46,989 bases of DNA, from assembly GCA_944322945.1 (NCBI GenBank), contig CALUQN010000020.1, positions 1 to 46,989 of the forward strand, in the 5' to 3' direction. The notes under the pieces were generated by a model, which saw only the letters and a program-made list of their open reading frames with translations, did not search any database and was not told where the DNA came from. Origin of the DNA: Candidatus Gastranaerophilales bacterium. GTDB taxonomy: Bacteria; Cyanobacteriota; Vampirovibrionia; Gastranaerophilales; Gastranaerophilaceae. Made by a program: the position numbers and the translations under genes. Each line of letters starts with the position of its first letter. Positions within the stretch are counted from its first letter, which is position 1. Shown here piece after piece: positions 1-46,989 of this stretch.

Positions 1-148
1 GTCTCCTATATTATTCTTTTCGGCTATTTCTTCGCTTTTCTTTAATCTTTTTCTGGCCTTTGTTAAGTTTTTTGTAGAATTATACTGTTTAAATCACTTA
101 AAACTCCAAACACGCTTGCATATTTTCTTTTATGTACTACAATTATAT

Positions 149-178
149 TTGCCGAAAGTTTTAGCGCTTTGGTATGCC
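149..178 (+). promoter_or_regulatory. Possible promoter of rpmI-rplT
   Basis: TTGCCG at 149-154 and TATGCC at 173-178 are 18 bp apart, about 45 bp before the rpmI start. A clear AAGGAG Shine-Dalgarno follows at 209-214. The hexamers are only moderate matches, so this is a weak call. No infC is visible in the first 220 bases, although infC often precedes rpmI-rplT; the pair therefore seems to be transcribed on its own here, or infC lies beyond the edge. Confidence 0.35.
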
Positions 179-220
179 TAAAATTTTTTAGTTACACTTA
201 ACCAACAAAAGGAGAAGAAA

Positions 221-430
221 ATGCCAAAAATGAAAACACACAAATCGGCTGCAAAACGTTATAAAATAACTGCAACCGGTAAAATTCAAAAAAGACAAGC
301 TGGTATAGGCCACTTGCTCCAACACAAATCATCCGCAAGAAAACGCAGAATTTTCAAGATGGTTGATGTATCTGAGACACATGTAAAACTGGTATCTAAA
401 GAGTTACCATACAAGAAGTATTCAAGATAG
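221..430 (+). CDS. rpmI: 50S ribosomal protein bL35
   Basis: A 69-residue, strongly basic protein that binds 23S rRNA in the large ribosomal subunit. It opens with the bL35 signature MPKMKTHKSAAKR and continues with the usual K/R-rich core, including the HKSSARKRR segment near residues 35-44. Length matches the family (about 65 residues). The start is set by AAGGAG seven bases upstream. rplT follows after 9 bp with its own ribosome site, the standard bL35-bL20 pair. In other bacteria this pair is controlled by bL20 binding its own leader; I see no obvious copy of that structure here. Confidence 0.97.
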   Translation: MPKMKTHKSAAKRYKITATGKIQKRQAGIGHLLQHKSSARKRRIFKMVDVSETHVKLVSKELPYKKYSR

Positions 431-439
431 GAGCAGACA

Positions 440-781
440 ATGAGAGTAAAACGTGGTAATGTAAGTCGCAAAAGACATAAAAAAATATTAAAACTTGCTA
501 AAGGCTTTATCGGTGCAAGAAGCAGAATCTTTAAAGTCGCTAATATAGCTGTTATGAAAGCTCTTAAATATGCTTACAGAGACAGACGCACTACAAAACG
601 TAATATGAGACGCCTCTGGATTGTAAGAATTAACGCTGCTGTCAGAGAACGCGGCATGAGCTATTCAAGATTTGTTAACGCTTGCAAAAAAGCTAATGTT
701 ATCGTTAACAGAAAAATGCTCGCTGATATGGCAGTTAAAGATCCGGAAGCTTTCACCGTTTTATTTGATTCTATCAAATAA
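440..781 (+). CDS. rplT: 50S ribosomal protein bL20
   Basis: A 113-residue large-subunit protein, needed early in 50S assembly and bound to 23S rRNA. The N-terminus [17 protein letters not shown] is the extended basic arm typical of bL20. The globular C-terminal half contains the conserved [20 protein letters not shown] stretch and ends in the short acidic helix expected of the family. Length is normal. It lies 9 bp after rpmI, starts behind GGAG, and is followed within 20 bp by a strong hairpin terminator. Confidence 0.97.
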
Positions 782-800
782 GTAAAGCAAAAATATTTTT

Positions 801-835
801 AAAAACGGTTCCTTTGAAAAAAAGGAGCCGTTTTT
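801..835. terminator. Intrinsic terminator shared by convergent rplT and rmlA
   Basis: The arms AAAAACGGTTCCT (801-813) and AGGAGCCGTTTTT (823-835) pair over 13 bp with one G-U wobble and a 9-nt loop. The T-run lies on the plus strand after the right arm and, by symmetry, on the minus strand. The hairpin overlaps the stop codon of rmlA (minus strand, 834-836), so it can end both converging transcripts. Confidence 0.85.
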
Positions 836-1706
836 AGTTATTGAGAATTTTTATAATGTAATTGTAATATTCGTTGTTTTTATATTTGGAAATATTTTCA
901 AGCAGCGTTTCTTTTGAAAGAAATCCCATTCTGTAAGCAACTTCCTCAAGGCAGGCGATTTTAATCCCTTGATTTTCTTCTATTGTATGTACATATTGGC
1001 TAGCCTGAAGAAGTGAATTAGGCGTTCCTGTATCCAGCCATGCAAAACCGCGACCGAGAAGTTCAACGTTCAGCTCTCCGTTTTTCAGATAAATATTGTT
1101 TAAGTCAGTTATTTCAAACTCGCCTCTTGCAGACGGTTTGAGAGATTTGGCATAATCAACGACTCTGTTGTCATAAAAATAAAGCCCTGTTACTGCATAA
1201 TTTGACTTTGGAACAAGCGGTTTTTCTTCAATAGATACCGCTTTGCCGTTATTATCAAATTCAACGACACCAAATCTTTGCGGATCTTTAACCTGATACC
1301 CTAAAATTGTAGCACCTCCGTTTGTCGTTGATCTAACAATTTTTTTCAGCAATCCGGAAAATCCCGGTCCATAGAAGATATTATCCCCAAGGATAAGGAC
1401 AACATCATCATTTTCGATAAAATCTTCAGCAAGGATAAATGCTTGTGCAAGCCCGTCAGGACTTGGCTGCGCTTTATATGAAAAATTAACCCCGAACGCT
1501 GAGCCGTCACCAAGAAGGTTTTCAAAGTCCTGCAAATCATCAGGGGTTGTGATAACAAGGATTTCTCGAATTCCGGCGAGCATAAGCACCGATATCGGAT
1601 AATAAACCATAGGTTTGTCGTATATCGGCAACAGCTGCTTTGATATTGCGATTGTGCTCGGATGAAGCCGCGTGCCGGCACCTCCTGCCAGAACTATTCC
1701 TTTCAT
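834..1706 (-). CDS. rmlA: Glucose-1-phosphate thymidylyltransferase RmlA
   Basis: First step of dTDP-L-rhamnose synthesis: glucose-1-phosphate plus dTTP gives dTDP-glucose and pyrophosphate. The 290-residue protein starts with [18 protein letters not shown], the nucleotidyltransferase signature, followed by [16 protein letters not shown] and the LGDNIFYG metal-binding Asp segment near residue 110. EEKP and the TGLYFYD motif follow in the usual order. Length equals that of typical RmlA (about 290). It is the last gene of a minus-strand operon and its ATG overlaps the end of rmlD by 4 bp. The product feeds rhamnose into cell-surface glycans. Confidence 0.96.
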
Positions 1707-2542
1707 TCTGCATCCTCCGCAATTTCAAAATTTCTTAGTTCTATATAATCTCTAAGCGCCGCTTCCCAGTTTCTGCACAGTTTTTGATTATCCATAGCAC
1801 TGTATGCGGGGCGTTTGGCAGGTCGCGGAAATTCCGAACTTGAACATGGAATGAGATTTACATCCAAATTCATGTTTTTAAAAATTTCTTTAGCAAATCC
1901 ATACCAGCTTGTCTGACCGCCCCCGCAAATGTGATATGTACCGTAAGGTTTGGACAGGAGTTTCAGAATTCCGTTCGCCAGTTCCACCGTCCAGGTAGGG
2001 CATCCGATTTGGTCGTCAACGACTTTTAGCTCAGGTTTATCAGCCATTGAAATCATTGTTTCGACAAAATTCTTGCCATAATGTCCGTAAAGCCAGCTTG
2101 TACGTACTATATAATATTTTTTGCAGTATTTTTTAATCATTTCTTCGCCGGCTAGTTTTGTTTTGCCGTAAACATTCAAAGGGTTTGCGGCATCTTCAGG
2201 CGTGTAGGGAATGTTTTTGCTGCCGTCAAAAACATAATCAGTAGAGATATATACAACCGGTATATCAAGTTCAGCAGACACTTTTGCGATATTTTCAGTA
2301 CCTTTTACATTTATTAGCTCAGCTTTTTCAGGTTCTTCTTCAGCTTTATCAACATTGGTGTAAGCCGCGCAGTGGATAACCATATCAGGGTGAGTGCAGT
2401 TCAAAACATTTTTTACCTGCGCGACATCAGTTATATCCATATTGTCGGAAGAGGTCTCGATTACAAACGCTCCGACATCTTCCAGCACCGGGGACAAATC
2501 CTGCCCCAGCATACCGCTTGCACCTGTTAACAGAATTTTCAT
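1703..2542 (-). CDS. rmlD: dTDP-4-dehydrorhamnose reductase RmlD
   Basis: Last step of the pathway: NAD(P)H-dependent reduction of dTDP-4-keto-L-rhamnose to dTDP-L-rhamnose. The 279-residue SDR protein begins [16 protein letters not shown], which carries the glycine-rich nucleotide-binding loop. It continues with [12 protein letters not shown], the STDYVFDG segment and the catalytic Tyr-X-X-X-Lys in YGKTKLAGE near residue 128. Length is normal (280-300). It sits between rmlB and rmlA; the 4-bp overlap with rmlA suggests translational coupling. Confidence 0.95.
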
Positions 2543-2552
2543 TATATCTCCT

Positions 2553-3545
2553 TTAACTTACAAAATAGTCAAAATACTCTTTTTTAATTTCCATATTTCC
2601 AAGCCACTCTTGATTGTGAAGATACCAGTCAATTGTGTTGTTCAAGCCTTCTTCAAATGTAACAGACGGGTGCCAGCCGAGTTCGTTTTGGATTTTGTCA
2701 CTGCACATAGCATAGCGTCTGTCGTGTCCCGGGCGATCATCTACAAACCGGATTGAATCTTCTCCTTTATCCAGAGCATTCAGTATGAGGCGTGTAATTT
2801 CGAGGTTGGATTTTTCATTGTTTCCGCCTATATTATAAACCTCGCCGACTCTGCCATTATGGAGAACCGCATCAATCGCGGAACAGTGATCGTAAACATA
2901 CAGCCAATCCCTTACATTAAGCCCATCACCATACACAGGAACTTTTTCTCCTCGAAGCAGAAGTGAAATAAAGAACGGAATAAGCTTTTCGGGATATTGA
3001 TACGGCCCGTAATTGTTTGAACATCGGGTTATGATAACAGGCATTTTGTAGGTTTCAAAGTATGAACGCACCAACAAATCCGCGCTTGCTTTTGAAGCTG
3101 AATACGGCGAGTTTGGAGCAAGCGGAGTATCTTCTGTAAAATATCCTGTTTCTCCGAGTGTGCCGTATACTTCGTCTGTTGAAATTTGGATATATCTTGG
3201 AACATTCGATTGTTTTGCACACTGCAGGAGATTTAAAGTACCTTTGATATTAGTTTCCACAAAAATTTCAGGACCAGTGATTGAACGATCAACATGTGAT
3301 TCTGCGGCAAAGTTTATGACCGCATCTACGTTTTCCATAATCATTGATACAAGTTCAAAGTTGCAAATATTACCGCGGACAAAACGATAATTTGGATTGT
3401 CTTTGATATCGTCGAGGCTTTCAAGATTGCCGGCGTAAGTCAATGCGTCCAGATTAATTATTTTGTAATCAGGATATTTCCCGAGCATATAGCGTATAAA
3501 ACAGCTCCCGATAAATCCGGCGCCGCCGGTCACTAATAATTTCAT
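2553..3545 (-). CDS. rmlB: dTDP-glucose 4,6-dehydratase RmlB
   Basis: Second step: NAD-dependent dehydration of dTDP-glucose to dTDP-4-keto-6-deoxyglucose. The 330-residue extended-SDR protein begins MKLLVTGGAGFIGS (NAD loop), has NFAAESHVDRSI near residue 80, the STDEVYG motif carrying the catalytic Thr-Asp-Glu near 124-126, and the active-site Tyr in YSASKASADLLV near 148. RCSNNYGPYQ and the conserved RDWLYV follow. Length fits the family. Its start overlaps the rmlC stop by 4 bp and it lies 10 bp before rmlD. Confidence 0.96.
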   Translation of the reverse strand: MKLLVTGGAGFIGSCFIRYMLGKYPDYKIINLDALTYAGNLESLDDIKDNPNYRFVRGNICNFELVSMIMENVDAVINFAAESHVDRSITGPEIFVETNIKGTLNLLQCAKQSNVPRYIQISTDEVYGTLGETGYFTEDTPLAPNSPYSASKASADLLVRSYFETYKMPVIITRCSNNYGPYQYPEKLIPFFISLLLRGEKVPVYGDGLNVRDWLYVYDHCSAIDAVLHNGRVGEVYNIGGNNEKSNLEITRLILNALDKGEDSIRFVDDRPGHDRRYAMCSDKIQNELGWHPSVTFEEGLNNTIDWYLHNQEWLGNMEIKKEYFDYFVS

Positions 3546-4153
3546 TTTAAGACCTCCTGTCTGTCAGCATTTGAAAAATCCAGCTGATTTCTGTAATAGA
3601 TAAGTTCATCAGTGTTAATATTTTTCAAAGTCGGCAGTTTTTTGTCCTTAGGGCTCAAAACCGGGTCAAAATCTATACCCCAGTCAACATTGATTTCTCG
3701 GTCATTCCAGAGAACGCCGCGGTCATACTCCGGAGCATATTCACCTGATGCTTTGTAGAAAAGTTCTGCCTCATTAGATAATACAACAAATCCGTGCGCA
3801 AAACCTTCCGGAATATAGAGCATAAATTTGTTTTCTTCTGACAATTCAACTCTGACCCATTTTTTAAATGTCGGAGAATTTTTTCTTAAATCAACAGCAA
3901 CGTCATAAATTCTGCCTTTTACACAGCGGACAAGTTTTGCCTGCTGGTACGGTTCAGCCTGATAATGGAGCCCGCGAAGAACTCTTGACGATGACTTTGA
4001 ATGGTTATCCTGATTGAACTCAATTGTGATGCCGTTTTTAACAAAGTCTGACTTTTTGTAAGACTCCATAAAAAATCCGCGTTCATCACCAAAAACTTTT
4101 GGTTTAACGAGAATTAAATCTTCAATATCAAGCTTTTCAAACTCAAACGGCAT
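3542..4153 (-). CDS. rmlC: dTDP-4-dehydrorhamnose 3,5-epimerase RmlC
   Basis: Third step: double epimerisation at C3 and C5 of the dTDP-4-keto-6-deoxy sugar. The 203-residue cupin protein contains KPKVFGDERGFFMESYKK, FNQDNHSKSSSRVLRGLHYQ with the catalytic-base His in RGLHYQ, the VKGRIYDVAVDLRKNSPTF core and the IPEGFAHGFVVLS segment. It is slightly longer than the usual 180-190 residues because of its C-terminal tail. It is the first gene of the rmlC-B-D-A operon. AAGGAGA lies just before the ATG, and a good promoter lies about 65 bp further up. Confidence 0.95.
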   Translation of the reverse strand: MPFEFEKLDIEDLILVKPKVFGDERGFFMESYKKSDFVKNGITIEFNQDNHSKSSSRVLRGLHYQAEPYQQAKLVRCVKGRIYDVAVDLRKNSPTFKKWVRVELSEENKFMLYIPEGFAHGFVVLSNEAELFYKASGEYAPEYDRGVLWNDREINVDWGIDFDPVLSPKDKKLPTLKNINTDELIYYRNQLDFSNADRQEVLK

Positions 4154-4218
4154 AGAAATCTCCTTATTATTGATAGTAACATGATTTTCGGGTTATGTGA
4201 ATACTACAAACGTTAGAT

Positions 4219-4248
4219 ATTATAGCAAATTCCGCCTGACACTTTCAA
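4219..4248 (-). promoter_or_regulatory. Sigma-70-type promoter of the rml operon
   Basis: On the minus strand, TTGAAA (4243-4248) and a perfect TATAAT (4219-4224) are 18 bp apart. An extended -10 TG lies one base before the TATAAT. The predicted leader to rmlC is about 60 nt and carries a normal Shine-Dalgarno, unlike the leaderless genes elsewhere in this window. Confidence 0.75.
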
Positions 4249-4275
4249 TACTGAGTCATACTTAGCACAAACAGA

Positions 4276-4812
4276 CTATTCAAAATCTATATCTTTAATA
4301 TTTTCAATATCTTTTGCACTGCCCCAGTCATTTTCATATAAACCTTGCTTTACAAATTTATGAAAAGACGAATACGGCCAGTCTTTTACCTTGTTAACCA
4401 GCCCGTGTTTAACGGGGTTGTAGTGAATGTAATTAATTTGATTGTTTAATTCTTCTTCATTTTTAATTGTATGTTCCCAGTAACGTCTTTGAAAAATCCC
4501 CTTTTCTCTTTTGTTTTTATATCCGATTTTCAAATGGTCGGTTGGGCATACTTGCCCAACATTTCTTGAAAAGTAATATTTTACAGAAGATATTATTTTA
4601 GGATAAGTATTAATATTTTCGGGATGCAAAATTAAATGAATATGATCTGGTAAAATACAAATTGAAACAATTTCAAATTTATACAGTTTTTGAACATTTC
4701 TAAATGCAGTTCTTAGTATTTCAATATTATCAATAAATACAGGGGTTCTTTCATAAGATGTTATTATAATATGGACATATCCGTTTTGAACAAATACTCT
4801 GCGGTAATTCAT
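4276..4812 (-). CDS. REP-associated tyrosine transposase (RAYT, Y1/IS200-like)
   Basis: A 178-residue single-strand DNA transposase of the Y1 HUH superfamily, the single-copy kind that travels with REP palindromes. The HUH metal motif is His57-Ile-His59 in the segment LPDHIHLIL. The expected nucleophile is Tyr128 in NYIHYNPVKHGLV, the RAYT C-terminal signature, followed by WPYSSF. Residues 84-92 (NVGQVCPTD) are encoded by a perfect REP palindrome lying in frame. This adds a loop before the GIFQRRYWEH segment that I do not expect in the family. An extended -10 (TG-T-TAATAT, 4819-4824) ends 6 nt before the ATG and no Shine-Dalgarno is present. The same 20-mer, inverted, lies just upstream at 4837-4856. 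Whether the enzyme is active is unknown, but the frame is intact. Confidence 0.9.
   Translation of the reverse strand: MNYRRVFVQNGYVHIIITSYERTPVFIDNIEILRTAFRNVQKLYKFEIVSICILPDHIHLILHPENINTYPKIISSVKYYFSRNVGQVCPTDHLKIGYKNKREKGIFQRRYWEHTIKNEEELNNQINYIHYNPVKHGLVNKVKDWPYSSFHKFVKQGLYENDWGSAKDIENIKDIDFE
4537..4560 (+). repeat. REP-like hairpin inside the RAYT coding sequence
   Basis: GTCG followed by the stem GTTGGGC, loop ATACTT and stem GCCCAAC (4541-4560). The 7-bp stem is perfect. The 20-mer is the exact reverse complement of the copy at 4837-4856. It reads in frame as part of the transposase. The foot is GTCG rather than GTAG. Confidence 0.85.
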
Positions 4813-4836
4813 AATTTGATATTAACACAAAATTTT

Positions 4837-4860
4837 GTTGGGCAAGTATGCCCAACCTAC
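4837..4860 (-). repeat. REP-like hairpin with GTAG foot, upstream of RAYT
   Basis: Stem GTTGGGC, loop AAGTAT, stem GCCCAAC, then CTAC. Read on the minus strand this is GTAG followed by the hairpin, the arrangement recognised by characterised RAYT enzymes. It lies 12 bp upstream of the RAYT -10 element. Confidence 0.85.
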
Positions 4861-4877
4861 AATTTTTGTAACAATAA

Positions 4878-5093
4878 AGCAAAAAATATATTTATATAGC
4901 AATTTTTTTTACGATTTTTATATTTCTTGAATACTCATTAGAAAAACTGGTAAAGGAAGAGCAAAGAGATAAATTAAACAAAAAAGCCAGAGCGGAGTTA
5001 GACGATATTGTAAATAGTCTTCTTACACAGGATTCACTGGAAGCACCTAAAAAGAAAACTTTCTTTGAAAACCTATTTGGCTGGTTAAAATAA
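4878..5093 (+). pseudogene. Remnant 3' end of a small coiled, possibly membrane-anchored protein
   Basis: An open frame runs from just after the stop at 4875 to TAA at 5091-5093, but has no ATG, GTG or TTG near its beginning. It reads as a hydrophobic stretch (AIFFTIFIFLEYS) followed by a charged, helix-like segment (LEKLVKEEQRDKLNKKARAE) and the tail KKKTFFENLFGWLK. The residue mix looks like a real protein that has lost its 5' end. The break lies next to the REP-RAYT pocket, so loss by that element's activity is possible. I do not recognise the family. It could also be a non-coding open frame. Confidence 0.4.
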
Positions 5094-5127
5094 CCGGCAC
5101 CTCAGGCAGAAGTTTGCAGGGACTTTT

Positions 5128-5150
5128 GTCGGTTGGCTTACTTGCACAAC
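5128..5150 (+). repeat. Decayed REP-like hairpin
   Basis: GTCG then GTTGGCTTACTTGCACAAC. Compared with the copy at 4537-4560 it has the same foot and the same orientation, with two changes plus a one-base deletion that spoil the stem. It is best read as an old copy of the same family. Confidence 0.6.
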
Positions 5151-5194
5151 TGACAGTGCCAAAATGGCGACACATTAACGCGGTAAGGCTGCAG

Positions 5195-5680
5195 TTAGTT
5201 TTTGCGCATTAAATCTCTATTTAAATAGCAGGATAAATACTCATCACTATATTTGGGGTCATTTAATGCTTTAAGACTTTTGTTAATATATTGCTGCTCA
5301 TACGCTCCCATCATTTGAGCAAAATCTTTGTTTCCAACTTTATTATAAAAATTTTTGAGACATTTGGATATTTTATACGCATAAAATGGGTTCATCCCTC
5401 TGTTAGAAAGTAGAATTATTGCTGCATAATCAGCAGCCTGCCTAATGTTTGCGGATTGAGCAATAAAAGCATACAGCAGGCCTGCAACCGGTTTGCATCT
5501 ATTAAATAAAGATTTTGCCATATTATTTGATTGATGTATTATTTCACCTCTTTCAAAAGAATCATGCGATGCTTTTTTAAGACTGTCAAATAACAGAAAG
5601 GGGTTTGGTTCTCTATTGCTTACAAGCGCATTTCTTATTAAAAAATAAGGATATCTCATCAAAGAGTCAACTTTATTCAT
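5195..5680 (-). CDS. Hypothetical protein, family not recognised
   Basis: 161 residues from the ATG at 5680. A longer frame exists from TTG at 5722, but a TATAAT on the minus strand at 5709-5714 would place the transcript start downstream of that TTG, and AAGGGA lies about 11 nt before the ATG. The protein is mixed and basic, with helix-like segments (residues 20-110), an alanine-rich stretch (AFIAQSANIRQAADYAA) and a basic, aromatic C-terminus ending NRDLMRKN. There is no signal peptide and no clear membrane span. It lies in a repeat-rich pocket between RAYT and thiL. The codon usage and the working promoter suggest a real gene, but no function can be given. Confidence 0.6.
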   Translation of the reverse strand: MNKVDSLMRYPYFLIRNALVSNREPNPFLLFDSLKKASHDSFERGEIIHQSNNMAKSLFNRCKPVAGLLYAFIAQSANIRQAADYAAIILLSNRGMNPFYAYKISKCLKNFYNKVGNKDFAQMMGAYEQQYINKSLKALNDPKYSDEYLSCYLNRDLMRKN

Positions 5681-5921
5681 AGTTATTATTTTCCCTTTGG
5701 AGGTTGATATTATACAAAGCAATATAATTATATAAACTATAAACTTTATTTGCCAGTATTATTGTTTTTTTGTTACATCTTTTTTATTACATCCAGCCAG
5801 ATTGTAGATTGTTAGGCTGAAATCACAACTCAGTTAAAAAAAAGAGATTCTTCACCCCTGAATTGTTATCGGGTTCAGTATTTACGGGACACTTCATACT
5901 TGCCCGACAATAAATCTTCAA

Positions 5922-5945
5922 GTTGGGGTAGAAACCCCAACCTAC
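5922..5945 (-). repeat. REP-like hairpin variant (GTTGGGG stem) with GTAG foot
   Basis: GTTGGGG, loop TAGAAA, CCCCAAC, then CTAC. The terminal stem pair is G-C swapped relative to the GTTGGGC copies, a compensatory change that keeps pairing. On the minus strand the foot is GTAG. Confidence 0.8.
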
Positions 5946-5972
5946 ACTTTTTTCACCTTTATTAACATAATC

Positions 5973-5995
5973 GTAGGTTGGGCTTTCAGCCCAAC
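5973..5995 (+). repeat. REP-like hairpin with GTAG foot, paired with the copy at 5922
   Basis: GTAG, stem GTTGGGC, loop TTTCA, stem GCCCAAC. It lies 27 bp from the previous copy in opposite orientation, so the two form the tail-to-tail doublet (BIME-like) seen for bacterial REPs. The pair sits just ahead of the thiL promoter. Confidence 0.8.
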
Positions 5996-6011
5996 AATAA
6001 ATTGGACTTTA

Positions 6012-6020
6012 TGTTATTAT
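6012..6020 (+). promoter_or_regulatory. Extended -10 of thiL, leaderless start predicted
   Basis: TG-T-TATTAT ends 6 nt before the thiL ATG at 6027. No Shine-Dalgarno precedes the start. The expected transcription start is at or next to the A of the ATG. No good -35 is visible, as is common for extended -10 promoters. Confidence 0.5.
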
Positions 6021-6026
6021 ACATTT

Positions 6027-6920
6027 ATGAAGGAAAAAGAGTTTATTGACATCATTAAATCGACAATAAATCCGGAACTCATCGGGGATGACTGTGCGTA
6101 TCTTGAGGATTTAGGGATTGTAATTTCTCAGGACAGTCTGGTTGAAGATATTCATTTTAAATTTGCTTACACTGACGCATACAAACTCGGTTACAAAGCA
6201 GCAATGGTGAATATAAGCGACATTTGTGCAAGCGGGGCAGAGCCTGAATATATGACGGTTGCATTGTCTCTGCCGCCGGATAAGGATGGTGAGTTTATTC
6301 AAAAATTTTATGAGGGTGTGAAAGCTGCTGCTCCCGATATAAAAATCGCAGGCGGGGACATCACAGGCAGCTGCGAAAAGGTTTATATTTCAATAGCTAT
6401 TATCGGAAAAACAGCAGGAAGGACTATTTCTTCGCGCTCACACGCAGCACCCGGGCAGCTTGTGATTGTTTCAGGAGAACACGGTAACAGCGCAGAGGGT
6501 TTGAAAAGACTTTTAAACGGTGAAAATTGTCCTGAAAAATTTCTGAATGCACATCTGATGCCGAGAGCTGAACGCGAATTCAGCCGCCAAATCGCAGAAA
6601 ATATAACTGCACCTTATGCAATGATGGATACCTCGGACGGTTTGATGGATGCGTTATCTCAAATTGCATATTCAAGCGGGGTTAAACTTTCCGTAAATTA
6701 CAATAAAATTCCGCACGATGCGTTTGTTGATAAAGCAAATGTTTTATATGGCGGCGAGGATTACAAACTCGTTGCAACAATTCCTGAAAGTCTGCTTTTC
6801 AAGCTTGATAAAGCTTTTGTTATCGGAAAAGTTGAAAAAGGACTCGGGGTTGAACTTGACGGAAAAGTTTTAACAAAAGATGATATAGAAAGTAAAATCT
6901 TTAACCATTTTAAAGGATAA
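6027..6920 (+). CDS. thiL: Thiamine-monophosphate kinase
   Basis: Phosphorylates thiamine monophosphate to thiamine diphosphate, the last step of cofactor synthesis. The 297-residue protein has the ThiL metal and nucleotide sites in order: IGDDCAYL (residues 19-26), QDSLVEDIHF (35-44), the NISDICASGAEP loop near 62-73 and IAGGDITG near 107. DTSDGLMDAL and YGGEDYKL follow in the C-terminal half. Length is slightly below the usual 310-340. It probably starts a two-gene operon with ispD (3-bp gap). The upstream TATTAT lies so close that the mRNA may lack a 5' leader. Confidence 0.93.
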   Translation: MKEKEFIDIIKSTINPELIGDDCAYLEDLGIVISQDSLVEDIHFKFAYTDAYKLGYKAAMVNISDICASGAEPEYMTVALSLPPDKDGEFIQKFYEGVKAAAPDIKIAGGDITGSCEKVYISIAIIGKTAGRTISSRSHAAPGQLVIVSGEHGNSAEGLKRLLNGENCPEKFLNAHLMPRAEREFSRQIAENITAPYAMMDTSDGLMDALSQIAYSSGVKLSVNYNKIPHDAFVDKANVLYGGEDYKLVATIPESLLFKLDKAFVIGKVEKGLGVELDGKVLTKDDIESKIFNHFKG

Positions 6921-6923
6921 AAT

Positions 6924-7571
6924 ATGGAAATTAACGCAATAATAACCGCAGGCGGAACATCATCACGCTTTGGCAAGACTAACAAACTTCTGGAAAAAAT
7001 TAACGGAAAAGAAGTAATCAAATATACTGTAGAAAAATTCGACATTCCTGAAATTCAAAGGATTATAATTACGGCAAATTCTTCAATAATTCCAATTCTG
7101 GCGGGATTTTTTTCAGCAAATCCTAAAATAAAAATCGTAGAAGGCGGCAGCACCCGCCAGCAGTCAGTTTATAACGGGCTTATGGCATTTTGTTGCGATT
7201 ATGTTCTAATCCACGACGGCGCACGCCCTATGATTATGGATGAAATTATAAAAAATGCAGTTGAAACAGTAAAAACAAAAAAAGCCCTGACTGTTATGAC
7301 AAAAACAATTGACACGATAAAAGAGGTTGATGAAGAGGGAAAAATTATCCGCACTATTGACAGAACAAGGTTATACAATACACAGACACCGCAAGCATTT
7401 GAATACAATCTGATTAAAGAGACCCATGAAAAATTAAAGGGTCAGAATTTTACGGATGATGCCGGCATGGCAGAAGCTCTTGGAATTGATGTGTATATGA
7501 TTGAGGGTGATTACCGGAATATAAAGATAACCACCCAAAATGACATAGCTATTGCACAAGCTTATTTGTAA
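6924..7571 (+). CDS. ispD: 2-C-methyl-D-erythritol 4-phosphate cytidylyltransferase
   Basis: Third enzyme of the MEP isoprenoid pathway: transfers CMP from CTP to methylerythritol phosphate. The 215-residue protein begins MEINAIITAGGTSSRFG and has NKLLEKINGKEVI, giving the conserved Arg and Lys of the active site. GGSTRQQSVYNGL and VLIHDGARPMI follow, then RTRLYNTQTPQAF and TDDAGMAEALG near the C-terminus. All expected motifs and the length are typical. It follows thiL by 3 bp and ends 5 bp from the convergent larE stop; no terminator hairpin is visible in between. Confidence 0.95.
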   Translation: MEINAIITAGGTSSRFGKTNKLLEKINGKEVIKYTVEKFDIPEIQRIIITANSSIIPILAGFFSANPKIKIVEGGSTRQQSVYNGLMAFCCDYVLIHDGARPMIMDEIIKNAVETVKTKKALTVMTKTIDTIKEVDEEGKIIRTIDRTRLYNTQTPQAFEYNLIKETHEKLKGQNFTDDAGMAEALGIDVYMIEGDYRNIKITTQNDIAIAQAYL

Positions 7572-7576
7572 ATCAG

Positions 7577-8362
7577 CTATAAATCCATACTGCCTCTGCG
7601 GAGTCCCTCAATATCAAGAGTTATGTATCTAAACCCGATAGTCTTTAATTCTTTCGTTAATTTTTCACGCTGCGAAATAAAATCTTCAAACCTGTTTACA
7701 GGCAGTTCAATTCGTGCAACATCACCGTGGAGGCGAACGCGATTTTCAACAAAACCGGAACGCGCTAAAATATTTTCCGCTGATTTAACTTGTTCTATCA
7801 TACTGGTTGAAAGATGTGTGCCGTATGGAAATCTTGTTGCCAGACACGGTGTAGATGGTTTGTTATAAATTTCAAGCCCGATAGATTTAGCATAACTTCT
7901 TATTTCATCTTTTGTGATTTCAAATTTTGCAAACGGTGATATAATTCCTAGTTCTTCAATCGCCCTAAGCCCCGGACGGTATGTGTGCAGGTCATCGTAA
8001 TTTGTCCCGTCAATTATATTTTTGATATTGTGTGCAGAAGCATAATTTTTAATTTCTGTGAAAAACTTTTTCTTGCAATGGTAACATCTATCTTTCGGGT
8101 TGTTTGCAATAATTTCGTCATCCAGCATATTCAGCGAAATTACCACGTGTTTTATGCCGGCTTCTTCACAGAAATGTTGTGTAAATTCAATTTCTTCTTC
8201 GGTTTGAAACTCCGATACAAAAGTCAGAGCAGTTACGTTCAAATTATTGCACAGCCAAAGTAGCAGTGCACTATCTATGCCTCCTGAAAAAGCAAGGCAA
8301 ATACCTTGCTTTTCCAGAGTTGACAAATAATCTTTTAAACGCTCAAATTTATTATTTTTCAT
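7577..8362 (-). CDS. larE: LarE, sulfur insertase of nickel-pincer nucleotide synthesis
   Basis: An ATP-pyrophosphatase-type enzyme that adenylates the pyridinium dicarboxylate intermediate and inserts sulfur to make the pincer thiocarboxylates. The PP-loop is SGGIDS at residues 26-31. Three cysteines stand out: Cys93 and Cys96 (RCYHCKKKFF) and Cys173 (STPCLATRFPYG). Known LarEs are of two kinds: one sacrifices the single Cys at the position of Cys173, the other uses three Cys to hold a 4Fe-4S cluster that carries the sulfur. This sequence fits the cluster type (inference). It is the last gene of the minus-strand lar set, overlapping the transporter gene by 11 bp. 261 residues, typical. Confidence 0.92.
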   Translation of the reverse strand: MKNNKFERLKDYLSTLEKQGICLAFSGGIDSALLLWLCNNLNVTALTFVSEFQTEEEIEFTQHFCEEAGIKHVVISLNMLDDEIIANNPKDRCYHCKKKFFTEIKNYASAHNIKNIIDGTNYDDLHTYRPGLRAIEELGIISPFAKFEITKDEIRSYAKSIGLEIYNKPSTPCLATRFPYGTHLSTSMIEQVKSAENILARSGFVENRVRLHGDVARIELPVNRFEDFISQREKLTKELKTIGFRYITLDIEGLRRGSMDL

Positions 8363-9260
8363 AAGCTTCCGATTTTTTGTTTGTAAGAATTATGCAAGCC
8401 GCATACATAACTGCAGCAACAGCCAAAAGCCCTAAAATATTTGCGGGTATTGCAGGAATTTGTGAGAGAATTGCAGTTTTTGCCTGAATAATTTCCGACA
8501 AATTGTAGAAATATCCTTGGGTTTGCTCAACAAAAGATTCTGACATGTTAAGCAAAGACCACTCTAGTCCGTCAGGTTTTGTTGAGGCATATTGTGAAAT
8601 AAAACCTGCAAGAATTAAAGCCAATCCGCTTATACTATATGAAAACTTTTTAGATATCGCAGTCTTGTTGGCAATAACAATAACTGCCGCGGTAAAGATT
8701 CCTTCAATAATACCTATTGCAAAGTGGATGCTCTGCATAAGGCTTGCAAACATTGCAAAATTTGATGTAGAACCAGAAATAAAAGATTCAATAACAACAG
8801 CAATCGAGCCTAATTGTAATGCTGCAATTGATGCTAATATCGCGCCTGTGACAGGTCTTTTTCTGTCAGCAAGCGGTTTGTAAATAAGCGGGTAAGCCGC
8901 AAAACAAGCCAGTATGCCCATGTTGAAAATATTACATCCAAGCGCCATCAATCCGCCGTCAGCAAAGAATAATGCCTGCACAAGTAAAATTCCGCAAATC
9001 GCAAGAAATCCGGTGTAAGGCCCTAAAAGTGCCGCAAGTAAAACCGCACCTACAATGTGCCCGCTTGAGCCTGTTGTAGGAATTGAAAAATTAATCATCT
9101 GTAGTGCAAACACAAATGATGTGAGCGCCACTGCCGGCAATATGCTGTCTTTTGTAAAATCTTTTTTTGCTTTTTTAAACGCCCAAACTGCCATTGCTCC
9201 GGCTGCAACGAGCATCGGAATTCCGGTGACCGGACATATAATTGAATTTCCTAAGTGCAT
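8352..9260 (-). CDS. CbiM/NikM-type nickel transporter with C-terminal NikN domain (LarMN)
   Basis: A 302-residue ECF-type transport component whose N-terminal His2 (MHLGN) is the metal-binding residue of the CbiM/NikM family. Several membrane spans follow. The motif SIPTTGSSGHIVGA near residues 59-72 and the GGLMALGCNIFNMG segment match NikM. After residue 225 comes the NikN-like PDGLEW box and a last membrane span, so M and N parts are fused. The position between larC and larE strongly suggests nickel as substrate. No ATPase or T-subunit gene is adjacent, so those parts must be elsewhere or shared. AAGGAGG precedes the ATG. Confidence 0.9.
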   Translation of the reverse strand: MHLGNSIICPVTGIPMLVAAGAMAVWAFKKAKKDFTKDSILPAVALTSFVFALQMINFSIPTTGSSGHIVGAVLLAALLGPYTGFLAICGILLVQALFFADGGLMALGCNIFNMGILACFAAYPLIYKPLADRKRPVTGAILASIAALQLGSIAVVIESFISGSTSNFAMFASLMQSIHFAIGIIEGIFTAAVIVIANKTAISKKFSYSISGLALILAGFISQYASTKPDGLEWSLLNMSESFVEQTQGYFYNLSEIIQAKTAILSQIPAIPANILGLLAVAAVMYAACIILTNKKSEAYEK

Positions 9261-9278
9261 TTTGATACCTCCTTTTTA

Positions 9279-10037
9279 TTATTTTATTATCATTACTCTC
9301 AAAAATGGGTTTTCATATTTCCTTTTACCTGCTCCGTAGCCGATTTTTTCTATAACAAATTCCTCAGGCAGTTTTTCTCCTGTATAAAGTGCAGCAACGA
9401 TTGCCGCACCTGTCGGTGTAACCATTTCTCCGTCATTATCTGTAATTTTTAGCGGTAATTTATAAGCGGATGCTATCTCACAAACCGCAGGAACAGGAAC
9501 TGGAAGTTTTCCGTGCTGGCATGTTACAAATCCCTGCCCTTCTGTTAATGTTGAAAAATAAACCTTTTCCGGATTCAAATCATCAAACAAAACCGCAAAA
9601 CTCACGATGTCTGCGATTGAATCAATCGCGCCGACTTCATGAAAATGTACATCCTTGATATCTTTGCCGTGCACTTTGCTTTCTGCTTGCGCAACTATTT
9701 GGAATATTTTTTTTGCGAGAGTTTTTGCGCTCTCTGTTGTGTCAGCCCTGTCAATAATCTCATTTACATCATCAAGGTTTCTGTGCTCGTGGTGGTGATG
9801 TTCTGTACAATCGTGGTTATGATGGTGCTCGTGATGATGTTCAGGTAAAATTACATCAAAGTCAGTCGCTCTGATTGCATTTATATTAACCTCTGAAATT
9901 TTATAGGTGAATTCATTCTGTAAGTTCATTGATTGTAAGGCTTTATCAAGTTTTTCACGCGATGCCCCCAAATCCAACAGTGCCGCAACTGACATATCAC
10001 CGGAAATTCCTGACTTGCATTCAAAATATAAATTCAT
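9279..10037 (-). CDS. larC: LarC1-only nickel chelatase of pincer cofactor synthesis
   Basis: LarC inserts nickel into the pincer nucleotide. The 252-residue protein starts MNLYFECKSGISGDM, as in the family, has a His-rich metal loop (residues 67-85, with HHHEHHHNHD and EHHHHEH) and VHFHEVGAIDSIADI near 130. VTPTGAAIV follows in the last third. It stops after NPFLRVMIIK, the point where LarC1 ends and full-length proteins (about 400 residues) go on into the CTP-binding LarC2 domain. Only 18 bp separate its stop from the transporter ATG, so LarC2 is absent here rather than frameshifted. larB precedes it by 2 bp. Confidence 0.92.
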   Translation of the reverse strand: MNLYFECKSGISGDMSVAALLDLGASREKLDKALQSMNLQNEFTYKISEVNINAIRATDFDVILPEHHHEHHHNHDCTEHHHHEHRNLDDVNEIIDRADTTESAKTLAKKIFQIVAQAESKVHGKDIKDVHFHEVGAIDSIADIVSFAVLFDDLNPEKVYFSTLTEGQGFVTCQHGKLPVPVPAVCEIASAYKLPLKITDNDGEMVTPTGAAIVAALYTGEKLPEEFVIEKIGYGAGKRKYENPFLRVMIIK

Positions 10038-10039
10038 AA

Positions 10040-10723
10040 TTATTTCCCCTCAATTTTTCTGTTAATCTGATTTGCGCTGTACCCTGCGTTGAAACCATTA
10101 TCAATATTCACAACGGTTATTCCTTCGGCACAGGAATTCAGCATTGTAAGCAGTGCAGAAAGCCCGTTAAATGACGCGCCGTAGCCGACGGATGTCGGCA
10201 CAGCTATAACCGGAATATCCACAAGTCCTGCGATAATTCCGCCGAGCGCTCCCTCCATTCCTGCAACAGCTATTACAATATTTGCCTTTCTTATATCGTC
10301 AATTTTGTCGAACAATCTGTGGATTCCGGCAACACCTACATCGTAATACCTTTTTACTCTGCTTCCGTAAAATTCCGCAACAGCTGCAGCCTCCTCAGCA
10401 ACAGGTATATCCCCTGTTCCGCCTGTGCATATAGCGACCTCGCCAACCCGTTCAATTTTATTTTGTATTAAGGTGATGACCCTTGCTTTTTCATTATATT
10501 CAGCATCATTTATAACTTTATGCACAGCTTCATATTGTTCTTTGCTTGCGCGTGTGCCGATTACGTTTTGTCCGCTTGCTTTAAATTTTGAAAATATTTC
10601 AATCAGCTGTTCAGGCGTTTTGCATTCGCAAAAAACAGCTTCTGAAAAACCTCGTCTTTTTTGACGTTCGATATCTAACTTTGCAAAATCTATATCAATA
10701 TATTTATTACTCTCTTTTTCCAT
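10040..10723 (-). CDS. larB: LarB, nicotinate-adenine-dinucleotide carboxylase/hydrolase
   Basis: First enzyme of nickel-pincer nucleotide synthesis: carboxylates the pyridinium ring of NaAD and cleaves the phosphoanhydride. The 227-residue protein has the N-terminal FAKLDIERQKRRGFSEAVF segment and the PurE-like core with CTGGTGDIPVAEEAA, DVGVAGIHRL, GMEGALGG and PTSVGYGASF. Length is typical. The ATG has no convincing Shine-Dalgarno; a -10-like TAGGAT ends 6 nt before it, behind a 19-bp spacer and TTGACA (10755-10760). larB therefore probably starts its own regulated, leaderless transcript as well as receiving readthrough from tatC 53 bp upstream. Confidence 0.94.
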   Translation of the reverse strand: MEKESNKYIDIDFAKLDIERQKRRGFSEAVFCECKTPEQLIEIFSKFKASGQNVIGTRASKEQYEAVHKVINDAEYNEKARVITLIQNKIERVGEVAICTGGTGDIPVAEEAAAVAEFYGSRVKRYYDVGVAGIHRLFDKIDDIRKANIVIAVAGMEGALGGIIAGLVDIPVIAVPTSVGYGASFNGLSALLTMLNSCAEGITVVNIDNGFNAGYSANQINRKIEGK

Positions 10724-10729
10724 AATTTT

Positions 10730-10760
10730 ATCCTATCACCTGGAGGCAGCTCTATGTCAA
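10730..10760 (-). promoter_or_regulatory. MerR-type regulated promoter of larB
   Basis: On the minus strand, TTGACA (10755-10760), 19-bp spacer, TAGGAT (10730-10735). The spacer holds the partial dyad ACATAGAG-CTGC-CTCCAGGT. Overlong 19-20 bp spacers carrying a dyad are the hallmark of promoters twisted open by MerR-family activators. It shares TTGACATAGA and 17 of the next 26 bases with the element at 14502-14532. No MerR gene is in the window. Confidence 0.6.
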
Positions 10761-10776
10761 TACATCGTTTTAACCA

Positions 10777-11493
10777 TTATTTGCACCCTCGTGAAAACAA
10801 AAGACCTAGTTCAAACAAAAGATAAGTCGGAGTGAACAAAAGAACCTGGCTCAATACATCAGGCGGTGTCAAAATTGCCGCAATTATCAATAAAATCACG
10901 ACAACATAAGGTCTTTTGTCACTTATTGTTTTATAATCAACTATCCCGTATTTGATTAGAGCATGTGTCAAAAGCGGCATCTGAAACATTAAACCGAATA
11001 CAACCGCCATCCACAAAGAAAGTGTAACTACATTTGAAATTCCAAATACTGCCTGAATGTTCGGAGTGGCAAAACTTATACCGAATTTTATTATCAAAGG
11101 CAAAATTACAAATACACAAAACGCAACCCCGAGATTAAACAAAAATGTCGACAAGAACACTATTGATTTGATGAATTTTCTTTCGTTATCGTAGAGTGCC
11201 GGTACTACAAAATCCCATATTTTTTTCATTATATACGGGAAGCAAATGATAATATCAATCACAACCGCAGTTTTAATCTGGATTATGAAAACTTCCGTAG
11301 GGGAAAAATAATTAAGCATAACATTGCTGTCCGCGATAATTATTTTTATAAGCCAGTCCAGAGCTTTAGGCGCCAGGAAAAGTGCAGGCAGCAACCCGAC
11401 TGCAAGTGATGTAAAACACCTGAGCAAAGTCTCCCGCAAAGCTTCCAGATGTGATATCAGAGTTTCGTTGTCTTGTTCTTCTTCCTTCTGCAT
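10777..11493 (-). CDS. tatC: Twin-arginine translocase subunit TatC
   Basis: The six-span membrane receptor that reads the twin-arginine signal of folded, often cofactor-bearing proteins. The 238-residue protein has the N-terminal ETLISHLEALRETLLRC (TatC signature HLxELR-like), FSPTEVFIIQIKTA after the first span, and the conserved periplasmic FVVPALYDNERKF segment. LTPPDVLSQ follows before the last spans. It lies 8 bp after tatA, and both lie directly downstream of two genes that carry twin-arginine motifs, so these are the likely local substrates. Confidence 0.95.
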   Translation of the reverse strand: MQKEEEQDNETLISHLEALRETLLRCFTSLAVGLLPALFLAPKALDWLIKIIIADSNVMLNYFSPTEVFIIQIKTAVVIDIIICFPYIMKKIWDFVVPALYDNERKFIKSIVFLSTFLFNLGVAFCVFVILPLIIKFGISFATPNIQAVFGISNVVTLSLWMAVVFGLMFQMPLLTHALIKYGIVDYKTISDKRPYVVVILLIIAAILTPPDVLSQVLLFTPTYLLFELGLLFSRGCK

Positions 11494-11501
11494 AAAATCC
11501 T

Positions 11502-11735
11502 CTATACCTGCGGATTTTTTATATCATCTTTAAGCTGATATTCCTGCGGTTTTTCAGCAGAATCCTCCAGTGCTTCTTTCAGGTCGTTAGCTTCTTTTTT
11601 GAATATTTCTTTTGCTTTTTTATATTCGTAAGATGCACGCCCGAATGCACGCGCAAGCTCAGGAATTCGTTTCCCTCCAAACAACAGAAGGGCTACGATT
11701 AAAATCAGCATAATTTCTGTTATACCAATGGACAT
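11502..11735 (-). CDS. tatA: Twin-arginine translocase subunit TatA
   Basis: Forms the transient protein-conducting assembly of the Tat system. The 77-residue protein has one N-terminal span (ITEIMLILIVALLLFG), the FGGKRIPELARAFGRA hinge and amphipathic helix, then a charged tail. No separate TatB is present, so this is a minimal TatA-TatC system of the kind found in many Gram-positive bacteria. It lies 25 bp after the polyferredoxin gene and has an AAGGAGA-type ribosome site. Confidence 0.94.
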   Translation of the reverse strand: MSIGITEIMLILIVALLLFGGKRIPELARAFGRASYEYKKAKEIFKKEANDLKEALEDSAEKPQEYQLKDDIKNPQV

Positions 11736-11760
11736 TATTTTCTCCTTTAATTCAAATTTA

Positions 11761-13041
11761 TTATATCATTTTTTGTTCTGTTACGGCAAATATATCAATG
11801 GCACCTGTCGGACAGGCGGCTTTACATTTTCCGCACCCTATACATTTCAGTCCGTTGAGACTTACGCTTCCGTCAGAAAGTCTTGTAATTGCACTTGCCG
11901 GGCATTCAAATGAACAAATTCCGCATTTGCTGCATTTTTCAGAATTTATTGCTGCCATTCCTATGCGTGTCTTTTGTTTTTCTTCAAGTGATATTTTCTT
12001 TATTGCGCCGGACGGGCAGACTTTTGAGCACTCATTGCAATCGTATTTGCAGAATTTTTCTCCTTTTGTATAGTCAATATGGACAGTCGGGAATTTTTCG
12101 TCTGCATTTGTGAGAATTTTATTCGGGCAGTTTTCAACACACAGGTTGCAGTTCAGACATTTGTTGAACATTCTGTTTTCGCTGACAGCACCGGGAGGCA
12201 GAATAATATCTCTGAATTTTTTCATTGTTTTATCTGCTATTTCAACCCCTGCTTTTAAAGCTCCGCCAAGCATTACAAACGCAGCTGTCGTCCAGATGAA
12301 ATTTCGTCTTCCTATGTTAAATTTCACCGGCACTTTGGGCGGTATGCCATAATGAACGCCACCTTTTTTGCATGCGCCAAGACACTTCAAACATTTTATA
12401 CAAGTTTCATTATCAACTAATTTTTCATCTTTATTTATGCAGCCTGACGGGCAGTTTTTTGCACACAAACCGCACGATACGCACATATCATTATCCAAAT
12501 ATATTTTGAATAATGAAAACTTTGAAATAAGTCCGAGTACTGCCCCTGCCGGGCAAATATTTGTACAGAAAAATCTGTTTTTGAAAAATACTATAGCAAG
12601 AACCGTTAAAGCTACGGTAATCCCGAAAACAGAACAGCTCACAGCTGAACCGAAAATTGTATAAGGATCAATATATCTGACCGCAATAGCAGAACCGCCT
12701 ATCAGTACCCCGAAAGTCAGCGCGGCTATAATGTATTTAAAGCCGAAACTTTTTTGCGGTTTATTTTCTTTTTTTCTGAACAAAATCGCTGCAAATTCCT
12801 GCAAAATTCCGAACGGACAAATCGTTGAACAGTATATCCGTCCGAATATAAGAGTAACTGCTATCACAATCAAAAATAATACCAGTGCAGCTAATGAAAA
12901 ATCACAAATTACTCTCCCTAGCAGTGGAGTGAACTGAACATCTAAAAACTTAACCGGATAAAATATGCCGCACACAGCAAGTATTGAAAGTAACAAAATA
13001 ATACCTGCAATAGTTAATCTTATATAATAAAATTTTTTCAT
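11761..13041 (-). CDS. Fused NapH-NapG-type membrane polyferredoxin
   Basis: A 426-residue membrane iron-sulfur protein. Residues 1-180 hold about four spans and the two CxxxCPxG boxes of NapH (CSTICPFG at 71, CTNICPAG at 159). Two cytoplasmic-type 4Fe-4S motifs follow (from Cys187 and Cys214). Then comes an internal twin-arginine segment, IGRRNFIWTTAAF (243-255), a hydrophobic stretch, and four more 4Fe-4S motifs (from Cys295, Cys331, Cys370 and Cys400). Two plus four clusters is what separate NapH and NapG carry, so this is a natural NapH-NapG fusion. NapGH oxidises quinol and passes electrons across the membrane. No NapA is present. The gene begins 2 bp after the aldo/keto reductase, its likely partner. 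Confidence 0.85.
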   Translation of the reverse strand: MKKFYYIRLTIAGIILLLSILAVCGIFYPVKFLDVQFTPLLGRVICDFSLAALVLFLIVIAVTLIFGRIYCSTICPFGILQEFAAILFRKKENKPQKSFGFKYIIAALTFGVLIGGSAIAVRYIDPYTIFGSAVSCSVFGITVALTVLAIVFFKNRFFCTNICPAGAVLGLISKFSLFKIYLDNDMCVSCGLCAKNCPSGCINKDEKLVDNETCIKCLKCLGACKKGGVHYGIPPKVPVKFNIGRRNFIWTTAAFVMLGGALKAGVEIADKTMKKFRDIILPPGAVSENRMFNKCLNCNLCVENCPNKILTNADEKFPTVHIDYTKGEKFCKYDCNECSKVCPSGAIKKISLEEKQKTRIGMAAINSEKCSKCGICSFECPASAITRLSDGSVSLNGLKCIGCGKCKAACPTGAIDIFAVTEQKMI

Positions 13042-13043
13042 AT

Positions 13044-14264
13044 TTAACCTAACGCTTTTACCTCTGAATCAATTTTCTTCAACAATTCAGGAATGTTCAG
13101 AGCCTGCGGGCAGTTTTTGTTGCACAAGCCGCAATGGATACATTTGTCAGCTTTTTCGCCATCATCCAGTGAATTATAATACATAGAAAACTGCATCTTG
13201 CTTCCCGAGACTTTGTATTGGTTATAAAGTGAAAAAATTGCTGGAATATTAATTTCGCGCGGGCAGACTTCCATACAGTACTTGCACGCTGTGCAATTGA
13301 TTTCCCCTTGTGATTGGATAATCTTTGCGATTTCATCAGCTGTTGCAATTTCTTTTTCATCCATATCTTTGTAATTTATAAAGGTTTGAATGTTTTCTTT
13401 AACTTGCTGGAGATTACTCATCCCGCTCAAAACCGTCACAACATTTTGTCTGCTGGCTGCCCATCTCAAACCGAATGCAGCAGGAGTTGTGTCAGGGTAA
13501 TTTTCTTTGAGTTTTGCCAGTGCCTTGTTGCTCAAATTAACCAGACCGCCGCCGCGCAAAGGTTCCATTACCGTGACGGGTATCCCTTTTGCCTGAACTA
13601 TATCATATTGTTCGTGGGCTTTTACCACATCCCAATCCAGATAATTTATCTGCAATTGTGCAAAATCCCATTTATGGTCTTTCACAACTTCTCTCAAAAT
13701 TTCAGGAGTTCCGTGGAATGAAAAACCGAGATATTTGAATTTTCCCTCTTGTTTCAACTTCAAAAGCTCTTCATACATCTCAACCTGTTTATAAGTATCA
13801 AAAGATGTCTTGTTAATATTATGCGCCATATAAAAATCAAAATGGTCAACCTGACATTTTTTCAACTGCTCATCAAATATTTTTCTGACATCTGCACGGC
13901 TGTTCATCTTATATATAGGACTTTTGTCTGCGAGGATAAAGTCTTCACGTTTGTATTTTTTTAGAACTTTACCAATAGCAATTTCGGATTTAGCATCAAC
14001 ATACATATATGCTGTGTCAAAATAATTTGCACCGTGCTGCATACAGTATTCAACCATTCTGTCTAATTCCATCATATCAATTTCATCGCCGCGCATAGGA
14101 AGACGCATACACCCTAAAGCAAGCAGCGGCACTTCTATATCTTTGTATTTTCTTCTGACTACCTGATTTTCAGAGCGGATTAATTTTTTTTCGCCGCATC
14201 CTGATAAAAGTGCTGCCCCGCCGACTGCAAGTGCTGAATTGATTATAAATTCTCTTCGTTTCAT
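13044..14264 (-). CDS. Tat-exported lipoprotein aldo/keto reductase with two 4Fe-4S clusters
   Basis: 406 residues from the ATG at 14264, chosen because AGAGGG lies 9 nt upstream and because it yields an exact Tat signal: MKRREFIINSALAVGGAALLSGC, with the twin arginine at 3-4 and a lipobox Cys23. A longer frame to 14393 would bury this signal. The reductase barrel carries the AKR tetrad Asp83, Tyr88, Lys114, His148. The C-terminus has two ferredoxin motifs, Cys324/327/330/334 and Cys375/378/381/385. Most AKRs use cytoplasmic NADPH, which is absent outside the membrane. The adjacent NapHG fusion could feed electrons instead (inference). Substrate unknown. Confidence 0.88.
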   Translation of the reverse strand: MKRREFIINSALAVGGAALLSGCGEKKLIRSENQVVRRKYKDIEVPLLALGCMRLPMRGDEIDMMELDRMVEYCMQHGANYFDTAYMYVDAKSEIAIGKVLKKYKREDFILADKSPIYKMNSRADVRKIFDEQLKKCQVDHFDFYMAHNINKTSFDTYKQVEMYEELLKLKQEGKFKYLGFSFHGTPEILREVVKDHKWDFAQLQINYLDWDVVKAHEQYDIVQAKGIPVTVMEPLRGGGLVNLSNKALAKLKENYPDTTPAAFGLRWAASRQNVVTVLSGMSNLQQVKENIQTFINYKDMDEKEIATADEIAKIIQSQGEINCTACKYCMEVCPREINIPAIFSLYNQYKVSGSKMQFSMYYNSLDDGEKADKCIHCGLCNKNCPQALNIPELLKKIDSEVKALG

Positions 14265-14276
14265 ATTTATTTTCCC

Positions 14277-14487
14277 TCTTTTTTCATCACTACTTCCTAA
14301 TATTCGCATGGTCGCTTTATTAGATTTTCGTATCCTTTCTCTGTCTTTTAGATGACGCTTTTTATCTGTCAATTCTTCTCTTTCTTTCATCACTACGTTC
14401 TAATATTCGTATTGCCGCTTTATTAGATTTTCGTATCCTTTTTTCTGTCTTTTAGATGACGCTTTTTATCTGTCAACTCTTCTCTTT
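14277..14487 (-). repeat. Two tandem ~104-bp copies in the leader of the reductase operon
   Basis: Two near-identical blocks repeat with a period of 103-104 bp; for example CATCACTAC occurs at 14285 and 14388, and GATGACGC at 14351 and 14455. They differ by a few substitutions and a one-base indel in an A-run. The copy nearest the gene is open in frame with it (charged, KEREELTDKKRHLK), but the distal copy is frameshifted, so the unit is more likely a DNA or RNA element than a protein. The gene's Shine-Dalgarno lies at the end of the proximal copy. Confidence 0.75.
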
Positions 14488-14501
14488 TTTAATACCATTA
14501 T

Positions 14502-14532
14502 ATCTTAATACTTGGAGCTTAGTCTATGTCAA
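14502..14532 (-). promoter_or_regulatory. MerR-type regulated promoter of the Tat reductase operon
   Basis: On the minus strand, TTGACA (14527-14532), 19-bp spacer, TAAGAT (14502-14507). The spacer contains ACATAGAC-TAAG-CTCCAAGT, a partial dyad. The element matches the larB promoter over TTGACATAGA and the CTCCA-GT half-site. The transcript would read through the tandem repeat into the reductase. An overlapping TATTAA at 16 bp is an alternative -10. Confidence 0.6.
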
Positions 14533-14552
14533 ATTTGTAAAAAATTATATGC

Positions 14553-14606
14553 AAAAAATCAACTTGCCATTATGCTTTTTTTAACAAAATAACAAGCTGA
14601 TTTTTT
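14553..14606 (-). terminator. Terminator of the GH13-like gene
   Basis: AAAAAATCAACTTG (14553-14566) pairs with CAAGCTGATTTTTT (14593-14606) over 14 bp with one wobble. On the minus strand the stem ends in a T-run, 20 bp after the stop codon at 14627. The 26-nt loop is long, which lowers certainty. Confidence 0.55.
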
Positions 14607-14626
14607 GAGAAAACTATTTGCACAAT

Positions 14627-17600
14627 CTAACCGGCAATCAACTGCAATTTTGAGCCGGTAACGACTTCTTTATTTTGTTGATAACGATTAGGAACAAGCG
14701 CTTTGTTCACTCTGCCGGTAAATGACGGAGCATGTGTCAGCACAAGAGTTGCATCTTTAAGTTCAATCGGCAAATCCTGATTAGGCTCATCCGGGTTATC
14801 TTTGTTTACGCGTTTGATAAAGTAGTTGTTATTAAATTCTCTGACAACATACTCATCATCACCGTTTCTTGCATCAATAAATTTTGTTCCCGGCTGTATA
14901 CCAAAATTCAAACCGACATCGTCATGGTATTCACCTAAATCTTTACCCAAACCTATTGAATCTAACGTAAGATGTGCTGGTTTGTAAGGAACATTCGGAT
15001 CACGTGTCATGCCGGTCGGATTTAACAATGTAACCGCCATTGCGCCGTCGCTGCTCTGTCTGAAAAATGCAGTAATAGGACAGTTTTTGGATTCTTCATC
15101 GCCTCTTGGATATTGAAGTTTGAGTACAATCGGAGCACCGTCATTCAGTGCGTGGTTTTCATATTTTGTTCTAATACCCATTTCTTTATCAATTCTTTGC
15201 TTGCCTTCAACAATAAATTGTTTCTTTTCAGGGCTATTAGGGTCTGCCCATTCATTATGCAGGTAGCCGCGATTTTGGAGATAAATATTTTTTGTTTTTG
15301 TTTCATAACCAGTTGAAGCGAGTTCATCACCGGCATAAAGCGTCGGGATACCTACAATTGCATTCAGATATTGCATCATACCTTCAAGTTTTGTGTATGC
15401 CGGGCCTATAATAATATCAAAGGCTCTGTTTTCATAATCTCTTCTGTCTTCTTTTGAAAGTTTAAGACCATGTTCACTTTCTGCCTGATTTAGAGCTATA
15501 TTTATCAGCCAGTGGATTTCTTTTGTACCTAAGGCGTCATTTTCAAAAGTCTTCTTGAGGTAAGAGCCTTTAGCAAGATCCTGCAAAGTCGCACCAACTA
15601 TTTCAAATATTCTTGTGTGATTTTCGTTTGTGAATGCTGGTCTGTTTTCGGCTGCCAGTGAATTCAATCCGTCAATCAAACCGCGTCTCAGCATTTCGGC
15701 TGCAGCTATGGCTTTTGGACTGTACAAACTGAAATCATACTTACTAGCATTTTCACTTACCTGTCTGATTGTTTCTTCTTTAAAATCGTGTTGATTTTCC
15801 AGCACACGGTATGCTCGTTCTCTCAAATCGGGAGCAGAGTAATCATTCAGGTTAGCATAGAACATGCGCATGTCCATTGACAAACATTGCAGAATTCTCG
15901 GCTTATCGTGGTTCCCGATAAAGTTGTAGGAAAATAACAATGATTCGTACGGCATTGCTTTTAAATAATTATTGAACATTCCGGGCTGTATAAATTTATC
16001 ATAAATTTTTCTTCCGATAACTGCAGGATTTGTGTCAATCTTGCTCTGTCCGTCTTCGGTATTTTGTCCGAATATGTCAGATATAGTTGAAAATATGTAT
16101 GAGTAATTTGCAAGTGAAGTTACACCTGTTTCTCTCAAAAATTTCATGTCAATAGATTCTTTGTTTGTCTCATTGAATTTGTCATTAGGATTTGAATATC
16201 TTTTAGAAATCCATCCGCCTGCCTGATCAAATAAGTCAGTCTCATCTGTGACTTCAGCAACCATATACGCATTCGGATTTTCTTCCAATACGCCCTGCGC
16301 AAATTTGCCCCAGAAATCTATGATTTTGTCCCAAGTGTACTCAAAATCGGTGTTGTGATCCTTCAGTGCATCAATATCAGCGATATCTTTTGTTGCGTCG
16401 ATTCTCCAGTTTAGACCGTTACCGGTTCTGTCTACAATCATTTCTGCAAGTTTAAAGCTGTTTTCATTTGTACCTTCAAGCATTTTTAACAAACCGTCTA
16501 CCAAAATCTTTTTGTCATGTTTGTTTATATTTTTTACGCCTGACTTGATTTTATTGATAATATGAACAGCTTCTTCTTCAGGTCCGCCTTCTTTTATTTT
16601 GAGTTTGTTAAGACTTACTTTCTTTAATTCATCGTAGTCATACAAAATTTCGCCCGTCTCTTCATCATATTTTACATCAGCACGGGGCTCTAAACTCTTT
16701 ATAACCGCAAATTTTACAATTTCATTTGCAAGATAAGGAAGTGCATACTTGCCGTAAGGTGTTGTGTCTCTATAAATATTCATCAGCGAACGTTTCGGAC
16801 CGAGCTGCTGGTTTACGGAGGTAAGAATATCCATTGCAAAATTGTTTATTGCTCCATCCTGCAAAAACAGCTTGTTAGTCTGCTCGTAAGTGGTTCTGTA
16901 TTTGTCCGGAATTGTGCTGTCGTGCTCCTGATAAATTTCTGAACGGGTTTTGCCTACATCATCTTCTGAGGTCGCACGCTTTGAAATATAGGGGGAAGCA
17001 AGTACACCTACAACGTCGTTTCCGAATTCAATTGATTCAAGCGGAACATCCATCATGCTGAATTCAAGCTGAGTCATAAAATTTTCACTTGACAATGGTT
17101 TGAGATTGTAATCGCCATTCAAAACATTTTCAACCATTTCCGGGGTAATTTTACGTTTGAGATTTTGTGGGAATATACCGTCATCAATGTTTTTCAATAT
17201 CTGATTGTAAACTTCACCCGGGTTTGAAGCATCAGGAGTTTTTAAATGCTGCGCAACCTGAAGATTCATAATTTGACTGGTTTGTTTTGTCCAGAACTTT
17301 GCTGCCGAAAGAATATAGTCTTGAACTTCACTGTTTTTTCTTTCAATATGTCTGAAAAATGCTCTTCTTGCTTCATCAGTTTCCAGGTTAAAAGCCTCTT
17401 CCGTATCAGCATTTGAAGAAATAAAGTTCAATTTTGCGATATCAGGGTTGGCGTCCCAAGTCTTAAAGCCGCCTTCAAACTTTTCATCTATATACAGATT
17501 GCCGAGTTTAGTCAGAAATCTTGTACCAAGATATGAATCCATCATTATTTGCTTATCTTTAGGCTGTGAACTGTTGTATTCATTCAATCTGTCTATATTT

Positions 17601-18856
17601 TTCTCGTAAACCTTAGGGTCAAATACCATGAATGGATACGGAACAACAGTATCGTTATGGTTGTTTATTTCAAGCGGGTTATCAGTGTTTGGCTTAATAT
17701 ATGTTGTGATTAGTTTTGTAGTATCTTTCTTCTCTCTTTCCGCAACAAGTCTTGTATCAAAAATCTGCACATAAGTTGGTTTTCTTTTATCGTAATTCGG
17801 ATTAGCAATTTTTTCGATATTGCCATTCATTTTTTGTTTATATGCAATCGGGCTGTTTACGATTTTGTGTGAGATAAAACTGTGATTTTTCCCGAAAACA
17901 CCTGCCGTCAAGTGTCCGCTTTTTAGTCCGCCGGCAGTAATCCAGTCATTTGCGTACGATTCATCTTCCCATTTTAAAAGATGCTGGAAGTGCACACCCA
18001 GCAAACCTTCATTTACAAAAGCAGCGTCTGTGATAAACTGCTTGTCTTTTGCAAACATTTTTTTAACAAATTTTCTGTAATGGCTGATATTTCCCAAATT
18101 CGGTGAAATCTGATAGCAGTTTTCGCTCCAATAACCGTGCCCGCCCATTGTTGCCGACATAAACCAAGGCAGTGTAATCAGATAATCGTAATTATCAAAA
18201 TCACCTTCATCAAGCCCTTTTACAACCCCGGCAATAGTTCCGCCCATTACTGTTGTAATGTTTGGAATTGTATTTTTTGCACGGTTTTTAATTTCTGTAT
18301 TTTCTTTAATCTGACCGTTTCTGTCAAAGTAGACACCAGGTTTGTAAGTATCTGTTGCAAATAATTTTGCGGAACCGCCGCGGAAGTTGTTTGTGCCGTT
18401 TTGGTTTAATATGTTATAGACAGCTTCCGGCTTATCTTTTGTTCTTTCGTCGATAATTATGCCGGAATCAACCTTGTATACAACATTATTCGGGTCATTT
18501 TTGTTAATACCTTTGTAGTGATACGCAATCGGTTTTGACATATCAGTAATGCCAAAGTCTGCGGCTAAGTTTACTTTGTTAACTTTATTCGGCTCTAACT
18601 TTTTCCCGTTAGGATTTTTTGCTTCAGGATTGTTTTTATCAAAATATCCAAGACTGCTGCCATCACCTACGTAATAGTTTTTGGCATCATCCGTGAATGC
18701 TTCGTACATTTCAAGATAACAATCGTACTTGTTGCTGTCAAACGGATAATAAAATTCATAAATCTTATAGCCCTTTTCATCTTTTGCTGGGGTATAACCT
18801 TTGAATGCCACACTCTTATTTTGATTTAGCCCAATATTGTTTAAATTAACTTTCAC
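14627..18856 (-). CDS. Giant GH13 (alpha-amylase superfamily)-like protein
   Basis: 1409 residues from the GTG at 18856, chosen because AAGGAG lies 6 nt upstream; an ATG 24 bp earlier has no ribosome site. Alpha-amylase family regions appear in order: WRIDATKD with nucleophile Asp820, MVAEVTDE with acid Glu868, FIGNHDKPR with Asp984, then IPTLYAGDELA near 1178. Region I is not clear. The first 600 residues match nothing I recognise. There is no signal peptide, so it is probably cytoplasmic and could act on stored glucan. It begins MKVNLNNIG and has VAFKGY near residue 20. It is two to three times the usual GH13 length. It stands alone, divergent from ahcY. Confidence 0.7.
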   Translation of the reverse strand: MKVNLNNIGLNQNKSVAFKGYTPAKDEKGYKIYEFYYPFDSNKYDCYLEMYEAFTDDAKNYYVGDGSSLGYFDKNNPEAKNPNGKKLEPNKVNKVNLAADFGITDMSKPIAYHYKGINKNDPNNVVYKVDSGIIIDERTKDKPEAVYNILNQNGTNNFRGGSAKLFATDTYKPGVYFDRNGQIKENTEIKNRAKNTIPNITTVMGGTIAGVVKGLDEGDFDNYDYLITLPWFMSATMGGHGYWSENCYQISPNLGNISHYRKFVKKMFAKDKQFITDAAFVNEGLLGVHFQHLLKWEDESYANDWITAGGLKSGHLTAGVFGKNHSFISHKIVNSPIAYKQKMNGNIEKIANPNYDKRKPTYVQIFDTRLVAEREKKDTTKLITTYIKPNTDNPLEINNHNDTVVPYPFMVFDPKVYEKNIDRLNEYNSSQPKDKQIMMDSYLGTRFLTKLGNLYIDEKFEGGFKTWDANPDIAKLNFISSNADTEEAFNLETDEARRAFFRHIERKNSEVQDYILSAAKFWTKQTSQIMNLQVAQHLKTPDASNPGEVYNQILKNIDDGIFPQNLKRKITPEMVENVLNGDYNLKPLSSENFMTQLEFSMMDVPLESIEFGNDVVGVLASPYISKRATSEDDVGKTRSEIYQEHDSTIPDKYRTTYEQTNKLFLQDGAINNFAMDILTSVNQQLGPKRSLMNIYRDTTPYGKYALPYLANEIVKFAVIKSLEPRADVKYDEETGEILYDYDELKKVSLNKLKIKEGGPEEEAVHIINKIKSGVKNINKHDKKILVDGLLKMLEGTNENSFKLAEMIVDRTGNGLNWRIDATKDIADIDALKDHNTDFEYTWDKIIDFWGKFAQGVLEENPNAYMVAEVTDETDLFDQAGGWISKRYSNPNDKFNETNKESIDMKFLRETGVTSLANYSYIFSTISDIFGQNTEDGQSKIDTNPAVIGRKIYDKFIQPGMFNNYLKAMPYESLLFSYNFIGNHDKPRILQCLSMDMRMFYANLNDYSAPDLRERAYRVLENQHDFKEETIRQVSENASKYDFSLYSPKAIAAAEMLRRGLIDGLNSLAAENRPAFTNENHTRIFEIVGATLQDLAKGSYLKKTFENDALGTKEIHWLINIALNQAESEHGLKLSKEDRRDYENRAFDIIIGPAYTKLEGMMQYLNAIVGIPTLYAGDELASTGYETKTKNIYLQNRGYLHNEWADPNSPEKKQFIVEGKQRIDKEMGIRTKYENHALNDGAPIVLKLQYPRGDEESKNCPITAFFRQSSDGAMAVTLLNPTGMTRDPNVPYKPAHLTLDSIGLGKDLGEYHDDVGLNFGIQPGTKFIDARNGDDEYVVREFNNNYFIKRVNKDNPDEPNQDLPIELKDATLVLTHAPSFTGRVNKALVPNRYQQNKEVVTGSKLQLIAG

Positions 18857-18961
18857 ACGAGACTCCTTACATACGTACATGCCATATAAGTTTCCTGAAT
18901 ATTCTTTTTTGCCAAAAACGACTTATACTTTTAACAAATTTTAACATAAAAATACTTTTTT

Positions 18962-18989
18962 TTTACATAGTAAAAATTTGTTTTATAAT
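18962..18989 (+). promoter_or_regulatory. Promoter of ahcY
   Basis: TTTACA (18962-18967), 16-bp spacer, perfect TATAAT (18984-18989). The leader to ahcY is about 60 nt and has GGAG seven bases before the ATG. The same 200-bp AT-rich gap must hold the minus-strand promoter of the GH13-like gene, for which TTTATG-17-TATAAG is a weak candidate. Confidence 0.65.
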
Positions 18990-19058
18990 ATTGATTGTAC
19001 TAAATACATTTAATAACAAAAATAACAAAATGTATAATAAAAAAGCAGGAGAAAATGA

Positions 19059-20327
<1,269 letters not shown>

Positions 20328-20346
20328 TCAGACAAATTTGTAACTG

Positions 20347-20382
20347 AAAAAGAGTGCCCGCTTTTTTCGGGCACTCTTTTTT
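20347..20382 (+). terminator. Terminator of ahcY
   Basis: AAAAAGAGTGCCCG (20347-20360) and CGGGCACTCTTTTT (from 20368) pair perfectly over 14 bp with a 7-nt loop, ending in a T-run. It lies 20 bp after the stop codon. Confidence 0.92.
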
Positions 20383-20452
20383 ATGTAGTTTTATTGCTTG
20401 AATGTTGAGACAATGAGTTGATTTTATAAAGTATTCATAATAGGCTTAAATT

Positions 20453-21085
20453 ATGGGAAGAATTATCGGAATATCAGATATACACGGCGAATATGAAAAG
20501 CTATGCAGAGTTTTAGAAAAAATTGCCCCTAAAAAAGATGATACAATTGTTTTTATGGGGGATTACATTGACAGAGGCAAAAAATCCAGAGAGGTTGTCG
20601 ATAAAATTATTGACATGAAAAACGCCTGCAATTGTGTATACCTCACAGGTTCGCACGAATATGCAATGCTTCATGCAAAAAGTGATGAATATTATAATTA
20701 CCTGTTCTGGAATTATGGAGGTGATGCTACGGCTGAAAGTTACGGCGGGTTTGATAATATTATGAAAGTCCACGGTAATTTTTTCAATAGCCTGAAATTT
20801 TATCATATTATAGGAAAATATCTTTTTATCCACGCAGGTGTAAGAATTGGTGTTCCGTTAGAAGAGCAGTCCGAAGAGGATATGGTTTATATAAGAAGTG
20901 CATTTTACACTAAACGTCATCACTTGCCGTATAAAATAATTTTCGGGCACACGGAATTTGACTCTCCTCAGGTGCAGGAAGATAAAATCTGCATAGACAC
21001 CGGCTGCGGCAAGTACAAAAATGCCCCACTGACAGCTATTGTAATTGATAAAAATGGCAACGAATCTTTTGTTGCTTCTAATTAA
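20453..21085 (+). CDS. PPP-type metallophosphoesterase with an altered GNHE motif
   Basis: 210 residues of the calcineurin-like phosphatase fold, closest in layout to bacterial serine/threonine phosphatases and ApaH-like enzymes. Motifs in order: SDIHG (Asp9, His11), GDYIDRG (Asp37, Asp40), then LTGSHEY where GNHE is expected (Ser67-His68-Glu69), FIHAG (His127) and IIFGHT (His166). The Asn of GNHE normally binds metal and is replaced by Ser. The remaining ligands are intact. Substrate cannot be told. Upstream, TTGATT (20418-20423) and TAGGCT (20441-20446) with a 17-bp spacer would give a nearly leaderless transcript. The AGG within that -10 could instead act as a weak ribosome site. Confidence 0.82.
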   Translation: MGRIIGISDIHGEYEKLCRVLEKIAPKKDDTIVFMGDYIDRGKKSREVVDKIIDMKNACNCVYLTGSHEYAMLHAKSDEYYNYLFWNYGGDATAESYGGFDNIMKVHGNFFNSLKFYHIIGKYLFIHAGVRIGVPLEEQSEEDMVYIRSAFYTKRHHLPYKIIFGHTEFDSPQVQEDKICIDTGCGKYKNAPLTAIVIDKNGNESFVASN

Positions 21086-21218
21086 TTTTTGGTCACACCC
21101 AAGATGACACAGCGTACTGCACAGTATTCTCACCAGACAATAGCTATTGTATTACAGCTATTAACATAAATAAACCGAAGCTGCGGTAACTGCAGGTTAA
21201 ATACGCAAAAAACAGCTT

Positions 21219-21905
21219 TTACCAATTTGTTCTTGTTAATACCTGTCTGGCATCCATATTATACATCTTGTCTTTGTACCAGACACCCTGAAATTTTCCA
21301 TCGGGTTCATACATGTACTGAATGTCTTTTGATACAAAATAAATTGCACTAATCATTTTACCGTTAGATGTGTATTGTTTTGACCAGTAGGGGTAATCCG
21401 GATAGTTACCTTCCATTACGTCAACAAATCTGAGTCTGCCTAAGGCATCATAATAGAAAGCATTCTTCATTCTGTCTTTGTATTGAAGGGCGTATATGAC
21501 AAGAATATCACTTTTGTAGAAAAAAGCACAAAGCTTCGCATAACCGGTCTCTAACACACCGTTGGAGGCAAGACGGTAATGTTCCTTGTGATTTTTATCT
21601 TTTAAAAATTCGCTGTACTGTTTGCGAAATTCTTTTCTTTTATATTTAAAAATTTCATCATCAGAAAAAATTATGTTTTTATAATTCTCGACAATTTCTT
21701 CACGCTTTACCATTGAAATATCAAACCAATCAAAAGTAATTTCAGCTTCCAAAATTGCAGATTGAGAAGGCTGTTCTGACAGCTCTTGTGTTGTTTTTTC
21801 CTGCGCGTCAGTAAAGGCATTTTGAGCCTGTATACTCATATCTTCCGGGTATGCCGCCGACACAAAAATCAGTAAACTGACTAACAATATAAATATTTTT
21901 TTCAT
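21219..21905 (-). CDS. Hypothetical secreted protein
   Basis: 228 residues from the ATG at 21905, chosen because AAAGGA lies about 10 nt upstream and the product then starts with a clean signal peptide, MKKIFILLVSLLIFVSAAYPED, with likely cleavage near residue 18-20. The mature part is charged in its first half (KREEIVENYKNI and FKYKRKEFRKQYSEF). The second half has short Tyr-rich, beta-like units (YYDALGRLRFVD, YMYEPDGKFQGVWYKD) that resemble YD-type repeats. I do not recognise the family. Probably periplasmic. TATAAT lies upstream on the minus strand, and the gene diverges from the pilin-like gene. Confidence 0.7.
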   Translation of the reverse strand: MKKIFILLVSLLIFVSAAYPEDMSIQAQNAFTDAQEKTTQELSEQPSQSAILEAEITFDWFDISMVKREEIVENYKNIIFSDDEIFKYKRKEFRKQYSEFLKDKNHKEHYRLASNGVLETGYAKLCAFFYKSDILVIYALQYKDRMKNAFYYDALGRLRFVDVMEGNYPDYPYWSKQYTSNGKMISAIYFVSKDIQYMYEPDGKFQGVWYKDKMYNMDARQVLTRTNW

Positions 21906-22047
21906 AGATTTCCAGTCCTTTTTATTAATCATATTATAAAAGTTAACATATTTGTAAGATTTATTGTTGTATGTTAATATTTTTTTATATTACATTAATT
22001 ATTTGCATATTTTTTAATTATGCTTTTATAAAAAATTCAGGGGAGCT

Positions 22048-22809
22048 ATGTATAAAAAATCTAAATTTTCAAAGGCTTTTACACTTGCAGAAGTTTTAAT
22101 CACTCTGGGTGTTATCGGAGTTGTCTCAGCTCTTACACTGCCGATACTGGTGAATCACCACCGGAATTCTGTGGCACTTGCAGGGCTGAAAGTTGCTTAT
22201 GCCAAAATAAACGATGGTTTTCTCTTTATGCGTTCTGATGAAAATGTTGATGATTTAAGAAATTTACCTGTTTTTCGCGAAATGGATTCTGAAAATTTTC
22301 AGGATGAAGAGGTGCAAAGTTCACTGGATTTGCAGATGCGAAAATATTTTAATATTGTAAAATCCTACAAAGCCGGAGAAAGCTGCGCAGATTGTCCGGT
22401 TTATGTGCAAATGAACGGAGAATTGTCAGCCGGAGGTCAGTACGATTACGCGTGGCGAGGATTTTCTACTGACGGCATGATTTATTTTATGCACTTGAGC
22501 GGCCCGCAAACAGCAGAAAATACAGGAAAAATTCAGTCAATCGTAGCATATTTTTTTGTTGATATTAACGGCACTAAACTGCCTAATAAATGGGGCAAAG
22601 ACATGTTTCAATTTGCTCTGGCACAAAACGGTTTGCTTTATTCAGCCTGGGGAAAAGAACTTTCAGAAGCTATGCCTCAGTCTCAAACTTATTGGGGCTC
22701 AAATTCTTCCGGCTGCGGTTCACCTGCAAATAAAGATGTGAGTACCTCTACGGGGTACGCTTGTACTGCAAGAATCATTGAAAACAGCTGGAAAATTGAT
22801 TACGATTAA
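22048..22809 (+). CDS. Type IV pilin-like (prepilin) protein
   Basis: 253 residues with a class III prepilin leader: a basic start (MYKKSKFSK), predicted cleavage at Ala-Phe, then FTLAEVLITLGVIGVVSALTLP with Glu at +5. The -1 residue is Ala instead of the usual Gly, which I recall as common in this lineage. The globular part is Cys-containing (CADCPVY and a C-terminal Cys pair) and hydrophilic. It is larger than a major pilin, so it may be a minor pilin or a type II secretion pseudopilin. It stands alone between a secreted unknown and rpoB. GGGGAG is the ribosome site. Confidence 0.85.
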   Translation: MYKKSKFSKAFTLAEVLITLGVIGVVSALTLPILVNHHRNSVALAGLKVAYAKINDGFLFMRSDENVDDLRNLPVFREMDSENFQDEEVQSSLDLQMRKYFNIVKSYKAGESCADCPVYVQMNGELSAGGQYDYAWRGFSTDGMIYFMHLSGPQTAENTGKIQSIVAYFFVDINGTKLPNKWGKDMFQFALAQNGLLYSAWGKELSEAMPQSQTYWGSNSSGCGSPANKDVSTSTGYACTARIIENSWKIDYD

Positions 22810-22869
22810 TCTGACACCAAAACCAAAAACTCTTTTGTATCAAAACTTTCCGGTATATTAAGTGTCTCT

Positions 22870-22885
22870 GTTACAATTTTGTAAC
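22870..22885. promoter_or_regulatory. Perfect palindrome upstream of the rpoB promoter
   Basis: GTTACAA-TT-TTGTAAC, a perfect 7-bp dyad with a 2-bp centre, lies 28 bp before the -35 of rpoB. It has no T-tail on either side that would make it a clean terminator. It could be an operator or the remains of a terminator for the pilin-like gene. Apart from the promoter, I see nothing else in the 22810-23135 gap. Confidence 0.4.
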
Positions 22886-22913
22886 ATTTTTCAGATATAA
22901 ATTTTATATTTTC

Positions 22914-22941
22914 TTGACTCTAAATATTGATGTAATATGAT
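22914..22941 (+). promoter_or_regulatory. Promoter of the rpoB-rpoC1-rpoC2 operon
   Basis: TTGACT (22914-22919), 16-bp spacer, TATGAT (22936-22941), both close to consensus. The leader would be about 190 nt before rpoB, which is long and may carry regulation. The ribosome site GAGG lies at 23125-23128. Confidence 0.6.
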
Positions 22942-23135
22942 AAAGTAACATGCAATAGTACTGTCTTGTATTCTGTGTGTAATAACGGAAACTTTGACTG
23001 CTAAAGCATTTGAGACAAATACAAAAGCTTTTTTTATATATTTGTTTGCACGATTAGTGCAAAAGGTTAACAGCCTCAAGTTAGATTTACAAATTTTTTA
23101 ATAGTACGTACACCATTTATAGACGAGGTGAATTG

Positions 23136-26100
23136 ATGTCTAAGACAAAATATGCTGAAAGAGTAACACCAATGGGTATCCCGCATACTCGTTTGGATGA
23201 TTTACCGGACCTTATTGAAGTGCAGAAAAAATCTTTTGAATGGTTTTTGAAAGAAGGTTTGAAAGAAGAATTGCTTTCATTCTCTCCTATCAAAGATTAT
23301 ACAGGGAGATTGGAATTGCACTTTTTACCTAATTATACTTTTGATAATGCAAAGTATACAATTGAAGAAGCAAGAATTCATGACGCAACTTATGCAAAAC
23401 AATTGCGCGTTATGATTAGATTAGTCAACCGTGACAGCGGTGAAATTAAAGAACAGGAAGTTTACATCGGTGATATTCCTACAATGACTGATAAAGGTAC
23501 ATTCATTGTAAACGGTGCAGAACGTGTAATCGTTTCCCAAATCGTTCGTTCTCCTGGTGTTTACTTCAAGCGCGAAGTTTCCCCTGCAGGAAAACGTTTG
23601 TACAATGCAACAATGATTCCAAACCGCGGTGCCTGGTTGAAAATTGAAACTGATGCAAACGATTTAATCTACGTTAAAATAGATAAAAACAGAAAAATTC
23701 TGGCAACAACTTTGTTGAAAGCTATGGGTATTACTGTTTCAGAAATGGAATCTCTGTTTACACACTTTGAATTCTTAAAGAAAACTCTGGACAAAGATAC
23801 CGCAGAAACAACAGATGATGCTTTGATTGAAGTTTATAAAAAATTAAGACCTGGTGACCCGGCTTCTCCTCAAGGCGGCCGTTCAATTTTGGAAGCCCGT
23901 TTCTTTGATGAAAAGAAATATGATATCGGTCGTGTAGGTCGTTATAAATTAAATAAAAAATTAAATCTGAACATTCCGAAAAACCAAAGAACTTTGACTG
24001 TTCAAGATATCGTAGCTTCAATTGAATACCTTATCAATTTAACATACGACGAAGGAACTGTTGATGATATCGACCACTTAGGTAACAGAAGAATCCGTTC
24101 AGTCGGTGAACTTCTTCAAAACCAATTCAGAGTAGGTCTTTCAAGAATCGAAAGAATTGTTAAAGAAAGAATGACCCTTCAGGATTCTGAAACATTAACT
24201 CCGTTGAACCTTTTAAATACAAAACCTCTTGTAGCTTCATTAAAAGAATTCTTCGGAAGTTCACAATTATCACAATTTATGGACCAAACCAACCCTCTTG
24301 CTGAATTAACTCACAAAAGACGTATTTCAGCATTAGGACCTGGCGGTTTGATGAGAGAAAGAGCCGGATTTGCAGTTCGTGACATCCACCCTTCACACTA
24401 CGGACGTATTTGCCCTGTAGAAACTCCGGAAGGTCCGAACGCAGGTTTGATTGGTTCACTTGCAACTCACGCTAAAGTTAACGACTACGGATTTGTAGAA
24501 TCACCGTTCTTTGTAGTAAAAGACGGTGTAGTAACTGATGAAGTTCACTACATGACAGCTGACGAAGATGAAAACTTCCGCTGTGCTCCGGCAGACGTTA
24601 AATTAAATAAAGACGGTACATTCAAAGATGCACAGGTTCCTGTCAGATACCGTTCTGAATTTACAATGTGCGAATCTTCTAAAGTTGACTATGTCGGTGT
24701 TTGTCCGATACAGATTATTTCAGTTGCAACTTCAATGATTCCGTTCATTGAACACGACGACGCTAACCGTGCATTGATGGGTTCTAACATGCAACGTCAG
24801 GCAGTACCGCTTTTCATTACAGAAAGACCTGTTGTAGGTACCGGTTTAGAGGCTAGAGCAGCAAAAGACTCAGGTATGGTTATTGTATCTGATGTTGACG
24901 GTACTGTTGAAAGAGTTGTCGGTGAAGAAATTATCATCCGCGACATCAACAACCAGCCTCACGTATATCAGTTAATGAAATACGTAAGATCCAACCAGGA
25001 TACTTGTATTAACCAGAGACCGCTTGTTCACGAAGGTGACAAGGTTAAGGCGGGCGATGTAATCGCTGACGGTGCTTCTACCTGCGGCGGCGAACTTTCA
25101 TTAGGTAAAAACGTAATCGTTGCTTATATGCCTTGGGAAGGGTATAACTTCGAAGATGCTATCCTTCTTTCAGAAAGATGCGTTCACGATGATATATTCA
25201 CATCAATCCACATTGAAAAATTGGAAATTGATGCAAGACAAACAAAACTCGGACCGGAAGAAATTACCCGTGAAATTCCTAACGTTTCAGAAGATGCTTT
25301 GAGACATTTGGATGAACGCGGTATTGTTCGTATCGGTGCAAGAGTTTATGCTGATGATATTCTCGTTGGTAAAGTAACACCTAAAGGTGAATCAGAACAT
25401 CCGCCTGAAGAAAAATTGTTAAGAGCAATCTTTGCTGAAAAAGCAAGAGATGTTAAAGATAATTCACTTAGAGTTCCACACGGAGAAGGCGGAAGAGTAC
25501 TCGACGTAAAAGTATTTGACCGTGAAAAAGGTGATGAACTTCCTCCGGGAGCAAATACTGTTATCAGAGTTTACATCGCTCAAAAACGTAAAGTTTCTGT
25601 CGGTGATAAACTTTCAGGACGTCACGGTAACAAAGGTATTGTATCAAGAATTCTTGCAAAAGAAGATATGCCGTTTATGCCGGATGGTACCCCTGTTGAT
25701 ATCGTATTGAACCCTCTTGGTGTTCCGTCACGTATGAACGTTGGTCAAACTTATGAACTTCTTCTTGGTTTGGCAGCATATCTTACAGGAAACTACTACG
25801 AGGCTCCTTCATTTGATGAAATGTTCGGGGATGCTCAATCTGAAATCGCAACCAAAGCAGAACTTTTGAAAGGTATTAAAGAATCAGGCTGCGATTGGGT
25901 AACAGAAGACGGTAAAGTAAGATTGATTGACGGTAGAACAGGTGAACCGTTTGATGAACCTGTTGCAGTCGGTCTTTCATATATCCTGAAACTCGTTCAC
26001 CTTGTAGATGACAAAATCCACGCACGTTCAACAGGACCATACTCATTAGTAACACAACAACCGTTAGGCGGTAAGGCTCAATTCGGCGGACAAAGATTCG

Positions 26101-26453
26101 GTGAAATGGAAGTTTGGGCATTGGAAGCTTACGGTGCAGCTTATACATTACAAGAAATGTTGACTATCAAATCAGATGATGTTAACGGAAGAAACAGAGC
26201 ATACGAATCAATCGTTAAGGGTGATAATATCCCGAGACCTGGTATACCTGAATCATTCAAAGTACTTGTAAGAGAATTGCAAAGTATCGGTTTGGATATT
26301 ACCTGTGTTAAAAAAGACGGTTCTGAAGTTGATCTGGTATCCGATATGGATGACTTGAGAAAATCAGCTCCGAAAAGAACATTATCAGATATTGATTCAG
26401 AGTTGTTGAATATCAACTTCTTTGAAACACCAACAACATTTGGAGATTTATAA
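23136..26453 (+). CDS. rpoB: DNA-directed RNA polymerase subunit beta
   Basis: 1105 residues. The ATG at 23136 is preferred over the in-frame TTG just before it because GAGG lies 7 nt upstream. It contains the rifampicin-pocket region ([27 protein letters not shown]), the [15 protein letters not shown] segment, [12 protein letters not shown], the [13 protein letters not shown] lysine region and the C-terminal [24 protein letters not shown] box. Length matches cyanobacterial-type beta subunits. It heads the rpoB-C1-C2 operon, with no rplJ-rplL directly upstream as in many other bacteria; a pilin-like gene is there instead. Confidence 0.98.
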
Positions 26454-26464
26454 ACAGATTAACA

Positions 26465-26484
26465 GCGGGGGCAATTCCCCCCGC
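26465..26484 (+). other. GC-rich hairpin between rpoB and rpoC1
   Basis: GCGGGGG (26465-26471) pairs perfectly with CCCCCGC (26478-26484) around a 6-nt loop, in a very AT-rich context. AATAAAAAGG follows rather than a T-run, so it is not a normal terminator. A role in mRNA processing, stability or polymerase pausing is possible. Confidence 0.6.
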
Positions 26485-26506
26485 AATAAAAAGGAGAAAC
26501 ATATAA

Positions 26507-28216
26507 ATGTCTACAAGTATAGATTATTTTGATTATATACGAATAAGTATAGCTTCACCGGAAAGGATTCTAAAGTGGTCTTACGGGGAAGTAACAAAAC
26601 CGGAAACAATCAACTACCGTACATTAAAACCTGAAAGAGACGGTTTGTTCTGCGAAAGAATTTTCGGACCGTCAAAAGACTGGGAATGCTATTGCGGTAA
26701 GTATAAAAGAGTCCGCCACAAAGGTATTATCTGCGAACGCTGCGGTGTAGAAGTTACAGATTCAAAAGTGCGCCGTCACAGAATGGGTCACATCAAACTC
26801 GCAGCACCTGTATCACACATCTGGTTTCTGAAAGGAATTCCGTCATATCTCGGTTTGTTATTGGATATGACATTGAAAGATTTGGAACAGGTAATCTACT
26901 TCAACAATTATGTAGTTCTTGATCCGGCAGACAGCCCGTTCAAGAAACTGCAATTGCTCGGCGAAGAAGAATATGAAGACTTTATGGCAGAAAACGAAGA
27001 TTCCGAACTTAAAGTCGGCATCGGTGCAGAAGCTATTAAAGAACTTCTTATGGAATTAAATATTAAAGAACTCGCAGAAGAAATCAGAACAGAACTTGCA
27101 GGCTCTGTAACTTCTGTTCAAAGAAAAAGCAAACTCATCAAACGCTTGAGACTGCTTGATTCACTGATATCTTCAGAAACAGAACCGTCCTGGATGATAA
27201 TGGATGTATTACCTGTTACACCTCCGGATTTAAGACCGATGGTACAATTGGACGGCGGACGTTTTGCAACCTCTGACCTTAACGATTTATATAGACGTGT
27301 TATCAACAGAAACAACCGTCTCCAAAGACTTTTGGAAATGGGTGCACCTGAAATCATCGTAAGAAACGAAAAACGTATGCTTCAGGAAGCTGTAGATGCT
27401 CTTATTGATAACGGCAGACGCGGCAGAACTGTTGTAGGTCCGAATAACAGAGCGTTAAAATCATTATCAAATATTATCGAAGGTAAACAAGGTCGTTTCC
27501 GTCAAAACCTCCTCGGTAAACGTGTTGACTACTCCGGTCGTTCAGTTATCGTTGTAGGTCCGCAATTGAGCCTTAACCAGTGCGGTTTGCCGAAAGAAAT
27601 GGCTATTGAATTGTTTAAACCATTCGTTGTTAACAAACTGATTGAAAGAGGTTACGTTCAAAACATTAAATCAGCCAAAAAGAAAATTGAACGCTCCGAA
27701 GCAATCGTCTGGGATATATTAGAAGAGGTAATCGACGGACATCCGGTACTTCTGAACCGTGCTCCGACCCTCCACAGATTGGGTATTCAGGCATTTGAAC
27801 CTAAACTTGTTGAAGGTCGTGCAATTCAGCTTCACCCGCTCGTATGTACAGCGTTCAACGCAGACTTCGACGGTGACCAAATGGCTGTTCACGTACCGCT
27901 TTCTATCGAAGCTCAAACCGAAGCAAGAATGCTTATGTTAGCAACTAATAACATCCTTGCTCCTGCTAACGGAAAACCTATTATTACACCGTCACAGGAT
28001 ATGGTTTTGGGTATGTATTACCTGACAATTCTGAAAGATCCGACACAAGAGCCGAAAGGTTACTTCTATAACTTCCAGGATGCAATTGCAGCCCTTGAAG
28101 TCGGAATTATCAGTTTGCACGACAAAATTATTGTAAGAAATGAAAACGGCGAAAGATTTGAAACTACTGTTGGTAGAATTATCTTTAACGAAACCGTTAG
28201 AAATGCTCTTGCATAA
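26507..28216 (+). CDS. rpoC1: DNA-directed RNA polymerase subunit gamma (RpoC1)
   Basis: The N-terminal part of the split beta-prime subunit, 569 residues. It has the first zinc ribbon ([20 protein letters not shown]), the clamp and lid region, and the catalytic NADFDGDQ at residues 451-458 that holds the active-site magnesium. It ends shortly after, at the point where cyanobacterial RpoC is broken. The split is a lineage marker for Cyanobacteria and their non-photosynthetic relatives and for plastids. A stop and a separate ribosome site before rpoC2 show that this is a true gene split, not a sequencing error. Cyanobacterial homologues are somewhat longer (about 620 residues). Confidence 0.97.
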
Positions 28217-28255
28217 TCAGTAAATTTTTGAAAATTAAAATTGAGGAAAAATAGA

Positions 28256-31200
28256 ATGGATACAACATACGCACATGTTAAAAAAGAACCGGAATTCATC
28301 AACAAACAGATGGACAAGAAAGCTTTGAATAACCTTCTTGCACAGATGTATTTGGAATACGGCGGTGCAAAAACAGCCGAATTAGCCAATGCCTTGAAGA
28401 ACCTCGGTTATAAATATGCTACAAAATCCGGAACAACAATATCAATTGCAGACCTGCAAGTTCCGGCAGCAAAAAAAGAGCTGCTTAATGAAGCGGAAAA
28501 AGAAATTGAAAAATCAACAAACAGATACTTGAAAGGTGAAATTACAGAGGTAGAAAGATACACAAAAGTTATCGACACCTGGTCTGAAACCACAGCAAAA
28601 TTGACAGCACAGGTTGTCGAAAACTTTGATAAATTAAACCCTGTATATATGATGGCATTCTCCGGAGCGAGAGGTAACGTATCACAGGTATCACAATTGG
28701 TAGGTATGAGAGGCTTGATGGCAGACGCACAAGGTCAAATCATCGACTTGCCGATTAAATCCAACTTTAAAGAAGGTTTATCAGTTACCGAATACATTAT
28801 TTCTTCATACGGTGCACGTAAAGGTCTTGTAGATACAGCGTTGAAAACAGCTGACTCCGGGTACCTGACAAGACGTCTTGTTGACGTTGCGCAAGATGTA
28901 ATTATCCGTGCTGATGACTGCCATACTACAAAATGTATTAACATGAAAGCTATCACTGACGGTGATGCGGTTATTGTTCCGTTAATCGACAGATTACTCG
29001 GCAGAACTGTTGCACAGGATATCGTTGATACAGACGGCACACTTCTTGTCAAAAACGGAACTACGATGAACCGTGATGACATCAAGAAAATTGCGCACCT
29101 TAACTTGCAGGAACTGAAAGTTCGCTCAGGCTTAACCTGCGGTCTGGAATACGGTATCTGCCAAAAATGCTACGGCTGGGCAATGACAACACAAAAACTT
29201 GTTGATGTCGGCGAAGCTATCGGTATTATCGCAGCACAGTCAATCGGTGAACCGGGTACACAGCTTACAATGAGAACATTCCACACCGGCGGTGTATTCA
29301 AAGGTTCAGGTGCAATGAAAACCGTTGAGGCTAAAATTGCAGGTGAAGTTGTTTCTAACGTTAAAACCCGTGAACTCAGAACCCGTCACGGTGATATAGT
29401 TAATGTTGCAAACTACGAAGCTGATATTGAAGTTAAAGGCGAAAAAAGAACTGAAAAATATCATATTCCGGCAGGCTCTACCGTATTCTTTACAAACGGC
29501 ATGAAAGTAGCAAAAGGTTTTAAACTCGCTGAATACGAACCGGTATCTCAGGGTGACGGTTCACGTTTGACCGAAAAAGCTACAAAAGATATTACGTCTG
29601 ACCTTAGCGGAGAAGTTCTTTTTGAAGACTTTATAGCTGATGAAAAGAAAGACAGACAAGGTAACATCTCAAGAACAACTAATAAACAAGGTATTATCTG
29701 GGTCCTCGGCGGCGATGTATACAACCTTCCGGGCGGCTCAAAAGTTCTTGTTAAAGACGGTCAAAAAATCAAATCAGGCGAAAAACTTGCTGAAACACTT
29801 ACAATAAGTGAACACGGCGGTGAAGTTCGTTTTGGTGAAGACCTTGTTATTGAAGATGTCAACTTTGAAGGCAAAAAAATAAAGAAAATTGTTCAAGGTA
29901 AAGAAATTACTATCGTAATTGCTTCACTGATGCCTGAAAATGCTTCATTTGAACAAACTAAAAAAGAACAAATCTGGACAGTTAATAAAACAGGCGAAAA
30001 ATATATCGTAAAAGCTCCGGTTGACACAACAGTTGAAAACGGTATGATTATCGCTGAACTTATTGATGACGAATGTGCAGTTACATCATCAGGCGAAATC
30101 AGATATGTTGATGTTGAAGTTGACGAAAATCAAATCATCACAAAACCTGGTACTGTAGTATTTATTCCGGAAGAAATTCACCAAATTTCAAAAGACAGTT
30201 CTTTGAAAATGGTTGAAAACGGAACATTAGTTACAGCAGGTACTGAAATCGTAAAAGACGTATACTGCCACATTGACGGTATTGTTGAATTTAAAGAATA
30301 CAACGATATTATCCACGAAATTACAGTTCGCCCGGGTGAAGTTCATACACTTTCCAGCGTTTCTGAATTGAAAGTTGACGAAGGCGAAGTTGTAAAAAAA
30401 GGCACAGTTATTGCTGACGGTATTACAGCAAAAGAAACCTCTATTGTTACAATCATGGATTCTGCAATGGATGATTTGGATATTGATGATTTGGATGAAG
30501 AAATTGATTCAAGTCTTTCACTTGATGAAGATAACATTGCAAACCAGCCTATCCAAATTCTTATCAGACCTGTTCAGGTATTGGATGTTCAACAGAAAGA
30601 TGTTTCAATCAAATTCAACACAACTGATAACTTGATTGACATTGTACCTGTAACTCAACTTCAATACAAAGATGGTGCAAGAGTAAGAAACCTTGACGGT
30701 TCAACAATCACAAGAACAAGCCTTGTCCTTCAAATGCAAGGATACCTCTCTCACTTGAAAGGTATGGTAGAAATAGATGACAAAGGCAACTTGAGAATAG
30801 TCGTTCTTGAAAACCTGATTGTCCGCCGTGAATTTGAAGGTAATTCAAAATTGCTTTCATCATTGCAAACAGAATTGCTTGTAAAAGACGGTCAGACAAT
30901 TGATCCGAAAACACCTGTTGCAAAAACACAAGTTCTTGCTATCAACAACGGTGTAGCTTCAATCAAGGATGAAAATGAAGAAACAAGACGTTTGCTTTTG
31001 ACAAGCGCTAATTACGAAGAAAAAATCGCAGTAAGCGGCAAAGCAACAGTTAAAAAAGGCGATTTTGTAAAACTTGATGCTGAAATTGCAGAAAGCGGCG
31101 AAAAATCAACTGTTTCAGGTATGGTAATATCAGTTAACAAGGGCGAAGTTACAATTAGAACAGGTCGTCCGTACCTTATCAGCCCCGGTACAATGCTTCA

Positions 31201-32107
31201 GGTAAATGCAGGAGCATTGGTACTCAGAGGTGATATCATCGCAACACTGGTATTTGAAAGACAAAAAACAGGTGATATCGTTCAGGGTCTTCCGAGAGTA
31301 GAAGAGTTGCTTGAAGGCAGAAAGCCGAAAGATTGTGCTATATTGGCAGAAGAAGACGGCGTTGCTGAAATTGAAACTGATGAAGATCTTCCGAGACTCT
31401 ATCTTGTAAACGAAAACGGAAGAACAGAAATCAAATACGCAATTGACGCAAACATTGTTGTTCACAACAAACAAGAAATCAAAAAAGGTCAACCGTTAAC
31501 CAGCGGTCCTTTGAACCCGCATGATGTTATAAGACTTTGCGGACCGGAAGCTGCACAGCAGTATCTTGTAGACGAAGTTCAGCGTGTATACCGTTCACAA
31601 GGTGTAGAAATTGCTGATAAGCACGTTGAAATCATCGTCCGTCAGATGACTAAAAAAGTTAAAATTGTTGACGCCGGTGATACAAAACTTCTTCCGGGTG
31701 AACTTGTAGAAATGCAGATTTTCGAAAGAGAAAATAAGGAAGCCGAAGAAAATGGCGGACAACCTGCAACTTGTGAATATATGCTGTTAGGTATTACAAA
31801 AGCATCTTTGAACACAGATAGCTTTATCTCAGCAGCATCATTCCAGGAAACAACAAGAATCCTGACAGAAGCAGCTGTGGACGGAAAACGTGATATGCTC
31901 CGCGGATTAAAAGAAAACGTTATTATCGGACGTTTAATCCCGGCAGGTACCGGTTTCCATCATCTTTCCAACGCGAACGAAGAAAAAGAACGCGAAGAAA
32001 GAAAACGTGCAGTTGCACAAAGAAATCAGGCAAGAAAACCGTCTGCAATTTTGGAAGAAATTGAAGGCATGTTCGGCGCTCCTGATTTCAATATTGATGA
32101 AGAATAA
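28256..32107 (+). CDS. rpoC2: DNA-directed RNA polymerase subunit beta-prime C-terminal part (RpoC2)
   Basis: 1283 residues from the ATG at 28256, set by GAGGAAA 8-14 nt upstream; an earlier in-frame TTG overlaps that site. It carries the second zinc site (DDCHTTKC and [14 protein letters not shown]) and the bridge-helix/trigger-loop segment [23 protein letters not shown] long beta-rich insertion (roughly residues 360-1010) interrupts the trigger loop, the SI3 insertion of the cyanobacterial line, before [17 protein letters not shown] resumes the conserved core. It ends in an acidic tail. Without SI3 the protein would be about half this size. It is the last gene of the operon; a terminator follows within 25 bp. 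Confidence 0.97.
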
Positions 32108-32128
32108 TTATATTCTGAGAAATAACTT

Positions 32129-32162
32129 AAAAGTCCGGCTAAATTGCTGCCGGACTTTTTTT
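32129..32162 (+). terminator. Terminator of the rpoBC operon
   Basis: AAAAGTCCGGC (32129-32139) and GCCGGACTTTT (from 32149) form a perfect 11-bp stem with a 9-nt loop and a long T-run. Confidence 0.93.
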
Positions 32163-32267
32163 ATTTGAAATAATATATCAAAGCATATTTCTATATCAGA
32201 AGGCGGATTTTTCTAAAGTTTTTTTTACCGGTGCCGATAACATGACTAACAGGTGAGGTTATTTTAT

Positions 32268-32432
32268 ATGGCAAAAATTTTAGAAGGAAAACGCAGAATT
32301 ATAAAAATTTCTGTTGACGATGTGTTGAATATTGTCAGAATGTATCAGCAGGTGACACGCGGCAGCTGCTGTTACGAGCATACCCGTGAGCTTTTGGAAA
32401 AACAGGCGTTTTATCTGCCGGAGGATTTGTAA
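32268..32432 (+). CDS. Small conserved-looking protein of 54 residues, unknown
   Basis: ATG at 32268, TAA at 32430-32432, with AGGTGAGG about 9 nt upstream. The product begins MAKILEGKRRIIKIS and has VDDVLNIVRMYQQV, a Cys-Cys pair (GSCCYEH) near residues 33-36 and the tail FYLPEDL. The mix of charged and hydrophobic residues suggests a small folded helical protein. It stands alone after the rpoC2 terminator. I do not recognise it; the clean ribosome site is the main reason for the call. Confidence 0.6.
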   Translation: MAKILEGKRRIIKISVDDVLNIVRMYQQVTRGSCCYEHTRELLEKQAFYLPEDL

Positions 32433-32525
32433 CATTTTTGTATAATTTCCTTAATAAAATAGCAAAATTTTTCATGCTCTGCTTTAATATAAGCATAGGA
32501 AAAGTGTATTTTATGGAGGTTTTAT

Positions 32526-33032
32526 ATGAAAGTAGGCGCAATAAATAGTTATTCAGCAAGTTTTGGTAATAAAAAAGACAAGGTTGCCGATAATACACAG
32601 GCAAAACCGGGCACCTCACAGGTGGAAATTCCGGGACTTACTATTCCGGCGTCTAACGATGTAAAAAAAGCGCTAAATACCCAGAAAAATATCGGATTGG
32701 CAGGACTTGGCGCAACATTATTAGCAATTGGCGGCTCCTTTATCAAAAACAGAGCGGTTAGATTTGTAACTGTACTTCCGGCTATCGCTACAACAGCGGC
32801 GGCAGGATTGATATTTTTCGCATCAGCTAAAAAAGCTGACCAGATTTTGAATGATACAAATGTAACAAAAGACACCACGACAAAGCCTAAAGAAGAAAAA
32901 GCTGATGCCGCTAAAAAGGCTGAAACGCCAGCTGCTGAAGTAAAAACAGAACCGGCTGAAAAACAGGAAAATGCTCCTGCCGAAGCGCCAAAGACAGAAG
33001 ATAAAAAAGAAGAAACTGCACAAAAAGCCTAG
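32526..33032 (+). CDS. Two-span membrane protein with a Lys/Glu/Ala-rich tail, unknown
   Basis: 168 residues behind GGAGG. Residues 1-15 (MKVGAINSYSASFGN) have no signal-peptide character. Two hydrophobic helices (about 54-69 and 78-100) form a hairpin. From residue 115 on the protein is a low-complexity tail rich in Lys, Glu, Ala and Pro (KPKEEKADAAKKAETP). The N-terminal MKV...SFGN pattern recalls MKV...AFKGY of the GH13-like protein in this window. Function unknown; the tail could reach into the cytoplasm or periplasm as a spacer. Confidence 0.7.
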   Translation: MKVGAINSYSASFGNKKDKVADNTQAKPGTSQVEIPGLTIPASNDVKKALNTQKNIGLAGLGATLLAIGGSFIKNRAVRFVTVLPAIATTAAAGLIFFASAKKADQILNDTNVTKDTTTKPKEEKADAAKKAETPAAEVKTEPAEKQENAPAEAPKTEDKKEETAQKA

Positions 33033-33122
33033 GTAATTCGGCTATCAAAATAGCAGCCATGTAGAGTTATAAAAAATTCCTTTTTATTGTATTATGACGA
33101 TATAATCAAAAAGGAGTTTTTT

Positions 33123-33521
33123 ATGAAAAAAAATATTATTACGATTTTACTGATTTTAATTGTCCCTATGTTTGCGTATTGGATTTTAAGCACAAATGAC
33201 GCAGCAAAATCTTCAACTGTTGCGGTTGCGAGCACAAGCACAAAACCGCAGATAATTAAATTTACCTCAGAAATGTGTATGGACTGCCAGACAATGAATC
33301 AAATTATGAAAGAAATTTTTCCGGCATACAAAGACAAAATTACCCTGATTGAAATTCCTGTTCAGGACAAATCCTCATTCAATCAATCACAGATAAAGAA
33401 ATACAATGTAACACTTGTGCCGACAATCATCCTGATAGATTCAAACGGAAAACAGGTCAAAAGAATTGAAGGTGCAATAGAAAAAGACGTTATGGAATCA
33501 TATTTGCAAGGGTTAAATTAA
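33123..33521 (+). CDS. Membrane-anchored thioredoxin-like protein
   Basis: 132 residues from the ATG at 33123, which has AAGGAG 6 nt upstream. Residues 1-22 form a membrane anchor or signal (MKKNIITILLILIVPMFAYW). The thioredoxin fold follows with an active site CMDC (Cys52, Cys55) in FTSEMCMDCQTMNQ and the cis-Pro loop LVPTIILID near residue 100. Its stop overlaps the ATG of ccdA by 1 nt. The pair is a standard route for passing reducing power from the cytoplasm to the periplasmic side, for example to keep apo-cytochrome or other exported cysteines reduced. The target is unknown; no cytochrome genes are near. Confidence 0.88.
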   Translation: MKKNIITILLILIVPMFAYWILSTNDAAKSSTVAVASTSTKPQIIKFTSEMCMDCQTMNQIMKEIFPAYKDKITLIEIPVQDKSSFNQSQIKKYNVTLVPTIILIDSNGKQVKRIEGAIEKDVMESYLQGLN

Positions 33522-34231
33522 TGCAAAATTACGTTGAATTATTTACATCACAGGGAAACATTGTATTATTATTCTGGCTATCATTTTTAGGCGGGCTGAT
33601 AGCGTCGATTTCACCGTGTTCGCTTGCAATGCTGCCTATGATAATCGGCTATATCGGCGGGTATTCAAATGAAAAACCTGCAAGAACGCTTGTACAATTA
33701 ATATTTTTTGTTCTCGGGACAGCAATAGTATTTACTGCGATTGGCATAATCTGTGCGATTACCGGCAAAGTTTTTGTGTCCTTTGCGGGCGGATATTTCG
33801 GATTATTTATTGCAGCGATTGTGATGATAATGGGCTTGAAACTTGTCGGGGTTTTGGACTTTGAACTTCCTGTAGTGATAAAGGAAATTCCGCAGAATAA
33901 AGCACAGAGCATATATTTGTATCCAATACTATTGGGGGCTGTGTTTGCGCTTGCCGGCACGCCTTGTTCAACTCCGATTTTGGCGGCGATAATGGCGTTT
34001 GCGTCATTATCTGCAAGTTTGATGCAGGCTGTAGTTATGTTGTTTTTGTTTGCAATTGGTCAGGGCTTGATTTTAATTGTAGCCGGATTTTTGACTTCTC
34101 GTCTCAAAAACTGGAAAGGGTTTTATAAGTTTTCTGATGTATTGCTAAAAATAAGCGGGGTACTTCTTATACTTGCCGCATTGTATATATATTACAAAAT
34201 TTTCGCTCCGTTTGTGATGAAATTATTGTAG
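33521..34231 (+). CDS. ccdA: CcdA-type thiol-disulfide transmembrane transporter
   Basis: 236 residues, about six membrane spans. The two redox cysteines lie in SISPCSLAMLP (Cys33) and AGTPCSTPIL (Cys149), the paired motifs of the DsbD-beta/CcdA family. It moves electrons from cytoplasmic thioredoxin to exported thiol proteins. Overlap with the preceding anchored thioredoxin gene shows translational coupling and names its partner. Length is typical (220-240). Confidence 0.92.
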   Translation: MQNYVELFTSQGNIVLLFWLSFLGGLIASISPCSLAMLPMIIGYIGGYSNEKPARTLVQLIFFVLGTAIVFTAIGIICAITGKVFVSFAGGYFGLFIAAIVMIMGLKLVGVLDFELPVVIKEIPQNKAQSIYLYPILLGAVFALAGTPCSTPILAAIMAFASLSASLMQAVVMLFLFAIGQGLILIVAGFLTSRLKNWKGFYKFSDVLLKISGVLLILAALYIYYKIFAPFVMKLL

Positions 34232-34254
34232 GTGTAAGAGCTTTGTGAGGTTTT

Positions 34255-34415
34255 GACCTCACCCCTGCCCCCTCTCCTAAGCAAGGAGAGGGGAATAAGT
34301 GCTTTTTTTCAAGCTCCCTTCTCCTAATTTAGGAGAGCGGATTTGAGGACGGACGACACGAGCGAAACTTGCCGAGCGTGAAGCAAATCCAAGACAGGGC
34401 TGGGGATGAGAGGTT
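34255..34415. repeat. Palindromic repeat, left copy flanking the DUF559 gene
   Basis: Starts CCTCACCCCTGCCCC, has a perfect 10-bp hairpin (CCCCTCTCCT, loop AAGCA, AGGAGAGGGG; 34269-34293) and a second 8-bp palindrome (TCTCCTAA-T-TTAGGAGA; 34320-34336), and ends GGGCTGGGGATGAG. Compared with the right copy it carries about 58 extra bases (34337-34394) with their own GGATTTG/CAAATCC ends. It runs into the DUF559 stop codon. Confidence 0.85.
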
Positions 34416-34761
34416 AATCTAATGTTTCAAGGGCTTCAAGAATTTTTAAATATACTCCCTCAATATTTTCATCAATTTCATTGTTCCAAAATCTGATGAC
34501 ATTGTAACCTTTTGATTCAATAAATTTAGTTCTAATATTGTCATCCGAAATATTTTCAGGATGGTTATGCTGCCCTCCGTCAATTTCAATAACAAGATAT
34601 TTTGTTCTGCAAACAAAATCTACAATGTAGGAACCAATTGGGTATTGGCGGACAAATTTCAAACCGTTTAACTGTCTGTTTTTTAATAAATTCCATAGTT
34701 TAGCTTCTTGTGGAGTCATATTTTTTCTTAAATTTCGTGCAAGAAAATATTTTTTATCCAT
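34414..34761 (-). CDS. DUF559-family endonuclease-like protein
   Basis: 115 residues of the very-short-patch/restriction-nuclease-like DUF559 family. It has the family opening LARNLRKNMTPQEAKLWNLLKNRQLNGLKF, then VRQYPIGSYIVDFVC and YLVIEIDGGQH, giving putative catalytic residues Asp48, Glu59, Asp61 and His65 of a PD-(D/E)xK-type site, and the C-terminal YNVIRFWNNEI. Length is typical. The gene sits exactly between two direct copies of a GC-rich palindromic repeat. An extended -10 (TG-A-TATAAT, 34768-34776) ends 6 nt before the ATG and there is no Shine-Dalgarno. Biological role of the family is not established. Confidence 0.88.
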   Translation of the reverse strand: MDKKYFLARNLRKNMTPQEAKLWNLLKNRQLNGLKFVRQYPIGSYIVDFVCRTKYLVIEIDGGQHNHPENISDDNIRTKFIESKGYNVIRFWNNEIDENIEGVYLKILEALETLD

Positions 34762-34767
34762 GAATTA

Positions 34768-34776
34768 ATTATATCA
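34768..34776 (-). promoter_or_regulatory. Extended -10 of the DUF559 gene, leaderless start predicted
   Basis: TG-A-TATAAT on the minus strand; the hexamer (34768-34773) ends 6 nt before the ATG at 34761. The region where a -35 would lie is the edge of the right repeat copy (TGAGGT), which is a poor match. Confidence 0.55.
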
Positions 34777-34790
34777 TACATTATAAACGA

Positions 34791-34884
34791 ACCTCACCCC
34801 TGCCCCTTTCCTAAGCTAGGAGAGAAGTCCTGATTTTTTTAAGCTCCCTTCTCCTAATTTAGGAGAAGGGCTGGGGATGAGGTT
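34791..34884. repeat. Palindromic repeat, right copy flanking the DUF559 gene
   Basis: ACCTCACCCCTGCCCC, an imperfect hairpin around CTAAGCTAGG, a T-run, then AAGCTCCCTTCTCCTAATTTAGG (split here as an 8-bp palindrome TCTCCTAA-T-TTAGGAGA) and GGGCTGGGGATGAGGTT. It has the same order and direction as the left copy without the 58-base insert. The outer ends are imperfect inverted repeats of each other. Confidence 0.85.
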
Positions 34885-34971
34885 AAAATATTTTTTACGA
34901 ATAAATTTATCTAATTCCATATTTAGATTAAATTTTGTAATAAATAAAACAAATTTATTTTTACTAACGAC

Positions 34972-35000
34972 TTGTAAAAAAGCCTTGAATATCGTATAAT
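34972..35000 (+). promoter_or_regulatory. Promoter of ribH
   Basis: TTGTAA (34972-34977), 17-bp spacer, perfect TATAAT (34995-35000). AAGGAG follows before the ATG at 35026. No FMN-riboswitch-like sequence fits in the short leader of about 20 nt. Confidence 0.75.
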
Positions 35001-35025
35001 TGATATACAAATAAGGAGTAGAAAA

Positions 35026-35490
35026 ATGAAAATTTACGAAGGACAACTGACCACACAACAAAACGAAAAATTTTGTATAATTATTTCAAGATTTAACGAT
35101 TTTATTGGAGAAAAATTGTTGTCCGGAGCAATAGATACTCTAAAACGCCACGGGGTAGCTGATGAGAATATTGAAGTGGCAAAAGTGCCCGGGGCTTTTG
35201 AAATTCCTCTTGCAGCATTAAAATTTGCCAAAACAAATAAATACAGCGCGATTATTACGCTTGGTGCCGTAATAAAAGGTTCAACACCGCATTTCGATTA
35301 CGTGAGTGCCGAGGTATCAAAAGGAGTTGCAAACGTAAGTCTTCAAACAGGTATTCCTGTTATATTCGGAGTTCTTACTACAGACAATATAGAACAAGCC
35401 ATTGAAAGAGCAGGTACAAAAGCCGGCAACAAAGGTGCTGATGCCGCAAAAACCGCTATTGAAATGGTTAACTTATTCAAGACAATTTAG
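35026..35490 (+). CDS. ribH: 6,7-dimethyl-8-ribityllumazine synthase
   Basis: Penultimate riboflavin enzyme: joins the ribityl-aminouracil to dihydroxybutanone phosphate. The 154-residue protein has ISRFNDFI, the [11 protein letters not shown] substrate loop near residue 54, [15 protein letters not shown] with the catalytic His near residue 87, and [11 protein letters not shown]. Length is typical of icosahedral forms. It has its own promoter and stands apart from other rib genes; murQ follows after 33 bp and may be cotranscribed. Confidence 0.96.
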
Positions 35491-35523
35491 TGTTTAATAT
35501 TTAATAATTTAGGAGGTCTGCGT

Positions 35524-36414
35524 ATGAGCGAAGTTATGACTGAATACCGTAACGAAAACACAAAAGACATTGATATTCTGCCAACCATAGAAATGGTTCA
35601 AAAGATGAATGAGGAAGACAAAATAGTTGCGCTTGCTGTTGAAGATGAACTAGAACACATCGCGCAGGCTGTAGACATTATTGCAAAACAATTTTTAAAA
35701 GGCGGAAAACTTTACTATTTTGGCGCAGGAACTTCAGGACGTCTGGGCATCCTTGACGCATCAGAATGTCCGCCGACATTCAGTGTAAACCCTGATATGG
35801 TTCAGGGGATTATGGCCGGCGGCGACAAGGCGTTCAGAATTGCTGTCGAGGGCGCGGAAGATGATGTTGAAGCCGGCAGACGCGATGCGGAAGTTTTAAC
35901 TGATAAAGATGTCGCGGTTGCAATTTCTGCAAGCGGTAATCCTAAATACCTTCTGGGTGTTTTGCAACAGGCTGACAAGGTTAACGCCAAAACAATTGCG
36001 CTTACCTGCAATTCAAAAGCTCTAATTGCAGAAGATGCGGGGCTGACTATTTGTGTGGAAGTAGGGCCGGAAGTCATTGCGGGCTCAAGCAGGTTAAAAG
36101 CCGGGACTGCACAAAAAATGGTTCTTAATATGCTGACAACAGGTGCAATGATTAAAATAGGCAAGACTTATCAGAACTTTATGATTGATTTGAAGGCGTC
36201 AAACGAAAAATTGAAAGACCGCGCAATAAGAATTGTTGCACAAATTGCGGGTGTCACTCACAGTGATGCTCTTGCTGCACTCTTGGAATGTAATTGGGAG
36301 ATAAAAACAGCGATAGTTATGATTTTGAGAAAAGTCGCACCTGACGAGGCAAGACTTGAACTCAAAAAGCATTGCGGGGTTTTGCGTAAACTTCTCACCA
36401 AAGAGCTTGTGTAG
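35524..36414 (+). CDS. murQ: N-acetylmuramic acid 6-phosphate etherase
   Basis: Cleaves the lactyl ether of MurNAc-6-phosphate to give GlcNAc-6-phosphate and D-lactate in cell-wall recycling. The 296-residue SIS-domain protein has the sugar-phosphate signature FGAGTSGRLGILDASECPPTF near residues 63-83 (split: FGAGTSGRLG, then DASECPPTF), ISASGNPKYLLG and GSSRLKAGTAQKMVLN. Length is typical. AGGAGG precedes the ATG. No MurNAc transporter or kinase is near. D-lactate release is of interest beside the nickel-pincer genes (lactate racemase is the best-known user of that cofactor), but the link is only a thought. Confidence 0.95.
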   Translation: MSEVMTEYRNENTKDIDILPTIEMVQKMNEEDKIVALAVEDELEHIAQAVDIIAKQFLKGGKLYYFGAGTSGRLGILDASECPPTFSVNPDMVQGIMAGGDKAFRIAVEGAEDDVEAGRRDAEVLTDKDVAVAISASGNPKYLLGVLQQADKVNAKTIALTCNSKALIAEDAGLTICVEVGPEVIAGSSRLKAGTAQKMVLNMLTTGAMIKIGKTYQNFMIDLKASNEKLKDRAIRIVAQIAGVTHSDALAALLECNWEIKTAIVMILRKVAPDEARLELKKHCGVLRKLLTKELV

Positions 36415-36465
36415 ACAAACCGGTCGCATTATTGTAAAATATAAACAGAGGGAAAGAGTATAAAT

Positions 36466-37467
36466 ATGAAATTAACAGTGATAGGTGCAGGATGCTGGGG
36501 GCTTACACTCGCCTGGCTTTTGACAGACAATTTTGATGATGTAACGGTTTGGGGACGTGCTCAGGATTTATCAGAAGATTTACTAAAGAACAAGCACACC
36601 TCAAAACCGCTGGAAGTCCAGCTTGCTGATAAGGTTGAAATTACATCAGACCTTGCTTCTGCTATCAAAGACGCTGATATAATTTTGAATGTTGTTGCAA
36701 CATCCGGAACACGTGATGTTTGCGAAAATTTGAAAAAAGCAGGTATTAAAAAAGAACAAATTTTGGTCAACGCTTCAAAAGGTATTGAACTTCCGTCGTT
36801 GATGAGAATGTCCGAGGTTATAAAATCAGTTTTACCTGACCAAAATCTGGCAATTCTTTCCGGCCCTACTCTTGCAAAAGAAGTTCTGGCAGGCAAACCC
36901 ACAGCTGCATCTGTTGCGTCTGACGATATGAAAATCGCTGAATTTGTTCAAAAATATTGCAATGTACCGGGACGTTTCAGACTTTATACAAATTCCGACG
37001 TGATAGGCGTTGAACTTGGCGGCAGCCTGAAAAACGTAATAGCAATAGCCTCAGGTTTTGCGCATGCAATGAATTTAGGCGACAATTGCACCGGCACACT
37101 CCTCACCCGCGGTATGGCTGAAATTGTCAGAGTTAGTATCAATCTTGGTGCTAATCCGTCGACGCTGTACGGACTATCCGGAATGGGAGATTTGATTGCG
37201 ACCTGTTCAAGTCCTATGTCAAGAAATTATACTGTGGGGTATATGCTTGGACAGGGTAAAAAAATTGACGATATATTAAGAGAATTAGGCTCTGTGGCAG
37301 AAGGTGTTAAAACTTCTAAAGCTATATGTGAACTGGCTAAAAAACTTGATATAGAAGTACCGGTTTCAAATGCGATTTATGAAGCTGTTTATACTGATAT
37401 AACGCCTAAAGAGCTGCTTGATAAATTAATGAACCGTAAACTCAAAGAAGAAGAAAGATACGTATAA
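36466..37467 (+). CDS. gpsA: Glycerol-3-phosphate dehydrogenase [NAD(P)+]
   Basis: Reduces dihydroxyacetone phosphate to sn-glycerol-3-phosphate for phospholipid synthesis. The 333-residue protein starts MKLTVIGAGCWGLTLAW (nucleotide loop), has LVNASKGIEL near residue 102, ILSGPTLAKEV near 133, the catalytic-region GVELGGSLKNVIAIASG near 186 (Lys in GSLKN), and the YGLSGMGDLIATCSS segment. Length is normal. AGAGGGA is the ribosome site. The stop overlaps the start of ricT by 1 nt, so the two are coupled. Confidence 0.96.
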   Translation: MKLTVIGAGCWGLTLAWLLTDNFDDVTVWGRAQDLSEDLLKNKHTSKPLEVQLADKVEITSDLASAIKDADIILNVVATSGTRDVCENLKKAGIKKEQILVNASKGIELPSLMRMSEVIKSVLPDQNLAILSGPTLAKEVLAGKPTAASVASDDMKIAEFVQKYCNVPGRFRLYTNSDVIGVELGGSLKNVIAIASGFAHAMNLGDNCTGTLLTRGMAEIVRVSINLGANPSTLYGLSGMGDLIATCSSPMSRNYTVGYMLGQGKKIDDILRELGSVAEGVKTSKAICELAKKLDIEVPVSNAIYEAVYTDITPKELLDKLMNRKLKEEERYV

Positions 37468-38402
37468 TGACCGAAAAAAATTATGCAGTCAGATATTTGA
37501 AAAATACTTATTACCCCGTGATTATCCCTGATAATATTACGGTTGAAGACGGGCAGATGATTTTGGTTCGTACGGAAAAGGGCGAGGAAGCTTTAAAAGT
37601 CTTTACGGTCAATTCTCAAATTGCTGAAATTTGGAATCGCAGCAATATTAAACCTGATCCTTTGCCGTTTGTCAGGGTAATGTCGCAGCGTGATTTACAA
37701 ATTCTTGACGACATAAAAAAAGAGGAAGTAGAATCATTTTTTAAGTGTCAGGCGCTTGTAAAACAACACAAACTAACAATGAATCTTGTTCAGTGCCGCA
37801 TAACTTTTGACAAAAGAAAAATAACTTTTTATTATACAGCACCGGAGCGTGTGGATTTTCGTGCACTATTGAAAGATTTAACGCAGGTGTTTACGCGTGT
37901 AAGGATTGATTTGCGCCATATCGGCGTACGTGACGAGACCTCAATTTTAGAGGGAACAGGTGTTTGCGGGAGACCGTTCTGCTGTTCAAGCTTTTTGAGA
38001 AAATTTGCGACAATTAACGTTAAACTCGCAAAAGATCAGGGGATGCCTATAGCGCCGGGAAAAATTTCCGGAACTTGCGGAAGACTTTTGTGCTGTTTAA
38101 CTTATGAATATTCTAACTATATTGACGCAGCAAAAGGTATGCCGCCTGTCGGTTCATCTGTTATGACACCGGACGGGCTTGGTAAAGTTTACTATCTGCA
38201 ATTTTTGAGCGGAAAAGTCGCTGTTAAAATGGAAGACGGCAAGGTCAAAGAATTTCCGAAAGGTGATATTGAAATGGTTGACGCTGATGTCAATGTTGAA
38301 ATTGACATTCCGAATATAAATACTGCTTATGTAGAAGAGGAAGAGCATATAGATATCAAGCAGCTTGAAGACGACAAAAACAGCTCAACCGGGAATATTT
38401 AA
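37467..38402 (+). CDS. ricT: PSP1-domain protein RicT (YaaT)
   Basis: 311 residues. Residues 1-180 hold the PSP1 core, and conserved cysteines occur as GVCGRPFCC and GTCGRLLCC near residues 168 and 210. In Bacillus, RicT with RicA and RicF forms an Fe-S containing complex that helps RNase Y process mRNAs. The C-terminal tail is acidic (EEEEHIDIKQLEDD). It overlaps gpsA by 1 nt. RicA and RicF are not in the window, so the partner set in this organism is open. Confidence 0.87.
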   Translation: MTEKNYAVRYLKNTYYPVIIPDNITVEDGQMILVRTEKGEEALKVFTVNSQIAEIWNRSNIKPDPLPFVRVMSQRDLQILDDIKKEEVESFFKCQALVKQHKLTMNLVQCRITFDKRKITFYYTAPERVDFRALLKDLTQVFTRVRIDLRHIGVRDETSILEGTGVCGRPFCCSSFLRKFATINVKLAKDQGMPIAPGKISGTCGRLLCCLTYEYSNYIDAAKGMPPVGSSVMTPDGLGKVYYLQFLSGKVAVKMEDGKVKEFPKGDIEMVDADVNVEIDIPNINTAYVEEEEHIDIKQLEDDKNSSTGNI

Positions 38403-38449
38403 TTTATCCGTTTGTCAAAAGGTGCTCTTGCATGTTGTTAAAATTAAAC

Positions 38450-38470
38450 GTCAGGCGGTGCCTGACCTAC
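38450..38470 (-). repeat. REP-like hairpin of a second sequence type with GTAG foot
   Basis: Stem GTCAGGC, loop GGT, stem GCCTGAC, then CTAC. On the minus strand it is GTAG directly before a perfect 7-bp hairpin, the same layout as the RAYT-linked repeats at 4.8-6.0 kb but with a different stem. It lies between ricT and the SMR gene. Confidence 0.6.
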
Positions 38471-38641
38471 AGTATCAGCTGCGCGTTTGCGCTAATGAAA
38501 CTTGTGAAAGTAATCAATTACTAATAATTTTAATATTACTTTATTATATTCTGCGCACATTTTTTGTATTTTTGCAACATTCGGGAGAATGTTTTTATTA
38601 TTTTGAAAACTTGCTATATTCGTTTTGTAAAGGAGAATTTG

Positions 38642-38956
38642 ATGAGTTGGATATATTTGATACTTGCTATAATTTTTGAAACATTAGGAACAACATTTTT
38701 GAAAATGTCAAATGGATTTTCGGTTCTTCTTCCGTCAATTGGTGTGATTTTCGGGTATATATTGTGTTTTTTATTCTTGTCGTATGCGCTCAAAACAATA
38801 GATATGAGTGTTGCGTATGCTATATGGGGAGCGTTTGGAATTTTATTAATCAGTGCAATTGGTATGATATTTTTTCACGAGTCAATAAGCTTTTTGAAAG
38901 TAGCATCAATTTTGTTAATAATTCTGGGCACGGTAGGCTTGCGTATGGCTAATTAG
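38642..38956 (+). CDS. Small multidrug resistance (SMR) family transporter
   Basis: 104 residues from the ATG at 38642 (AAGGAG upstream); an earlier in-frame ATG lies before the promoter-like TATATT at 38615-38620 and is rejected. Four spans are seen, with the essential Glu13 in IIFETLGTTFLKMSNGF and the second-half signature ALKTIDMSVAYAIWGAFG. EmrE-like homodimers exchange protons for cationic compounds or guanidinium. Only one SMR gene is present, so it is probably a homodimer. Confidence 0.92.
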   Translation: MSWIYLILAIIFETLGTTFLKMSNGFSVLLPSIGVIFGYILCFLFLSYALKTIDMSVAYAIWGAFGILLISAIGMIFFHESISFLKVASILLIILGTVGLRMAN

Positions 38957-38976
38957 GAGCAAACAAGTTTGATTTT

Positions 38977-39948
38977 TTAGTCAGAAATCTTGTCGTACAA
39001 GTGACAATTAACAGAGTGGGAGTCTGTAATTTTTTTATTATCTGCAGGTGTGCTTTTGCAGATATCCATGCAATATTGACATCTGGTGTGAAATTTGCAT
39101 CCCTGCGGAAGATTTGCAGGGGACGGCAGGTCGCCTTGCAGGATTATTTCTTCTTTTTTACCGGTAAGCTGCGGCACAGAACTCAAGAGCGCTTTTGTGT
39201 ACGGGTGTTTTGGGGTGTTGAAAATTTCATCAGTCTTTCCGATTTCTACAATTTCACCCAGATACATAATCGCAACCCTGTCAGCCAGATATTTAATCAC
39301 ACTCATATCATGAGTGATAAGTAAAAAAGTCAGATTGAAACTTTCTTTCAAGTCTTTCAAAAGATTGATAATCTGGGCTTGTATGCTTACATCCAGAGCA
39401 CTTACAGGCTCGTCAGCAAGTATAAATTCAGGATTTAAAACGAGCGCTCGAGCTATTGCAATCCTCTGGCGCTGTCCGCCGGAAAACTCGTGCGGATATT
39501 TGTACAGAGCTTCTCTTGTTAATCCTGTTTTTTCAGCTTTTTCAAAGATAATTTTGTCGATTTCATCGTTTGTATATGATGTATTTATTTTTAAAGGTTC
39601 CCTGAGAGTGTCTATTATTTTCATTTTAGGATTAAGGCTTGCATAAGGGTTCTGAAAAATCATCTGGGCTTTAGTGCGGAAGTTTTTCAGTTCCTTTTTA
39701 TCCATAGTGAGAATATTTTTGCCCTCAAAATCAATTTCACCTGATTTTGCATCTTCAAGTTTTATTATCGCTCTTGCAAGTGTTGATTTGCCGCAGCCTG
39801 ATTCGCCCGCAATCGCAAGAATTTCTCCTCTCTTTATATCAAGCGACACTCCGTTTACCGCATGAATTGTCTCTTTTTTGCCTAAAATTCCTTTATTCGT
39901 ATTGTATTCAACAACAAGATTTTTAATTTCAATCAAATTTTCAACCAT
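38977..39948 (-). CDS. Oligopeptide/dipeptide ABC transporter ATPase (OppF/DppF-type)
   Basis: 323 residues with Walker A GESGCGKST near residue 46, FSGGQRQRIAIARAL as the ABC signature, Walker B FILADEP, the switch His in LLITHDMS, and the C-terminal oligopeptide-type extension with clustered cysteines (CKFHTRCQYCMDIC). The C-terminal extension marks it as OppF/DppF rather than a general ABC protein. No permease, binding protein or OppD gene is adjacent, so it is an orphan here. TTGCAT-17-TAATAT ends 6 nt before the ATG and no Shine-Dalgarno is visible. Confidence 0.92.
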   Translation of the reverse strand: MVENLIEIKNLVVEYNTNKGILGKKETIHAVNGVSLDIKRGEILAIAGESGCGKSTLARAIIKLEDAKSGEIDFEGKNILTMDKKELKNFRTKAQMIFQNPYASLNPKMKIIDTLREPLKINTSYTNDEIDKIIFEKAEKTGLTREALYKYPHEFSGGQRQRIAIARALVLNPEFILADEPVSALDVSIQAQIINLLKDLKESFNLTFLLITHDMSVIKYLADRVAIMYLGEIVEIGKTDEIFNTPKHPYTKALLSSVPQLTGKKEEIILQGDLPSPANLPQGCKFHTRCQYCMDICKSTPADNKKITDSHSVNCHLYDKISD

Positions 39949-39954
39949 AGAATG

Positions 39955-39983
39955 ATATTAACTTAATTTTTAAATTAATGCAA
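39955..39983 (-). promoter_or_regulatory. Promoter of the OppF-type gene, leaderless start predicted
   Basis: On the minus strand, TTGCAT (39978-39983), 17-bp spacer, TAATAT (39955-39960), then 6 nt to the ATG at 39948. The last ten bases before the spacer end (GTTAATATCA) match the RAYT promoter. Confidence 0.5.
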
Positions 39984-40051
39984 TCAGTCAGCTATGGGGT
40001 AATAAAAAGGCGATAAGACTGGGCTTCGATATTGTATTAAGTCTGTAATCC

Positions 40052-40648
40052 CTAAATTTCGCGTCGTCCCTCAATTGCTTTGGCAATAGTAATTTCATCA
40101 GCGTACTCCAAATCCGCGCCCACCGGCAATCCGAACGCAATTCTGGAAATTTTTATGCCAAAAGGCTTCATTAATTTAGTCAGATAAAGACTTGTAGCCT
40201 CACCTTCGACTGACGGGCTGAGCGCAAGGATAACTTCCTGTACTTCTTCAGATGTAAGTCTTGTCAAAAGCTCTTTAATTCTTATATCATCTGCCCCGAT
40301 GCCGTCCATAGGCGAAATTAAACCTTGCAGAACGTGATACAAACCTTTATATTCGTTTGTTTTTTCAATTGCAATAAGATCTTTAGTTTCAGCAACAACA
40401 CAGATAGTTGAGCGGTCTCGTTTTGTTGACTGGCAAATCTCACACGGGCTTGTGGAGGACAGATTAAAACAAACTTCACATGTATGGGTGTTTGCTTTTG
40501 CATCAATTATAGCCTGTGCGAATTTTTGAACTTCATTTTCCGGCATTCTCAAAAGGTAAAACGCCATTCTTTGTGCGGATTTTGGTCCGACTGACGGAAA
40601 TTTTTGAAAATGCTCAATGAGTGTTGCAATTGATTTAGGATAAATCAT
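40052..40648 (-). CDS. recR: Recombination protein RecR
   Basis: 198 residues. RecR clamps onto DNA with RecO and loads RecA at gaps. It has the N-terminal helix-hairpin-helix (FPSVGPKSAQRMAF), the four-Cys zinc motif (CEVCFNLSSTSPCEIC near residues 56-71) and a Toprim domain starting at ICVVAETKDLIAIEKT. GLISPMDGIGADDIRI follows. Length is typical. It overlaps the ybaB-like gene by 1 nt, the conserved ybaB-recR pair. Confidence 0.97.
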   Translation of the reverse strand: MIYPKSIATLIEHFQKFPSVGPKSAQRMAFYLLRMPENEVQKFAQAIIDAKANTHTCEVCFNLSSTSPCEICQSTKRDRSTICVVAETKDLIAIEKTNEYKGLYHVLQGLISPMDGIGADDIRIKELLTRLTSEEVQEVILALSPSVEGEATSLYLTKLMKPFGIKISRIAFGLPVGADLEYADEITIAKAIEGRREI

Positions 40649-40980
40649 TAAAACAATCCCGGAATATTAATTCCGCCTGTTGCAGCTTTCATTTTTTCTT
40701 CCATTTGAGCGGCAGCCTTGTTGCTAGCCTGCTGGATTGCTGCTGATATAATATCTTCCATCATTTCAACTGTTTCAGAGTCAACTGATGCAGGGTTATC
40801 AGGATTGATAGCTTCCGGCGACAGTTTAATTGATTTGAATTTGCCGAGTCCGTCGCAAATAACTTTGACAGAGCCGCCTGCAGACTCGCCTGAAATCTCA
40901 AGATTAGCAAGTTCTTCCTGGGTCTTTTTCAATTTTTTTTGTATATTTTGTGCCTGCTGCATCATTTGCATAATGTTCAT
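40648..40980 (-). CDS. YbaB/EbfC family nucleoid-associated protein
   Basis: 110 residues. The family forms dimers that bind DNA. It begins MNIMQMMQQAQNIQKKLKKTQEEL (a long helix), has the ISGESAGGSVKVICDGLGKFKSIKL beta part, and ends with a helix and a Gly-rich tail. AAGGAGG precedes the ATG by 10 nt. It is translationally coupled to recR. The promoter lies in the 51-bp gap shared with the divergent protease gene. Confidence 0.93.
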   Translation of the reverse strand: MNIMQMMQQAQNIQKKLKKTQEELANLEISGESAGGSVKVICDGLGKFKSIKLSPEAINPDNPASVDSETVEMMEDIISAAIQQASNKAAAQMEEKMKAATGGINIPGLF

Positions 40981-41015
40981 GATTAAATGTCCTCCTTAGT
41001 CTTTTTGCGGTTTTT

Positions 41016-41025
41016 ATTATACAAT
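41016..41025. promoter_or_regulatory. Overlapping back-to-back -10 elements
   Basis: The ten bases ATTATACAAT hold TATAAT on the minus strand (41016-41021, serving ybaB-recR) and TACAAT on the plus strand (41020-41025, serving the protease gene), overlapping by 2 bp. The plus-strand hexamer ends 6 nt before the ATG at 41032, so that transcript is probably leaderless, while the ybaB side has a normal leader with AAGGAGG. Confidence 0.5.
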
Positions 41026-41031
41026 AAAAAT

Positions 41032-41814
41032 ATGAATAAGAAAACCTATGTACAAGAATCTTTAAGAAACGGGCGGATAATGCGCTGGACAATGATGCCC
41101 TTAAAGGTTTATGTTGCACCGATGAAATTTTATTCAAAGCAGGGTGAGGATTACAAGTACAGGGGATTAGTAAAGCGTGCACTTGACGAGTGGCAGTCGG
41201 CGACAAAGGGCAGAGTTTCTTTTACGCTTGTGGGCACTCTGTTGGAATCTAATGTTAATGTTGACTGGAAAAGGGTTGAGCGAAAAGCTCTCGGGCATTG
41301 TTATTTCCAGTTTGATGCGGCACAGAGGCTTTACAGTGCAGAGGTTTCAATCGGTTTGACAGACGGAATTATACACAGTGATTATATGGATGAAGACGAG
41401 GTTTACCATACAATCCTGCATGAAATCGGGCATGCTCTGGGGCTCGGGCATAGTCCTTACAAAACCGATATTATGTACACCCCGCACCAGAAAGGTGTGA
41501 ACAGAGTCTCAGAGGGCGATATTTTGACAGTAAACTGGTTGTACAAACTTCCGCAGGGTGCAAAGGTTTCGGAAGTTGCATCGCAATTGGGTGTCGGCGG
41601 TTATGACATAGACGATATTATAACCAAATATATGAATAAAGCTTCCGGTAAAACTCAAGACAGCCAGCCGGAACATAAAAAAGTAGTCAAGCGCAGAGAT
41701 TTGCTGGAAGAACAGGAAAAAATAGCACTTTTGCGCAAATATCATTTAACCCTGCAGAGCGTGAGTATGTCTGAGGAGCTTAAAAAATTTTTTCAAAAAC
41801 CGCAGGATAAGTAA
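41032..41814 (+). CDS. Matrixin-like zinc metalloprotease (metzincin)
   Basis: 260 residues from the ATG at 41032; an earlier ATG at 40987 lies upstream of the -10 and is rejected. The zinc site HEIGHALGLGH gives His130, Glu131, His134 and His140, followed by the Met-turn DIMYTP (Met148), the metzincin layout. The N-terminal part (residues 16-120) fits the matrixin fold, with YRGLVKRALDEWQ and the VSIGLTDG segment. No signal peptide or propeptide Cys switch is visible, so it may be cytoplasmic or exported in another way. The C-terminal 80 residues are charged and helical. Substrate unknown. Confidence 0.82.
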   Translation: MNKKTYVQESLRNGRIMRWTMMPLKVYVAPMKFYSKQGEDYKYRGLVKRALDEWQSATKGRVSFTLVGTLLESNVNVDWKRVERKALGHCYFQFDAAQRLYSAEVSIGLTDGIIHSDYMDEDEVYHTILHEIGHALGLGHSPYKTDIMYTPHQKGVNRVSEGDILTVNWLYKLPQGAKVSEVASQLGVGGYDIDDIITKYMNKASGKTQDSQPEHKKVVKRRDLLEEQEKIALLRKYHLTLQSVSMSEELKKFFQKPQDK

Positions 41815-41905
41815 TTTTCTGTACGTAGAATTACCGAATTGACGAATTTGCTATCGGCATTGTACACTTATTAAAGTGTTAACTCTGCATAACAAATATA
41901 CTTTG

Positions 41906-41934
41906 TTGGAAATAAATGGCAATTTTCGTATAAT
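41906..41934 (+). promoter_or_regulatory. Promoter of the GNAT-like unknown gene
   Basis: TTGGAA (41906-41911), 17-bp spacer, perfect TATAAT (41929-41934). The leader is about 40 nt, with AGGA 7 nt before the ATG at 41980. A small hairpin (ACACTT/AAGTGT, 41864-41879) precedes it. Confidence 0.7.
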
Positions 41935-41979
41935 GAAATTTTTATATATTAATATAGGGAAAATTTATAGGAAATTGTT

Positions 41980-43095
41980 ATGAATATTACTTGCCTGAGG
42001 TCATTGGTTCGCAATGGGTGGAACATAGCCAATCGCAGAGTGTTACAAAAATTAATAGGCAAAGATGAATGTGTAAAATTATGTGATGAATTTAAAAGAA
42101 TTAGCACAGAATGCGAACAATTGTATTTTGCAAATAATAGAGCTGTTTTTTGTCCAACAGGTGATATTTCTTTATTAAATAAAAATGGTGATTTTGTTTT
42201 AAAAATATCAGCAGAAATACAAGATATCTATGTAAAAAATCATTATCTGCGTTTTGTTAATAAAGATATAAATTTAAAAAATATAATTAGTAAAGTTAAA
42301 GAGTATCAAACTAAAATTGTTAATTATTTTGATAATGCAAAAGAACTTCCGGAATCCACACTTCAATCAAAAACTATGAAAAAACTTTATACTTCTGAAT
42401 TCAAGCCGGTGAGAAGGTTTAATGAAGATGGATATCACGTTACAACTCTTATCGATAATTCTACAGGCAAGTCTGTGGAAGCTTATGTGAAATGTCTGTA
42501 TAATAAAAAAGCATGCTCTCACTGGGAATTTTCTTATCCTGTTGATTATGAAAACTGGGGGATATTTATTAAAAACTCAAAAGGTGAGTATGAAATGGTT
42601 GGCAAACGTTCATTTTATATTGACAAAGAAAAATGCAGACTTCTGCCTGATTGGATGGATTCAATAGATGGCTTTGAGCAATATAGCGGCATAGGGCTTA
42701 GATGTCATCAAATCGGTGTTGAAAGAATGATGCAGGAAAATTTAAGTACTGTAGAAATTTGTGCACAAGGACAAGCCTTTCCATTTCATTATAAAAGCGG
42801 GTTCAGGGTTGTTCAAAGAGCAATAGAAATGCCTAGAGAGAGATTTAATAAAATTTTGGACAATTATGTGGAAGAAAGCGGACTAAGTAAAGAAGTATTA
42901 GAAAAAGTTATGGTTGCAAAATCAGTTGACGATAAAATTGTTTTCGATTCACAAACCATTGAAAATTGGCATAAGCTTTTATATTTGAAGAATAACGGGA
43001 AAATTATGTTAGATGATACTCCTATGGAATTACGCGGAGAATGGTTGGAACGCTGGAAGCAAATGGCTAAAGCCCAACCTATACTTCTTGATTAA
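41980..43095 (+). CDS. Unknown protein with a GNAT-like C-terminal region
   Basis: 371 residues, no signal peptide or membrane span. The first 130 residues are helical and charged with scattered Cys. Residues about 145-280 look like an acetyltransferase fold. There is a beta-rich stretch (YHVTTLIDNSTGKSVEAYVKC), then QYSGIGLRCHQIGVERM (234-250), which resembles the acetyl-CoA loop and helix of GNATs. ICAQGQAFPFHYKSGFRV (260-277) resembles the last conserved GNAT element. The C-terminal 90 residues are helical and unrecognised. GNAT membership is an inference from these two motifs. It has its own promoter and no operon partners. Confidence 0.6.
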   Translation: MNITCLRSLVRNGWNIANRRVLQKLIGKDECVKLCDEFKRISTECEQLYFANNRAVFCPTGDISLLNKNGDFVLKISAEIQDIYVKNHYLRFVNKDINLKNIISKVKEYQTKIVNYFDNAKELPESTLQSKTMKKLYTSEFKPVRRFNEDGYHVTTLIDNSTGKSVEAYVKCLYNKKACSHWEFSYPVDYENWGIFIKNSKGEYEMVGKRSFYIDKEKCRLLPDWMDSIDGFEQYSGIGLRCHQIGVERMMQENLSTVEICAQGQAFPFHYKSGFRVVQRAIEMPRERFNKILDNYVEESGLSKEVLEKVMVAKSVDDKIVFDSQTIENWHKLLYLKNNGKIMLDDTPMELRGEWLERWKQMAKAQPILLD

Positions 43096-43104
43096 ATTAA
43101 AGCC

Positions 43105-44496
43105 TTAAATTTTATTATTTCTGTAGGCGTGGAATGCAAGGGTAAAGCAGGTTATGCCGAATAAAATTCCTACCATCATTGTGTTGTGGTAAGCGTTTAA
43201 AAACGCAGTTGTGTATTCCAGTCCGGATTTCAAATATCCTCCGCGCAGACTGTCAAATATACTGATAGTCAATGCAACCCCTAAGATATTTCCCATATTT
43301 CTCGACAGTGCCAGAATCCCGCTGGCTATTCCGAGCTCTGATTTTTTCACGCTTGTGATTATCGCAGTATTAGACGGCGACTGGAACAGTCCGTTTCCTA
43401 TCCCCATAATCCCTGACGCGGCAATGATTTCCCACGCTGGTGTCGTTTCGTTGAATGTTGTGAAAATTACAAGCGCAATTATATAAACTAAGGGGCCTGC
43501 CATTGTTAAAATCCTACTTCCGTGCTTGCCAGCCCAGTTCCCGCTAAAAGGTGCCGTAACAGATAGCGTTACCGAGTATGGCAGCACAAGCAGACCCGTT
43601 ATAAGCGGATTGTATTTTAAAATTTCCTGTAAGAAAAACGGCAGCAAAATTGAATTTGTGAACATTGCCATATATGAAGTCATAACCGCAAGGTTGCCGA
43701 GTGTGAATGTTTTAATTTTAAAGATTTCAAAATTTATCATAGGATTTTTAATTTTGTGGTCTCTTATGTAAAACAAAGCCCCGAAAACTGCTGTCAAAAT
43801 TCCGAGAACTGCTATTTTGAGTGAAGTCCAGCCCCACTGGTGACCTTCTGATATAGCAAGCAGCAATGCAAAAATGCTTATTGTAAAATACAGAAATCCC
43901 GGATAATCAAATTTAAAATTCTCACGGCTTTCGTGGTGAGATGGGAGCATTCTGTATGCGTAAATTGCGCCGATAACAGCAATCGGAATACATGGCACAA
44001 ATATAGCGCGCCAGTCAAATGAATTTATCAAAAATCCGCCGAGTGCAGGTCCGCTCATCCCGCCGATTGCGATAATACAGCCATTCAGTCCCAGCGCCTT
44101 GCCCCGTCTTGCATTTCTGAATATAGACGCAATGACAGCTGACGCGTTTGAAATCATAATTGAAGCCCCGAGCGCCTCTATACATCTAAACAAAATAAGC
44201 TGCCAAAATTCTGCTGCGACCGTATTCAAAGCTGCACCAGCCGCAAATATCAAAAAACCACTAGCATACATTTTATTTTTAGGAAAAATGTCTCCGAGTT
44301 TGCCAAAAAACGGAAGAAAAACCGTCAGCACAAGCATATAAGCTATCACAACCCACTGCACCTGCGAGATGGAAACATCAAACGCCCGCGACATTTCGTA
44401 AAGCCCGAGGTTCACGGTTGAAGAATCCAGCATCCCCAAGAAGTTGCCGATTGCTACTATTATGAACATTGTCCATTTCAGTGATTTTGTTTTCAT
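43105..44496 (-). CDS. MFS drug efflux transporter, DHA2 (EmrB/QacA-like)
   Basis: 463 residues with about 14 hydrophobic spans. It has LDSSTVNLGLYEMSRAF in span 1 (the DHA2 pattern LDxTIVNVALP-like), FGKLGDIFPKNKMYASG between spans 2 and 3, and the motif-C-like GMSGPALGGFLINSFDWRAIF. It probably exports drugs or metabolites by proton antiport. The ATG has no clear Shine-Dalgarno; TACAAT (44505-44510) ends 8 nt upstream. It lies 32 bp after the DUF1796 gene, on the same strand. Confidence 0.9.
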   Translation of the reverse strand: MKTKSLKWTMFIIVAIGNFLGMLDSSTVNLGLYEMSRAFDVSISQVQWVVIAYMLVLTVFLPFFGKLGDIFPKNKMYASGFLIFAAGAALNTVAAEFWQLILFRCIEALGASIMISNASAVIASIFRNARRGKALGLNGCIIAIGGMSGPALGGFLINSFDWRAIFVPCIPIAVIGAIYAYRMLPSHHESRENFKFDYPGFLYFTISIFALLLAISEGHQWGWTSLKIAVLGILTAVFGALFYIRDHKIKNPMINFEIFKIKTFTLGNLAVMTSYMAMFTNSILLPFFLQEILKYNPLITGLLVLPYSVTLSVTAPFSGNWAGKHGSRILTMAGPLVYIIALVIFTTFNETTPAWEIIAASGIMGIGNGLFQSPSNTAIITSVKKSELGIASGILALSRNMGNILGVALTISIFDSLRGGYLKSGLEYTTAFLNAYHNTMMVGILFGITCFTLAFHAYRNNKI

Positions 44497-44528
44497 GTAA
44501 TTCTATTGTATAACGAGGTTATAGATTT

Positions 44529-45242
44529 TCAATTTGTTAAGGAAATGCTGTAAACAATTGCTTTCCATTCCTGCCTGTTGCCCATCCACCTGTTTGGATT
44601 TTTACTGCCACTGCCATCTTCGTGCACATCTTTGAAGCCGCATTCGATTATTTTTAATGTCTTTGAAATATCTATAATTTTCTTATATTTATTTTCAGAA
44701 TTTCTAATATTCAGAAAAACAAATTCTTTTCCCGGAAATCGTTCCTGCATCCGTTTTAAAAATTTTACAAAATGTTCAAAAGGTTCATCTCGGTTTGTGA
44801 TGAAAAGAATTTTCTTAGATGCTTTTATACGTTCATGCATTCTTTTATTTCTTTTCCTGATTTTTGCAATGAATTCAGGATAATATTCTTCTGCAGTTAA
44901 TTCAAGCGGGAAATGATGAAAAGAATTTATATTGCTATTTTTCTCTGCCAGCTGCCTGTGCTTGATATCACTATGGGTTTTCAACTTATTTTCTGTATTA
45001 TCAATTACATCAGTAAAAAACTTTTCAAAATTATTTTCAGTCAGAGTGATAAAATCATCAAGGGTAAATCCGCTGAACCAGTCAAAAGGAAAAGCTTCTT
45101 TGCGCAGTTTTGCCTTTTTTATGTAAAACACAGGACGGCAAGCCGGCCCTAAAGAAATAACAACATCTACTTTCAAGTTTAATGAAAATTTGTATAATAT
45201 GACTTTGAATAAAAGTATAAATTTATTAATGTATTGATTCAT
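44529..45242 (-). CDS. DUF1796 family putative cysteine peptidase-like protein
   Basis: 237 residues. The family signature is clear: VISLGPACRPVFYIKKAKLRKEAFPFDWF (given in two parts, VISLGPACRP with Cys35, then AFPFDWFSGF). SFHHFP near residues 107-112 and an Asp/Asn-rich C-terminus follow. The family is predicted to be papain-like, with Cys and His forming the site, but no function is established that I know of; members often occur near surface-glycan genes. The ATG directly follows the glmU stop (TAA-ATG), so it is probably translated from the same mRNA. The first 25 residues are hydrophobic and could anchor it, or the true start may be further in. Confidence 0.75.
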   Translation of the reverse strand: MNQYINKFILLFKVILYKFSLNLKVDVVISLGPACRPVFYIKKAKLRKEAFPFDWFSGFTLDDFITLTENNFEKFFTDVIDNTENKLKTHSDIKHRQLAEKNSNINSFHHFPLELTAEEYYPEFIAKIRKRNKRMHERIKASKKILFITNRDEPFEHFVKFLKRMQERFPGKEFVFLNIRNSENKYKKIIDISKTLKIIECGFKDVHEDGSGSKNPNRWMGNRQEWKAIVYSISLTN

Positions 45243-46520
45243 TTACTTTAATGATGATTTCACCCAATCTTTAATCACTCTGAGCGGTGAGCGTGTGAGA
45301 GCAAGTGAATTTTTCTCTACATTTTTAGTAATAACGCTACCGGCGCCTACGTTTACCCATTCCTGTAATTCAACGGGTGCGACAAGTACAGCATTTGAAC
45401 CGATTTTTACATTATCGTGCAGGATTGTTTTACTTTTTACTTTTGTAATCGGGTTGTAATTGGCTGTGATTGTGCCTGCTCCGATATTTACGTGTTCACC
45501 TATTTCGCTGTCTCCGATGTAGCTCAGGTGCCCTGCATTTGTATTTGAATTTATTTTTGATTTTTTAACTTCGACAAAGTTTCCGATTTTAACATTATCC
45601 GCAACTTCCACACCTCCGCGGAAATGTGCAAATGGCCCGATTTTACAGTTTTCACCGATTTTATTTTTACCTTCAAGGTATGTTGAAGGATAAATTATTG
45701 TATCTTTGCCGATTTCTGTATCTTCGCTAATCCAGGTAGAGGACGGATCGACTATTGTGACTCCGTTTTCCATTAATTCAGTAAGTTTTCTTTCGTTCAT
45801 AATTCTTGTTGCTTCAGCAAGGTGCAGGCGTGAATTTATGCCGAAAATTTCTTCGTTATTTTTCAGAGTGTATGCGTTAACAGAAAGTTTGTTTTTCTTG
45901 CCCCATTCAATAATATCAGTGAGGTAATATTCGCCCTGCGCGTTATTGCTGGTGAGCTGTGAGAACGCAGGTGAAATTTTTGACCAGTCAAGACAGTAAA
46001 TCCCTGCATTAATTTCTTTGACTGATTTTTGTTCCGGAGATGCGTCTTTTTCTTCGACGATACACTTTATGGTGCCGTCATTTTCTCTGATAATTCTTCC
46101 GTAATTTGTCGGATTATCAAATATTGCACTCATAACCGTGAGGTCTGAATTTTGAGAGTTATGGTAATCAATAAATTCTTTGAGAGTGTCTTCTTTGATG
46201 AGCGGAGTGTCGCCGCAGAGTATCAAGACAAGTCCTTTGTAATCTTTCAAAAACGGGCAGACTTTTGAGACTGCATCGCCTGTGCCTAGCTGAGGAGCCT
46301 GAAGAACTGTTTTAGCATTTTCGTAATTTTCTTCGACAAATTTTTCTACTTCTTCTGCGTGATGACCGACGATAACAAAAGATTCCTGCGAAATATTTTT
46401 AACATTATCAAGTACGTAACCGAGCAGAGTTTTGTCCATAATTTTGTGCAGAACTTTCGGTGTATTTGATTTCATACGGGTGCCTTTACCGGCAGCAAGA
46501 ATTATTGTTTTTATATCCAT
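45243..46520 (-). CDS. glmU: Bifunctional GlcNAc-1-phosphate uridyltransferase / GlcN-1-phosphate acetyltransferase
   Basis: Makes UDP-GlcNAc for peptidoglycan and surface sugars. The 425-residue protein starts with MDIKTIILAAGKGTRMKS and TPKVLHKIMDK (uridyltransferase site), has LILCGDTPLI near residue 100 and EINAGIYCLDW, then a left-handed beta-helix with hexapeptide repeats (residues 245-410) and the acetyltransferase segments GHLSYIGDSEIG and GAGTITANYN. It is slightly shorter than the E. coli enzyme (456). The ribosome site is weak (GAGAG). It shares its transcript with the DUF1796 gene. Confidence 0.95.
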   Translation of the reverse strand: MDIKTIILAAGKGTRMKSNTPKVLHKIMDKTLLGYVLDNVKNISQESFVIVGHHAEEVEKFVEENYENAKTVLQAPQLGTGDAVSKVCPFLKDYKGLVLILCGDTPLIKEDTLKEFIDYHNSQNSDLTVMSAIFDNPTNYGRIIRENDGTIKCIVEEKDASPEQKSVKEINAGIYCLDWSKISPAFSQLTSNNAQGEYYLTDIIEWGKKNKLSVNAYTLKNNEEIFGINSRLHLAEATRIMNERKLTELMENGVTIVDPSSTWISEDTEIGKDTIIYPSTYLEGKNKIGENCKIGPFAHFRGGVEVADNVKIGNFVEVKKSKINSNTNAGHLSYIGDSEIGEHVNIGAGTITANYNPITKVKSKTILHDNVKIGSNAVLVAPVELQEWVNVGAGSVITKNVEKNSLALTRSPLRVIKDWVKSSLK

Positions 46521-46710
46521 AACTATTCTCTCTTTCAGATTGTGTTACATCGAACTTCTGGCGTTGCAGAAATTGATTTCATATTAATATTTTAATACAA
46601 ACAAATTCTGAACGATATTCTTTGGTAAAAATCTTGTGCTGTACAAACCTGCACCCCAAAGAGTGGACAAAGCCCTCATATTGCTTTTTCTTTGCTGCTC
46701 TTTCTTTTTG

Positions 46711-46827
46711 TGCTAAAAAGAAAGAGTACGGCGGCAGGGGGATTTTGCTAAGCCGTAGGCGAGAATGTGAAATTCGAGCCGTACGGATAAGTATGCAGAG
46801 CTAACCCAAAGAATTTTTCAACAAAAA
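46711..46827. repeat. Direct repeat, first copy of a 162-bp-period element
   Basis: This 117-bp block recurs at 46873 with only a few changes. It contains GTACGGC (46726) and its inverted partner GCCGTAC (46778), the string GCCGTAGGCGAGAATG, and ends CCCAAAGAATTTTTCAACAAAAA. The first arm continues a perfect 12-bp hairpin (CTCTTTCTTTTT 46698-46709 with AAAAAGAAAGAG 46715-46726). CCAAAGAATTTTT (46806-46818) pairs with AAAAATTCTTTGG (46824-46836) over 13 bp. It contains no convincing gene and is more GC-rich than the surroundings. Confidence 0.85.
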
Positions 46828-46872
46828 ATTCTTTGGTGCAAATCACGTGCCGTCAAAGCATTGACCTTTTGA

Positions 46873-46989
46873 ATGCTAAAAGAAAGAGTACGGCGGCAAC
46901 GGGATTTTGCTTAGCCGTAGGCGAGAATGTGAAATTCGAGCCGTACGGATAAGTATGCAGAGCTAACCCAAAGAATTTTTCAACAAAAA
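46873..46989. repeat. Direct repeat, second copy, cut by the window end
   Basis: Nearly identical to 46711-46827 at a spacing of 162 bp. The 5' hairpin arm seen in the first copy is mostly lost here. The block reaches the last base, so more copies or the rest of a larger element may follow. The gap 46521-46710 holds a partial ATTCTTTGGT-type end at 46617 and otherwise nothing I can name. Confidence 0.85.

Follow-up and report, generated by a model that had tools for sequence, protein, structure and literature searches.

A putatively exported iron-sulphur aldo/keto reductase shares an operon with a NapH-NapG fusion, Tat genes and nickel-pincer cofactor genes in Gastranaerophilales

What does an aldo/keto reductase (AKR) with an export signal and iron-sulphur clusters do beside a NapH-NapG fusion (NapHG), and which electrons does it use? 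The question is raised by an operon in contig CALUQN010000020.1 of a Candidatus Gastranaerophilales bacterium, of which we analysed a stretch of 46,989 nucleotides (the window). The original prediction held that quinol may drive the AKR through NapHG, within what could be a self-contained export and redox unit. From the genes and their order, their signals and cluster motifs, and the way in which the set is strictly inherited and lost together, we arrive at a reading to which we give an even chance, namely that the operon encodes an exported oxidoreductase that is wired through the membrane, has its own Tat system and uses a Lar-made cofactor.

All eight genes lie on the minus strand in the order AKR, NapHG, tatA, tatC, larB, larC1, cbiM and larE, with the 3' limit at position 7577 (Table 1). 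NapHG follows the AKR gene after 2 bp, and tatA and tatC come directly afterwards, as anticipated, with gaps of 25 and 8 bp. The larB gene then begins 53 bp beyond tatC, larC1 follows after 2 bp and cbiM after another 18 bp, and larE overlaps cbiM by 11 bp. The predicted self-contained unit is therefore borne out for AKR-NapHG-tatA-tatC but not for its end at tatC, as larB, larC1, cbiM and larE continue. Pfam and NCBIfam models identify both TatA and TatC, a minimal TatAC system, and there is no tatB gene within the operon; the same models detect neither napA nor any nap gene besides the fusion among the eight genes. No Rfam family matched in the window, and promoter matches there showed no excess over shuffled sequence.

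Table 1. Positions of the operon genes, the adjoining repeat and the DUF362 genes of related loci
Feature	Position	Strand	Evidence or remark
Tat-exported lipoprotein AKR (type 1), two C-terminal [4Fe-4S] motifs	13044..14264	-	PF00248 149 bits + Fer4; motif, lipobox
NapH-NapG fusion (polyferredoxin)	11761..13041	-	NCBIfam NapH E 4e-26, NapG E 3e-13
tatA	11502..11735	-	PF02416 51.5 bits, above cut-off
tatC	10777..11493	-	TIGR00945 above cut-off
larB, pyridinium carboxylase/hydrolase of nickel-pincer nucleotide (NPN) synthesis	10040..10723	-	NF033503 295 bits, cut-off 175
larC, LarC1 domain only	9279..10037	-	TIGR00299 201 bits, cut-off 90
CbiM/NikM-type Ni/Co permease with PDGLE domain	8352..9260	-	PF01891 160 bits, PF13190 38 bits
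larE sulfur insertase	7577..8362	-	TIGR00268 282 bits, cut-off 150
Tandem direct repeat, period ~103 bp, 2 copies, 90-94% identical	14279..14490		Directly upstream of AKR gene
Tat-exported DUF362 near NapHG	L117:193-1179; L128:2961-3959; L135:7003-7977; L144:6997-7929; L159:6488-7288		LarA His/Lys/His pattern

The AKR comprises 406 amino acids counted from the Tat ATG, which we took as its start; the start at 14393 in the open reading frame list is merely the first in-frame start codon. At base level, its N-terminus, MKRREFIINSALAVGGAALLSGC, has the expected twin arginine and lipobox, and its C-terminal region the two expected cluster motifs, C324-x2-C-x2-C-x3-C and C375-x2-C-x2-C-x3-C. The protein has the TIM barrel, D-Y-K-H tetrad and predicted NAD(P) loop that define the AKR superfamily. 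Since the tetrad (D83, Y88, K114 and H148) and the usual cofactor loop (LSGM...N291) are conserved, and the AF2 model is an ordinary AKR barrel (pLDDT 86.6), the enzyme likely performs hydride chemistry on a carbonyl or alcohol. It has no flavin domain that would couple its one-electron clusters with hydride.

The original prediction had further argued that the AKR may be quinol-driven because it has no NADPH outside the membrane. This does not follow, since Tat exports folded proteins with their cofactor bound, and the AKR tetrad and loop are intact. Their retention, together with the fact that the solved AKRs closest to the model (AKR11C1, Z 29.8, and L-galactose dehydrogenase, Z 28.9) are NAD(P)-bound, speaks for a different explanation, in which the AKR acquires NAD(P)(H) before it is exported and keeps it tightly bound, after the model of glucose-fructose oxidoreductase, and the lar genes merely hitch-hike for an unlinked enzyme. 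We regard this as somewhat unlikely, for reasons of gene distribution given below.

Iron-sulphur AKRs also occur as cytosolic homologues. Those of Monoglobus (H3) and of cyanobacteria share with the window AKR an invariant S182/H184 and the LSGM loop, and Monoglobus H3 additionally has the same barrel and two C-terminal 4Fe-4S motifs. Unlike the window AKR, the Monoglobus copy lacks a Tat signal, a lipobox and an adjoining NapHG, and alignments to the cyanobacterial matches start downstream of the signal region of the window protein. Among AKRs that adjoin NapHG, 48/51 have a twin-arginine signal. The type-1 AKR, the form found in the window, retains an ordinary cofactor loop, and a set of His, Lys or Cys residues peculiar to lar-linked AKRs is not seen in it. 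Two residues that looked lar-linked, N149 and Q287, were rejected; since the cytosolic Monoglobus AKR has both, they are probably ancestral.

NapHG (426 amino acids) likewise has the layout that had been predicted. Four strong membrane spans (9-27, 48-66, 103-121 and 134-152), two CxxxCP motifs and two 4Fe-4S clusters (at 187 and 214) correspond to NapH, and a twin arginine (RR245-246), followed by a weakly hydrophobic span and four clusters (at 295, 331, 370 and 400), corresponds to NapG; the NapH match, at 92 bits, is under the NCBIfam equivalog cut-off of 234 bits. All six cluster motifs, both CxxxCP motifs and the RR are invariant from Gastranaerophilales to Bacteroides at 30-35% identity, and in the NapG part RR245-246 and 16 cysteines are unchanged across phyla. 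Because of this invariance, and because AKR, NapHG and TatC occur together throughout the order (see below), the AKR/NapHG motif set is, judged from the sequences, not chance.

A NapH-NapG fusion with an internal Tat motif is already known as the 'MLMS-1 polyferredoxin', and the insertion of a fusion with this layout requires first Sec and then Tat (Tooke 2017, PMC5449189). The window protein resembles MLMS-1 and NapGH in its NapH spans, CxxxCP motifs, cytoplasmic-side clusters and four outer clusters, and resembles MLMS-1 in the internal twin arginine before TMD5 (PMC5449189). MLMS-1 was described with seven clusters (three plus four), whereas the window NapHG has two plus four, and NapGH is partnered by nitrate reductase, whereas the partner here is the AKR. 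The fusion itself is thus not new; the novelty lies in how closely it is tied to an orphan nickel-pincer pathway and, at related loci, to a DUF362 protein with the LarA fold.

We then surveyed 146 genomes of Gastranaerophilales, basing all counts on the full-length AKR. This was present in 49/146 genomes, with NapHG in 49/49 and TatC in 49/49, mostly in one operon, although the counts are not phylogenetically independent and Fisher values overstate the association. The result supports the prediction that the AKR is exported, connected to a conduit of the NapHG type and served by Tat genes of its own. AKR homologues standing widely apart from NapHG or Tat genes, which the original prediction had named as evidence against itself, were not seen in the order (0/49 without NapHG, 0/49 without TatC), and other phyla have the pair as well. 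In two cases NapHG lacked a full AKR, both times with AKR fragments, and in five cases TatC did so, of which two come from genomes where there are remnants or contig ends.

The AKRs of the order fall into two types, type 1 being 60-100% identical to the window AKR and type 2 about 45%. Type 1 is accompanied by a LarC1-only LarC in 39/40 genomes, the sole exception ending at a contig edge, and type 2 forms an AKR-NapHG-TatA-TatC unit in which LarC was found in 0/9. The eight-gene order is identical in other genera and other families of the order (L062, L066, L067 and L070). Many relatives have none of the genes or only broken AKR pieces, indicating frequent loss of the operon as a unit; its decay is repeated across the order, for example in G055, G091, G086, G112, G069 and G070, from which TatC is also absent. 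A single inherited operon with frequent loss would give the same co-occurrence table. In one genome (G119), a type-1 AKR and CbiM lie on one contig and a diverged AKR heads a NapHG-Tat-lar operon on another (L077:4794-6941, L076:4932-11076).

As for the electron donor, MenD and MqnA/D were not found in the window's genome (2.12 Mb, 98.6% complete) by searches whose controls were positive, and gut Melainabacteria have been described as having neither quinones nor respiratory chains (PMC3787301). Home-made menaquinol is therefore an unlikely donor, and the original proposal of a quinol drive through NapHG loses much of its force. In its fullest form, that proposal has menaquinol oxidised by NapHG to drive carbonyl reduction by the AKR, with the lar genes unrelated. 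NapGH is indeed a known quinol dehydrogenase (PMC5449189), the same pair occurs in Bacteroidales, and the genome encodes a MenA-like prenyltransferase that could use a salvaged precursor. A salvaged quinone could also still serve as the donor. However, no menaquinone pathway was found alongside the window NapHG, and the MenA-like gene is present in 143/146 genomes, equally with or without the AKR; UbiA, being nearly universal, is uninformative as a quinone marker. On this evidence we consider a menaquinol-driven AKR quite improbable. Elsewhere in the window (33087-34231), a thioredoxin-like protein whose N-terminus is a signal or anchor is followed by a DsbD/CcdA-like membrane protein, a pair that is a possible second electron route outward.

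The remaining genes of the operon concern the cofactor. LarB and LarE score above their family cut-offs, and LarE has three cysteines (CxxC plus C) that, judged by eye, resemble those of the 4Fe-4S type. LarC is shortened: PF01969 aligns only to model positions 1-234 of 375, no LarC2 model matched the window larC, and a second PF01969 match is absent from the genome. CTP-dependent nickel insertion is placed in LarC2. Since LarC2 is missing, these genes would make either a nickel-pincer-type cofactor or a variant of it, which is the least certain step of our reading. LarB, LarC1 and LarE are shared with larABC1C2E of L. plantarum, and the window operon has a CbiM-type Ni/Co permease alongside them; in contrast to L. 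plantarum it has neither LarA nor LarC2, and its lar genes stand behind an export and redox unit.

A PF09861 search for a hidden LarA found none in the window's genome and none above cut-off in 146/146 genomes, and the same search was positive in two control genomes. The situation is not confined to this order: larB, larE and larC occur in the absence of larA in ~15% of surveyed genomes, for which there is no known enzyme that uses the cofactor (PMC11796402). The DUF362 proteins discussed below were also ruled out as the user in the window's genome, since it has none. These two absences deprive hitch-hiking lar genes of an evident unlinked enzyme to serve, and lar genes were kept without a full type-1 AKR in only 2/106 genomes, one with DUF362 beside larE and the other with a broken larB. 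That NapHG-lar linkage recurs in other phyla also argues against hitch-hiking, while the type-2 units without lar argue for it.

A scan across phyla identified NapHG in Gastranaerophilales and Bacteroidales, in gut Alphaproteobacteria, and in Endomicrobium, Victivallales and others. The named close relatives of the locus belong to Candidatus Gastranaerophilales, with which the split rpoC of the window (see below) agrees. NapHG-AKR pairs were also found in Bacteroidales, Endomicrobium, Victivallales and gut Alphaproteobacteria. Four alphaproteobacterial loci (L107, L117, L127 and L130) combine NapHG-TatA-TatC with AKR, LarB, LarC and LarE in differing gene orders. Their NapHG sequences form one well-supported clade with those of type 1, so the lar-NapHG linkage of the two groups may have a single origin. 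In Competibacteraceae (L159), a Tat-DUF362 gene is separated by a single unrelated gene from NapHG, after which comes a complete LarC; because this NapHG is a distant branch on the other side of the tree, the arrangement suggests a second origin. LarC is complete (LarC1 plus LarC2) in both Alphaproteobacteria and Competibacter, unlike in the window. In Bacteroidales the paired AKR has a Tat signal and lipobox, and there were no lar genes near the pairs, either in the loci seen or in a plasmid search. Since neither type-2 nor Bacteroidales loci have adjacent lar genes, the AKR-NapHG core works without them, which counts against the cofactor step, as do the ordinary cofactor loop of the type-1 AKR and the missing LarC2. 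An exported flavodoxin, which may carry electrons at the outer face, recurs alongside several NapHG units (L068, L078, L098, L107 and L130). In Alphaproteobacteria, larE is followed by a membrane protein with a GPDHYLPF motif (L127:15335-16018, L107:6603-7346), perhaps a nickel transporter replacing CbiM; the L127 copy had no Pfam match.

Several NapHG genes adjoin a Tat-exported DUF362 protein that replaces or accompanies the AKR. In the AF2 model of the L117 protein (pLDDT 74), every match at E<=0.001 was LarA or LarA-like, with Z 14.2-15.8 for LarA-type folds, whereas the next fold reached 5.1. The spacing of the conserved H, K, G and H residues is that of His174, Lys184, Gly189 and His200 of L. 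plantarum LarA, in which we take His174 to be catalytic, Lys184 to carry the cofactor and His200 to be a Ni ligand; one LarA homologue examined has a differing His-Lys spacing, so the spacing is not universal. By sequence alone the DUF362-LarA profile match is weak (7.5% probability, P 0.005), with the right block aligned. DUF362 (PF04015) belongs to the same Pfam clan as LarA (PMC11770544). On the strength of fold and residues, the Tat-exported DUF362 proteins are candidate NPN enzymes that share the LarA fold and His174/Lys184/His200 pattern and pair with NapHG in other bacteria. Within the order, a short DUF362 occurs in 10 genomes, all of them LarC1-positive (p about 1e-6, uncorrected for phylogeny), and in G112 (L192:1369-2226) and G048 (L201) a short, cytoplasmic-looking DUF362 lies at the larE end of the lar genes. 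'Long' DUF362 proteins were not enriched with lar (p = 1). DUF362 was also rejected as a general answer for LarC genomes that lack LarA, as the control genomes were mixed: 2/4 LarC-positive, LarA-negative genomes had DUF362, and one DUF362-positive control had no LarC.

In the membrane-wired oxidoreductase that we favour, TatAC would bring the AKR lipoprotein, already folded, and the cluster-bearing C-terminal domain of NapHG across to the outer face, and these two proteins would be the main reason why the fermenters of this order retain Tat. NapHG would conduct electrons between its cytoplasmic-side dicluster and the four outer clusters, which would pass them to the two clusters of the AKR, with the feed coming from the cytoplasmic side, for example from reduced ferredoxin, rather than from home-made menaquinol. 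Outside the membrane, the AKR barrel would then convert a carbonyl or alcohol by hydride chemistry, most likely in the direction of reduction as an electron sink. The opposite direction, in which the AKR oxidises a sugar or alcohol at the outer face and feeds the electrons inward through NapHG, is in our judgement unlikely. It fits the L-galactose dehydrogenases among the closest solved folds, but a common AKR fold is uninformative on direction, and extra reducing power would be of little gain to an obligate fermenter.

LarB, LarC1, LarE and the Ni/Co permease would supply the type-1 unit with the pyridinium cofactor, or variant, that it needs. In related units the cofactor would reside in the LarA-fold DUF362 protein paired with NapHG; in the window's genome, where both LarA and DUF362 are missing, the AKR or some other partner may hold it. 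A metal-pincer hydride could provide the gate between one- and two-electron transfer that a flavin-free AKR with iron-sulphur clusters does not have, and the flavodoxin of some loci could fill the same gap. More broadly, NapHG may wire up exported enzymes whose net redox chemistry uses the Lar-made cofactor, DUF362 in one branch and the type-1 AKR, or the AKR-NapHG complex, in that of the window, with the cofactor or a LarC2-free variant; we advance this tentatively and think it fairly unlikely. If true, a metal hydride would be a one-to-two-electron gate, and NPN users beyond LarA would be available for some of the genomes, ~15% of those surveyed, that carry larBCE and lack larA (PMC11796402). 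The operon thereby names concrete candidates for the missing cofactor user, the exported iron-sulphur AKR and the sister-locus LarA-fold DUF362. It would also illustrate a way in which bacteria that have been described as fermenters free of quinones may export electrons, and Tat in this order would have one clear main set of clients that is inherited with it.

Two further features of the window lie outside the operon. A 1417-amino-acid protein (14627-18880) is alpha-amylase-like by eye and had no Pfam match at E<=1e-5, and rpoC is split into rpoC1 and rpoC2 (26507-32107), as is typical of cyanobacteria.
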